A stretch of DNA of 64,000 bases from Chlorella sorokiniana (taxonomy: Eukaryota > Chlorophyta > Trebouxiophyceae > Chlorellales > Chlorellaceae): the NCBI GenBank assembly GCA_025917655.1, contig CP084611.1, positions 4,712,001 through 4,776,000 on the forward strand, read 5' to 3'. The translations under genes and the position numbers were made by a program. Below are positions 1 to 64,000 of this stretch, one piece after another (within the stretch, counting starts at the first letter, position 1; every line of letters starts with the position of its first letter). A model generated the notes under the pieces. That model searched no databases. It saw only the letters and a program-made list of their open reading frames with translations, and was not told the origin of the DNA.

Positions 1-2
1 CG

Positions 3-110
3 CCGCCTTCGCCCCCACCACGCGCCGCCCCCAGCGGCGGAGAGACGGCCGCCGCCGCCGCCGCCGCTGCCGGCGCGGCGGCTGGCTTGCCAGCCGAGCC
101 AGACTTGTAG
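3..110 (+). CDS. C-terminal fragment of an unidentified gene cut by the window edge
   Basis: The third frame is open from the first bases to a TAG at 108-110. It encodes a proline/alanine/glycine-rich tail of about 35 residues ending in EPDL. The composition (PPSPPP, then an alanine run from GCC repeats) resembles the low-complexity C-termini of genes elsewhere in this window. No domain is visible, so no function can be given. It could also be chance open frame in GC-rich DNA. Confidence 0.35.
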   Translation, partial: PPSPPPRAAPSGGETAAAAAAAAGAAAGLPAEPDL

Positions 111-1042
111 GGAGCGACGCTGCCGCATCGCCTCACCAGCCATCCTGGCAAGCAGGAGGCTGTCTGTGTGTTGCTTGGTGCCCTGCTGGTCTTCTGCTGC
201 CTGCCGGTAGCATGACCAGCCTGCCGCCCGCCACTCGTGCGATCGCTCAGTTACAGAAGTCACGGGCGCGATGCGAAAAGATTGAGAGCAGTGGATACTT
301 GCATTGGGACTATCTAGGCACGCGTGGGGGCCGGGGCCGCCGCCACCCCTCACCAAGTCGGGGGACAACGGGCCCGTGACACAATGCGGCGCTGAGCGTT
401 GAGCACGCCCAGCCGTCGCAACTGCTTGCTGCATCAAGCGGCAGAACAAAGGGTGAAAAGAAGGGAAACCGCCAGGAAAGGGAAAAGGGATGGGAGGGAG
501 GGGTTGGGAGGGGAGGGGCAGGCTTGTTGGGGCGGGCTGCGCAGCAGCCGACCGCAACAGCAAAAGCATGCTGCACCGCACGCTTGGCGGCCTGGGAGAG
601 AAGGGAGGGGAGAAAGAGCGCGCGGGGTGCGGCACACGGGGCAGGAAGGCAAGAGGCTAGGGGGAGCAGGGCGCAGGAGACGGTAGCTTGCAGGGGTGTG
701 CACACTTTCGCGCGTGAAACCTCAACTAAAGGGTCTTGACTAACGAGCAGCTCGCGGTTCCTGATGCTGCAGAACAGGAAAGCTTCTGGCCGGCGTGCCT
801 CACAAAACTCGGGCGCCGGGCAAACGAAAGAAGGGCGCGGGCGCGGGGGTGGGGCGGCATGAGGGTAGCGGCTGCCGCCAGGGTCACGAAGAATAGATGG
901 GGGAGCAGCGCGGATGAGACTGTTAGCGATGGCAATGACGAGGTGCTGTAGGGGATCACGAGATGGCCGCTGCCGTTCGCAGCGGCTCCGTTTTCAAGCT
1001 GGAATGTGGATGAACTGGAGGTTTTCTGCAGCGCTGTGTTGG
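111..1042. other. Intergenic, no gene recognised
   Basis: The stretch has G/A-rich patches (for example around 460-530) and overlapping open frames with no conserved residues. It should hold the 3' UTR of the RWP-RK gene that ends at 1043 and the 3' flank of the gene entering from the left. Confidence 0.5.
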
Positions 1043-3313
1043 TCACGCTTTGGCTGCCTCCTCCTTTGCGGCGAGGCCAGCCGTGAGCGGGCTGTCAGGG
1101 GCCAGGGCGGCCACACGGGCCCGCGCCAGCGCCTCGGCCTGTGCGGGGTCCAGCGGCGCCGCCGCCTCGGCCGCCGCCGCTGCGTCCGTGTTGGCCTGCT
1201 GTGCCGCGGGCGCGGGCATCGCAGGCGCTCCAAAGCCGGCGGGCATGGCAATGCCCTGGGCCAGCAGCATCGCCAGCATGAGGGTGGCATCGTTCACGCC
1301 GCCATTGGTGCCGCCGGCGCCGCCACCGCCGGCGCCGCTGTCGCCCCCTCGACCGCGGCGCCGCCACCGACCGCGGCCACCGGCAGCGCGGCCAGCCCCG
1401 GCAGGCCCAGCGGCGTGTTCTCGGCCGACGACGGCGGCAGCGCAGCGGCAACCGGCTGCTGCGCAAGGTCATCCATCCAGGACGGCTGCAGCTCCTGCCA
1501 CGTCTTCTCCACCAGGCTCTGCACGCACTGGCGCAGCGGCGCTTCTGCAGGGGAAAGCAGGGGGTGGGGGGTGGGGGCGCACAAAATACGTCAGAAAAAG
1601 CACCGCCTGCTCCAAACAGGTCCGCTCCATCAAACCGGCCCACAAAGTCGCCCGGTCCATGCATTTGGAGGCGGCCAGCCAGGCCACAACACGGCACGTG
1701 GTGGCACAGCACGTCAGGCAGTACCGCAGCACCGTACCTGCGTCCCGCTTGAACTCGTGCTTGACCTTGTTGTCCAGCTTGTACAGGCGCTGCCGCAGCG
1801 CCGCCAGCTCGGGCGCAGCGGGATGGAGCCTGCGGGACGGGGCCGGCGGGCGGGCGGGCGGCTGGGAGCAGCGCTGCCGAGCCGAGCAGCTGCCAGGCGA
1901 AGCTCTTCAACGCGCAATCCCCGTTCAACTGTTTCGCAAGCACCCAAGGCACCGTACCTCCCCCACCTCCACACACACTCAACCACCACCCACCATACCC
2001 CGCCACCCACACTTTCGCCGTCCGACAGCACCCCCTTGCTGTTGCCCGCGTGCTGGCCCACCTGTGGGGCTGGCCTCATACACCGCCAGCTCCATGCGCA
2101 CGCGCTCCAGCACAGCCTCCACCTTGGCGGGGTCGCCGTACTTGCGCATGTACTCCTGCGGTACGGCGAGCGGGCGGGGGCGCGGGAGCATCGGCACCAG
2201 GCCGCGACGAGCAATCGCGTACGAGAGCCGAGCAGGCGCCGCTCGCCGCTGCCGGGCTGTGCTCCGGGGCTGGGCAGCGGTACCGGCAGCTTCCCCCAGC
2301 GCTTGCTCCCCCACCAACCCCGCTGCCAGCACCCCACCGTGCTTGCAGCACAGGCGCCTGCGTGCAGGCGGGGCCCACCTCGAGGCTGTGCGTGATCTTC
2401 TTGGCCGAGGTACGCTTGCGGTACGGCCACTGCTTGATGCCCAGGCGGCGCATGACCTTCTTCAGCACGGTGGAGGAGCCGAAGCCGAGGTGGCGAGCGG
2501 CGTCCACCTGGGTCATGTTGAAGCAGCCCTCAGCCTCCAGGATGGGGATGGTGATCTGGCTGGACACGTACTTGCGCTGGCCCAGCGGCGCCAGCGACTT
2601 GGCCGGCTTGACGCGCTTGGCAGCCCGCGGGCCGTCGTCGTCGCCGGCTGCCTCGCTGGCGGCGGCCGCCGCGGCGGCGCGGCGCCCGCGGCGGCGGCCC
2701 GCGCGCTGGGGCCGCCGCGCGGGCCCGCCGCGTCCGACTGCCGCTCGCCGCCGCCGTCAGAGTCGCTGGCGTCGCCGCCGTCGGAGTCCTCTTCCATGTC
2801 ATCCTGTTGCGCTGCGGCGGCCTGCTGGCGCAGGCGCAAGCGCTGCTGAGCGAGCCGCTGCTGCCGGCCAGCGCTGCCGCCCGGCACCTTGCTCTGCGTG
2901 TCGGAGCTGCCGCCGCTGCTGCTGTCATCCTCGGACCTGCAGCGCCAGCGGGTCCAGGCATGCTTAGGGCGCGAACACACAGCAGAACCGACAGCAGATG
3001 AGGTGAAACACCGGCATGCTTCGCAGCAGGGGCGGCGTCAACTCAAAGCGCAGTGACGCAGGCGGGCAGCGGGAACCGCGCGCCCCGCCGCCGCGCAACC
3101 CGGCAGCGCCCACCTGCTGCGCGCGGCGCGCCGGCCGGGCTTTGCCTCCACAGGGTCGTCGTTTGCGATGTTGGCCAGCAGGAAGAGGAGGTTGTGGTCG
3201 TCGTCGCTGAGCCGCGCAGGCCCAGCACCGCCACTTGGGTGCTGCGCACCGCGGTCCGCGGCAGCCTCCGCCGTCGCCCCTGCCGCTGCCGCTGGCTGCA
3301 CGTCAGTTGCCAT
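1043..3313 (-). CDS. RWP-RK domain transcription factor (RKD/minus-dominance type), copy 1
   Basis: A putative nuclear DNA-binding regulator. RWP-RK proteins control nitrogen responses or gamete/mating-type programmes in green plants. The start ATG is at 3313. Exon 1 (3114-3313) and exon 2 (2379-2936) join in phase. Exon 2 carries an acidic Asp/Ser/Gln-rich stretch, then KYVSSQITIPILE, HLGFGSSTVLKKVMRRLGI and the diagnostic KQWPYRKR at about 2420-2570. Exon 3 (2062-2155) reads EYMRKYGDPAKVEAVLE, and a following exon has LRQRLYKLDNKVKHEFK at 1740-1800, likely a coiled coil. The tail is Ala/Gly-rich and stops at 1043. The frame must shift once between about 2600 and 2750 and once near 1320-1345, probably sequence errors or tiny introns. 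It is a paralogue of the next gene to the right. Confidence 0.85.
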
Positions 3314-4854
3314 GGCTGGCCACACCTGCGAGATGGTGCAACTGGCCCAGGGAGTGGCAGCGACCGCGTGCTGCGCAAGTCCGGACGCCCGCTTAGTGCC
3401 CGCGCGCCCGGTGGTCTCTGCCGCAGGTGGGCCGCTGTTCAGGCCCGGCGGCTCGCGTCACAAGCTATGCCACTCTGCGTGGGGCTGAAAGTGCGCAAAG
3501 AGGCAGGGTTGGCTCTGGCGAGGTGCGAGATGAGAGGGGGCACGGGGGTTGAGAGCTCATGCAGAGGTGTGGCGCCGCTCTTCCCAGCCTCTACCACACA
3601 TAAAACGATGGCTGGCCAACGGCACCAGCTGCGGAGGCTGCCTGGCACCCCGCGTGGCGGAGCTTCAAGGGGTGACTGCTGCTCACCTGCGACCCGGTTG
3701 CCCGCTTCACGACGCAATAGGCGCAAATTCAACAGCGAATAGCGAGCGATGGCGTTGGGGCAGCTCATCTTTGAGAGGTGCCTGCTGCTTGGCTGCTGCA
3801 GTTTGTTTCATGCAGGGCTCCGCATGCGCTGAGAGGCGCCACCCTGCAGTATGCTGCCTTAAGGGGTGGCCCGCTGGAGGCCTGCAAGCGACCGGGCTGG
3901 CCGGCTTGAAGGCAGCGCCGCCACCACTCAAAAGCCCTCGCCGCAAGGCCGCCCGCAGCTCTCCCCATGTGTTTGAACGGGTTTCAATGCAAGGAGGTCG
4001 AACCACTTGTGCCCTTCATAGCCCGATCATATATTCCGTTCCTTTTCAAACGAGGTTCCAAACCAGCAAGCGGTGCAGTCGGCTTGCGCATGGAGAAGGC
4101 CTTGCGTCCCAACCCTGTTTGCCCGTCGATCAAACCTCAACGACGAAGACCTGACCTGCTGCCAGTCTGCCTGTGGTATGCCAAGTTGACATCCAGGGAC
4201 TGTGCGGGAGCAGCTCGCCTGCCCAAAGCAGGTGTTCTGGAGCTGGACGCCGTGAAGACTGCGATGGCACGCACTCTTCTTCCATCCGATGAAGCCCGAC
4301 AACAAAAACCTCTGGGTGGCGCGTTGTAACAATACACAAAAAACGTCAACCGTCTTGAGAAGGGTTTGCAATGGGCCACAGCACACTGCAAGCAGATGTG
4401 GGTCATGCAACAGGTGTTTGAACTGCAGGCGGCGGTGATGGGCAATGCACGGGGCTCCAGTGTTGAGACTGAACAACAGTGGTAGTTGCATGGCGCATCA
4501 TCATCAGGAGAAAAACAGAGAGGATAGAAGCAAAAATAAGCAGAAAGAGTGGACGAAGCAAGCTTGTGAGTTAGGATGGATCAAGAAATGACAGCAAGAA
4601 GGTGATGATGACAAGGGAGTGTGAAAAGCCAGCCCCGCGGCTGTGTGGTGAGCGCCAATACAAAAGTGAGGGGGAGAGCTGAGCTGCTGAAGACAAGAAA
4701 AATGGCAAGCATAGGGCAGGCTTTGTATCTGGTACATTAGATGCTGTTCGAAAAACAACCTTGAGAGGGGTCTCAGCTGTGGTGCTGAACAGCCGCTGTG
4801 ACATATTCAACAGGAGCGGGGATGTGGACCTCTTGCGTTGGTGTGCTCATGCTA
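3314..4854. other. Intergenic between the two RWP-RK genes
   Basis: This should contain the promoter of RWP-RK copy 1 (right of 3313) and the 3' UTR of copy 2 (left of 4855). The sequence is less GC-rich from about 4300 to 4800. No coding exon or RNA gene was recognised. Confidence 0.5.
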
Positions 4855-7448
4855 TCATGCTTGGGTTGCGTCGGCAGGCCGACCACACCGCATAGCGCGA
4901 TCGATGCCGCTGCGACGGGCAAAACGCTCGAGAAGGGTGGCCATCAGACGCTCCACCTCCTGCCGCAGCTTCTCTTCTGCAGCAAGGCAGGCGGCAGGCA
5001 CCAAGAGCGTCGCCAGCCGACAGCGTTTGCTGCGAACGGTGCTGGGCGAAAGGGAAGGCACCACGCATGAAGCCTACCCAACACCCAATGAGCTCGCTCA
5101 CCCTTCTCGCCGTGCTTGACCTCATTCTTCAGCTTGTATACAACCTGGCGCAGGGCCACAATGTCCGGGGGAGGTCCATGGCGCCTGCAAGCATGAATGA
5201 AAAGCATTGAAGAGATCCAGTCAGCTCTCTGCGTGTGCAGACAGGCCCGTGGGCCAGCCGGCGCCACGCGGGATCACGTCTCCCGCCCCTCCGCTCCTCC
5301 CTGCCACCTGGCACTTGCCTGAGTGGGTGTGCAGGAACGGCGCCAGCTCGCGGCGAGCACCCTCCAGCACCGCGCCCACCCTGGCGGGGTCGCCATACTG
5401 GGGCAGGTACTCCTGCGGTACGCAGAGGGGCACACCGCAGCAAGTGAGTGCGGCAGGCCTCGCCAACATGAGCATCAGGAGCGTGGAAGACACAAAACAT
5501 GAGCAGTAGTGGGAGAGAGGGGGGTGTGCACAGGCAACAACAGCAGCAGCAGCAGCAGGGCAGGCAGGCAGCGCAGCCGCGTTTGGGCCTGTCAAAACAA
5601 GGCCCATCACCTGCCTCCACCACCCGGCGGAGGCACGGCATGAGGCGGTCAACCCAGCTGCCGCTGCAGCCCTCACCTCCAGCCCTGCGATCAGGTTGCG
5701 CACGGTGGTGCGCTTGCGGTTGGGCCACTGCTTGATGCCCAGCCGGCCCATGGCCTTTTTGAGGGTGGTGGGTGAGGAGAAGCCGAGGTGGCGAGCGGCG
5801 TGGGCCTGGGTCATGTCGAAGCAGCCCTGCAGTGCGCAGCAAGCCACAGTGGGCTGAGACCCAATGACAGGGATCAATGCAGTGAATCAAGCGTGCCACA
5901 ATCAAGAGGCAAGCCAGGTGCACGAGCCTCACCTTCTCTTCCAGCATCTCAAGCGTCACCTCGCTTTCCCAGATCTTGCGACTGCCGGCTGAGCCGGCTT
6001 CCTGGCGCTGCCGCTTCTGAACGCCGCCACGGGGCCCCTGGCCGGCGCAGGGGCCCCCGCTGCCCTGCTTGCTGGCGTGGTGGCTGTGGCTGGTGCCGGG
6101 GTGGGAGTGGAGCGGCGGGCCGGGAACCGCAGAGCCCTGCTGCTGCTCATCCTGGTCGTGGCAGTCAGCATCAGCTGCCTCCCTGCATGCGGCACCCCCT
6201 GGTTGCTGCCCCCTGCATGGTCAATCCACGGCTGTTTGACCATGCACACGTCTGCATGACCAGAGCTGCCATGTGGAGCGGCAGATCTGTGTCTGCCGCT
6301 GTCCTCGGCTGTAGCGCTGGGCCCAGCAGGGGCGCCCTGGCTGCTGCCAGCGCCGCGAAAGCTGCCCTGGCCTTCGGTGATGCCGGGTGCGAGGCTGGAA
6401 GGACAACTGCAGCAGGGGGTGGTGCGAAATACGTTAAGAGGTGGAGTCTCAACCTTCGCGGGCGCGCTGCACAGCAGGAGCTTTTCGTGGTGGTGGGCGG
6501 CGTCGCGGGCAGGAGGGCGAGGCGGGTGACAGGTCATCTGCAGCTCTGCTCACCTCTGCGCATCCGCCGTGGGTGGAGGGGCCGGCAGGCTGCTGACGGC
6601 CCCCAGCAGGAGCAGCAGCGGCGCAGCGGTGCCTGCATCCGAGGCAGTGCTGGTGGCAGGCAGGGCGCGGGTGGCAGGGGGCAGCGCCTGGTGCCACGCG
6701 GTCGTGGCGGACGCCGCGCTGCTGGCCCCCAGCTGCTGTGCGCAGCGGCGGCGGCCAGGGTGGAGGCGCACTGGCCGTGCTGGCAGCCAGGCAGGGCTGA
6801 GCTGGCGGGGTCTGCATCACACTCTGGGCCGGGCGCGGCCGCCTCCTCCAGAGCGCGCGCGCGGCAGCTGCAAGCTGTCGTGGCTCACAGGCATGAAGTG
6901 GAGGCTGCAGCAGGACGGCAATCAAGGGGGTGGCGCATCAAGGCAGGCATTTGCATCGAAGCCAGGGATTCTGCACTGCAGGATCCCATGGGCCCGCCCG
7001 CAGCGGCCCAGCCAACTCACTCTCCAGGAATTGGCAGAAAGGGTGCCGGCGGCTTGGCGGCGGCGGCAGCAGAGGGCAGCGTCTGGGTGCTGAGGTCCAT
7101 CAGGGAGTGCAGAGCGGACGAGTCGTCGTGTGTGCAGCTCATGGGCTGGTCATAGAGGTCGAGAGCGCCAAGCAGCATCTGGAGGCACGGAAGAGGGGCA
7201 GCGGGACGGTGACAAGGGTGTGTTGATTGCGGAGCCGCTTACGGGCAGCAGAGGCAGATTGCAGAAGACGGAGGTGCGGGGATGCCAAGACACTCCCGCA
7301 GCGCGGCAGCTTGCCTGCAGGCCGGCATCGCCGCGCTTGCCCCCAGGGGCGGCGACTGTGCCGCCGCCGAGTCGTGGGGTCCCAACAGGTTGTAAGCCTG
7401 CAGGTTCCCGGCGCCCCCGCTGCTGCCACCAGGGCATGCGGTAAGCAC
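4855..7448 (-). CDS. RWP-RK domain transcription factor, copy 2
   Basis: A second RWP-RK regulator in the same orientation as its left neighbour. The exon at 7017-7183 encodes a Ser/Asp-rich segment (LGALDLYDQPMSCTHDDSS). A long linker with Gln and His runs (about 6000-6200) leads to KIWESEVTLEMLEEK, which ends at a GTGAGG donor near 5935. The next exon begins GCFDMTQAHAARHLGF and continues through LKKAMGRLGIKQWPNRKRT (about 5690-5826) to a GTGAGG donor. Downstream exons repeat the copy-1 layout: EYLPQYGDPARVGAVLEGAR (5310-5416), LRQVVYKLKNEVKHGEK (5100-5186), then a helical end with stop at 4855. The 5' end is unresolved. An exon containing NLQAYNLLGPHDS opens near 7448 without an in-frame ATG. 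Confidence 0.82.
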
Positions 7449-8256
7449 GCTTTCACGTCATACATCGAGCGGGGTGAGGAACCCAGCAGGCACTGAGGGG
7501 TTGCTACCCGTCTCTGCTTGTTCTGGTCAGGGGCCCAGGCGCTGGTTTCACCTGCATGTTAGGCGTGGCAAGGGCCAATCAGGTGGTTGTACGCGGCAAA
7601 GCGCGCCACAAAGCTTGAGCTCCGGGGCCGATCACGCGAAATTCATGCTTCTGCAGGCCCTCCAGAGCGGCACTCAGACACGCCCCAATCAGCTTTGGGG
7701 GTGAAGAACTGCGTTGTGGCTTGCCTGACCAGCCTTGCAAGGGTGCCTGCAGGTTGACCCCTGCCAGAAAGAGGTGCTGGACAGGAATAAGCCTGCTCAA
7801 ACGGCTCCCAAACGCTAACAATCTTCAATTCTTCGCGCACACACGGCGGCCAGGACGCCAGCGGGCAGGATGGGAGAGGTTCAGGCATGGGCCAGGCTGG
7901 CAAACTGCAAAAATCGCAGCCGACGGTTCGGATGCGTCGGCCCAAAGGGCCCAAAACGACAAAAGAAGCGTAAATCAAGCTCAACGGCACAGCAATAGGC
8001 CCGCTTGAGAGAGGGGCGCCAAGGGCACCCTTGGGAGGCGGGCAGGCGGCCGGTGTCCTCCCGCGCAGCCACAGGCCCCTGATGCTGCAGGCAAGTGCCG
8101 TGTTGCAAGCGTAACCGAGTTCGTCGTGCCTGACAAATCGCAGTGACAAAGGAGGCACAGGTGCTACTGTAACATGGACAAGGCGAGCACGAGTCTCGGT
8201 GGATTGCCCCTGCCAGCTCCGTCCTGTCGCATGATCCCACCAGCTCCCTCTCCACT
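7449..8256. other. Intergenic/5' region of RWP-RK copy 2; no firm gene
   Basis: This lies between RWP-RK copy 2 and the ARM-like gene, both on the minus strand. Around 7580-7730 the minus strand has an open frame with ordinary amino-acid composition. It has no recognisable domain or splice pattern. It may be an unassigned 5' exon or 3' UTR. Confidence 0.35.
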
Positions 8257-10413
8257 TCACATGATGCAGCACCTCTGGCTGCCCTCCCTGGCCAACGGCA
8301 CCTCTCGCTCCTCCACCAGCCTGGCAACCTCGGGGTGCGCCGCCGCCAGCGCCCTGAGCAGCTCCGTGGCCTCGTGAGCGTGGCAGATGTCGGCGGCGGT
8401 CGGCGTGGCGGCGCCGCCCGCTGCCGCTGCGTCCTCGTCGTCCTCGCCGCCGCGGCCGCCGGACCCAAAGTCTTCCGCGCGCGTGCCTGCAGCAAGGGCA
8501 GGCACAGTGCAATGCCGCTTGATCGCTCATGATAGTGCTTGAAGGCATGGATTCAGCCAGTGGTGCAGTCATGGAATGCTGCACGAAACAACACACCCGC
8601 AAACCCCGGCCTCCCTCACCTCTTCCGCATCCGCCGCCTCAATCAGCTGCACCAGCACTGCCGCCACCTTGGCCGGGCTGCACCCCAGCCCTTGCTCCCC
8701 GCTCGCTAAGCAGCCGCGGTCGTCCTTTGCCAGCAGCCACAGAGCGCGGGCGGCCACATCTTGGAGCTCCTGGCTGCCTGCGGGCGGTCGGGCACAGCAC
8801 TGGTGAAATCGGTGGCTGAGCCAGGCAGCTGCCTTGCCTCACTCAACACACTCCTGGGGCACAGGAGGCCCCTGGCGCCCTACCCCTGTGCCAGGCAGCC
8901 TGCATGTCCAGCCACACCCCCTCGCACCCACCTGCAAGCAGGTGCTGCGCCACCGCCGCCACCGCGCCGCCACGACGCAGCTCCGCCGCCGCGTCGGGCC
9001 GCTGCTCACACAATGTGCCCACCAGGCTGACCGCCGCCGCGCGCCTGCCTGCCCCGCCCTCCCCTGTAGCTCCGCCAGCAGCGGCGCTTGCAGCGCGTCG
9101 AGCAGCGCCGCCGCTTCGTCGCCGCCGCACTCCATTCCGTCGATGAGCGCATCAATTAACTCCAGGGCCTGCCATTCCACAGGAAACGAGCAAGGCTTTC
9201 CATAACGTAATGCTTGACGGCTGAGGGTTTGGGGGTGTTCAGGACAGTGAGGTTGCTGTGCTGCGTGTGCCTGGCCTTCCCGCAGCAGCACCCCCCAGCT
9301 TGCCTGCGGCTCCCGCCGCTGGGCCAGCGCCTGCACCAGGGCCTCCAGGTAGGCCAGCTTCCCGTCCTGGTGGAAGCTGCACAGCGCCGCGATCGCCTCA
9401 CCCGCCGCCTCCCGCGCCGCCTCCTGCCGCCCCAGCGCCATCGGCACTAGCGATGCAAGCGCACCGCTGTCTACAAAGTCTGCGTGTGTGGGAGGGCGGG
9501 GAGGGGGAGAAGGGGGCATGCGCAAGCGGTGTGTGCATGTGTGTGTGCAAGGCATGCCGTCAGCGGCGAGATGCTGAGCTTTCAGGCAGCGGGCGATGGG
9601 GGGGGACCCGGGCCAGGGCAGCGCGGCTGGCATGCAGCAGGCAGCGCGGTCAGCAGGCACCGCGCTGCCTGGCACGATGCAACATTATAATAAACATCAC
9701 CAGCACTGGACCATCGGCAGGGGGTTGGCCCAGCGCGTCCTGGGTGCTGCCCGCTCAACTCTTTGCCAGCTGCAGCCGCTTTCCCTGCCGCACTCACACA
9801 CGAAGCGCCCACTCCCCCATGCACTCGCACCGGCCTGGCAGGGGTTGAGGCTGACGCGCTCCACGGACGAGTCGAGGCCCATGAGGGGGCCCGCGGCGAG
9901 GCGGGCCATGCTGGGCGCGGCGTGGCGGCACACCGCAGCCACCGCCTCGGCGGCCCGCGTGCCCGCGGTGGGGTCAGACAGCAGCTCGGTGATGTAGAAT
10001 GCAGCTTCGCCATCCACCAGCGCACGCTGCACCGTGTACTGATCGTCAGATGGGTCAACCAGTGAAATGACCTTGTCCAACGCCTACAGGATAGCAGCAA
10101 CGGCTGGTTGGTGGCGGCAGCGGTAGAGCAGCTGGCAACCTGCAAAGCGGCGGGCCTGTATGCGACTCGCGTAACGATCTGAACTGTCGACAACGCAGAT
10201 GTAGGGAGTCTGGGGCGCCAGAGCGGCCAGACGCGGCGCCGAGGACATCGGCCTTGCCAAGGTGCCCCTTGCCGGGCAAGGAGCAGCGCTGAAGCGTACC
10301 CTGAGCTTATGCTGATAGTCGCGCTCCAAAGTCCCCTGCAGTTGGTGCAGCGCCTGGTCCACCTCCGTGTCCTCCTCCCTGTCCCGCTTCCTTTTGGATG
10401 CCATTTGTGGCAA
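8257..10413 (-). CDS. Armadillo/HEAT-like helical-repeat protein, function unknown
   Basis: The ATG at 10413 (or 10404) gives a basic N-terminus, MASKRKRDREED, then DQALHQLQGTL, ending at a GTACGC donor. The next exon (about 9845-10083) has leucine/alanine helices (LLSDPTAGTRAAEAVAAVCR). Further exons at about 9310-9472, 8900-9170, 8620-8820 and 8257-8490 continue the pattern, for example EAAREAAGEAIAALCSFHQD, AAVSLVGTLCEQRPDAAAEL and ARALWLLAKDDRG. The spacing of Gly/Asn turns and small-residue helices is typical of ARM repeats, which usually bind proteins. The protein ends in EGSQRCCIM, stop at 8257. One single-base frame change is needed near 9060-9075. A C-terminal CCIM could be read as a CaaX-like box, but that is only a guess. 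The specific family was not recognised. Confidence 0.65.
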
Positions 10414-11093
10414 TGTACACGAAAGATAGCAGAATCATGCACCTTGGGCCTGCAAGGTTCCCGTCCTGCTTCATGCCAATGCCGCAGCGTGCACACGCCT
10501 CGCTGGCGTCCCGCCCCGCCACATGCTCCGTTCCCAGGCTTGACAAGTCTTCATGGTGCTCATTTACACACTCCGTGAAATGGAGGGTTCCCAGAGCTCC
10601 ACTAGGGGTGTGAAAGGTGCGGGTGTGCGGCGGCGCCTGCTCTGTGCTGTGGGGATGCGGCTTGTCCGAGCGAGTCCTGCGATGTGCAAAGCTGGGGCGT
10701 TGCCTGCAGCCATGCACATGCGGCAGCGCTGCCGGGGCCATGAAATCAGCGAGTTGTTTGTTTGGGGGTTGGGTGGCGGCACGCACAGGTACATGAGAGC
10801 GGGAAAGTACAGGGAGCAGGGGGTATTAAAAGAAGAATAAGGTAGGAAGAGAGGTAAGCATCGGTGACAGATCTAAGCTGGAATGGTGGAGAGAGACGGG
10901 TAGAGAGATGGCAAAAGGAACTGTGGGCATGGGCAATGCTGCTCGGCCAGCCTAGTCCTAGGAGGCACAAACACTGCAGAGCCGCCACTCCCTGGTGACG
11001 AGGATACTGCCAGGGAGCCCAACCAGCACAGCCGGGAAGAGCGCACGCTGCCCAGCCGGGATGCAAGACACAGCGGGCCCCGCGCGGAGCTGC
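10414..11093. other. Intergenic between ARM-like and subtilase genes
   Basis: This holds the upstream region of the ARM-like gene and the 3' UTR of the subtilase. A TTACA (minus-strand TGTAA) occurs near 10563, about 530 bases past the subtilase stop, and could be its polyadenylation signal. No gene was seen. Confidence 0.5.
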
Positions 11094-14000
11094 CTAGGAG
11101 TGATGGTGCCCCTCCGCACCGGCGATGCGCTGCAGCCGGCGAGTGCGCGGCAGCGACCGCGCAGTGGTGCCTGGCCCGTACACCACATCCACTTCGCACA
11201 GAGTGAGCGCCCTCTTTGCGTCGCCAGGGCGCCACACAGCGATGTAGCGGCCCACAGGGGGCCGCCGCCGGGCGTGGCGCCGCAGGCAAAGGTTCGTCGC
11301 TGGCCGCGCAGCACTCCCGGCACCGCGGCGCACAGAGTGAAGTTGGCTGCCGAGGCGGGGCCCGTCCACGGTTGCTGGCCGACAAGGATGCGGCTGCCCT
11401 GCAGGTCGGCGGTGCAGCCGCAGTCCGCCTGCGCCAGCAGGCTGACGGCGGCGATGGGCCGCGGGCCGGGCAGCTTCACAGCCCACCAGGGGTTGGCCTC
11501 CACCTCTGCGCTTGAAGGGAGGGGGAGGACAGGTTGTGTTCAGGGGCAATCAAACTAATCGGTGGGTGGGTGGGTGTTGGGGGAGGTGGCAGGGCAGCAT
11601 GCTGAGTTGAGAATCATTTGCATCGCCAGCAGCAGCAGGCAAGAGCCAAAGCTATGAGGGGCGGCGGCAGCAGCAGGTCCGAAGCGGCTCTCAGGCTGAG
11701 GCGAGCCGTGCTGTGAGGTCTCACTTGTGCGAGCGCAGGAGCCCTGCCACAACCGCTTCTTCTTGCACTCGCCGTCGATGGCGGCGTTGGCGCCGTAGCC
11801 CCTCACAGTGGAGCTCTGAGCGGCGGAGTTGAGGCCGCGCAGCGGGCTGGTGCCGCACACGGGTGCCGCCACGCCGCCACCCGCCCCCAGGATGGCGACG
11901 CCGGGCCCAGAGGGGACTGGCGGCGGCGGCCGCGCCGCGGCGGCGGCGGCCGCCGCACTGGCGACGGCGGCCGCGACAGCGCCACCGCGCCGCACTGCAC
12001 CAGCAGCGCTTCCAGCGCCGTCATGGCGGCCGACACGTTGAGGCGGCCGCCGGTGATGGTCTTGTCGGCGGCATCCGGCACTCGGTCCACGCTGCCCACG
12101 ATGAGCGACTTGAGGTCGGCATAGCCCAGGGTCACGCCGCGGCTGCACGCGTCCAGTCAAGCAGGGGCGAGGTCAGGCAGGCAGGAAGGCGGCTGCCTCA
12201 GGAAGAGCGCAGCGGAGGGCGGCGGCAGCGCAGCGTGCCACATGCCCCCCGCCTCCCTCGGCCAGCCGCTCCGCCCGGCCTCTCCCCACCTCCGCTGGCG
12301 GCGAGCACTCGGCACGTGCTCTCCGCCCCTGCCGCCGCCACCCAGCTGCCAGGCCCCTGCACCCTCCCAGCGCCTCGCACACCACGCACCACACACCACA
12401 CACCACTCACCTCATGGCCTGCGCCTGCAGCAGCGCCGCCGTGCCCGCCACCATGGGGCAGGCCATGGAGGTGCCCCACATCAGCTTGTAGGCGCCGTCC
12501 ATGAAGGTGGAGTAGATGCCCCCCCCGGGGCCAGCATGTGCACCGTGCCCCTGCGGGTGCGGCCAAGAGGAGGCGGGCGGCGGAGGCAGAGCTCAGGAAA
12601 GGCAGCTCCGGGTGTGGGTGTGTGGAAGGGGGGATGCAGAGGTGCGTCCGCCGCCTTCAACCCCTCCACCAGGGCTCCCCTCTCACAAAAGGAATTTTGC
12701 GGGCATGCGCTTGTCAGGGTGGGCGTGCTCAGCCCCGAAAGAGCGCGCGCGCCCCCCCCCCCCCCCGCTCACTGTCCGATGTTGGAGAAGGAGGAGACGA
12801 AGTCCTCCTTGCCCGACGACGCCACCGAGATCATGTTGTCGCTCTTGTAGGAGGTGGGGTACAGCGGCACGTCGTCCAGGTTGATGCCGCTGTTGCCGCT
12901 GGCCACCACAAACAGCTGCCCCGCGGTCTGGGAGGTGGCGATCTCCCGCTCCAGGAAGCCTGGACGGGGAGAGTGATAGGGGGGGCAGGGAGGTGGTGGA
13001 GGAGATGGGGGTGGGGTGGGGTGGGGCGTTTGAGGCAGTGGGGAGGAGGCAGCTGCTGGCAGGAAGGGCAGCGGGCACAGGTGAGCAACCGAGGCGACGC
13101 CGCCCCCCCCCCACCCTCATCAGCCACCCCAACCGTTGCAGTTTCCCCTTGGTCTTTCCAACGCCATCAACACACACTCGCAGCAGCCCGCCAGCCCGCT
13201 CACTGGAGTAGCCTATGCCTCCCCATGAGTTGGAGGTGATGAGGGCGCCCTCCTGCTTGCACAGCTTGATGCAGTTCATCGCGTCGCTCACGTAGCCCGA
13301 GCCGTCGTTCCAGATGAAGCGGCAGACGAGGAGCTTGACCCTCCAGGTGATGCCCGCAATGCCCAGCCGGTTGTTGCCCACCTGCGGGGCATTGAGGCAG
13401 GGGCGCCAGTGCGGATGGGGGCAGCGCGGGGGAGGGAGCCTCGCAGACAATGCAGTCGAGGCAGCTGGACCCTGCCTTCCCCACCCAGAACACACAGAGC
13501 GGCCGCCGTTGGCGCTACAACCAGCCTTGTTCAGGCATGCTGGGGCCACTTCCCCCGGCTGCCGCCGGCCCTACTCACCGCGCCGATGATGCCTGCCGTG
13601 TGCGTGCCATGGCCGTACGTGTCGTTGTAGTTGAAATAGTCTGGAGTGCCCGCCTGCGGCGGCGGCGTGCCATCCACCTGCGGCCACACTGGACGACCTG
13701 ACTCAGTCAGGGTGAGCGTGAGAGCGCAGAATTGTCAGGCAGTGCCCCGCCCCAGTGCCAGGACTGCGGTCGCAGCACAGGTGCGTAGGCTGCACAGGCA
13801 GGTAGATGCTCCGGCATGCCTGGCCCCCTCTCTGGTCCAACCTGCCCCGCCGGCACAAAGTTCCAGCCCTTGAGCACGTTGCCAGCGAGGTCGGGGTGGT
13901 CTATGCGCACGCCGCTGTCCACATGGCACACCTGCAGGGGGGCCAGCAGTAGGGGAGGGGAACTTGAGGACGGCGAGCAACGTGGCGAGCGCTCGTCAGC

Positions 14001-15303
14001 CTGCCCACGCCTGCTGCTTCGCTCCCTCCCTGAGGACCCCCGGCGCTCAGCTCCACACGGGCTGGGAGTGTGGTACTGCGCCTGCCAGCCCCTCGTGCCC
14101 GCCCAGCAGCAGGGGCGCCCCTTGCACTCCCCGCCTCCTGCCCTGCATCCCCCTCTCCCGCACCCTCCAACGGCCCTGCCCCCAGCTCCTCCTTTCCCCA
14201 CCTTGACCACGTCGCTGCCCGTCTGCATCGCCCAGGCTGCCTCGCTGCCGATGACTGGGTGGTGCCACTGGAGCGCCAGGTTGGTGTCGTCAGGGCGCAC
14301 CCCGCCAAACACACGCACCTTGTAGTCTGGCTCCACCATGGCAACCGCTGCGGCAGGTCAGCGGAGGGGGGAGACTGTATTTATGAGTAGGTTTATGGGG
14401 TGTGTATGCTAGTGTTGGGGGGGGCCTAGCGTGTGGGGGCGATCAGTGGCGGTAGGCTGGGGGAGGCCAGCGTGGGAAGCCGTGACTGCTGTGGAGGCCA
14501 CATGCTGCATGCCCCCATACCCAACGGGGGCTGCCCGCAGCTCGTCCAGCGGCTGTCAGTCAGGGTAATCCAAAACTGTGAACATAACCGCTGCACGCCG
14601 CAGGCTTCTACCCTCACTCTCAGCCCCACATCACAGACCCTGCCGCCCCGCCCACCTGGGTGCTGCTCCAGCTGGGCAATCTTGTGAGGCACATCCTGGC
14701 CGTCGGTGATTGAATACACGACAGAGCCCTGCAGCCCTGCAGGCTTCATGAACTTCAGGCCCTCCTCCTCCGCCGCCATCGCCACCACCACGTCAGTCTT
14801 GAACGAAACGATGACGCGGTCGGTTGCATACTCCTGGAGGTGAAGGTGGGTTGGGAGGTGGGGAGGCAGGCAGGGGTCCGGCGGTTTGAAGGGTGGGGCA
14901 GGGACAAGGAGGGAGGCATGCGGGGTCGGCAAGCGGGGTAGCATCCCAGCGTCCTCCCACTGGCGCTGCTGGGCAGTTGAGCGCACAACAGTAGATCCCG
15001 CCACCAACCGCCGCAGGGCATCGCCGGGGTCCAGGTCTGGGCAAGCCGACCCAAACCGTGCAGTTCAAGCAGCAGCAAGCCACGGGACAGGCGCGAGCAC
15101 GGCCAAACCCAGGCTGAGGGCCAGCCCCGGCAAGATGGGCCCTCGCTCACCGCTTCTTGAGGGATCTCATCCAGAATGCGGCGCTTGCCGCCCAGCGGGC
15201 TGATGCTGCCTGCCTCCACAGCTACTGTGGTCAGCAACAGCGCAGCCATCACCAGAGCATGGGCTCCTCGCGGACCGTGCCGCTGCGCCGTCATGAGCAT
15301 CAT
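11094..15303 (-). CDS. Secreted subtilisin-like serine protease (S8) with C-terminal fucolectin/F5-8C domain
   Basis: The start at 15303 gives a signal peptide (HALVMAALLLTTVAVEAGS). An I9-like propeptide exon follows (YATDRVIVSFKTDVVVAMA, about 14656-14835), then MVEPDYKVRVFGG (about 14199-14344). Catalytic Asp lies in VCHVDSGVRIDHPDL (about 13890-13933), His in YGHGTHTAGIIG (about 13580-13625), oxyanion Asn in VVASGNSG (about 12890) and Ser in WGTSMACPMVAGTA (about 12440). After an Ala/Pro linker, a galactose-binding fold of fucolectin type appears: AQSSTVRGYGANAAIDG (about 11765-11830), EANPWWAVKLPGPRPI, DLQGSRILVGQ and GRYIAVWRPGDAKRALTLCE, ending at 11094. It is probably secreted or in the cell wall, with the lectin directing the protease to glycans. 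Single-base changes are needed at 12519-12526, 11990-12010 and 11257-11261. Confidence 0.88.
12752..12766. repeat. 15-base poly-C run
   Basis: An uninterrupted C tract beside the exon/intron border of the subtilase gene. It is prone to polymerase slippage and sequencing error. Confidence 0.9.
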
Positions 15304-16268
15304 GCTGCTGCCGCAGGCTGCGGCCACTTCTACGCTGCGCGGCGGCAGCAACTCCGCTGTCGGGCGGGGCTGGTCACTGCGTCCACCCCTTGCACCAGCC
15401 TCAAGGGCCGTCTGTGGCCCTTGCCGTTCCAAAAGATCCCTTCTCCCCGACTGCCTGCTCGCCGGGCATCTACTTCAGCAACTGGCCTGCAATGCATGGG
15501 TTGGGCACAATGACAGACCTGAGCGGCAACGCTTGTTGCCGGCGGGCCCCGACAGGCACATCCTGAAAGCCACGCCTGCACGCATCTACGCGTTCCACAG
15601 ATACCCCTGAGTTGGTCACTCTAAGTTTTGAAAAGCTAGTATGCGTGAATGGCAGCAAGAACGAGGGCAGGAGGGGCCAGGGCGGTGCCCAGATCTGGAG
15701 GATTGCACCCCTCACGGTCGGACGGGCTGTCCGGCGTGGGGAAACATAAAGCAGACATCCCAGTGGCTTTCTATGCGGCATCGAGCGTACTTGACTGGCC
15801 CCCAGTTCCAAGGCCGCGTCGATGTTGGCCATCGGCCCGCTTTGACGAAAGGCGTGCGGGGGCACAGGCCTTTGTTGCCTACTTCATCCGTCCCCTAGCG
15901 GCATCCTACTCGCCTTGTTGGCTTCAACAGTGGTCCCTCCCGAAGCCCTTGATCTTCGCCCAATCTCCAGCTCCCGAGAGATGATGGAGCCTTGGTGGCC
16001 TTGTCCTCCCTCCTACAGCTCCTTGACACAAACTTGAGTCCACATTAGCCTTTGACACTAAGGAACCTTGCTCCGGACAGGCACAGACCGTGGTGGACAG
16101 GTCTCAAAGACTGCCAGCGTGGCATCCCCGTAACTGAAGTTGCTTTGGGGATTTCACGTTGGTTCCTTGGAACTTGCATACCGGAAAGCCTGAAGACGCG
16201 CCTTGGGCAGTATCTAACCGGGTTCCTGCACAGCCTTGAACAGAGGAGCGCCTTCAAGCCACAGAACA
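15304..16268. promoter_or_regulatory. Divergent promoter region, subtilase (-) / SLX9-like (+)
   Basis: About 965 bases separate the two start codons, so the interval must carry both promoters and 5' UTRs. No convincing TATA box or repeat was identified, and no coding exon is evident. Confidence 0.45.
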
Positions 16269-17314
16269 ATGGTAAAGCGCGCCAAGCTCGCAGCAAAGAA
16301 AGCTCGAAAGCTGCTCGAGGTGCGGTGGTCGCCATGCATGTCGGTCGGGGAACATGACTCCGTCGGCAGCAGCGGCGGCAGTAGCCAACTCTCTTTTATA
16401 CGTATGGATTGTTACATGGTGCATCCCTTCTGTAGCTACCAATTGTTACTGGCACAGACGTCATTGGCCAGGTAGCTCTGACTGCTTCGCTGCGCAAAGG
16501 CCCAAACACTTGTGCGCCCCTGCTTGCCGCAGGGAAAGGAAACGGCGGCAGCACCCGCTGAGCAGGCGGATGGCCCGCTGCCCGCGCCCCACATCCAGCG
16601 CAAGCTTACCCGCAAAGTCAAGTTCTTGGAACGTGAGGCTGAGTTGTTGGCAGCGCAGTTCACAGCAGATGGCAGCTGGAGTAACGCTGGCGTGGGCGCT
16701 CTGGCCCATCCAGCAGCGGCAGCCTCGTGCACACAACCTGCCCTCAAGCTTTGCTACCCGCTCAACGCCGCTGCCCCACTCCCCGCCAATTGCTGCAGGC
16801 GTGGCAACCTCCAAGCTGTTGACCAGCAAGGGTGGCGTGGAGAAGGTACAGAGGTGGCTGCTTTGCATCGTTGAAGTGTCGGCCAGCGTGCTGCATAAAA
16901 GGATGGCCGAGACCTGTCGCAATCAACTCTCAACTGTTGCAGAAAAAGAGGAAGAAGCCATCTGTGGCGCTCACGGACCTGGCCAGCCTCACTGCGTCGC
17001 TGGCAGAAGCGGCAGCGGACGATGCGGGTGCGACGCAGCGGCGCCAGCTGGGGTGCAGCGTGGGCACTCAGCACGGACGGGAAAAGGTGGCGGCGGTGGA
17101 GGCGCCTCGCCTGCAGCAGGTGTTGCAGCACCCGCAGTTCAAAGCCAACCCTCTGGCGGCCGTGGCGAGTCACCTGGCGGCGACGCTGCCCGCAGCACCG
17201 CCGCCGCCGCCTAGCAGGCAGCAGGCAAAAGATGCTGCGACGCTGCGGCGTGAAAGAAGAAGCGTCGCAAGGAGCGAGCGGCAGCAGCTGCAGCCATGGG
17301 GGATGATTGACTAG
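16269..17314 (+). CDS. SLX9-like ribosome biogenesis protein
   Basis: Four exons: 16269-16319, 16533-16632, 16799-16845 and 16943-17314. All join with GT-AG borders in phase. The product is about 190 residues and very basic at the start (MVKRAKLAAKKARKLLE). It then has HIQRKLTRKVKFLER, KKRKKPSVALTDLASL and the most family-like segment, APRLQQVLQHPQFKANPLAA followed by VASHLAATLP. Plant SLX9-like proteins have a similar basic start and a late segment of the form LxxVxxxPxFxxxPLAAIxxHL. Slx9 helps export 40S precursors and acts in 18S rRNA maturation in the nucleolus. The assignment rests on this short motif and overall shape. A generic nucleolar basic protein remains possible. Confidence 0.6.
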
Positions 17315-17835
17315 CTGGGTGGCATGCTGCTCCCTGTTCATCGCTTTGCGCTCAACGCCGTTTGCTTCCGCTGCTGCCTTCTTGTGGCCACTTGTGCCGT
17401 TGCTGTCTTTACCCTGCTCCTGTTCACCTCCATTACCCCGTCACTCTTCTATTGTGCCATGTCATCACTGCTTACTTTGCCTCACGACATGTGTGTGCCT
17501 GCTTGCCTTCCAGCTGCAACCCTACTGCCACCTAGGCAGGCGCCATTCCGCCGCAACAAAGCAGCAGAAGGCCTGTCGGGCTGAAAAGAGCGGCAGCAGC
17601 CCAGCACCTTGACGTGGTGGCACTGCCTTGCGCCCGGCGCCACCCTTACAAGCCGCCCCATTGATTAGCATGATCCTATTCTGGCTCGCAACGCATCATC
17701 CACATGCTTTGATTGCACAGCGGGCAGACCATGACGGGCGGAGACGTGGCACCTGCGTGCGCTCACGGCCAGGGACGCAACAAACCACCCACTTGCTGCA
17801 TGGGGGCCTGTGCGGTGCATTTGGCAGCGGTACCA
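17315..17835. other. Convergent 3' flanks of SLX9-like and ARP4 genes
   Basis: A pyrimidine-rich stretch (17330-17520) and no coding exon. TTACA at 17646-17650 fits a polyadenylation signal for ARP4. Confidence 0.5.
17646..17650 (-). terminator. TGTAA polyadenylation signal of ARP4
   Basis: The green-algal pentamer TGTAA on the minus strand, about 190 bases past the ARP4 stop. Confidence 0.5.
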
Positions 17836-20800
17836 TCAAGGCGCCTTCTTGTGGATCAGCCCCGCCCCGTACTCGCGGTACTCTGCCGCGCTCATCCACA
17901 TCTGCTGGAACGTGCCCAGGGACGCAAGGATGGAGCCGCCGATCCAGACCGAGTAGCGCCGCTCCACGCTGTTGGTGGGGCACACCACCTGCAGCGGGGA
18001 TGTACGTATGTATGTAGGGGTGGGGGGTGTGGGGGATACATCAGTACTAGTGAGTGCAAAGCGATGGGTGGGTGGGTGAGTGGGCAGTGGGTCGGCCATG
18101 CGCGGGGACATCAGAGCCGCAGACGGACCGCCGCCAGCGGGCAGGCAGAGCGCTGCGCCAGCGCTCCGCCTCCCAACACGCCCCAGCCTGGGCCCCCGGC
18201 TCACCTTGACCTTGGCCATCTGAGGCGCCAGCTCGGCAACCTCCTTCTCCAGGCGGTCGCGCAGCGCGGCAAAGCCGGCGGTGCCGCCTGTGAGCACCAG
18301 GCCCGCGTACAGGTCTTTGCGGATGTCCACGTCGCACCTGCGCGGCACGATTCGATGCATTAAACAAGAAAGGGGCGGCGTCGTAAGCCCAACCTGAGGT
18401 GGGGCGGGTTGGCGGCAGCAGGGAGGGCGCAGGGATGCCGCTCGACCGCCTGCATGCTGGCGCTGTGCTGGCGCTGTGCTGCTGTCAAGTGAGGAGCGGC
18501 TGGACCCGCTTGACGATGACCAAAAATTGAAGCCTGCCCCGCGCTGGCAGATGGCGCGGCCGGCAGCCCACCGCCCCCGGCACCCGCCCCACCCCGCGCA
18601 CTTGCTGATGCAGTCGTTGGCCAAGGTGTGGATGCCGTGCAGCGCGTCCAGCCCTGCAGGCCCCCCAGCCGCTCTGCCGCCGGCCCATACCCCTCTGCCA
18701 GGAGCGGGTTGAACAGCAGCTCGGGGATGGCAAAGCGGTCGGTGCCCACCGCAATTTCCTGCAGCGGGGGCACGGCCACCCAGGGCAAGAACGATGGCGT
18801 TTAGGGCAAGACCAACGCACTTGGCAGGCCCGGCAAGCCCCTCACACATGGCGATGGGGGAACACAGGCTGAGGCTGCACATCAGGCGCTGTTGGGGCGC
18901 CAGGCGGGCGCCACCTGTCCGTCGGGCAGCTCGTACATCACGGTGGGGATGTTGGCGTTTTCCTGCACCCAGGAAGGAAGCAAAGTGCGGGCGTTTCGAG
19001 AAGGACAGGAGGATGGAGCGATGACTCCTTGTTCGACGGCTGGAGCGCCTTGGCTCCACACAGGCAGAGGGCAAGAAGGGGCCAGCCCCAGTCAAACACC
19101 CCCAGTCAAGCAGCCCACCTGCGGGTCGAACGCGTTGTCCGACACGCGGCAGATCGAGTCCTTGATGTCGGCAGCGATTGCCTCCACGCACCAGGCGCGG
19201 TAGCTGGCGGTGGTGGCCCCAGGGTCCACGGGGACCACCTGGATGAAGCGGGCGGTGCAGTTGAGGCATGTGAGGCTGGGGAGGTCGGGACCAAAGAGCA
19301 GGAAGACACAGTGGGGAAGCGGGCCGGCTGGGACGGCCAGTAAAACCGTGCAAGAGGGCCGATTGCTCGGTGCTGCAGCCGACAAGCACCCCGCACCTCC
19401 AGCTTGCCGCCCGCCCCTTCCTTGCGCTTGAACTCGTAGCGGGGCCGGATGGGGTGCCGCGCGCCTCCACTGCCGCCCCCATGCACTGCGCCAGCAGCTG
19501 GCCGCCAACCGGTGTGCTCAGCACAGACTTGACCAGCACGTAGCCATCGTGCACCGCGGAGACTGCGGCGCAGGAGGAGAACAAAGGGAATCAGGGACAG
19601 CAGGCGAAGCGCCAGGAGCAAAATGCACGGACGCCGCAACCGGCTGTCCGCTGCAGCGGCAGGTGGCAGTGCATAAAAACAACATGTGCGCAACGCAGGA
19701 TCACAGGAAAAATTTCACGACAAAGAGGCTAGCTGATGGGGGTGCACATTTTCAGCCCAGCATGGCATGCAGGGCGTGTCGAGTCGCCCATGAATGGGGC
19801 GGGCAGGGCCCATCTCTCTCACTCCCAACGTGTTCCTTCTCTCCTCCCCCCCCGCTCCTTTGACTGGGTAGTGATCAGCTGTTCACCATGGCTGTGAACC
19901 CCAAGGCCTACCCTCTGGCTGATGCTCAGGTAGGAGCGCGCACATGGCCCGCTTGCAGCGCCCCGCGCACCCCGCTGACCCTCTCCTTCTGCTCCCCGAT
20001 GCAGCTCACGAACACCATTATGGACATCGTCCAGCAGGCGACCAACTACAAGCAGCTGAAGAAGGGCGCCAACGAGGGTGCGATTCCCGCCGCATGCATA
20101 CCCTAGTGGTGGCTTTGCATGCTACAGCACACACGGGACAGCCGCCGAAAGTGCATCTTGTTCCCTCGCGCCGCCATGCAGCCACCAAGACTCTGAACCG
20201 CGGCATCAGCGAGGTGGTGGTGATGGCGGCGGACACCGAGCCCATCGAGATCCTGCTGCACCTGCCCCTGCTGGCCGAGGACAAGGTGCGCCCGCGGAAC
20301 CCGGACGGCGGCGCCTGCTCGGCGCCGCCGCCAGGCGCTGTCGGTCAACCTGTGGCAAACAAGAGCTGCTGGCCCTGCCAACCGGCCAGCATTGCAGCTG
20401 CTTTGGCAGGCAGCACGCGGCAGCTTCCCTCTGCTGCACGTCACCCTTGCTGCGCCTGCCGTCGCTCCCGTGCCCCGCAGAATGTGCCCTACGTTTTCGT
20501 CCCTTCCAAGGCCGCCCTGGGCCGCGCCTGCGGCGTTTCCCGCCCGGTGATCGCGTGCAGCATCACCACCAACGAGGGCAGCCAGCTGAAGAGCCAGATC
20601 CAGCAGCTGAAGCTGGCTATCGAGAAGCTGCTCATTTGAGAGGCAGCTGGGGGCCAGCAAGCGGCACATCCGGCACTACACAGCGGGCTGGGGGCAGCCC
20701 CCACGGCAAACACATCCCACCGTTTGGGTGTTGATTCACTTTGACGAGCCCGAGTGCAACAAACGCGCTGTCGGTGGGATGTCTGCCACCCGGCGTTTTG

Positions 20801-22315
20801 CGCAACTGTAACGATACCACAGTTGCATCCCCTCGACCTCGGCCCCCAGCCTGAGGGTGCGCCGTACCACAATGCCCCGTCGCCTGCCAGCCACCCCAGC
20901 AAGGAGGTGGCTGCAGCGACGCAGGTCGCCCCAGAACCAGCGGCAGCCAGCAGCGGGGCAGCCCAGCAGCAGCGGGCTCACCCACGGTACGCTCGTGCCC
21001 TGCATCCACCACCAGGCTCGTCTGCCGCCCGCTGGCAAAGGAGCTCAGCACCGCGTTCTTGGCCATGAAGACGGCTGCATGAGGAAAGAAGGCGAAGGGG
21101 AGGAAGCAGGGAGGGGCGCGTGGGCTCGAGCCAGGACCTCACGAGGCGGGGACGCAGGGTGTTTTCCAGGGTGTGCTTATATGACTGGATGCAGCGCAGC
21201 CAGTGACTGGCGGTGCCCGGTGACTCAACAGGCTCAGCCCGTGCCCCTGCCTGCTGTCCAGCCGCCACAGAGCCAGGCCTACCGGGTGCCTTGTACTTCT
21301 CAAACAGCAGCTCCACCATCTTCTCCCGCGCCGCCCTGCTGTTGAACGACGGCTCCGCCAGCATGACGGGGTGGCTCTCGGTGGCCAGCCGCATCTGCTG
21401 CCTGCAGCACGGGCGCCCAGCAGCCGTCGCACGGGGTGATGATCAAAAGTCAACGTGCAGAAGCAGGTTGGCAGAGTGATTGAGACCGGCGGACCACAGC
21501 CTCATGCAGGGCAGCTGGCTGGTCAGGCTGAGCGAGTCACACAACAGGGCAGGTCTGCATCAGCAACAGCAGCGGCGGCAGCAGGTTGGGCGGGACAGGG
21601 CGCACTTCAAGGCGTGGTCCAGCAGCCCCTCTGCAACCTCCCAATCGTCGAGAATACCGTCCTTGAAGGGAGATATCACCTGCGGCGGCGGGCAGGCGTG
21701 CAGGGGCGGGTGTCAGCGAGTAGTGCTGGACGACAGGTAATGGAGCGTGGCCACACACCCAGCCTGCTTGCCGAGCCAGCGGCTGGCTGGCTGCGCATCA
21801 AGTCCGAGTGCTGTGAGAGATGCCCTGCCCCCGCCTTGCCTCCATGTTGTCCCTGCGGTGGCTCAGCGCGTGCGTGCCGACGTGCAGCGTGCGCTTGGCT
21901 CCATCCACCTCCATCCCATCGGGGCCGCCGCCCAGCGCACCCGCCACCTGCGCCCAGCCGCCGGTTAGTGTGGGCTTAACAGCGACGTACGATCTAGCTG
22001 ACAGCACCTTGGGCAAGCTCGCATGCATCGACGCCAAACAAACACGCAGGTCAGGGCTGCAGCCATCCGGGGGCTCCGCCCACGCACCGACGGGAACACA
22101 AATTTGGGTGCGTCCTCCCGGCATAGCCCGCCTTTGTTTGGTACGTGCCGATGTCCAGCACAACCGCATTCACCTCGTCTGCGTGCAAAACACCGCTCCT
22201 GCATTGAGCACAATAAAGCAGCAGCACGCCCTCCCGCTCCCCGCCGCCGCCCAAGCATCGATGGTGCCGGGCAGCGGGTGATGGGCTTACCTCCACCGTA
22301 CACTGGGCCCGACAT
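17836..22315 (-). CDS. ARP4: Actin-related protein 4 (ARP4/BAF53-like)
   Basis: A nuclear actin-related protein, known as a subunit of NuA4, INO80/SWR1 and SWI/SNF-type complexes. Twelve exons could be placed: 22291-22315, 22088-22178, 21840-21947, 21606-21679, 21283-21401, 20982-21074, 19397-19562, 19129-19238, 18915-18962, 18602-18758, 18205-18337 and 17836-17988, for about 425 residues. Landmarks in order are [137 protein letters not shown] and [20 protein letters not shown]. Intron 3 (21680-21839) has a GC-AG border. Intron 6 (19563-20981) is 1.4 kb and contains SNU13 on the other strand. Single-base changes are needed at 22117-22119, 19451-19454 and 18661-18666, all in short homopolymers. 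Confidence 0.93.
19888..20639 (+). CDS. SNU13: SNU13/NHP2L1 (15.5K) kink-turn RNA-binding protein, nested in an ARP4 intron
   Basis: A member of the L7Ae family. Known members bind the U4 snRNA 5' stem-loop in the tri-snRNP and box C/D snoRNAs in the nucleolus. Four exons: 19888-19929, 20005-20077, 20182-20285 and 20481-20639. All have GT-AG introns that join in phase, giving about 125 residues, the usual length. Diagnostic segments are [39 protein letters not shown] (the RNA-contact motif), [40 protein letters not shown] and [20 protein letters not shown]. The frame is clean with no errors. It lies wholly inside intron 6 of ARP4 and is transcribed against it. Confidence 0.95.
20807..20811 (+). 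terminator. TGTAA polyadenylation signal of SNU13
   Basis: TGTAA about 170 bases after the SNU13 stop and before the next ARP4 exon (20982). The SNU13 transcript can therefore end inside the ARP4 intron. Confidence 0.6.
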
Positions 22316-22622
22316 CCTGCGGCCGGGCCGCCCACGCCCCCTCCTTCCGTCTGCTTGTCGCTGTTGCCGCGAAGGAGGGCTGCTGCGATGGGCGCGGCGA
22401 CACACGTGTTGATATCTGATCTGTTGATCAACACCGATGCCGCAGCACAGCCGTGTGCAAGTGCGCCCTGCAAGCCTGCATGCGAACTTGTACCTTTTTT
22501 GTTAGTCCAGTGTGCTGCACAAAGCACATCTCGCCTTGGACTGCTACTCAAATTGGTATCGGTGAATCAATTGTCAGTAAGGGAGCTCAGGCGCCTTCAG
22601 GGGAAGCGATCCAGAGTGCACT
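22316..22622. promoter_or_regulatory. Short bidirectional promoter, ARP4 (-) / RabGGT alpha (+)
   Basis: Only 307 bases separate the two start codons of these head-to-head housekeeping genes, so both 5' UTRs and core promoters must fit here. No clear TATA box is visible. Confidence 0.6.
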
Positions 22623-24945
22623 ATGCACGGCCGGCCACGCGTGAAAGCCACCGGTCCTCCAGACCCGGAGCGGGTGAAGGCGGCCGAACAGAAGGTCAGG
22701 AGATCCGCAGCTCATCCCCGGGATGCTGGCAGCGTTCCCTGCCGCTGCCGCCGCTGCTGCCTCCCCCGCCCTTCGCCCCGCAGCACTCCCTGACGGATGT
22801 CTGCACTGAGGCCTTTCACTAGGCTAGCTTTTGGCTGAGCCACCATGACTCGTGGGCGACGCTGCAGGCAGCGCTGTTTGGGCAGCTGACGGGGGAGGTG
22901 CTGAAGCGGCGGGCCGCGCGGCGGTACGATGCCGAATCGCTTGCCCTGGCTGGCAAGCTGCTGGAGCTGCACCCCGAGGTGTACACGGTGTGGAACTACC
23001 GCCGTGAGGCGTTGACACCGGTGCGTAGGGCCTGCTTTGGTGCGAGGTGACGCTCGGAGGCATCGCGGGTGGCGGCGTGCGAGGGGTGTGGCCCGCCTGC
23101 GGGGCCTTGCTCCCCGCGCGGGCGCCTTGCCAGGCATCGTAAGAGTGCATGCAGGTGCTGGAGGGTGGCGGGGAGGCGGCGGTGGCGGCGGTGGCGGGTG
23201 AGCTGGCGCTGACGGAGCGGGCCCTGGCCAAGAACCCAAAGTCCTACTCCACCTGGCACCACCGCAAGTGGGCGGTGGCCAAGGGCTTCTGCTCCCTGGA
23301 GCACGAGCTCAAGCTGGTGAGACGCCCGCAGCTGAGCAGCCTGCTGGAGTTGCGGCGAGGGGCAGCAGCATGCGCGCGGCTGGCGGCCGCTCTGCTGAGC
23401 AGCCTGGGCAGGAGGGCTGCCCGGTGCTGCCATCGCGCCGTGGCCCCCTGACAACCTGCATGTTCCATGGTGCACCGCTTGCAACGCCTGTCCTGCCTGC
23501 TTTGCAGGTGTCCCGCCTGTTGAATGTTGACGAGCGCAACTTTCACGGCTGGGGCTACCGCCGCTTCGTGGTGCAGGTGCACGGCCGCTCGGTGGCACCC
23601 TACACTCTGCCCGCTTCTGCTGCGACCTTGTGTGTTCCTGCTTTTTGCCCAAGTCCAGCCAACCCAGTCCGCTTCGGCTGCCTCTCACAATGCACTGTGC
23701 CTTTTCCAACGTTTCCAACTGTGCATGTCCTTCCCTGCGTTTCCGCAGTTGATGGGCACCCCCGCCGAGCGGGAGCTGGAGTATGCCGCTCTGAAGATCA
23801 ACCAGAACTTTTCAAACTATTCCGCCTGGCATTCCCGTACCGTGCTGCTGCCAGTGCTGCACGCCGGCGATGCGAGCGGCACAGCACAGCCAGACACCAT
23901 TGAGCAGCTGACGGCAGCGCTGCGCGGCGGCGCAGGCTTGGACAAGGGAGATGCTGGTGCTGGAGGCCAACATGCTGAGCAGGAGAGCTACGATTCTCAA
24001 CAAGGCCAGCAGCAGCAGCAGCAGCAGCAGCAACAGGACAGACACGCAGCGGCAGCTGCAGGAGAGACGACAGGCGCAGCCGCGACAGCCCCCTCGGCGG
24101 CGGCGCCGCAGCTCTGCTTGCGAGGCTCTGCGGCCGCCCCGCTGCGGTGCCCAAGACGGCTCTAGATGAGGAGTACGAGCTGGTGAAGCAGGCGTTTTGG
24201 ACGGAGCCTGAGGACCAGAGCGGCTGGTTCTACCACCGCTGGCTGCTGGGTGCGCCCTGCACCACACTGCTGCGCCGCTGGCCTGGCCGTTTTGCTGCTG
24301 CTGCAACCTTTGCCTGACATCCCGATCAGTTCAACCCCAGCCTGGCTCAGCCGCGCCCCCAACCCCATGTCCCCACCCCGCCCACCCCCTCACACCCACA
24401 CATGCCCTGGCAGGCTGCTCAATGGCGCATTGGGAGCAGGCGCGCGGCACCGACGCCGAGGCGGCAGAGGCGCAGGCCCTGCTGGCTGTGCTGGCGCGGG
24501 AGCTGCGGACCTGCGAGGTGTGCCCGAGCTGCTCATGGCTGAACGATTGGCTGACAGAGGCGGAGGCAGGCTGGGTTGATAGCAACAAACGAAGCGCAGG
24601 CTGTTGGTGCTCTCAGGGGGTTGCTTTGGTTTGGGGGATCCGTGCTGATTGTGTATCCTTGTGCTGGCTCCCCTTCATTACCCCATGAAGGAGCTTCTTG
24701 AGGCGGAGCCGGAAGCCAAGTGGGCGCTGCTCACCCTGACGAGGCTGAAGGAGCTGCGGCTGCAGGTGCTCGGCAGCTGCCCGGCAGATGGCGCAGCAGG
24801 CGGCAGTGCAGCAGCTGAGCTGGCTACCGAGGTGGCAGAGGGGTATGCGCGGCTCAAGCAGCTGGACCTGCTGCGGCGGGGCTACTATGTTGATGCTGAG
24901 GAGGGGCGGGCTCATGTTGTGGCCAAACCTGCGGCGGTGCAGTGA
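22623..24945 (+). CDS. RGTA: Rab geranylgeranyltransferase alpha subunit
   Basis: The alpha subunit of GGTase-II, which with the beta subunit and REP prenylates Rab GTPases in the cytosol. Exons: 22623-22694, 22868-23022, 23155-23316, 23508-23576, 23749-~24247, ~24416-24518 and ~24691-24945. The start MHGRPRVKATGPP matches plant members. The alpha-type prenyltransferase repeats are visible: ELHPEVYTVWNYRREAL, NPKSYSTWHHRKWAVAKG, VDERNFHGWGYRRFVVQ, NQNFSNYSAWHSRTVLLP and EDQSGWFYHRWLLG. The last exon is the conserved ELLEAEPEAKWALLTLTRLK. Between repeats four and five there is an inserted low-complexity segment of about 110 residues with a CAG-coded glutamine run (about 24007-24033). The frame changes inside this insert, through a missed intron or a single-base error. 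No separate Ig-like or LRR domain is seen, as in plant homologues. Confidence 0.93.
24007..24035 (+). repeat. CAG/CAA trinucleotide run in RabGGT alpha
   Basis: About ten consecutive glutamine codons within the species-specific insert between prenyltransferase repeats four and five. Confidence 0.85.
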
Positions 24946-25593
24946 AGCCGTGCTTCTTGCGCTCGTTGCTTCCTTGCATGGACGATGGTGCTTTGAAAGT
25001 TTGTGATGATATCACAGCGGTAGCAGCACTGAAGGGATGCATTGCAGGCAGCCATGATGTGCTACAGCCGCTCCTAGCATGGACCTGTCACAAGGACGAC
25101 GTGACGCGTGCTATCACTGGCTTCCTCGCCGCCCTACTGCCGTTTGGTGCGCTGCCATCTAACCAGCTGCTGTGCCATCTCAAGCACTCTCATTCAAGGC
25201 TGGGTCAGGCAAGAAGGGAGCGCCAGAAAGGAGATACAAATTCAGCATAAGTTCCTGCCTCTCGCCATATGATTTGCTGCAAGCAAGTGCATCAGCTGGC
25301 AGCAATTCAAGATACTGCCACGTACCTGGGGGTGTCATGGCCACGATCACATTTCCCAGTGCCATGAGCCACATGGAGGCAGTTGAGCTGCAAGCAGAAC
25401 GGGCAAGGTGAATAACGCTTGGATAAGCTTACGACGCGCAGCGATGACAGTCGTTTGCAATGTGGCCGAGGCATGAGATCACAGCTCAGAAAGATCAGTT
25501 TCATCAGAATGCGGGCCCACTGGCCTGGCCTGGCCAGGCTCAATCCACATCCTCTCTCTCACCTTGCACCACATCCCGTGGGCTGCCCCAGTG

Positions 25594-25991
25594 TGCAAGC
25601 CAGCCAAGCAGGGCCAATCAGGAACACTGCAATCAGGAACACTGCCGAGAAGTCAGCGCTGGATGGGATCCCCCAGCTGGGCACCACTAGGCTGCCTGCA
25701 ATCATGATTGCCAGAAACGTGCAAACTGCTCCAGCTGTCCAGCTGAGCAGCGATGCCCAGACCCGCATGCCCCGCACAATGACGGGGGTGATGCCAGGCT
25801 CTGCAGGCGGCACACAACCAGCACCGTGCGGGGCATGCGGGTCTGGGCATCGCTGCTCAGCTGCACAGCTGGAGCAGTTTGCTGTTGCTGGCAATCACGA
25901 TTACAGGCGGCCTGGTGGTGCCCAGCTGGGGATCCCATCCAGCGCTGACTTCTCGGCAGTGTTCCTGATTGGCCCTGCTTGGCTGGCTTGC
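25594..25991. repeat. Long inverted repeat (foldback/hairpin element)
   Basis: The left arm is 25594-25777 and the right arm 25826-25991, with a spacer of about 48 bases. Reverse-complementing the right arm gives a close match along the whole arm (roughly 93% by eye), beginning GCAAGCCAGCCAAGCAGGGC in both. The left arm has an extra direct 15-base duplication (AATCAGGAACACTGC at about 25617-25646). No obvious target-site duplication or transposase was found. It could be a MITE-like foldback element, or a hairpin locus producing small RNA if transcribed. Confidence 0.88.
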
Positions 25992-26885
25992 GCCCCTGCA
26001 GCAACAGTGCCATGGCACATCATAACGGTGGGACGTGCAGTTCAAGGGGCGACAAGCATCAGCGCAGGGGCGCCTAAGATGGCCATGTGCATTCATCAAG
26101 CTGCCCTAGCCCTTGGACTGCTGCCAACACTCATTGAAGCCCTTGGACTGTGTAGCAGGCTGTTGGTATCCGCTGCTTGCCAGAGTACCTCTTTGCAGAC
26201 TGCTCGTAAGGAGCATCCAAGGCCGCTCTGCAGCAGTAGCACAGGCAGAGGGTAGCTATGCTCTTGCAGCACAATAGCGGCTTCAGCAGCGCTAGCAGCG
26301 CTGCGACCATGGCGCATCAGCCGCTCTGAAGCATCAAAGGGCGAACCACTCTGCTCACCAAAGGCCTTACCGTGTGGAGGGGGTCTCGATTATCTATGGA
26401 TGCTGTGATGGTATGCACAAGCGCAGTAGCACACCTCCCACAACAGGAGTTGGAGGATTGGGCTATTCCTTGGGAGAGGAGAGCGCGAGGAAGCGCGCAC
26501 GGCAGCGCGTCAGCGCGCTGGCATGTCAGGCGCTTATATTGACGAAAGGCAGGGTATGTGACATGATCATCGAGCCTTGTTTCACTTATTTGCTGCGCTT
26601 GCTCTCCCTTGATTCACACCTGCGGTTCCTAGCTGCAGTGGGCCCATGGCACTCACGCGCACAATGTCCAAGAAACCACGGCTGCGCATGCTGCTCGTCT
26701 GCACTCTGCAACCTGCTGCAACACAGTTATGACTGCTTGTAAAAAAGAAAGCCTGCAAGGAAAGTGGAGATCAGCAGGTCTCTGTCCAATGATGCGGCGC
26801 TCAGCAGGATGTTAAGCTGAGCTGGCATGCAGTCTTGTACTGCGTGCTTGTGGGTTGCAGCAGCGTACACGCCTTGATGGGCAGC

Positions 26886-26890
26886 TTACA
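26886..26890 (-). terminator. TGTAA polyadenylation signal of the SDR gene
   Basis: TTACA on the plus strand, about 140 bases beyond the SDR stop at 27028. Confidence 0.45.
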
Positions 26891-27027
26891 GCGCAGGTGG
26901 AGGGTAGTGAAGGCGACTGGTGATGTAAAGTGCGTGGCACTGAAAGATGAGAGCAGTGACGGCTGGAGCGGCAGCAGCGCGCACCGCCACCTTGCACCAA
27001 GGGGATGGACGTCCCATTGCGCTCGGG

Positions 27028-28765
27028 CTACCACTCCACCTCCTCCCCTTTCCAGTCATAGAAGCGGCCGTTTTGCTCCATCGTGGTGCGTCCAATGATG
27101 TCCAGCAGCTGGGAGGCAGCGCGCTCACGTGTGAACAGCTTCTCCGCCGGAACATTCTGCGCCAAGCGGCGGGGGGGTGCAGCACGGCCAGTCTGGACGA
27201 GTGGATGGGCTTGCTGCCTGGGCACAATGTCACAGGGTGCAGGGCTGGGAGCCACCCGCCGCGCATCTACAAGCCTGCAACTGCAGCTGCCAGCAGCATA
27301 CCGCCCACAGGCAGCTATTCTGCTGGCCCTGCGGGGCGAAGAGGCCCAGCACCCGCACCTCCACCCGCGCGAGCCTGCAGGCCGGACCCGGTACACAACG
27401 ACAGCACCACCGGCAGCAGTGCAGGCAGCCTTCTTGCATTTGCCGCCACTCACACGCTGGAAGGGCTTGGAGAGGTCGGTATCCACGGTCCCGGGGTGCA
27501 GCAGGATGGCGGCCACCCGCTGCTTCCGCCTCTCAAACTCCAGCGCCGCGCACTTGGTCAGCTGGTTGATGGCCGCCTTGGAGGCCCGGTAGGAGTACCA
27601 CCCGCCCAGCCGGTTGTCGCCGATGGAGCCAACCCTGGCCGACAGGTTGGCCACGACGGCGGGCGCTGCCTGTGGACGGCCGGCATGGCGGGGGCACAGG
27701 CGTCATGGCGCGGCGCCCAAACCGCCATGCCCCCGCTCCTTCCCTCGCCCACACCTTCCATCCACAACCCATCAGAAGCTGCTTGACCCAAACACTGCAG
27801 ACCCGCTGCGCTTGTAGCATGCACCCGAGAGCCAAAGGCAGCTTGCCAACCTAATGCCGGACTCACTCGCTGGCGCCGCTGACGTTTGCAGCGTTGGCCA
27901 GCAGGGGCGCAAAGGCCTTGACTACCAGGATGTGGCCAGCGGCGTTCTGCACACAGCATGGGGCGCTGGGATGCTGAGCTGCTGGAGGAGCGGCAGGAGA
28001 GGCGGAGTCGCTTCCCCCGCCCCCCGCCCACTACCACACCACCCCTACTCTCCCGGCCACACTCCCTGCCAAACCCATCTACGTGCGCAGGCCCCTAAGC
28101 CCCCACACAGGCACACACACACAAACCCAACACACACCCACACCCACCCACAGGCACACATCAGCCGCTTATCACCACTTGGAAGCACTTCAGCAGGTTG
28201 TCCATGCTGACCCGCGCCAGGCCGGTCTCGGGGGTCATGGATGAGTCGTGCAGGATGCCGCTGGCGTTGATGAGGAGGTCCAGGTGGGAATGGGCAGCCG
28301 CCACCTGCAGGGCCGGCAGCTGCTTGTCGAAGCAGGTGCGACGGCTGGCATGCCGGTGCTCGGGCACAGGACATGCCGGCGTGCAACGGCGCAGCATCAG
28401 AACAGCGGTCCGCCTGCTCTCTCGTGCATGCATGCACCTGTTCCGCTGCCTGGGCAATGCTGGCTTCGTCGCTCGTGTCCAGCTGCACCAGCAGCAGGCG
28501 GTGGGCGCCGTGCCGCCGCTGAAGCTCCCGCAGCTGCGCGCGCTGCCGAGGGTGTGCGGCAGGTGGCCACCACAGCGTGGTCTGGCCGCTGCAGCAACTG
28601 GCTAACAAACTCCAGCCCGATGCCCCGGCTGCTACCCTGCACCAGGGCAACGCGGCTGCCGCCGGGCGGTGACGTCGCTGCTGCCGCTGCCGCCACCCAG
28701 CGAGCGCTCGGCGAGGAACCAGTTAGGCCGGCACTGCGCCGCGCTAGCAATACAATCGGCCTCAT
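27028..28765 (-). CDS. Short-chain dehydrogenase/reductase, C-factor-like, with N-terminal extension
   Basis: An NAD(P)-binding Rossmann oxidoreductase whose substrate is unknown. The ATG at 28765 opens a basic N-terminus (MRPIVLLARRSAGLTG) that could target a plastid or mitochondrion. The cofactor motif follows as RVALVQGSSRGIGLEFVSQL. Other landmarks are LLLVQLDTSDEASIAQAAEQ, LDLLINASGILHD, NAAGHILVVKAFAPLL, SARVGSIGDNRLGGWYSYRA with the YxxxK pair (YSYRASK), LHPGTVDTDLSKPFQR and EKLFTRERAASQLLDIIG, ending GRFYDWKGEEVEW. Exons: 28438-28765, 28176-28304, 27867-27946, ~27454-27675 and 27028-27156. One base too many in the GGG at 28550-28552 breaks the frame. The first-exon region has two degenerate copies to the right. 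Confidence 0.88.
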
Positions 28766-29922
28766 ATGCGATAGATGCGAGCTTGAATCCAGTGCCGAAT
28801 GATATGTTGGGCCAAGCGGGGAGTGACTTGTGTTGTGCGACAAAAAACAAGACCTAGCAAAGCACTTGCAAATTGTCGAAGCACACAGAAGGTCAAAGCA
28901 ATGGCTGACAGGACAGCATCGGTTCATGCTGAGGGCTTCGCAGCGCCGGCGCCAACCGTAACCGCACAGGAGCAGCGGCGACAGAGTGCCGCAGGTGCAG
29001 CATGCAGGTCGCAAAAGCTGCAGGTCACTGTCTTGATGTGGTTGATTCAACAAGTACATCTACAATTCACCATGGAAGCAAGCAGCAAGCGCAGTCGCTG
29101 GATGGCATGACAACCCGCAGCGCACTACATCATTGGACCCAGACCTGCTGATCTCCAGCTTCCTTGCAGGCCTGCTATCTTACAGGCAGCCTCCATCTGT
29201 GTTGCTGTGAGCCTCATACGGTTTGGCACCTCTGCCGTAAGCTTACAGGTGGTGCGGGCTCCGAAGGAGCAAGAGTAGCACCTGGCATGGAAGCCTTGCG
29301 GCGGCGATGCTGGGAAAATATACGACATCCGAAACGGCGGAGAGGGCATGTCAGCCATCGCAATATAAGTTGCAGGGCCAGGGCCACGCGGTTGCCGCCG
29401 GGCGGTCCCGTTGCTGCTTCCGCTGCCGCCACCCAGCGGGCGTTGGGCAGGGAGCCAGTTAGCCGGCACTGCGCAGCGCTGCCGACAACATTGTCTGTTG
29501 GCAGTTGCATCTGCACAGTTCCACAGCTGAAAGAGCGACAAAAAGCCTGCAGGTACAGCTCATCCACCAGCCATCAAGGCCTGTGCTGCTGACGTGGCCT
29601 GCCAGCACTGTTCCCTCGCTTGGAACCTGTGCTGCCAGCACACAGGATGTCACAGCAACCTGCGTCGAGCGGCAAGAACACAGCATTGCATCAGACACGC
29701 GGTGTGGGTGCGCTGCAAGCAAGTAGGCATGCTGCCAAACGTCACGGCAACAGCTGATCAACAAAGCCGACCTCACCCTGCATCCTGCCAGGCACCCTCT
29801 TGCACTTCAGGCGACCTTATTTGGTGGGTCAAGGACTGGCTGGCCATGCTGCTGCGCCGACTAGCGCTGCCTCCTCCGGCATCGGCGTCTTCCATGCGGT
29901 CTGGTGCTGCCTCCATTCATCC
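28766..29922. other. Intergenic, upstream of SDR; contains a duplicated SDR exon-1 fragment
   Basis: The promoter of the SDR gene and the 3' flank of the uncharacterised gene to the right. Apart from the fragment at 29383-29485, no gene is seen. Confidence 0.5.
29383..29485 (-). pseudogene. Duplicated fragment of the SDR first-exon region (copy B)
   Basis: About 100 bases resemble 28640-28750. On the minus strand both encode ARWVAAA, then a two-residue variant region, ATxPPGGxRVALx, preceded by a CR/AG-rich leader. Similarity stops just before the Gly-rich cofactor motif, so this cannot be functional as an SDR. It lies about 620 bases upstream of the SDR start. Confidence 0.7.
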
Positions 29923-31127
29923 CTATGCATGCTCGGACTTGTGCTGCTGCTGCAGCAGCTGCTGCGCGCGTGGCGGTGGCGGCTCTTGCTGCTCTGCTTC
30001 CTTGTTGTCGTCTGACTCACGGGCAGCAGCCGCACGCGGTGTTCCTGCTGCATGTCTGTACTCGCCCGTGAAAGCAATGCCCGCCCTGTCAATCTCTAGC
30101 CTCCAAGCGACTCTCCAAATCAACTCGTCAAGGTATTCAATCTGCACAATTGAGCAGATGGATCAGAGGGTTGAACGCTCAGCCTTGTCAAGGCACCAAG
30201 AGGTGAACGCAACAACTTGTCCACAAACAAACAATGCAGGCAGCAGCAGCATAGCAACACCCATGCACAACCAACAACTGCAAGCTCACCTGACCCATCA
30301 CCTCGTGGCATGCGGCGCACAAGTCGGTCGCTGGAACGGCACTCATCGCTGCCACACACTCCTCCTCGCCACGCATTTCAAACACAGGTAGGGCCAGCTC
30401 GCGACTCGACCTGCCTTCGTCCATTGCCTTACGATCTTCGCACAACTGGTGGTAATGTGCAGTGTAGAAAGACGCGTATGCCTGATATGAAGCGGCTGCC
30501 CGCCGTGCCAACCCAGTACTGCCCGGGCAGCCTGGGCAGCGCGCGCGCGCGAGCGCCTCCTGATTCCAAGCATCTCGCATAAGCGCTGAATTATAAGCTT
30601 TTCTCTGCAAACACACACAGGCAGGCAGCAGGCAGCAGGTGTCAGGGCAGTGGCGGGGCAGGGCGCTGCAAGTCCAGGCCGTCATCAACAACTGCAGCCA
30701 CGGAAGAGTGCAACATCTCTGCTTGTCGGCTGCTCACCGCGGTGTTCTCAATTGTCAGCTCCAAAGCCCGCCGGCGCAGCCTCCGAAGCTTGTCGGGGTT
30801 TCTGAGTTCAGGCGGTTTCGCTTCCTCCTCATGGCACGCTTTGATGGCACTATAACGCCATTCATCGTGCCGCCGCGTGCCAGTCGCAGGGTGGAAGACG
30901 TAATCGACAAACGTTTCCCACACGTCTGACAACAACTGCATTCTTACACCAGCACCTGATAAGCTGCTGAAGCGCGGAAGGGGCCAATCCACTCGCCCAC
31001 AGAACATCAGCCGCCAACTGGGCGCAGCGCTGGGCCCAGCGCGCTGCACACCCCGGCAGCGGCGCATCCGCAGGAGCCTGCAGCGTCGAGACAACTCCCA
31101 CTGCCTGCTGCTGGTGCCGTTGGACAT
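29923..31127 (-). CDS. Uncharacterised protein
   Basis: Three blocks read as exons. Block 1 (about 30680-31127) starts MSNGTSSRQ and contains CAQLAADVLWASGLAPSALQ, then SDVWETFVDYVFHPATGTRR and RRRALELTIENTAVSSRQAE. A frame change or very short intron lies near 30950. Block 2 (about 30293-30606) follows a GTTTGCAG acceptor and has AYNSALMRDAWNQEALARA and TAHYHQLCEDRKAMDEG, ending LCAACHEVMGQ at a GTGAGC donor. Block 3 (29923-30145) begins IEYLDELIWRVAWRLEIDRA and ends in a Gln/Glu/Pro-rich tail. There is no signal peptide or membrane span, and it is rich in Arg/Glu helices. No family was recognised. The splice borders and sustained composition make it a likely real gene. Confidence 0.6.
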
Positions 31128-31630
31128 GGTCTGAACAGGCTGATCAGATTGCTGATCATCCTGTTCTAATACAGGTTGCAACAGGAGAATGCGCATTCCT
31201 GCTTGCTGCAGGCCAGTTGCCGGCCTGGTATAAGGATTGGGCGACCGCCATTCACCAGCTGAGCACATCCACTGGGCTTGCCAGGCAAACTCTCTCGCAA
31301 GAAAGGCTCCCTCCCCGGCTCTGCCGTGCCGCTTCCTGACAAGCAGGCTAGCCAGGAACCAAATCCCATCTAGGCTGCGGCGGTGCTGTCGCTGGTGCCG
31401 CTGCCGCCACCCTGCAGGGGGCTGGGCGGAGAGCCAGTCAAGCCGGCGCTGCGCCTCGAAGCCCATAACTCCGGCCTCTTTTGCGACGACGAGTCTGAAA
31501 TCGGTGCGTCGTTGTGAGCGCTTGTTGCCCTGCTCTTGGCGCCTCCAGTCTGGAGGGTTTCTTGCATGGGCCATAAAGAGTCAGTGTTCCTCAGTGTCGA
31601 CATCACAATATTGACAAATGTGCGTTTAAA
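31128..31630. promoter_or_regulatory. Divergent promoter, uncharacterised gene (-) / LON-domain gene (+), with SDR fragment copy C
   Basis: About 500 bases between two start codons. It contains the second degenerate copy of the SDR first-exon region at about 31371-31475. Confidence 0.45.
31371..31475 (-). pseudogene. Duplicated fragment of the SDR first-exon region (copy C)
   Basis: The minus strand reads RRSAGLTGSPPSP, close to RRSAGLTGSSPSA of the intact SDR. The flanking DNA shares the CCGCTGCCGCCACCC core. It is more diverged than copy B and truncated before any catalytic motif. Confidence 0.6.
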
Positions 31631-34339
31631 ATGTCGCTGGCCCTCCAGCCCGCCCAGTACTTTGGGCGAGATGTTTGCCGGCGGCAGCAGGTTGCGGCAG
31701 CGCTGCCTCCTTGGAGATCCAGCCAAAGGTGTCAAATCACGGATGTGAAGGTCCGGGCAGGCAGGCAAGATGCCGGCTGGGACAGCGGCAGCGGTGGCGA
31801 TGACGGCGACGGTCAGCAGGACCTGCGCAGGCAGGCTCGCCTCCTTAATGAGCTCTTCTTTGCCCCGTCGGCTGCTGAGGCACATGGTGATGCTGCAGGT
31901 GCGCAGGTTTGGGATGCATGGCCAGCTCTGTTGCGTCGGTCCAGCCCGCGACAGCAGGGCAGGCTGCTCCAGGCTCCCCCGCCCCCTTCAATCCTGTCCT
32001 CATTCTTGCCACACGTCCTCCTTTCAGCCGACCCTGTCGAGGGGCTCCAGCCTGGCAGCGCAAGTGCCTCGGCGGGGCCGCTGGAGATCCAAGACCTGCC
32101 GCTCTGGCGGGTGCAGTGGGCCGCGCTGCCGGGCAGCCGCGAGGTGCTGCACGTCCAGTGAGGCGCCGCGCTGCGCCGCGCCGCGCTGCGCTGCGCTGCG
32201 CTGCGCTGCGCTGCGCATTCTCCTGCACCGCTGTGGGGTATTTTCTGCTCATGGCGCCCCCACTGCAAGCGCCACGCTCCCACGCCAGAGCAGCCAGCGA
32301 CGGAACGCCGGCTCAAACCCACCCCCGCCGCGTTTGCGCCGCTCCCGGCAGCGTGCCGCATTACTGCGCCATGTTTGAGCGCCTCTTCCGCCAGCCCCGC
32401 CCCTGGCGCTTTGGCCACGTGTACCTGCCTGAGGGCAGCAAGAATCTGGGCAGCCCCGAGTACGCGCTGGCGCCGGGAACCAAGGTGGGGCGTGTGCAAG
32501 CAGTGTGGTGTTCATATGCGTGCGTGTGGTGCAGGCAGCGCGCGCTCACAGCTGCTCATGCTGGTTTTGTTGGGGGTATCGAGGCTGGATCGTGGGGGAT
32601 GGTCGTTGCTGTGATGGGAAAAGGGAGCGGGAATTGGTGCGTGGGTGCAGGCTGCACAGGGCATGGGAAGTTGGGGCGCAGCAACCCCTGCGTGGCGCCG
32701 CTCGAGGCTGAGCGCCAGGTCGAGCGCCGAGCTGCCTTCTCGGGCGAGGCCAGCACGCTGCCGGGCAGCCGGCTGCCCTGCCCTCACTGCGTCCCCCTGC
32801 TGCCCTGCCCATGCTCCTGCCTGCCGCAGGCGCCGCTGGCGGGGACCTTGATGGAGGTGCTGCAGGCGGTGCGGTTTGGCGACGGCCGGCTGCTGGTGCT
32901 GGCGGTGGGGGTGGCGCGGTTCCGGGCGGTGCGGGAGTTACAGGCGGTACCGTACTGCCGCGCCGACGTGGAGCTGCTGCTGGACGCGGAGGAAGCGCAG
33001 CGCTGGGAGGGCCTGGCGCTGCAGGCCGCCGACGGCGCCGCACGCGGCCTGGGCGGCGGCGACGGCGGCCAGCCGGAGCTGGCGGCGCTCATGCGCGCTG
33101 TGCCTGCTGCGGCGCGGCAGGCGGCGGCCGCACACAGCCTCGCCTGGCTGGAGTACGAGCTGTCCGAGGCGCGGCAGAGCGGCGGCGGCGACGGCGGCGG
33201 CGATGCCCCAGCCGTCATCGACGGCAGCCGCCCGGCGAGGCCCAGCTGATGGGCCGCCGCCTGGCCGCCATCGCGGGCAACGAGGTGATGGAGCTGCCCT
33301 TCTACGAGCCGCTGGCACTGGCGGCAGCGGCGCCGCCGCCGCCGCGGGAGGCGGGCGACGACGACGGCCAGAGCGGCGGCGGCGGCGCCAGCCTGGCGCT
33401 GCAGGACGCGCTGGCCGCGCTGCGCCCTGCGCTGCGCCGTGCTGAGGCCGCCGCCTGCACCCTGGCCACGTCTGCGGCGGCCGCGGCGGTGGAGCGCCAC
33501 CTGGCGCTGCCAGGCGCCGGCCCCGCGGCAGGCGGCGCGCCCGAGCCGCCAGCAGCAGGCGGCGGCGGCGGTCCTCAGCTGGCAGACCCCGCGCGGCTAA
33601 ACTCCGCCGCGGAGCGGGGTGCCCTGGCAGGGGCCCGACGACGTGTTGGAGCCGGAGGGTGAGGCAGGGCCCGGGCAGCGCTCGATTGCACCGCATTCCC
33701 GGCGCTTCTGCTGCCCACCCCTCGCCCTACCCCCATTGACGTGCTTGCGTGATCACTCTCTGCACTGTACGCTTCTTCTTCAGTGTATGCTGCCGCTATA
33801 GCGCCGCGCTTCCCAGCTGCGCGCTGCCTCATGCTGTGCACCTCTGCGAGTTTAGAGCCCCATTCTCTCCGTTCTGTCCAAGGCCCGCCCGCGCCGCTCC
33901 CCGCGTGCAGAGAGCGCTGCCGGCGAGCCCGACAGCCTGGCGGCGGCGCTGAAGCTGGAGGCGGCGGTGTGGCGCGAAATCGACGCCGTGCACGCCCTGG
34001 CCAGCAAGCTGCGCGAACGGGCCGCCCCCTGCAGCAGGGCGTGCGCTGCCTGCGGCCCTGGACCGACGGCCCCGGAGCCGGGGGCGCGGGCGGCGCAGCG
34101 GGCGGCAGCGCTTCGGCGCGGCTGGCGGCCCTGGGCGCGCACCCAGAGTACCCCTCCCTGCGCCGCGCGCAGCGCCTTCCTTTGCGGTGGTGTCCCTGCT
34201 GGGGAACGTGACCGCGGCGGAGGGGCGCCAGGCGTGGGTGGAGGCGGGCAGCACGTGCGCGCGGCTGCGCCTGGGGCTCGCCGCGCTGCGCTCGCACCGC
34301 CGGGTGCTGGCGGCGGTGGTGGCGGTGGAGGGGCTGTGA
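31631..34339 (+). CDS. LON substrate-binding (N-terminal) domain protein
   Basis: A stand-alone LON-domain protein without the ATPase or protease parts. Such proteins are often linked to protein turnover, but the role here is unknown. Exons: 31631-31898, 32028-32157, 32352-32484, 32830-~33658 and 33911-34339. It starts MSLALQPAQYFGRD. Exons 2-3 give DLPLWRVQWAALPGSREVLH, then PHYCAMFERLFRQPRPWRFG and EGSKNLGSPEYALAPGTK. Exon 4 starts with APLAGTLMEVLQAVRFGDGR and VLAVGVARFRAVRELQAVPY, and then has NEVMELPFYEPLALAA. The end has KLEAAVWREIDAVHALASKL and YPSLRRAQRLSFAVVSLLGN. Single-base changes are needed at 33231-33233, 34025-34029 and 34177-34178. A GCTGC repeat lies in intron 2. Confidence 0.85.
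32163..32217. repeat. Pentanucleotide (GCTGC)n microsatellite
   Basis: Seven or more near-perfect units after degenerate GCCGC units, just inside intron 2 of the LON-domain gene, right after its donor site. Confidence 0.9.
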
Positions 34340-34979
34340 TGCATCGCAGTCGACTGAGGCCGCCGGGCTGACGACTGCTGCCCTTGCGGCGCGTCTGGCT
34401 GCTGTAGATCGAGGACTTCTTGTACATTCCACGCACTGTTTTGCTGCCACCTATCAACTGCCATCTTAACCGAATGGCTTGCGTCAACGAGCCCTGTAAA
34501 ATAGAAGCCACCCGCGTGAGCTCTGCAACGGACTTCTGTTGGCGGCGCCTGCTGCGCTGGGGGCGCTGGCTCCGGCGCCGGCGCCAGCCAATCATTCACA
34601 CCGTTCTGGTGCTTCTGGGCGTCTGAAGTGGGCTCCTTATGCTGTCGGGTTCAAGCTCTCGCCTTTTCCGCCCAATGCCGCTGCCGGGAGTCAACCTCAA
34701 GGGGCGGGCATCTGTCCCGCTCATCGGCGGAAGCTGGCTGTCTTGGCGGCAGGGTTGAGCCACTTCCCCTCCTCATTGGCCACAAAAGGTCTGCTCGCAC
34801 CCATTCCGCCCCTCTTTCATGCGTTGGTATCTCGCTTTCCAGCACCGAGACCCTCTTGAGAGCAAGTCCGAGGCTGCCGAGACAGTGCTCGTACTGGTGC
34901 TCCTGCTGCTGGATTGCCTGTAAGCCAGGCCCCGCTTGCCATCCGCTCCTGTCGCTTGAGAGCCGGCACCAGGCAGCCA
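34340..34979. other. Intergenic between LON-domain and membrane-protein genes
   Basis: Holds the LON gene 3' UTR (TGTAA at 34495-34499) and the upstream region of the next plus-strand gene. No other gene was seen. Confidence 0.5.
34495..34499 (+). terminator. TGTAA polyadenylation signal of the LON-domain gene
   Basis: TGTAA about 155 bases after the stop codon at 34339. Confidence 0.6.
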
Positions 34980-36465
34980 ATGGTGGAGACGCGCAGCGGG
35001 CTGTCGGTGGAACCCGACGAGGGCGAGTCGAGCGGCGGCCGCGCCACGCCCGACGCGCGCCGCAAGGACACCGCCCGCAGCGGCGGCGGCACAGCCATCG
35101 CGGAGCGCTCGGGGGGCGCGGCCGACGCCGCGCCTCGCAGGCTGGTGCGGGCGGCGGGGCCGGCATGGGCGACTCCCAGGCCTACATGCTGCTGGCGCTG
35201 GCGCTCGGGCTGCTGGCAATGCCCTGCGCCCTGACCCCCAAGCTGGTGGGCCCCGCAGCCGCCTTCTGCTGCTGAGAGGCAGCCCAGCAGCCACCGCCCC
35301 CGGAAGAGGAGCGGGCCAGGGTCAGGCTCTGACGGGACTCCTGCTCTGCGCTAGCCGCGCTTGCACTTGGGGAACCCACACTCGGCACGTGTGCTGTTGC
35401 GACTGCCGATCCCGTGACTGCTCCTCTCCCTCTCCGCAGGTCGCCCGTGCTGCGTTTGGCTCCGCCGCCGAGCCGCCGGAGGACCAGCACAGCCACACGC
35501 TGGGCCTGCTGTCCTGCGGCCTGGCCGCCGCCGCCGCCGCCGCCCTCGCGCTGGAGGAGTGCGCACGCAAGCACATGCTGCACACGTTTACGGGTGGGTG
35601 GGGGCTGCAAGTGGCGGCGGTGGTGTTTCTTGGGTGCCTGGCGGGCTTTGGGTGGCGGGGGTGGTGGTGGGCAGCAGCTGCAGGCGGTGGGAGGCGGGGG
35701 CTGCTGCCTGACGGGGCGCAGGCAAGGTGTAGGCAGCCGCTGGGGGTCAGGATGTGGGTTGCTTATGTGTGGGGGGCAGGGTGAGCCTTTGTGAGCAGAC
35801 GCATGCAGCGTGCAGCATCACATGCCTTCCGCCTTCTTCCCCCTCTTTGCCACAGCCGACACCCTGAAGCTGGGGCTGGCAGCCTTCGCCGCCGGAAACC
35901 TGCTGCTCCTGGTGAGAAGCTGACGGCGGGCTGCAATCATGCCCGACGCACCTGGCGCCTGCCGCCGCTGCACCCACATGCATGCCGGGCGCCACGATCG
36001 CTGTCTGCTGGACTGCACCTTTGCGAGGCAGCTCCTCGGTTTCTCACCGCTGAACCAGGCTCACCCTCGCTGCCGCCTCCCACTGCTCCAGCTGCTCTAC
36101 CCAGCCACCCTCTACGCGTCGGCCGCCATCCTCGCCGTCATCTCCCAGGCCGCCACCTTGGCCCTGCCGGCCAGCCAGCTGTTTGTGGCTGCTGAGGACC
36201 GTGGCCGCGTGCTCCGCGATTTCAGGGTGAGCACTCTACCTGTAGTGCACGGCATAGGGTGCGCGGATGTGCTGGATGGATTGACATGTGGGGGTGGGCA
36301 AGGTCGTGGATAGGGAGGTCGGTGACAGCAGGCAGGGTGCAGGTGCGCCGGATATGACTTGCTCCCCCAACGAGAGTCGTGCATCCCCTGTGGCTGAGCT
36401 GGCGTGGGCCCATCCGGGGTCGCCGCCGCCGGGCACCCCCCGCCCCGCCCCCCCGCGCCCCCGCC

Positions 36466-36502
<37 letters not shown>

Positions 36503-37552
36503 ACATGCACGTCACATACATTCCCGCCCCACCCGCCCTCTTCAGCGCCTGCCTTCAAGCATGCGTCACGCCGTGTGGCTGCGCAAGCCCAGCCTGCTGG
36601 GTGGCCTGTACCTCCTCCTCACCGCTGCCTTCCCCGCCGCCGGTCTGGCCTACTTCTTCGCTCCACAGGCACGACAGGCTTGGGCGGCAAAGGGGGATCC
36701 TTTGTGTTGTGCCAGAGGGAGGATTGATTGCAGGCAGCGCGGTGCATGTCCCCGGTCCCATCGGGCAGGGACAAGCCCTATGTCCAGCAGGCAACGTCGC
36801 TCAGCGTGCGGTTGTTGTACCGCTTGCCCCCTGCAGTACACGCTGTACCACGCCCTGGGCTACGTGTACGGCAAGAGCACGCTGTGTGTGTGGCGCGCTG
36901 TGGGCTGGGGCCTCGCCACGCTGGCCCCTGCCATCACTTACACCCTCAAGGTGGGAAGGACAGCTCGGGCCCCCCCGCTGCCTCTGCCGCTGCCCCATGC
37001 TGGCCAGGCAGGCTGGCCCCATGCAGCTGGCCCCGCCTCTATCGTGCGCTGTTGCCGCTGCAGCAAAGGAGTCCCCCTCACCTTTTCTTGCCATGCTCCC
37101 TTTTATTTCGCAGGACAAGGCTGAGAACGAGCTGCTGGCTCGCTCCGTGCCCCGCACCCTCAACCTGGGGCTGATGGGCGCCGCCGTCGGCCACCTGCTC
37201 ATCTTTGGGCCGATCCTGAACATGGTGGGGCCTGGCGGCGGAAAAAAACTGGGGCGCAGTGTTGGGAGCATGTTGCTGCTGTGCCTTGGTGTGACAGAGC
37301 ACATCAGTAGAAGTGCATCAGCTCTGACCAGGCATGGCACCCGCATACTCTGCTGGGTGCAGCTGATGAGTTTGGTGCTGCCGCCCTGCCTCTGCCGCTG
37401 TCCCGTAGGGCCATGGCGGCTTCCTGCTGCCGGGCCTGGTGGCCACCTGGGCTGCCGCCCTGCTGGCATCCATGGCTGGGCTGGCTGCGCCCGAACTGCC
37501 CGCGGCGGCTCCGCTTCTGGAGCAGACTGCAGAGGCTGCGAGGGAGGAGTGA
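34980..37552 (+). CDS. Polytopic membrane protein, uncharacterised
   Basis: The start at 34980 gives an acidic soluble head (MVETRSGLSVEPDEGESSGG) and then the first span, MLLALALGLLAMPCALTPKL, probably ending at a GTGGGC donor at 35245. Later exons begin near 35441, 35854, 36090, 36548, 36838, 37114 and 37410. Each carries hydrophobic segments such as HTLGLLSCGLAAAAAAALAL, LYASAAILAVISQAATLALP, GGLYLLLTAAFPAAGLAYFF, LGLMGAAVGHLLIFGPIL and FLLPGLVATWAAALLASMAG, for about seven or eight spans. It ends in a short acidic tail with TGA at 37550-37552. One frame change near 35150-35165 is needed to join head and first span. No family was recognised. The even spacing of spans suggests a transporter-like or organelle membrane protein. 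Confidence 0.7.
36469..36499. repeat. (AC)n dinucleotide microsatellite
   Basis: About fifteen AC units following a C-rich tract, inside an intron of the membrane-protein gene. Confidence 0.9.
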
Positions 37553-39048
37553 GCAGGATTTGTTTGGAATCGACCCGGGTGCACTTCACCTGGATACACA
37601 CTGGACAGTGCTCAAGCGGCGCAGCGAGCTGCGCCTGAGCCATGTATGATAGGCGGGCAGCGCCGCCGCATGAGACTGCGCTGCCCGCCATGTGACAGAA
37701 GCACCTTTGCTTGCACAATTCGTTTGTGAGGCTGACAGTGCGTGATTCGCCTCGTGTTCTGCCCCATTCATCCATCGCAAATTCTAGCAACTACGCTTTG
37801 ATTTCACCCTCTCTCACGCCACACGCCCTTGTGGCAACCCTGCCCCTGTCTGCCGCCTGCCCTGGCGCCTGTTGCTACCGCCCGGCGGCGCTCCCCGCTC
37901 CACTGGTGGGCCATTGGCCGGATGGGGCTGCCGCCCCGCCGCACGATAGCTAGATGACTGCGGCGGAGGCTGGACTTGAGCCCGAGTCCTGGCAACCCCG
38001 ATGCTGTGAGCAGATGACCCCGCCGACTGACCAAGCGGTCAGGGCTAGTTGAGGCCCGCAGGGTGATGCTTACTGGATGCTGCTTTCAACCATCAACCAT
38101 ACGGGCGATTCTGGCTCTAGAATCCCGTTTCTTTTGTGTTTCATTCCTTCATACCGCCCGCGTCTTCATCTGCACAAAGCATCTGCATGACCACACTTGG
38201 CGCCCTGCTTCCTTTCCGCAGCGCTTGTGTGCCCCCGCCGCTGGCTGGCGGCTGCAACGGTTCTCTGGGCATGCATGGATTGTAAAATGACAACGGCTTT
38301 GGTGTTCCACAAAGAATTTAAGGCACAATCCACACATCGAGATGTTGTGAGAGGACGTGGTTGGAGCAGGAGGGAGAGCCTCGAGGAGAACGGCGGCGGT
38401 GGTCTCCCTTTAATCCCTTTGATTGTGACGAACTTGGGCATGCACGCTGAATGAATAATCGTGCCAAAAATCGTACTGGCGCACCATTATAGCTTGTTCC
38501 CTGGCCTTGAGAACAGGACGGCTGCAAACGGGATGGAGTTGTGCGTTTGGTGCCTTGCTCCACTGCTGCGGCTTGCTGAAGTCATTATTTGAACTACAGA
38601 GCCGCTGAAACTTGCGCCGTAATCTTCTCTAAGCCAACATCGGCCAGGGCGCCGCCGGAAGAAGGTACCGAGCAACTGTCATAATTGAGCTGGAGGGCAT
38701 CGCGTCAAGCGCCAAACAGCTTGCAGCAATGCGCATCTATCATTTCTCCAGTTCGCATTAATTTTGCCTCCCCGCCCTGCACACAACCTGTGTTACTCCA
38801 GCGACTGCTCCGTTGCCGCAAGCTACGTTTATCCGCAGCCTCTCTTCGGAAGCTCTGACACCGGGTTGGCACAAACGAATAGCCCCGGTCACTGCGACAC
38901 CCACGGCTAGGACTGGCCGGCCGTGCCAGCAAGCCCCTCGGCGGGGCCGCCTTCTCACGCCGCCCTCCCCTGGCCCCGTGCTCTCCCTGCGCAAGCCAGC
39001 TTGTCCGCAGTCTCAGGACAGGCACGGCGCCCACACGCAACAGACGCC
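37553..39048. other. Intergenic, 1.5 kb, no gene recognised
   Basis: Between two plus-strand genes. The open frames here look like shadows. The region around 37930-38130 was inspected for tRNA or snoRNA features and none was convincing. Confidence 0.5.
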
Positions 39049-42000
39049 ATGCTGCCCAAGCACGCTGTGGTGCAGCGTACGAGCCGGCCGCCGAGCCACG
39101 ACGGCAGTGAGGCCTTCGAGGGCCGGCCCCTGCTGGGCGGCGGCGGCGTGCCTGTAAAGCAGGCCCCGACGGGCGCGGCGCAGCCAGCCAGCACGGCGGG
39201 GGCAGTGGCATTTGCTGCGCTGGTGCTGCTGTACCTCGGGCGTACACCACAAGCCTCATGGTGAGCACTTTGCCGTCCGCTGGCTCAGCCGGCACATGGG
39301 TGCGACCTCGTTGAGCTCAAATGCAGCCAGCCCACTGTGCCAAACACGACGCCCCTGTAATTCCCTTCCCTCCCAAACAACAACACACTCGCGTCCTCCC
39401 ACTGACATGCTGCCGCCCCTCCCCCCTCCCCCTGCCACCCTGTGCAGGGCGGCGCCCACAGCCGAGACCTGGCCTTCATCAACGCCCACCTCAACGCGAT
39501 TGGCGGCTGCCTGGTGGCCGCCATCCTGGCCCTCACAGCCGCGCTGTGGGTGGCCGGCACGCTGCACGGCTGGGCCTGGCCCGCCCCGCCTCGCTCGCCG
39601 CCGTCCACCTGCTGCTGCTGGCGTACGACCACGGCGGCGATTTTTCTGCGCACGGCTTTTACAACTGGTGCGCCGGGGGTGGGCGGAGGGGGTGTCCGCA
39701 AGGGCGGTGTGCGCGAGGAGTGCGTCATCGTGTGGGTATCAGTGCCTGAGCGAGTGCCTGCGGGGTCACTCGTGCTCAACAGCTGCGCTGCCCTCTGCCT
39801 GCGTGGACAGCTGGCAACAGCTGCCCGCCGTCGCCCGCCCGACCACCCGCGCCGCCGCTCCGCAGGGTGCTGTGCGCTGTGGTGGGCGTGCCTCTGAACC
39901 TGGCGCTGCTGGGGCTGTACTGCTGGTACCGCTCCATGGGGCCCCGCCGCTTTGCCGCCTCGCTGGCCGCGTCCGCCGCCGCGCTGGCTGTCGTCGTCAC
40001 GCTGGCCCTCCTGCACTACCAACGCATCGTGAGGGGGGTGCGCACTGGGTGCTTGCTGCATGACCGCTGTGGCTGTCTGGAAGAGCGCGCCCCTGGTTTG
40101 GCTGCGGCGACAGGTCCACGCCTTGCGTCGCTCAGCACTTGGAGCAAGGACCTCTTGCTGCTGTCGCCCCCGCCACCCGACCCGGCTGCAGCCAGTGCCC
40201 ATGCCACCGCGCCGCTGCACCCCCGCCTCCCCGCAGGCTCACCGCGGCTTCTTCGGGCGCTCGCTGCAGCCTGGCTGCGTGGGGCCGCGCTGCCCGCCGG
40301 GCGCCGAGCCCGACTGCAACTTCCCGCCCACCCTGCCCTTCGTCGACCTGCTGCCCCGCGGCGCCCAAAACTTCTGGACGGGCAGCCAGCGCTGCCCGGT
40401 GAGCCCGCTGCGGCAAGGACGCCGCAGCCGCCTGGCCCTGCAGCCCTGCGCAGGCTGCGTGTGAAGCGGCGGGCAGGCAGGAAGGATGGCAGGGCACAAC
40501 ACGTCGGGACCGCTCAGCCAGCCGCGCCCGCCTGGCCTCCTGCAAGCGAGCGCATCGGCGCGCCTGCCATTCAGCCCACACCCCTGCTGCCTTTCGCCTG
40601 CCACTTCTTTTGTCCACCTGTCACCCCCTCCCTTCACCCGCCCCGATCAAATCACGTCCTCACAAGTCTTTCTGACCCCCGCAGCGCATTCACGGCTTCC
40701 GCGCCACTTTTGACGACGACGGCCTGCTGAAGATGTGGAAGTGCCCCCGGTGCGAAGAGCGAGTACACACCCTTCCCAGACACCCGGCGGTGGCCGCTGG
40801 AGCTGAAGACCCACCGTGGGGCGGCCTATCAGTCCAACGTGATGAGGCGGCTGAAGGTGGGAGCAAGGCTGAGTGGGGCTCCCATTTTTGGGATTCCAAG
40901 AGTTTGGTTTGGGAGCATGGATTGTCTAAAGGGAAGGGGGGGGGGTGTGCTGCTCTTTGGGGGCGCCCAGTGCTGCCGCAGAGATGCCTCGCGTCGCTGG
41001 AACAGGTGAGCTTAGAGCAGCCACCCTGGCAGGCCGCCAAGCCTGGCCCTTGTGGCCGCCGCACCCCTAGCTGCCCCCTGTACCCATCCTGTGCCCTGTT
41101 GGCCGGCCCTGCCGCGCAGGCCGAGCAGTACACCCAGCCGGTGCGGCTGCCGGGGGTGGAGGCGGTGCTGGCCCGCTGCGGCGACGCCCGAGCGGCTGCT
41201 GCTGCGCGTCGAGCGCCGCCTGCAGCGCCCGCCCCCGACCAGCCGCTGGCCCTGCTCAGCACCGCCGCCGCTGCGGCTCCCGGGCCCAGCGCTGTCCGGG
41301 AGCGGAGCGCTGTTGCCGCGGATGCCATGGATGCTGCGGCTGCCATGGATGCTGCGGGCGCATCGACGCCGGCAACTGCGGAGCGGCTCAATGTCCTGGT
41401 CCTCTTCATTGACTCCCTCGGCCGACGCCACTTCTTCCGGCGCATGCCGCGGTCAGCGGCGGCCCTGGAGGGGGTTGCAAGCGCAGGGCACGCCTCGCTG
41501 TACCAGTTCTTCCGGTACCACGTCACCGGCTTCAACACCCAACCCAACAGTGCGCGGCGCCGCGTGTTTCGCCTCGCCTCGCCGGCTGTCACGCCCCACT
41601 AGAGCTGGCCCCGCATGCCCTGCTGCGCTGCTGCGCTGCCCAGCGCACTCCTTGCTGGCAGCAACGAATGCAGCTTGCAAGCATGCGACGGCTGTGACAC
41701 GTGCAGTTGCTGCCCCCTCATGCCAGCCAGCGAGCTGCCTGCACCCCCGCCACTCCCAACCTGCTTGCCTTGTGCCTCCCCTGAATGCTGCAGCCCATGC
41801 CATGTATGCCGGATCGCCGTTTGAGGCCCAGCGTGAGTGGGCATTCTGCAACCAAACAGCGCCGCTGCAGTGTGGGATACGCCTTGACTGGCACATGCAC
41901 ATGCCGGGGGAAGGCATGTGAGGCTGGCGGTCGCGCTCCTGAGTTCCTCTGGCTCGGCGCGTCCCCTTTGCGCGGGTCGAGCGCCCCGGCCTTCCGCTCC

Positions 42001-43976
42001 CCATCCAGTGTCGCCGCTGCCTCCGCTTGCAGGTGCCCAGCCCTTTGGCACGCCTACCGCCAGGCGGGCTACGTGTCGGGCTCGGTGTACAACCTCTGCG
42101 AAGACTGGGGGGACGAGTGTGAGCCCGCGGGCTGTCATTTGTGTGATTGTTGTTTTTCTGCTTTTTGATGAATCTTTCCTTGCTGTCTCAGCGTCCTTGC
42201 TGCCTCAGCGTCCGGATCCAGCGCCCTGCCCTCGCCCACCGCCTCCTCCCCCGCCCCTGGCAGCCCGCTGCCCCTCCGCCGCTGCTGCTCCAGCATCCCG
42301 CCTCCGCCGCTGCTGGCGCCTCTCTTCCCTCCACATTGCGCTGCCTTCCATATCCGTCTGCAGACGACAGCATGCTCACTCCACACGACCACGAGTGGGT
42401 AGCCCCTTTCTGCCTGCCAGAGTACCACCCGGTGACCCCCAACGGCGAGCCGTACCAGGTGCCTGCTGCTGTACCGCATGAAAATACAGCGGGACGACTC
42501 AAATTGCCCCCTCTCGCACTTCAAAGGGCTCTGCTTGCACTCAGGTTGCCTCGGGGCCGGGCACATTGCCTGCCAAGGGCCGGTCCCCTCCCCCTGAGAC
42601 ACAAACATCCCCTGCGCCCTTCCCCCGCCCTCTTCACCTGATTTCCGCCCCATGCCCCTTCCTGTCCCGCCACAGATGTTCAAGGGCGCCTTCTCCATCC
42701 TGCGCCGCTGCCTGCGTGGCCGCCACGTCCACGAATACAACTTCGAGTGGCTGTTCTCCTTCATGCGTGCCTACGACGGCCGGGTGCCCTGGCTGGCAAT
42801 GTCGTCCTTCCATGAGGCTCACGAGGGTGGGTGGGAGGGAGGGTCAGGTGACAGTGGTGTGTTTGTGTGGAGGGTGGGTGAGTGGGTGGAAGGGAAGCAG
42901 GGGTGCAGGGGAGCGTGTGTTGTCAAACGTGCCCACCGTCTGTGCTCCCCGGCACCAGCACAGCATCGCCAGCCCGCGCCTGCCGCCTGCCACTGCGGGG
43001 CCCCTTGTGCCCGCATGGCGCCCGCCTGCTGCCGCGCTTTCCCTCCGCGGCACCCGCCTTTCACGCAGCTTGTCCCTCGCACCTACTTGCCTCTTCCATG
43101 CTCCATGCCTTCCCTCCAATTCTCCATTCCCCGCTTATCCCCCCACACACACACACACACCCACACACCCACACACCCACACACACACACGCACATTGTC
43201 TTTGATGCAGGCACGGGCGAGGTGGTGGCCACCATGGACGGCTCCCTGGCACGCTTCATCTCCCGCCTGGGCCCCTCCCTGCTCAACCGCACGGCGGTGG
43301 TGCTGGTGGCGGACCACGGCGCCACAATGGGCCTCAACTACATGCTGACCCCCAATGGCAGGGTGGGCTGACTGTTTCGGGTGTCTGCTTACATCGGCTC
43401 ATGCGCTTGGGAGGCGGTGTGTGTGCGCGTGTGTGTGTGTGTGTGTGTGTGGGGGGGGCAGGCGGGTTGATTGTGATGATGATAATGTTGTGCGGAACAG
43501 GCGGCTGAGTCTGCGTGGGTGTATGTATGGGCACGCGCCCAGACTGGCCCCCAACAGCGCTCTACCCCTGCTCCACCCGCCACCACCTATCCACAGCACA
43601 TCAACCCTCAAACACCCACCCTTGCCCACCCACCTCCGCATCGCAGATCACAGAGCACAAGATCCCCATGCTCGGCCTGCTGCTGCCCCGCTGGCTGGAG
43701 TCGGCCCACCCTGCCGCCGCGGCAGCGCTCCGCGCCAACGAGCAGCGCCTGCTCACCGGCTACGACCTGCACGCCACCCTGCACCACCTGCTGCACCTGG
43801 GGAGGACGGGAGGGCAGCAGGACGCCCGCGGAGCGTCGGGCGCGCTGGGCCGCCGCGGGCAACGTCACCGCGGCGGTGCGCTGGGGCGCGTCCATGCTGG
43901 AGCCGGTGCCGCCGGGCGCAGCTGCGAGGAAGCTGGCGTGCCGCCAGAGTGGTGCCAGTGCTTCCCGCCGCAGTGA
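39049..43976 (+). CDS. Membrane-anchored DUF229 (alkaline phosphatase/sulfatase-fold) protein
   Basis: The start at 39049 gives MLPKHAVVQRTSRPPSHDGS and about four N-terminal spans (AGAVAFAALVLLYLG, LVAAILALTAALWVAG, PLNLALLGLYCWY, AAALAVVVTLALLHYQ). A large probably extracytoplasmic domain follows with a Cys-rich lead (CVGPRCPPGAEPDC) and then DUF229 landmarks: RLNVLVLFIDSLGRRHFFRR, LYQFFRYHVTGFNTQPN, LWHAYRQAGYVSGSVYNLCE, MLTPHDHEWVAPFCLPEYHP, HEYNFEWLFSFMRAYDGRVP, RTAVVLVADHGATMGLNY and HKIPMLGLLLPRWLE. It ends VPPEWCQCFPPQ at 43976. Asp of FIDS and the DHG motif are likely metal ligands by analogy with the superfamily. The substrate is unknown. At least twelve exons are present. Frame changes are needed at 40744-40748, near 39230, and twice near 43800-43930. 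Confidence 0.85.
43144..43195. repeat. (CA)n/(CCACAC)n microsatellite
   Basis: An interrupted CA repeat in a late intron of the DUF229 gene, immediately before its acceptor. A (TG)n tract of about 26 bases also lies at about 43424-43450 in the next intron. Confidence 0.9.
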
Positions 43977-44766
43977 GCGTCGGGGGAGGGGCGGTCGTTC
44001 GGTCCCCGCGACTGCTCACGCCGTGTGTGACAGATTGACTCGGCCGCTGAGTTGCCTCAGCATTCCCTGCCAGCTCTTGCCCAGCCCAGCCCGCGACAGG
44101 AGCTCCTGCTGCCGCTTCGCGCGGGGACTGGACCGGGCAAACCCCTCCTTTTCCACGCGCACAGCATGCTGCCGGTTGCAGCTGCGTGCCTTACTTCTGC
44201 CTCGCCGGGCGTCGGCACCCCACTTTTCCGACGCCCGGTCTGGCCCCTTTCTGCAATTTTACTGTGAGTCCCTGCAAGGCTTTCTGATTCCTGTGCACTC
44301 CCCTGTGCCACACCTTGTTTTCCACTTCATTGACCCCGAGAGGAGTGCGCCTGGTTCCCACCCGGCGCTTATGCGTGCCCACCCGCGTGACTGCGTGCCA
44401 GCCTGGCCTCAATGCATGGCCCCGGGCCAAGAGCGAATCTTGCACTGCTTGATATATCTTGAATGCTACGTCGTATTTGTTATTTGCTCTAACTATACCG
44501 TGTGTGCAGGTCTGTGTAAAGCTCTGGTAGTGAATGCATACGAGAGGATGGGAAGAGGGAGGTGGCGGGGGCCTCCAGCACCACTCGCTTCGCCGTCTGA
44601 CAGTGCATGATGGGCAGAATGCAAACCAGTGAGGGCTACAAAAGGAGGGCTAAAGGGCGTTCCGTGAAATGCGAGAGATGCATGAAAATGGCAACATTGA
44701 CTGAGATGAAATGCCGAGGCAAAGCAATCGGAGGGGGACAGCTGCACAGAGAGGGCAACTGCACGC
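43977..44766. other. Convergent 3' flanks of DUF229 and glutamate-receptor genes
   Basis: About 790 bases with no coding exon. TGTAA at 44515-44519 is the likely polyadenylation signal of the DUF229 gene. Confidence 0.55.
44515..44519 (+). terminator. TGTAA polyadenylation signal of the DUF229 gene
   Basis: The pentamer lies about 540 bases past the stop codon, in an AT-richer stretch. Confidence 0.5.
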
Positions 44767-47700
44767 CTATGGCGGTGCTGCGTCAGCCCTCGGCTCACTC
44801 TTCCAGCTGCGCTCCTTGAAAATCGATTCCACCCGCAGCAGCGCGCTCTCCCGCCGCTTGCGGCCCCTTGGCCCGGCGCCGCTCCCGGCGGCGACAGCTG
44901 GGGCTGCGACAGGGCGTGGCGGCCCGGCCTCAGCCCCAGCACCAGCCTCCAGGTCTGCATCGGGAGGAGGTGCCTGCCCAGCTTCCAGCTTGCGGGAACC
45001 ATCCAGAGAAAGGTCCTCAAGGTCGGCATCCTTGTGCCTGGCGGGCGAGGCGTCTCGCCCCGCCCCCGCCCGGGCCCGCCTCGCGTCAGCAGCCGCGTGG
45101 CGGCCCGCACCAGCGGGGCGTGCGAGCGGCGCTCGAGCGGGAGCGGGCGCCGCGCGGCAGCCTCCAGCTCCTGCTGCTTTCGAAGGCGACGGGCGGCGCG
45201 CTGGGCCAGCATGATGAGCCCCCAACGGCGGCGCCCGCCCCAGCGATGAGCCACAGGCCCCAAAGGTCGTTGAAACTGACTGAAGCGGGGCCCTTGGACA
45301 CCTGCTGGAGGGGGTGAGGGTTTGGCAGAAGGATGAGCGACCGGGTCAGCAGAGAAGCCCCTCCCGCCAGCAAGAGCAGCAGAAGCAGCAGCAGCAGGGG
45401 CAGCAGCAGCAACGGCAGGGTATCCCCCCAGACGTTTAGCAGAAACAGCCGGAGCAGTGGCAGGGGCGCCAGCTGTAGCAGCGGCGGCGGAGGCTGCAGT
45501 GGCCCTGCACGCCTGGGACCGAGCCTGGCAGCCGGCAGCTGGGTCGTAGATCCAGCTCTGCCGCAGAGCTTGAAGAGTCCCGTCCTGCAGGGGGTGGGGC
45601 CGTGTGAGAGAGGGTGTGTGCGCGTGCGCGTGAGCGCGAGTGCACGTCTTTGCTTGAAGGTGAGCACATGCGCAAGTGTGGGTGTGACAAATCAGGGATG
45701 GGCGGCGCAGGCGTGGGGCCTCCCGGCGGAGCAAGCGGGCCACATGACGGGCGTGCATGTTGCTGCAGAAGCGGGCGATCCACTCCCGGAAAGCGGGCAG
45801 GGCAAGCCGGGGGAGGACCAGAAGATCCTGCCCCTTTTTCTGCCCTGCCCGCCGCCCGCTGCAGTCGCACCCGGCCGGGGACCCCACCCTCATCCCACCT
45901 CCTGCATCTCCAGGATCTTGCTGCTCCAGGCCTCCACCACCCCGCACTCATGTTCATGTGAAAAGCAACGCCTGCAGGGCAAGCCAGCGGGAGGCTGGTG
46001 AGCGACAAGCGCGAAAGCCCACCTGAGGGGAGAAGCTGGCAGCGGCGCTGCGGGAAGCTTCTCAAGAACCAGCAGCAGGTGCGAGGGAAGCGAGGCAGCT
46101 GGCACCGAGGACACGCATGAGCAGAGGTGCGGCTGGCGAGGCCACGCAGGCTTGTGGCCTGCACGGCAGCAGGCGGTACCATAGTCAAAGGGCTCGATCT
46201 CCTGGTCCAGGACCGCCACGTCACACAACGGCGCGTTGCTGGCCAGCCACAGCAGCTGTGGGGAGTGTGGTGGGGGCGGAGGCCGGGGGAGTGTGGGGTG
46301 GAAGGGGCGGCGTGCTGGGGACGCAGTGCAGCCGCACGTTGCTGCCCAAAGGCTGGCCTTGGAGCACCGCTGTCGCGGCGGGGCGCCCCAGTTTCGTGCC
46401 GCCCACTGCATGGCGCAGAGCACTCGCAGCATGGCGCAGCGTGCATGCCGTGCTCACGGGGGCAGGTCCCGCACCACCGCTGTCAGCTGGCCCGTGGACA
46501 CGAGGTCACGCCAGGCCAGGTAGTCGCTTCCGTTGTTGAAGGGGTAGGGGATGCCCTGCAGCAGCACAGAACATGGGCTGCCCTGAGCAGCTTCCCATCG
46601 GGCCTCTGCCTTCCCGGAAGCACGCTGCCATGGAGGCAGCAAACACCGAGGGCACCGCATGGGCATCGTCCGGGCGCCGCCACCCCCTCTCAATGGCTTC
46701 ATCAGCGGCCATCAAAACTGCCGCCGGCCTACCAGTAGGGCCTGCTGGACCCAGCAGCCGCTCACCTGGATGCCATATTTCTGCAGGCGGGCCAGATAGA
46801 TGGGGGAGCTGCCCACAGCCCGGCCCCGCAGATCCTGCGTGGGCAGAGCGGCCCGCGTGCAGCGATGCTCAGGCAGGGGCAGGCGGGGAGGGGCGCAGGC
46901 TGGCAGGGTACCCAGGGGCAGGAACGTGCATGGCGCTGCTCCATCGCAGCAGCGCTTCGGCACGGCATGACAGCACAGCTACAAACCTCACCTCCTTGCC
47001 TGCCCCCTTTCCCCACCCACTCACCCCCTTCCCCCACCCCCTCTCTTGCAGCTCTTCCGCGCCGACTCACCGCCACGCTTGACACCTGGGTCTGGATGGA
47101 GCTGAGGGTGACGAATGCGGCCAGGTTGGCGGTGTAGGTGCTGGTGGTGAGCAGCGCCAGGAAGCAGAAGGTCAGCACCGTCACGCGCGCCCCCAGCGAG
47201 GTGACGGTGATGCTGTTTTGTTTTATATGGATGGGGGTGGAGAGTGTGTGTGTGGGGGGAGGGGGGAGGGGGGAGGGGGGTAGCAAACATTGCAGGCAGC
47301 GCAAAGGTGGGAAGGGAACAGGGGGAAGCTGGGGTGCCGGGTCGGAAGGCGGGCGACTCACAGGCCGCGCTGGCAGGCAACTCGAAGCAGGCATGGAGGC
47401 ATGCAGGCCGCGCTGGCAGGCGGCACCACACCTGTCGAAGAGCATGAGGGTGAGGGCCGTGCGCCAGCTGGACTCACGGATGCCGGGGAGCCAGTCCTCC
47501 CTGCACAGTGCAAGAGGTGTCATGGGTGGGTGGTGGTGTGTGTGTGTGTGGGGGGATTGGGGTAGGGGTGGGGGATTAGGAGGGCATTGGGGTTGGGGGC
47601 AAAGGCTGAAGCAGTGCAAGGTGGCGGGGAGGCATCTAGCGTGCCATGGCGGCCAGCAGAGGAGACGCTGTCCGGGGTCCTGGAGTCCACACCCCACAAC

Positions 47701-48834
47701 CGCCCGCTGCCCACCAAGGCCGCCCGGGGTCACCTGTGGATGCTCTTGCGCAGGCTGAAGAACTCGATGGCGAAGACGAGGGGCGGGAAGACGCAGAGGG
47801 TGAGGAGCAGCGCGAGCCACAGGGTCCAGGTGAAGGGGCGCAGGAAGCCGAAGCCGTCGCTGGCCTGGCTGCGCGACTGCACCAGCACGCCCAGGCTGGA
47901 CTTCATGTAGGGGTCTGAAGCGCAGCGGATGGTAGAAAGCAGGAAGGTAGAAAGTACAAGGAACAGGGGGAAGGAGAAAAGGGTGTGGAGGGAGCGCCCT
48001 GGGCGGCGGCAGGGTATTCAAGGGCCCGGGAGCAGCGGCGCTTGCAAGTGCAGAATGCAAGCAACGCGGCTGCAAGTGGGCCGGGTGCTGCCCTCCCGGC
48101 CAGACCCACATGTGAACTGGATGCCTCTGCCCTGCCGCTCGGTTGTGATGGTGATGGCGGAGGCGGCGGCGGCGCAGGGCCCGTCGCGCTCCGTCATCGC
48201 GGCAATCAGCGTGCCAAAAGATACACACTGCAGGCGGCAGGGATGGGGGCAGCGCCACTGGGACTGCAAAGGGCCCCAGGGCGTGGGATCCAGCGGCGCT
48301 GGATGCAGCAAGGGTCCACAGCTCTGCAGGCCCTGCCACCAGCGCGGCTCGACTGGTGGAACTCTGGCAGTCAGGGCCGAGCGCACCTTGAACTCGAAGT
48401 CCTGCCCCTCCACCAAGTCCAGCCTGGCAGCCGCAGTGCGCAGCATCTCCACGTCATGCCCGCTGAACTGGGCTGCAGTGGCAGCGAAGGGAGGCGGGGC
48501 ACAGCGGGAACTGTTTGTCCAGCCACACTGGGCACATTCTGCAAGCAGGCCTGATCGCCGCCGTCTCGCCTGGTGCCGTCGCCGTCGCGTTGCTGCAGAT
48601 CGCAAGCGGCACCGGGGTGTAGTTTGCCACGCAGAAGACGAGCTTCTGGCTGCCTGTCGCGTTGGTGGCAGCTGCCGCAGGCATAGGGCCCAGAGGGAGC
48701 GGCAGCGGCAGCGGCACTTGAGAGGGCGACTGCCCGTCAGCAGGGGCCACCCACAGGCTGGCCATGAGCGTCGTGATATAAAGCAGCTGGGATGCTGTGT
48801 GACCAGCCTGGCATCGAATTCTGGCCTCGTGCAT
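44767..48834 (-). CDS. GLR: Ionotropic glutamate receptor-like channel lacking the N-terminal domain
   Basis: A ligand-gated cation channel subunit. The start at 48834 (or 48918) gives a signal-peptide-like segment (LLYITTLMASLWVAPADGQS). The ligand-binding lobe S1 follows at once: KLVFCVANYTPVPLAICS, FSGHDVEMLRTAAARLDLVE, FGTLIAAMTERDG and SAITITTERQGRGIQF, whose Arg is the conserved amino-acid-carboxylate ligand. M1 is WTLWLALLLTLCVFPPLVFA (about 47790-47850), the pore region WRTALTLMLFDR (about 47430-47497), and M3 holds the signature STYTANLAAFVTLSSIQTQV (about 47080-47150). S2 continues DLRGRAVGSSPIYLARLQKY, GIPYPFNNGSDYLAWRDLVS, LCDVAVLDQEIEPFDYGTA and HECGVVEAWSSKILEMQE. M4 is FNDLWGLWLIAGAGAAVGGL (about 45200-45260). 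A basic/acidic cytosolic tail ends at 44767. Roughly eleven exons are present, with at least one frame change in S1. Confidence 0.87.
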
Positions 48835-48918
48835 CGTGATGCACAACAAGTTGCAGAGACGCTGCAGCTGCCCTGGGCGGGTGGCGGCGCCGCTGCTAGG
48901 AAGGTGGACGCCCAGCAC

Positions 48919-50315
48919 GGCCTTGTGGCAAGTTGCTGCTGTCGGCTGCAGTCTGCCTAGGCGTCCCTAATTGGAGGATGCCCGTGCACGTGTTGGAGCG
49001 GGCTGCAGAACCAACCCTCCCATGCCCTGGTTTCTCCGTACCCTGTTTGTAAAGCTAACAGCAGATTTGTGAACGTTTGCTTCGATTCGATTGGCGGAAA
49101 AGAGCTCAGCCGAGCAACACGTGGGCAGCAAGTGCTGCGCAGCCCACTAGCGGATGGGACGAACACAGCATGTCACGTTTCAGGGCCATGAAAGGCGTGT
49201 TATGCTCTTCAAAGAATGATTTTGCAGCTCTGAGTCTTTCAGACGCTCTTTGTGCCACTCCCGCTTACGCGCTCTCGACTTGTCTTTTTCAAAACAAACC
49301 ATCCCCTGCTGACACCGTTCGTAAGTTACGCTTGAAATCAGACTGATACAGAGCTGGCATCGGCCTCTCATTGGGCAGCATATGCTTTATGCGGTCCCCG
49401 TTCAGCGACGGTCGCCAGCAGCAGTTCATTCCCTGTTCCCTGTATGGGGCAGCGACTTGCTGCAGCCCTTACTTGAAATCTTTCATGTTAAGCATGCAAG
49501 AGCCAGCTAGTGCACCAGCAGCAACGTGCAGGCAGGCAGCGCTGCGGCGTCATTTTCCACGGTTCCCAGCCAACCCGGTACGCATGAAGCACCAGGACAA
49601 AGCAGTTAGTTATGCAGCAGTTCAGCTTGGCGCCGGCAAAAGTTCAGGCCTGCTCTGTGTATCCATCTGGACAGAGACTTGTTTTTATTGCAGCTGCCAG
49701 CCCTTCCACGGGTGGAAGCCTGACAATCATCGAGGGTGGCCGACAGCTGGGTGCAGCGTTGGGTTTGAGAGTGAATGCGCACCATCGCCACCTGCTGCCT
49801 CAAGAAGGCATGAGCTCTCCTGGGCTGCAGGCTGCATTGAACGGCAAGCAGCGGCGGGGCCCGTGATGCGCTTAGCCCGGGGCCCGTGATGCGCTCCTCC
49901 ATCACCAGTCTGCTGCTGCAGCACAGTGCTGAATCCGAACTGCCTGGCAATTGAACTTGTGGCAGCGCTGCAGGTATAGGGTCTGCTGCTGTGAGCAGCC
50001 TCCCACTCAAACTATATGGCCAGACCCGGTCTGGGCCCCAGACCGAATGTGCAGACCCAGTACAGCGCTGGGTGTACTTCAGGCGTAGCAAAACCGATGG
50101 GCGTCGCTTGATCATGCAGGCCGCCCTATGCCTTCGTGATAACTGTCAACATGAGACAGTGCGGGCGGGGCCAGCCCGATCGAAGAAGGATGGCCTCCGC
50201 CACTGCTTGGTCAGGCAAGGCGTGCACTCTAGGGGAATCGCAGGATGCCCTTGCAGTAATGCGCTCAATGGTTGCAGTGGCACAGCGGGTGCAACATTTC
50301 CGCGTGCTGGGCGCC
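48919..50315. other. Intergenic/divergent promoter of GLR (-) and ER lectin (+)
   Basis: About 1.4 kb with no recognisable exon. It was checked for an amino-terminal (LIVBP-like) domain belonging to the glutamate receptor, and none was found. Confidence 0.5.
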
Positions 50316-53300
50316 ATGCGGCGGCGGTCCTCGCCACTCTCCTTCCCTCCCACGCTTTCGCTTCTCATGTCTGTGCAGCATGGGCTGGGCTCAATGCGCT
50401 CCTGTGCTTGGCCTGCCTTGCGACGCCGGTGGAGGGCCTGCAGTACCAGCACGATGAGCTCTTGTGGACCAAGCAGGTAGGCCGCCGTTGTGGGCGCGGT
50501 GCCACCGGCGCCCGCATCTCCCTCGCACAAGCTCGCGCGTGCGCCCGGCTTGATACACTGGTGTCCCGCCTTTCGGATCCTCCCGCAGAACTGGCAGGAG
50601 TACAAGCTGCCCTTCCCCTGGTCTGCGGTGCTCAAGGAGCGCGATGCAGAGGCCACCCGGCAGATGCAGGGCCCACTGGCCGGCTTCTCCTCCCACTCCC
50701 TCAACGGCCCCCTGGGCGCCGCCGACGCGCTGGCGCAGCGCGTGGCCGAGGACGCGGCGCGTGGGCCGACCCTGCAGCGCGCCGGGCTGGACCTGTCGCT
50801 GCTGGATGAGGACGCGCGGCTGGCGGCCGCCGCCGGCGTCGCGCAGTGCAAGGCGTGCGGCGTGCTGGCGCGGCAGCTCTGGGAGGGGCTCACCGCTTGG
50901 GTCCACCAGCACCGCAAGGTGCCCAACCGGATGCGCATAGCGGCCTTCGCGGAAGATCTTTGCGAGTATGAGGTGGGTGCAGGTGGAAAGAGAGCAGCGG
51001 GGCAGCAGGGAAGGAGAAGCATGGTGCCAGCAGGGCTGGCACTGCTGACATGTCGCACGGCGGGGACAGCCACGCGTGTCCTGAAGCCCAGCGGGAGGAC
51101 GAGCATGGCGGCCGCTTGCCACACAGGCCTCCATCATGTCGCGGCGGTCTGCATTGCGGGTGGCAAGACGGCCAGCCAAAGTGCCGCCACGGTGCCAAAC
51201 CGAGCGACTTGGCTGTGCACTGACGGCGGCACTGGGTCCCACACCCCTGTATGCCGCCGTGGCCCCCAACCCCACCCCCTCCTATCCCCAACCCCACCCA
51301 CCCACACCCACACCCACCACCCACCCTTTGCACAGGTCATGACTGAGCTGCTGAAGGGCTGGGTGCTTCTGCGTGCGCGGGTACAGCAGGCTGAGGGCCT
51401 GCCCTCGTCCGTGGAGGGGCAAAGCCAGGAGTTTTACATGCTCGGGTGCGGCCGGCCAGCTGCCTTCCGGCTTCTGCCGTGCAAACGCCGACCTCACTGG
51501 CTCGTCCGAAACAAGCCCACAGCTCTGGGTGCATGCTGTCAAGGAAGCCTGCCGCCTGTCTTGGCTTCCGCGTTCCCCCTTTCCCTGCAGCAAGCGCGCC
51601 AAGCAGCATGCCACGCCTTCCGAAATCGAGGCGGCGCGGCTGGCCTGCAGCAAGCTGCTGCAGGAGGATGAGACGGGTGGGTGACGCCGCGGGCAGTCAA
51701 GCACAAGTAGTGATCCCTCCTGCTGCCTGCATCGTCTCGGCGTGGATGCTTTCTCGCTGTGCTGCGTCTCAACCCATCCGGAGCCTGCCCAGCCAGCTTG
51801 CAGTCCACCAACGCTGCCCCCTGCCTGGCCTGCGCGCGCCCGCTCTCCACACAGCCTTGCTCTCGCCCCCAACCCAACCGCCCTGCCCGGTGCCCTGCCC
51901 GCCTTAAAACTAGGCAAGGAGAAGCCCCAGGTGCTGTCCCAGGCCTCCACCTTGCTGCACAAGTATCACCGCCTCATGGAGCGGCGGCTGGGCGGCGGCG
52001 GCGGCCAGCTGGAGCAGGGGGCGGTGGAGGGGGTGGACGATGGGCCGGCCGCGCAGCGCGCCTGCTTCGACCGCCACCCCCAGTGCGAGATGTGGCGGGA
52101 CAAGGTGGGTGATGGGGCGCTGAGCGGGCAGCAGGCTGGCCCGAGCAGCAAAGATCCTCCAGCGGTCTAGACCTCGCCGCCATCTCTTTCCTGCCCCTTC
52201 CCCATCCAAATCCAACCTACCCACCATGCAGGGGAGTGCGAGTCAAACCCCAAGTATATGGTGGGCGACGAGGGCGCCGACAACGGCTGGTGCCGCGCGG
52301 CGTGCGGGCGCTGCAAGCCGGGGCAGCCGCATGAGTTGGAGGGGCTGAAGGGTGAGCCGAAAGAGGGGCGGCGGACCGCGCGGTTTGCGGGTTGTTTCTG
52401 CAGCAGCAGCCAAGGGACCCTGTGTGGACAAGTCGGTTGTGGGCTCTTTCTGAGGCACCTGGCAGGCCAGGCAGCTCGCTATGCAGCAACTGCTGCCTGG
52501 ATCCCCGACCCCCGACCCCCACACCCACACCCTTCAGCGCCACCCACCATTCGCCCACCTTCCCATGCTGCCGCCCCTTCCCCCAGCGATGATGCCGAGT
52601 ACCTTCGCTTGGTTCGAGCCGACCTGCTGGCGGTGCTGCAGACCAAAGCGTGCTCAGCTGCGGCGCCCTGCAAGTGGGCCACGGGGAGGGCATGCAGCAG
52701 TTGCTGGCAGCCGCGCGGTCGGGCGCCGACGCGGAGGAAGCGGGGCTGCTGGAGCGAGCAGAGTTCATCGGGGCCCGGTGCTGTCGGCGCAGCAGCAGCT
52801 GGAGCTCGCGCTGGACCACACGCGGTGAGAGGGTGGTGTGCACCCTTGGGGGAGTGTGGGTGTGAAGGCGTTGATGTGTGTGTGGGGGGGCTGCGGGCGC
52901 TCAAGCTCGACCAGAAGCGTGTCTGGGACGGGGGGAGGGCCGCGAGGATCAGCGGCAGGGAGGCATGTGATTTGCCGAGGTGGCAGCACATGCCAGGCCG
53001 CCCGATGATGGCCTGGATTCCTGGCGGAAGGGCACCCCGCCGTGTGCCCCCGCATTGCCCCTCCACACTGTGCTGCGCCTCACGTCACCCCACCTGGTTG
53101 CTTCCCATCCCCCTCTCCCCACACACACACAGCCCACCACCACAACCACCACCATTTTCTCCCCGCCCTGCCTGCAGGTTGAAGGAGAGCCGGCCCATGC
53201 TGGCAAGGGACCTGGACGATGCGCTCGTCCCGGACACCGCCCGCGCCGCCAAGCGCTCCGGCGAGGCGCCCGAGCCGCCAGCCACCGAGGCGGCGGCGGC

Positions 53301-55192
53301 GCTGTGGTCGGAGCTGGGCAACCGCTGCCTGTACCTGACCACGGTGCACCGCTGCGCTGATGGGCTGGGACGGGGTCGGGGGCGGGCAGAGTTGTCCTTG
53401 CTTTGTCGCAGGGGAAAACGGCGCTTCTGCACCGCCGCTGTTTGAGCCTATCCTAGCCGCCCAAGCATACCCCAACGCTGTCCCCTATCTCTCCCCTCCT
53501 GCTTAACTTCCTGCAGGGCTGGTGGATGTATGAGGTCTGCTACATGCACCACATCAAGCAGGCAAGTGCACACAGGAAATGGAAAAGGAGAGGGAAGAAA
53601 GTTCACCGCGGCCCGGCTCGTTCCCTGCCCGTTGCCGCTCGGCCCTCCGCCCACATCCCCTGCCGTTTCACCCGCCGCGGGCCCCTGCGCCCGCTTGCTG
53701 CCCTGCTTCCTTGTCCTCTTGTGATGGGCCCTGTATGCCTCTGGCCAGTGCTGCCAGCCTTGTCCCGTGCTCCTCAGCTGCTGCAACTGGCCAGCCCAAC
53801 CTCCTGCCCGGTGCTCCCTCAACCCACCGTCCAGCGATACTGCCATCCCCTGGTCGCCGTCCTCCCTGCAGTCTCCCCGCTTTTCACCACCCACTTGCGC
53901 TTCCTCCACCCTCCCACGCAGTTCCACATGACCGACAAGCACGAGGTGGACTGGGTCATTTCTCTGGGCCGCTTCCAGCCGGCCGCCTCCAACTGGACGG
54001 CAGCCAACGCCAGCCTGACGGGCCTGTACCCGCACTTCACGCGGGTGGGCCCACCGCTGCTGCCTTGTTCATCCGGTGCCCAAACCTTTTCTTGCGCCTG
54101 CCCCCCATAAATGCGGCTGGCAGCACGCTGCATGGTGGCAGGCGGTTGCTGCTGGCTCAGCCACGCGTGTCGTGCAGCGTTGCGGGTGGCCGCTCAGGGC
54201 ACGAGGTTGGGGAGCCCGCGCGTGCGTGCGCGCGCACCATCGCCGCTGCGCTCCGTCGCAGCCACCCCGCTGCGTGCAGCGGCAGGGCGCGTCCGCCCAT
54301 CCACCCTGCTGCCTCCTGTGCAGGTGCCATACGTGTCTCAGGCCTACGCCAGCGGCAACCACTGCAATCTGGACCCCGACGAGGACGGCGGCCAGCGCTC
54401 CATATTGCGCCGCTCTGAGCTGCGCCTCATGTGCAGGTAGGATAGCTGGGTGGTTGCCAGTGGGGGAACGGGTTGGGGCCGCGCTGCGGCTCACTTGGGC
54501 ACAGCAAAAGGAGCGCCTGGCCGGCCCGCACGCATGTCACGGGCCCGCTGGTGGCCAGCCGCCGCTGTCGCCTTGATCGCTCGTGCCGCCTCCTGTGCTA
54601 TAGCTGGTTCCCCTCCCTTCCACCCCTCCACGGCTTTTCCTCCCCTTTACCGCATCCTCTTCCCCCGGTGTTCGCACGAGTGCATACATGCAAGCGCACC
54701 TTTGCACCCGGCCACCCGCCCGCCGCCGCCGCCGCCGCAGCCCGGACCCGGACACCCACATCGTCGTGAGCGAGCCAGAGCAGTGCGTCTACACAGTGGA
54801 GCTCTACCTGGCCCGCCTCTGCGCCCTGCCCGGCTTCGCCCCCACCTGCCCGACCCGCTGGGATCGCACGCGGGCTGGGACCTGGCGGCGGCGGGCGGGC
54901 GGCGGCGGCGGCGGCGGCCGAGCGCAGCGGCCCTTGACGCGGCGGGCGCTGCGACCGCTGCCGTTGGCAGCAGCGGGGATGAGGGGGAGGAGGAGGGGGC
55001 ACGGGGCTGGGGCCCACCTATGCGCTGCCGGTGAGCGAGGAAGAGGACGAGTATGCTGACCCTGACGAGGAGGAAGGCAGCCAGGAGGAGAATGCGCGGT
55101 CCGAGAGCGGGACAGGCTCGGCGGGCGGCAGCGACAGCGGGCAGCCCACCGAGGGCGAGGGCGGCGACGGCGACGGCCACGACGAGCTGTAG
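50316..55192 (+). CDS. HDEL-tagged ER lectin with saposin/canopy-like, ShKT and OS-9-type MRH domains
   Basis: A putative ER-lumen glycoprotein quality-control (ERAD) lectin. A signal peptide is visible (LNALLCLACLATPVEG, about 50390-50440), though the exact ATG is uncertain. Next is a saposin/canopy-like segment (AQCKACGVLARQLWEGLTA and AAFAEDLCEYE, about 50845-50970). A six-cysteine ShKT module spans two exons (CFDRHPQCEMWRD, GECESNPKYM, NGWCRAACGRC; about 52065-52325). After helical linkers comes the MRH domain: GWWMYEVCYMHHIKQ, FHMTDKHEVDWVISLGRFQP, VPYVSQAYASGNHCNL, RSELRLMC and VVSEPEQCVYTVELYL (about 53517-54830). The MRH Gln, Arg, Glu and Tyr that bind mannose are all present. An acidic tail ends GDGDGHDEL at 55192, the ER retrieval signal. 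Several single-base changes are needed (for example 52590-52800). Two adjacent genes cannot be wholly excluded. Confidence 0.8.
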
Positions 55193-55843
55193 CAGCGGCG
55201 GGCCCCGGCTGGCGGCACATGCGGCGGGCACCTCCTGCCGCTGCCTTGCGCAGGCCCTGCCCCTGTGCCCTGCGTGCAACCTGCTTGCATCGCTGCTGCA
55301 TGGAGTTCAGTGTGCAGTTGTTGTTGCATGCACGTGGGGAAGCCTGACAATGGAGGCCCCATTGAGTGCATCACAGAGCGGGGTAGGCAACCAGAGGCGG
55401 AGCGCAGAAGAGAACAAAATGCGGGCCTTGTAGCTTCAAAAGGCCAGGGCAATAATGGTGCGGCGGGGGGGCGGGAGAGAGGCGAAGGCAGTGCGTGCGC
55501 AGGACCGCAGTGCTGCCAGCCGACTGTGAGCTATCGCTACGACTAGGGAAAGGACATGGGCATGGCGCCGATGGCGGCGCTTTTGGGGGCACTGCGGACG
55601 ACGCTGCTGAGGGAGGGAGGGTGCGGCTGGGCTGCATGCGCCTCCGGGACGCACACCCCAGCCGCGTGAGGGCCTCCGACGGCTGGCCGCCGCCGCTGTG
55701 CAGCGTGCCTGCACTTGCGCTGCGACGGCTGTTGCCACAGGTGAGGGGGAATGCACTCGTTGACGCCGAAGTGCCTCCCGCAGCAGCAGCAGCAGGCCGC
55801 AGGTGGACCAGGCGCGTCCTGACGTGACGGCAGGACGCCGCAG
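55193..55843. other. Convergent 3' flanks of ER lectin and MRS2 copy 1
   Basis: About 650 bases without a recognisable exon or RNA gene. No clear TGTAA was assigned. Confidence 0.5.
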
Positions 55844-58800
55844 CTAGATGAGGCGCTTCCAGCGGCAGTACATCATGACTGAGGTGAAGATGACGATGGC
55901 CCCAATGCCGGTGCTGATGGACACAGCCAGGAACCAGGAGTAGGGAGCCTGGCCCTCGATGTCGGGCTGCAGCATCACGTTCATGGCAAACAGGCCGGTG
56001 ATGGCGGTGACGAGGGCCACCGAGGCGCTGAAGGAGGTCAGCACCAGGTCCAACTGCATAGACGCAACGAGGGGGCAGGGCAGCGCTGGAAGCGAAATCA
56101 GGGCGGACGGCAGCCGCAGAACGCCGCACAGTGGCAGGCACACGTGCGCTGCGTGCGCGGCAGCGTGGGGTGGCCGTTTCTGGCGGGTGGGGTGCAGTTT
56201 TGTCCGCTTCCGCTTCCGACCCGTCCCCATTTCCTCACCCGAATGAGCGCATTGCGGTGCGAATCGAGCTCGATGTTGATGTAATCCTGCGCACACGCAG
56301 GGTTGGGCAGGAGGTGCGGGGCAGGTCCGTGAGTTCACAGGGGTGACCGAGGGAGGGCAGAGACCATCCGCCCACAGCACACTGCAGCTGGGGCTGCGGC
56401 TGCCTGCCCCCAGTCCACTGCCGCACACGTGCCAGCAGGCAGCGAGGTGGAGGAAGTAGGCAAGGCGCACCTCTGTATCGTCGATGTACTCGCACAGTGT
56501 TTGCAGCTTGTTGTAAGTGTTGTCAATCTGGGTGGAGTGAGGAAGGAGGGTGACGAGGGTGGGGAGGGTGGTGTGCTCAAGGCGAGAGTGAGCAGAAAGG
56601 AAGGGGGACCAGAGTTGCGATCTCACGCTTCCCGCGCCACGCCGCCCGCCCCTCGCCGCACGCTGCTGTCGGCAAGCTCCCAGCCAGCTTACCCCCGCCC
56701 CCATCCCTGACGCACTTCACCCTCTCGCCTGCGCTCGTCTGGGTTCACATGCCTCACACCCCATCCCTCACATACCTTGCCTCACAGGCAACAACAGCAA
56801 CCCGCCACAGCCCACCTGCATGAAGTAGGGTTCCATCAACATCTCCACCACCGCCACGTCCGGGTCGTCTTCCAGATCGGTGGAATCAGAGGAGGCGGAG
56901 GAGGCGGACTTGGGGGTCATCGGGGTCATGGCCTCCAGGGCGGCGGGCTGCAAGTGGAGAACAGTGGGCCAGAAGCAAGTGGGGAACAGTGGGCCAGAAG
57001 CAAGTGGGGAACAGTGGGCCAGAAGCAAGTGGGGAACAGTGGGCCAGAAGCAAGTGGGGAACAGTGGGCCAGAAGCAAGTGGGGAACAGTGGGCCAGAAG
57101 GGTGGCGAGAGGTGGGATGAGGGGAGAGAAGGCAGCAGGTGGTCAGCTGTCGAGCACGGCGGGCGAGGCGTACACACAGGGCGCCAGCGCGGCAGGAGGC
57201 ACGCAAACGAGGCACGCCGCGGCGCGCCACGGCGGCTAGGGATGCTGCGACAGGCGGCCAAGCAGCGGCGCTCGTGCAAGGTGCTCTGCAAGAAAGACCG
57301 CACCTCTGCGCCGCTGGCGCCCGTGTAGGGCAGCGGCACGTCGAAGGGCGTGGCTGCGCCGGAGCGCACGTGGCGGTTGAACAGCTCCAGACGCTCCTCC
57401 TCCTGGCAGGGGAGCAGGGGGTGCAGTGCGGCGGAGAGGTGTGCATGCGCGCGCTTGCCGGGGCGGGCCTTCTCCACGTTCAGGGCAAGGCATGCTGGAG
57501 CAAGGGCCGCCAGGGGGCGGTTGGTGACGCCGCCCCACCAGGCTCGGGACGTTGTAATTACAGCTCTTGGCTTCCGTACACACACCACACCTGTGCGCGC
57601 GCGCGCGCCCCCCACACACACACCACCCATCCCCGCACCGCAAAACACACACCCACACACTGCCCCACCCCCTCATCAGCAGACCTTGGCCGTGAGGTTG
57701 AGGTCCTTCATGTCTGAGTCGTCATCCAGGAACTTCTCCAGCACCTCCCGCAGCGTCTCCACCCGTGTCGTCAGCCGCACCATTCGGTTCTTGATGCGTC
57801 GCACGCGCTCCAGGTTGGAGGTGTTGATCTGTGGGGGGTGCATGGGTGGGATGGGGGTTGGGGGTTGGGGATACAAAAAAGCAGGCGGCAATCGGTCTCA
57901 ACCAAAGCCCCAAAGTCGTGTGTGTGTGTGTGTGGGGGGTGCCAGGGTTGGCAACGTGAGGCAGCAAAGGCCCAAGGCAGCAAAGACCAGCGGCCAGAAC
58001 GCGACCGAAGATATCAAGGAAGCTTTGCACGCTGACTTCCTTCCCATCCCCCGCCAATTCTCACTCAACCCCGTCTCAAAGACCTACATCCACGAAATTT
58101 GCTTCCGCCCACACACCTTGCCAGTCAGAGCATCCAGCGCGGGATGCGCCGCCGCCTCCAGGTCGCCCGTCAGCCGCTCGAGGTACTGAGAAACCGTGTC
58201 CAGCGCAATTTCCAGCGCCCGCAGCTCGAAGGGCAGCTCCTCGTGCGCCGCGGGGATGGAGGAGAGCGGGACGGGGCCACTGGGGCCGCTGCTGCCGCCG
58301 CCTGTGCGCCATGTGAGCAGCAAGTGTCGGCGTTGGGGCTCGGCGGAACCCCTGCACCGACGCACTGGCAGCCTGCACACCCTCCCCAAGCCTGCAAACC
58401 CAGTCACACCATCGCTCCCAGCGCAAGCTCACCGGCTGCACCTGCCAGGTTGGCAGCGGACTGCGACACAAACAGGCCGCCGGGGCCGCTGGTGGCGCGG
58501 CGGCGGCGGCGGCGGCGGCGGCACGCAGCCGCCGCTGCAGCTCCTCCACAAACGACTGGGTGTTGGCGTCTTCCAAGTTGGTGATGTAGATGTTGTCTGA
58601 AAGGGCAGAGCGGGGAAGGGCAGCCTTTCAAGAGGGGGTGTGAAGCAGCTCCAACAGCCGGAGGCACTCCTTCCCAGCCCGGTTACGACTGGCAGCGCAC
58701 CCATGGCAATGATGCACTTGATGAACTCCAGATTCACCACGATGGCGCGCTCACGGGCCAGGATGGCCGAGGGATAACTGGTGGCCAGCTGAGGGTCCAT

Positions 58801-59502
58801 CAGCCTGCGGGCGGCGGCAGCGGCATCGGCGGTGGCAGCACGTTTGGCTGCAGGCAGTGCATGCCAACAGGCAGGTTGAACCAGCGAGCAGTCGCCTCAG
58901 GCATGCATGCCAAGGCGCCTGCGTTTTCTTTGTCGGCGGCAGCCACACGGGCAGAGGGCAGCGGCGCAGGCACCAGCCAGAGCGCTGCGAGCGGCGGTGC
59001 CAGCTCACCTGAGGTCTCGCAGCTGCACGCCCAGCCCAGCTGTCACCCGCAGCTTGGCCAGCTCCAGATGCCGCACGTCGCCATGAGGGTTGACCGCCAG
59101 CCACTTACGCACAGCCAAGCTCTTGACCTAGAGAGAGCGGCAGGCAGGCGGGGCAGGCTTCAGCAACAGGCAGGACAGGACACAGGAGTCACTCAGCGGC
59201 TGCCCCTGCAAGGTTGACCGCAGGGACCAACTGCGCCTGGCATGCGGCCCAGCGCACTGCTGCGCTGTGGATAAGGCTGTGGCATGGGAGTCTGACGCCA
59301 CACGTGGCGGCGCCGCGGCGCTGCCACCCGTGAGGTCTACCTGCGCCTTCGCCTTTGCGGCTCCTGCTGCAGCAGCCGCCGCTGCTGCACTGTCGGGAAG
59401 GAACTGGGCCACCTTCTCCACAGCAGGCACAGCCGCGCCCTTGTCGCCGGTCATGACAGTGAGCTGGGAGAGCTGCGTGATCGGCTTGCCCCCGTTCTCC
59501 AT
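55844..59502 (-). CDS. MRS2: MRS2/CorA-type magnesium transporter, tandem copy 1
   Basis: A pentameric Mg2+ channel family member of internal membranes. Eleven exons were placed: 59341-59502, 59009-59127, 58701-58804, 58433-58596, 58117-58301, 57685-57828, 57304-57402, 56816-56947, 56471-56527, 56239-56286 and 55844-56053, for about 474 residues. Landmarks are VKSLAVRKWLAVNPHGDVRH, NLEFIKCIIAMDNIYITNLE, LPFELRALEIALDTVSQYLE, RIKNRMVRLTTRVETLREVL, LDDDSDMKDLNLTAK, VVEMLMEPYFMQ and IDNTYNKLQTLCEYIDDTE. The last exon holds both membrane spans. The loop motif after span 1 reads LFAMNVML, so GMN is AMN. One base is missing in the GCC repeat of exon 4 (about 58500-58515). A 25-base minisatellite sits in intron 7. 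The right neighbour is its duplicate. Confidence 0.93.
56951..57100. repeat. 25-base minisatellite, six units
   Basis: The element GGGCCAGAAG recurs at 56968, 56991, 57016, 57041, 57066 and 57091 or within a base or two, with a near-perfect 25-base period. It lies in intron 7 of MRS2 copy 1, starting just past the acceptor of exon 8. MRS2 copy 2 has no such array at the matching place. Confidence 0.92.
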
Positions 59503-60191
59503 TGTACACTGCCCCTGATGATTTGCAGGGGCTGCAGCAGTTTACATCGAACACCCGTGGGCCTTGAGTCGAACGGCGGCGAAGCGGGGGAAGTCGGGGA
59601 GCCCAACTGATATAAAAAGGCCGTCAACACAGTGCAAGGACGGAAGTCTTGCAGCACGGTTCGCTAGGGAAGAACAGGCCAGAAGGCAGCGCCGCCACCC
59701 GTGCCGCCACATCACAGCCGACAGGCGGGTGCATCAGCGGCAAACAATAGTCAGGGTAACTGGACAGTGTTTGATGGGCATGGGTGTATGTACCGAGGCT
59801 ATCACGGCAGCGAGAGGGAAACGGGCATGGTGTTCATTGAAGTAGAAGCGGATAGGCTGAGTTCAGCCAGGGCAAGCAACAAGCAAACTCAAGGCAAAGG
59901 CCAGGTTCAAAGGCCATTACAGCCGAAACAGAAATGCACAACCAAACAGGGCGAAAAAGCTGCACAATACTTGCAGGCATGTCAGCCTTTGGATGGCATC
60001 AGGACCGTGTGGCAAGAGCATGAAGAGGTGTACGGCCGTGGGCGGGCGGGCGGGCGGCCTGTGGGCGGTTGCCTGCATCTCGATGCAATTCAGCTCCGCT
60101 GATACCAGCAGAATGATGCTGATCCAGCGGGGCGAGCAAATTCCGGGTGCGCCCTTCTCCAGGCCAAGGGGCCGTCAGCAGGCTGTCGCTA
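59503..60191. promoter_or_regulatory. Promoter of MRS2 copy 1 and 3' flank of copy 2
   Basis: The first 40 or so bases upstream of the copy-1 ATG (including TTTACATCGAACACCC) match the same position upstream of copy 2 (TTTACATCGAGCACCC near 63535). The motif GCCGCCACCCGTGCCGCC at about 59690 recurs as GCCGCCACCTGTGCCGCC at about 63711. The duplication therefore includes promoter DNA. TTACA at 59917-59921 could end the copy-2 transcript. Confidence 0.6.
59917..59921 (-). terminator. TGTAA polyadenylation signal of MRS2 copy 2
   Basis: A minus-strand TGTAA about 275 bases past the stop at 60192. Confidence 0.45.
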
Positions 60192-63100
60192 CTAGATAAG
60201 GCGCTTCCAGCGGCAGTACGCAATCACTACCGAGAAGACGAGGATGGCCCCTAGGCCGGTGCTGATGGACACCCCCAGGAACCAAGAATAGGGGGCCACT
60301 TCTTCCCCTGGTTGCAGCATCACGTTCATGGCAAACAGGCTGGTGATGGCGGTGACGAGGGCCACCGAGGCGCTGAAGGAGGTCAGCACCAGGTCCAGCT
60401 GCATAGACGCAACGAGGAGGGCAGGGCAGCGCTGGAAGCGAAGCCAGGGCGGACGACAGCTGCAGAGCGCCGCGCAGTGGCACGCACACATGGTGAGTGG
60501 TTGCATGCGCTGCAGCATGGGGGTGGCCATTTCCGGCGGGCGGGTTGCGTTTTCCCGCTTCCGCTTCCGACCTACCCCCATTTCCTCACCCGGATGAGCG
60601 CGTTGCGCTTCGAGTCCAGTTCAATGTTGATGTAATCCTGGGGGAAGCGGGGCACGGGCTGGACGCAGATGTGGGTGCTGGTGACACGCCGGCCCTCTCA
60701 AGGAGAAACCCTGAGACAAGATCCCGACTTGGCCACGCCCGTTCAGCATGGATACAAAGCACGCCTCCCCAGACGCACCGCCACCGACACCGCACCTCAG
60801 TGTCGTCGATGTACTCGCACAGTGTTTGCAACTTGTTGTAGGTGTTGTCCACCTTTCGTTGAGGTTGGAGGTGGGAGTCGGGGTGGGGGCCACAGGAAGA
60901 GCCATGATGTCAGGATGATCCTTGCAGCCTGGCTTGATCAATGGCGGAGTTGACCCCAAACCTCTCTCTGAAAAACACGGGACGCATGCAAACAGGAAGC
61001 ATCCCTAGGAAACAAAGACTGAAACAGGAGAAGGGGAAGCACCTGCATGAAGTAGGGTTCCATCAACATCTCCACCACCGCCACATCCGGGTCGTCTGCT
61101 AAGTCGGTGGAGTCGCTGGAGGCAGAGGAGGCTGATTTGGGAGTGGCGGCAGCTAGAACTGCAACAGGCTGCATCGGGGTGGAAGGATGGCAGAGTTGCC
61201 TGGTGTGCTTTGGGTGGGAGGGGTGGGAGGGGACACAGGGTATGAGGAAGATGTGGCAGCAAACACAAATCACATGGCATGGTGGAGTCATGTAGCTAAG
61301 GAGGCCAACTGAGCGTCACTTCAGCAGCGCGGCGTGATGGCAGCAATGCGGCCGCACCTCTGCCCCACTGGCCCCTGTGTATGGCAGCGGCACGTCAAAG
61401 GGCGTGGCGGCACCAGAGCGCACATTGCGGTTGAACAGCTCCAGGCGCTCCTCCTCCTGTAGGCATCCGTGGGTGAGGGGTGTGTGAATAGTCTGATAGT
61501 GGATGGGTATGCACGTGCACTTGTGTGGGGGTGGGGGTGGGGGTGGGGGTGGGTGGGGTGGGGTGGGGGCGCTCAGCGCTGGCACAGCTGTTTTCCCACA
61601 CCGGCAGGTGCTGCTACGATGGAGCGGAAACATGCACGAAGACCGCTTGCTTGGGAACAAGAAGCATCTTGTAGTCTTTGCCTTCCGCTCCACATGAAAA
61701 AAAAAGAAAAACACTCTGCCCCACCCCCTCATCAGCAGACCTTGGCCGTGAGGTTGAGGTCCTTCATGTCTGAGTCGTCATCCAGGAACTTCTCCAGCAC
61801 CTCCCGCAGCGTCTCCACCCGCGTCGTCAGCCGCACCATTCGGTTCTTGATGCGCCGCACGCGCTCCAGGTTGGAGGTGTTGATCTGTGAATGTGGGTGG
61901 GTGAAGTGAGTGGGTGAGTGGATGGGGACGTCAGCGAGGGGTTTCACATTGACAGTCACCCTTAAGTGACTTTTAATGCAAACAAGCAAGCAAGTGCCAA
62001 AGCAGGGGTTGCAGGGTGTCACAAGAGAAGGACTGCTGGGAATCACGAAAGTGAACAGGCCCTGGCCAGCGGCCAGAAGGCCACCCAAGCATGAAAAGTA
62101 GGCCAGCCAACAGAGCCCCTGACCCAGCCTGCTCTCTCCTCCAATGACAATATCTCACAGACCCACATCTGCCCATACACCTTGCCAGTCAGAGCATCCA
62201 ACGCGGGATGCGCCGCCGCCTCCAGGTCGCCCGTCAGCCGCTCGAGATACTGGGAAACCGTGTCCAGTGCAATTTCCAGCGCCCGCAGCTCAAAGGGCAG
62301 CTCCTCGTGCGCCGCGGAGATGGAGGAGAGCGGGACGGGGCCACTTGGGCTGCCGCTGCCGCAACCTGTGCGTCAACTTGAGGCGGTGAGGTGGGCAATG
62401 AGGTATGGCGTACGGGAAGGGTGCCACCATGTACCGACAAGCCGCAATGCCGCCCCGCCCTGCATGCAAACCACGTGCATCCCTCCAGCGCGAACGCTCA
62501 CATGCTGCATCTGCCAGGTTGGCAGCGGACTGCGACACAAACAGGCCGCCGGGGCCGCTGGTGGCAGCGACCGCGGCGGCGGCACGCAGCCGCCGCTGCA
62601 GCTCCTCCACAAACGACTGGGTGTTGGCGTCTTCCAGGTTGGTGATGTAGATGTTGTCTGGGGAAACGATTGCAAAGGAGGCGCATCCCCATGAGAAGGC
62701 AGAACAGAGCAGGGCAGACCACCCTGTCGTAGGTCATGCGGGATGCAGCAAAAACACCAAGGAGGCCTCACCCATGGCAACGATGCACTTGATGAACTCC
62801 AGGTTCACCACAATGGCACGTTCACGGGCCATGATGGCCGAAGGGTAGCTTGTAGCCAGCTGCGGGTCCATCAGCCTGGAAGGTAGCAGCGGCAGCAGGT
62901 GGGATTGTAAGCGCTTCGTGCAAGACAGACCGGCCAGCAAGCTGTCGCAAGGTGGCGCGAAGAAGTGCGTCACGCTCATGGCTGCACTCCTGTCAGGCCG
63001 TGGCGCCATGATTCGTCAACTGGTGCTGCAGGCAACTTGCGGAAGACCATGGCGCCGGGCGGAGCGGTGCAAGCAGCAGTGCCGGCTCACCTGAGGTCCC

Positions 63101-63496
63101 GCAGCTGCACGCCAAGCCCAGCTGTCACCCGCAGCTTGGCCAGCTCTAGATGCCGCACCTCGCCATGAGGGTTGACCGCCAGCCACTTGCGCACGGCAAA
63201 GGTTTTGACCTGAAAGGAACAAACAGGAGAGACCATGGAAAGGGTGGGGCCACACGCCAGCAAGTAATTCAGTAACTCCCCTGTGCTCGCACACCGCCCA
63301 GAGTGACATCTTTTGGCAGCACGCCGCCAGCTGCCTGCTTTACCTGGGCCTTGGCCTTTGGGGCTCCTGCGGCAGCGGCCGCGACTGTCGCACTATCCTG
63401 AAGGAATTGGGCCACCTTATCCACCGCTGGCGCAGTCGTGTCGTTGCCGCCTGTCAAGACTGTGACGTGCATGCTCGGCTTGCTCGCGTTCTCCAT
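60192..63496 (-). CDS. MRS2: MRS2/CorA-type magnesium transporter, tandem copy 2
   Basis: A head-to-tail duplicate of the left neighbour with the same eleven-exon structure: 63344-63496, 63091-63209, 62772-62875, 62502-62657, 62181-62365, 61741-61884, 61358-61456, 61043-61168, 60796-60852, 60590-60637 and 60192-60398. These sum to 466 codons with no frame error. Several exons have exactly the same length as in copy 1. The protein begins MENASKPSMHVTVLTGGND and repeats all the copy-1 landmarks. The membrane loop reads SLFAMNVMLQPGEE, again AMN rather than GMN. Divergence is greatest in the N-terminal leader and lowest in the coiled-coil exon 61741-61884. It is likely a membrane Mg2+ channel. 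The two copies may form mixed pentamers, which is inference. Confidence 0.94.
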
Positions 63497-64000
63497 TATG
63501 CACCGTTCCTGGTGGGTGAAGTGGCTTCAGCGATTTACATCGAGCACCCCTATTTAATAGCGGCGCTGAGGAGGATTCGCCGGGCACAGATGCGAGAATG
63601 TCGCCCTTGTATCACAGGAGCTGGTCATCGCGCTGATCGAAAGACAGGATGAAGAGTAATGCCACCAACGGTGACGGGGAACGTCCATGAGGCCCAGCAG
63701 CTGCTGTCTGCCGCCACCTGTGCCGCCGCTCAGCAGGCGACAAGCAGGTGCAGCGGCGGCATGCAGCTGAAGCTTGTCACGCGTTTAGACATGCTAAAAG
63801 ACTTGATGACCGCCATTACTTACAGCTCGGCACAGCAGTCACACGCCCCACAACTGCCGCCGCCCACAACAATTTCTGCGACCACCATCCTACTGTTTTG
63901 TACTTGTACTTGTACTTGTACTTGAAACGCAGACTCCTCCAGTGCAGGTGCTGCGCATGGATCACTGATGCTGTGCCGCGCGGCCTGCTGGGTTTCACGC
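63497..64000. promoter_or_regulatory. Upstream region of MRS2 copy 2
   Basis: The part nearest the gene is similar to the upstream region of MRS2 copy 1, as noted there. No further gene is recognised before the window ends. Confidence 0.45.
63899..63924. repeat. (TACTTG)n hexanucleotide microsatellite
   Basis: Four consecutive TACTTG units upstream of MRS2 copy 2. Confidence 0.9.

What the first reader, a model, noticed from the sequence alone, without database searches (positions are those of the whole stretch)
50316..55192. Possible new ER lectin architecture: saposin/canopy-like + ShKT + MRH + HDEL
OS-9/Yos9 lectins normally have an MRH domain with a signal peptide. Here the same spliced open structure appears to carry a CxxC saposin/canopy-like region and a six-cysteine ShKT module before the MRH domain, and it ends in an ER retrieval HDEL. 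All four mannose-binding residues of the MRH are kept. The combination would join protein-folding and lectin functions in one ERAD factor. It is the best candidate here for an undescribed system.
Basis: partly seen in the sequence, partly recalled or inferred. Interest (0 to 1): 0.78.

Follow-up and report, generated by a model that had tools for sequence, protein, structure and literature searches.

The report
Second algal OS-9 lectin with ShKT
A green-alga gene appears to encode a second, unusual sugar-reading protein of the cell's protein quality control, carrying an extra six-cysteine module; the chaperone-like part claimed for it is not supported by the tests made, and its last part is in doubt because the assembled reading frame seems disturbed.

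Summary
Partly confirmed. The window is nuclear DNA of a photosynthetic alga. A 12-exon gene (+ strand, about 50316/50378-55192) encodes an OS-9/Yos9-type MRH domain (PRKCSH 59 bits; best solved structure OS-9) with both tryptophans, the Q/R/E/Y sugar site and six cysteines kept. Before it lies a ShKT module (24.7 bits, cut-off 20.9, on joined exons; only 15.6 in the full reading), 47% identical to one in another gene of this genome. The canopy/saposin claim is not supported: no Pfam or solved-structure match, chance-level similarity to the genome's own canopy protein. HDEL codons exist (55178-55189) but, as assembled, lie out of frame with the MRH, whose frame stops at 55057. Codon usage indicates frame jumps in exons 7 and 12; similar jumps elsewhere suggest assembly errors, but decay is not excluded. 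The genome also has a canonical OS-9 and a glucosidase II beta, so this is a divergent second OS-9-type lectin. No relative was found in the bacterial, archaeal and viral collections that could be scanned. New variant of a known kind; moderate interest.

The parts
50378..50476 (+). Exon 1 (3' part): hydrophobic leader, probable signal peptide (by eye); start codon unresolved (ATG at 50316 is in another frame)
   Evidence: codon score -9.9 in the best of three frames, so weak
50589..50972 (+). Exon 2: N-terminal region with CKAC (C-x2-C) and a third cysteine; no family match
   Evidence: codon score +35.0 against -140.3/-161.5
51336..51445 (+). Exon 3: continuation of the N-terminal region
   Evidence: phase-consistent junctions, codon score +5.7
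51591..51676 (+). Exon 4: continuation, further cysteine
   Evidence: codon score +11.2
51914..52104 (+). Exon 5: Gly/Glu-rich linker and first part of the ShKT module (alternative donor 4 bases downstream)
52232..52351 (+). Exon 6: second part of the ShKT module (last four of six cysteines)
   Evidence: ShK 24.7 bits on joined exons; 47% identity to the ShKT in L004
52587..52824 (+). Exon 7: linker between ShKT and MRH; codon usage runs through three frames in turn (jumps near 52645 and 52770), although one literal frame is open throughout
53178..53343 (+). Exon 8: linker and start of the MRH domain
   Evidence: codon score taken to 53337
53517..53561 (+). Exon 9: MRH, double tryptophan and sugar-site Gln; GC-AG intron follows
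53922..54044 (+). Exon 10: MRH
54324..54436 (+). Exon 11: MRH, sugar-site Arg
54741..55192 (+). Exon 12: end of MRH (sugar-site Glu and Tyr), acidic tail; frame jump(s) between about 54930 and 55000; the MRH frame itself stops at 55057-55059
55178..55189 (+). HDEL codons followed by TAG
   Evidence: this frame scores +20.8 against -57.8/-97.4 over 55010-55192

Best explanation
One nuclear gene of a green alga encodes an ER lectin of the OS-9/Yos9 type, additional to the alga's canonical OS-9. The MRH domain would bind N-glycans that mannosidases have trimmed to expose an alpha-1,6-linked mannose and pass misfolded glycoproteins to the Hrd1-SEL1L/Hrd3 degradation complex. The C-terminal HDEL would hold the protein in the ER, as in yeast Yos9. 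The ShKT module, of a form also found in another gene of this genome, would be a disulfide-rich binding module that adds client or partner contacts, perhaps for cell-wall glycoproteins. Shown: MRH with intact sugar site, ShKT on joined exons, splice signals, HDEL codons, a second OS-9-type gene. Inferred: one transcript, signal peptide, ER location, glycan binding, ERAD role, and that the frame jumps are assembly errors.
For: PRKCSH 59 bits; OS-9, ERLEC1 and Yos9 are the six best of seven solved-structure rows, with the sugar-site residues aligned. ShK over its cut-off on joined exons, 47% identical to a ShKT of the same genome. Eleven introns, 10 with GT and 1 with GC, all ending in AG. Codon usage is positive in one frame for exons 2-11 taken piecewise, exon 7 in three pieces cut by eye (exon 9 only +1.1). 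Exon 7, between the two halves, is coding and joins exon 8 in phase. By eye, the only hydrophobic leader is at the 5' end and the only HDEL at the 3' end. GH47 mannosidase exons (20 matches at four places) and a glucosidase II beta (L010) are present, so the glycan pathway exists. Frame jumps without an intron also lie in an actin-related gene (about 19452; Actin Pfam on both sides), in a subtilase-like gene (about 12528) and, by eye, in the canonical OS-9 of L011.
Against: HDEL is out of the MRH frame as assembled, and the stretch 54860-55010 scores negative in all three frames (best -15.6). Codon usage needs two jumps in exon 7 and one or two in exon 12. In the HSP70/TCP-1 matches only 1 jump was seen in 17,715 coding bases, so a uniform error rate of that size would not explain them. 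The start codon is unresolved. No transcript and no relative is available. The MRH is more divergent than the canonical one (best PDB score 52 bits, against 106 bits for L011). ShK fell below its cut-off in the full-length reading.
Confidence: 0.6

Rival explanations
1. The gene is decaying: a former second OS-9-type lectin that has lost its frame by several single-base changes and no longer makes a full working protein.
For: Codon usage shows frame jumps in exons 7 and 12; the HSP70/TCP-1 matches showed 1 jump in 17,715 bases; start codon unresolved.
Against: Codon usage stays coding on both sides of the exon 7 jumps and before and after the disturbed stretch of exon 12; splice signals and sugar-site residues are kept; a literal splice has no stop before 55057; similar jumps lie in other genes, an actin-related one and canonical OS-9 among them; by the decoder, the window as a whole has no more jumps per codon than the control loci.
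Confidence: 0.2
2. Two adjacent genes: a small secreted ShKT protein (exons 1-6) and a separate MRH lectin (exons 7-12).
For: The exon 6/7 junction is one base out of phase with the frame that codon usage favours at the start of exon 7, and no relative is available to show the joined order.
Against: Exon 7 is coding and joins exon 8 in phase; exon 6 joins exon 7 in phase in the literal open frame. No TGTAA or AATAAA was found on the + strand in 50001-56000, but none after 55192 either, so this says little. By eye, the MRH half has no leader of its own and the first half no ER signal.
Confidence: 0.12
3. The assembly is right as it stands: the protein is read literally through exon 7 and ends at 55057, without HDEL.
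For: A literal splice is open from exon 2 to 55057.
Against: Literal exon 7 scores -63.6, against +21.8 with two jumps; exon 12 read to its end in the MRH frame scores -126.4 (stops included), against +36.7 with two jumps; HDEL followed by a stop at the end of the other frame would be a coincidence.
Confidence: 0.08
4. The first reader's full reading, a special case of the best explanation: a canopy/saposin-like folding domain, a ShKT module and an MRH lectin joined in one ERAD factor.
For: Cysteine spacing resembles canopy (by eye); the best local match to this genome's own canopy protein covers the C-x2-C helix.
Against: No DUF3456 or saposin match in Pfam and none in solved structures; 30 of 500 shuffles score as high in the local and 27 of 500 in the end-to-end canopy alignment; the PF11938 search of the genome found one place, a separate canopy gene.
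Confidence: 0.15

Closest known systems
OS-9 / XTP3-B (ERLEC1) / Yos9 ERAD lectins
   Same: MRH domain with double tryptophan and the Q/R/E/Y sugar site; six MRH cysteines; HDEL as in yeast Yos9 (that Yos9 ends in HDEL is recalled)
   Different: Extra ShKT module and a long N-terminal region before the MRH; divergent MRH; the same genome also has a canonical OS-9. Arabidopsis OS9 lacks HDEL/KDEL (passage of PMC3332353), as do mammalian OS-9 and XTP3-B (passage of PMC7835635)
Glucosidase II beta subunit
   Same: MRH/PRKCSH domain and an ER-retrieval C-terminus (RDEL in L010)
   Different: The N-terminal cysteine region and the long acidic segment seen by eye in L010 are absent here; no glucosidase II beta among the seven structure matches
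ShKT-bearing prolyl 4-hydroxylases of green algae (the association is recalled)
   Same: ShKT of the same extended form, 47% identical to the one in L004, where it follows a hydroxylase-like segment by eye
   Different: No hydroxylase match here; ShKT lies before an MRH
Canopy (DUF3456) ER proteins
   Same: C-x2-C and scattered cysteines, ER-type C-terminus
   Different: No sequence match clearly above chance; this genome has a separate canopy gene (L008/L009)

Membership tests
OS-9/Yos9-type ERAD lectin | MRH (PRKCSH) domain, closest to OS-9/ERLEC1/Yos9 | tested here: met
   59 bits; best solved structure 3aih, OS-9, E 5.1e-13
OS-9/Yos9-type ERAD lectin | Double Trp and Gln/Arg/Glu/Tyr sugar-site residues | tested here: met
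   Aligned to W117, W118, Q130, R188, E212, Y218 of OS-9 (numbered by counting in that alignment); Arg188 is named in a passage of PMC7835635 and the double tryptophan in one of PMC3332353; the role of Q130, E212 and Y218 is recalled
OS-9/Yos9-type ERAD lectin | Signal peptide | tested here: inconclusive
   Hydrophobic leader in exon 1 by eye, no in-frame start codon resolved
OS-9/Yos9-type ERAD lectin | ER retrieval signal (Yos9 only) | tested here: inconclusive
   HDEL codons present but out of the MRH frame as assembled
OS-9/Yos9-type ERAD lectin | Binding to SEL1L/Hrd3 and to alpha-1,6-mannose glycans | not testable with these tools
   needs experiment
ShKT domain (PF01549) | Six-cysteine pattern and score over the curated cut-off | tested here: met
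   24.7 bits and 24.2 bits on joined exons, cut-off 20.9, best stretch profile 2-26 of 37; but 15.6 bits in the full reading
Canopy (DUF3456) / saposin | Profile match over cut-off | tested here: not met
   No match at E up to 1 or 10; none in solved structures
Glucosidase II beta subunit | N-terminal region of the family beside the MRH | tested here: not met
   No such Pfam match in the N-terminal exons; a gene with that make-up is elsewhere (L010)

The most novel reading that the evidence does not exclude
Green algae of this lineage carry a second, dedicated ERAD lectin in which a saposin/canopy-like helical cysteine domain and a ShKT module select a class of clients, such as hydroxyproline-rich cell-wall glycoproteins, for glycan-read degradation, held in the ER by HDEL.
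Probability: 0.17. Interest if true: 0.6.

Novelty: new variant of a known kind. Interest (0 to 1): 0.4.

Why it matters
[quoted passage not shown] An alga with a second OS-9-type lectin that carries its own HDEL and a ShKT binding module would show a different way of holding and aiming ERAD lectins in the green lineage, and would give a natural test of what the extra module does.

Tried and rejected
Relatives: the search for related loci with the MRH half in genome contigs (72 stretches matched a pattern, none a relative) and viral contigs (5 stretches, none), and with the N-terminal half in genome contigs (276 stretches, none). These collections hold bacteria, archaea and viruses, so absence says little about algae. 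In its own genome the N-terminal region matched only this gene at E up to 0.1 (4 rows).

Papers: no paper held joined PRKCSH with 'ShK domain' (0) or ShK with the full MRH name (0). One search listed 2 papers of no use; others (4; 20 of 64 listed; 20 of 37; 10 of 130) were seen as listings. Of PMC3332353 and PMC7835635 I saw 12 passages each. Statements about novelty rest on these searches of an open-access library only.

Sen34 as a match of the N-terminal region (E 0.002): rejected as a low-complexity alignment (by eye). Structure prediction was not run: the tool takes proteins given letter for letter by the DNA, and this one is spliced.

Frame-jump controls: a first decoder merged neighbouring genes, and with another start cost its control counts were not comparable. 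A revised one, counting genes with a score over 15, gave at F=13 in the window 10 deletion- and 1 insertion-type jumps in 3,988 codons, against 9 and 4 in 2,837 codons of the 20 HSP70/TCP-1 loci and 3 and 3 in 1,585 codons of L009-L011; at F=9: 24/9, 11/9, 7/8; at F=11: 15/5, 9/6, 4/5. So the window leans to deletions but, at F=13, has no more jumps per codon than the controls, and many of these calls may be false. In this gene the related run (F=11) placed 2 jumps (52770, 53350).
Full report
Setting. The window is part of an unnamed eukaryotic genome of 38,804,885 bases in 15 contigs (C1:4712001-4776000). Chlorophyll a/b-binding exons are present (41 matches), the G+C of the window is 65.4% and introns are frequent, so it is a photosynthetic alga; that it belongs to the Chlorella group is my inference.

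Gene model. Twelve exons on the + strand were placed by reading frame and splice signals: 50378(or upstream)-50476, 50589-50972, 51336-51445, 51591-51676, 51914-52104, 52232-52351, 52587-52824, 53178-53343, 53517-53561, 53922-54044, 54324-54436, 54741-55192. Of 11 introns 10 begin with GT and 1 with GC; all 11 end in AG. Phases agree at 1/2, 2/3, 3/4, 4/5, 7/8, 8/9, 9/10, 10/11 and 11/12. At 5/6 they agree with a donor 4 bases downstream. At 6/7 they agree with the literal open frame of exon 7 but are one base out for the frame that codon usage favours there. The start codon is unresolved.

Domains. The MRH half gives PRKCSH at 59 bits. Its best solved structures are OS-9 (3aih, 9og0), ERLEC1 and Yos9. 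In the alignment to full-length OS-9 six cysteines, both tryptophans and the residues at Q130, R188, E212 and Y218 are kept. ShK is over its cut-off when exons 5 and 6 are joined either way, but not in the full-length reading (15.6 bits). A ShKT of the same extended form, 47% identical, lies in L004 after a segment that looks like a prolyl 4-hydroxylase by eye; Pfam showed only ShK there. The N-terminal region gave no DUF3456 or saposin match and no relevant structure. Against this genome's own canopy protein, pieced together by eye, it scored 39, with 30 of 500 shuffles as high. So the canopy idea is open but unsupported.

Paralogues. At E up to 0.1 PF07915 matches three places in the genome: the canonical OS-9 at C1:2927684 (L011, 51.3 bits, the only single exon over the cut-off; best PDB matches ERLEC1 at 106 bits and OS-9 at 92 bits), one exon of this gene (24.3 bits), and C3:4430653 (L010, 23 bits), which I read as glucosidase II beta from its N-terminus and RDEL end (by eye; PRKCSH_1 32.9 bits). 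DUF3456 matches once, at C1:115193, a separate canopy gene.

Frame jumps. A codon model was trained on 57 of 57 HSP70 and 46 of 55 TCP-1 exon matches (17,715 bases, G+C at third positions 90.5%). The 9 TCP-1 rows were left out without a fixed rule; one had a stop and two long insertions. It favours one frame for each of exons 2-6 and 8-11 (exon 9 only +1.1 against -21.0 and -25.0). Exon 7 rises from -57.2 with no jump to +21.8 with two; its literal open frame scores -63.6. Exon 12, read from the MRH frame, rises from -126.4 to +11.0 with one jump and +36.7 with two. In exons 2, 5, 8 and 10, read in their right frame, up to three jumps add at most 12.9 bits. HDEL is therefore out of frame with the MRH as assembled, though its segment is strongly coding (+20.8); the stretch before it, 54860-55010, is negative in all three frames.

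Error or decay? Jumps without an intron are also seen in an actin-related gene near 19452, with Actin Pfam matches of 121 and 83 bits on the two sides, in a gene with a subtilase-like motif near 12528 (label by eye; a piece of it gave no Pfam match), in an ORF near 33232, and in the canonical OS-9. The profile-based control gives 1 jump in 17,715 bases, which makes this gene unusual. The decoder gives more jumps everywhere, with no higher rate per codon in the window than in the controls at F=13, but a lean to deletions (10:1 against 9:4 and 3:3). I judge assembly error more likely than decay; it is not shown.

One gene or two. Exon 7 is coding and joins exon 8 in phase; by eye only the 5' end has a hydrophobic leader and only the 3' end an ER signal. 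This favours one gene. cDNA is needed.

Function. From established knowledge of OS-9/Yos9 (passages of PMC3332353 and PMC7835635), MRH lectins of this kind read an exposed alpha-1,6 mannose on misfolded glycoproteins and work with Hrd1 and SEL1L/Hrd3. GH47 mannosidase exons occur at four places in this genome. The added ShKT is read here as a binding module, not as a toxin; that is inference.

Noticed in passing
62871-60192 and 59502-55844 (- strand): Two tandem, closely similar genes decoded; an N-terminal piece of the second matches Pfam MRS2-like magnesium transporters (33.6 bits).
   Followed up: partly
about 19452 (- strand): Actin-related gene with a mid-exon frame jump; Actin Pfam on both sides. 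Points to assembly errors.
   Followed up: yes
48197-45890 (- strand): Ligand-gated ion channel match (Lig_chan, 42.4 bits) in an alga.
   Followed up: no
3601-1043 and 5814-4737 (- strand): RWP-RK match on a piece of the first gene; the second looks alike by eye.
   Followed up: no
L008/L009 (C1:115193-115387): Separate canopy (DUF3456) gene whose matched stretch contains an in-frame TAG.
   Followed up: partly
L011 about 5100: Canonical OS-9 gene: by eye the frame changes inside its MRH at a run of G, without an intron.
   Followed up: partly
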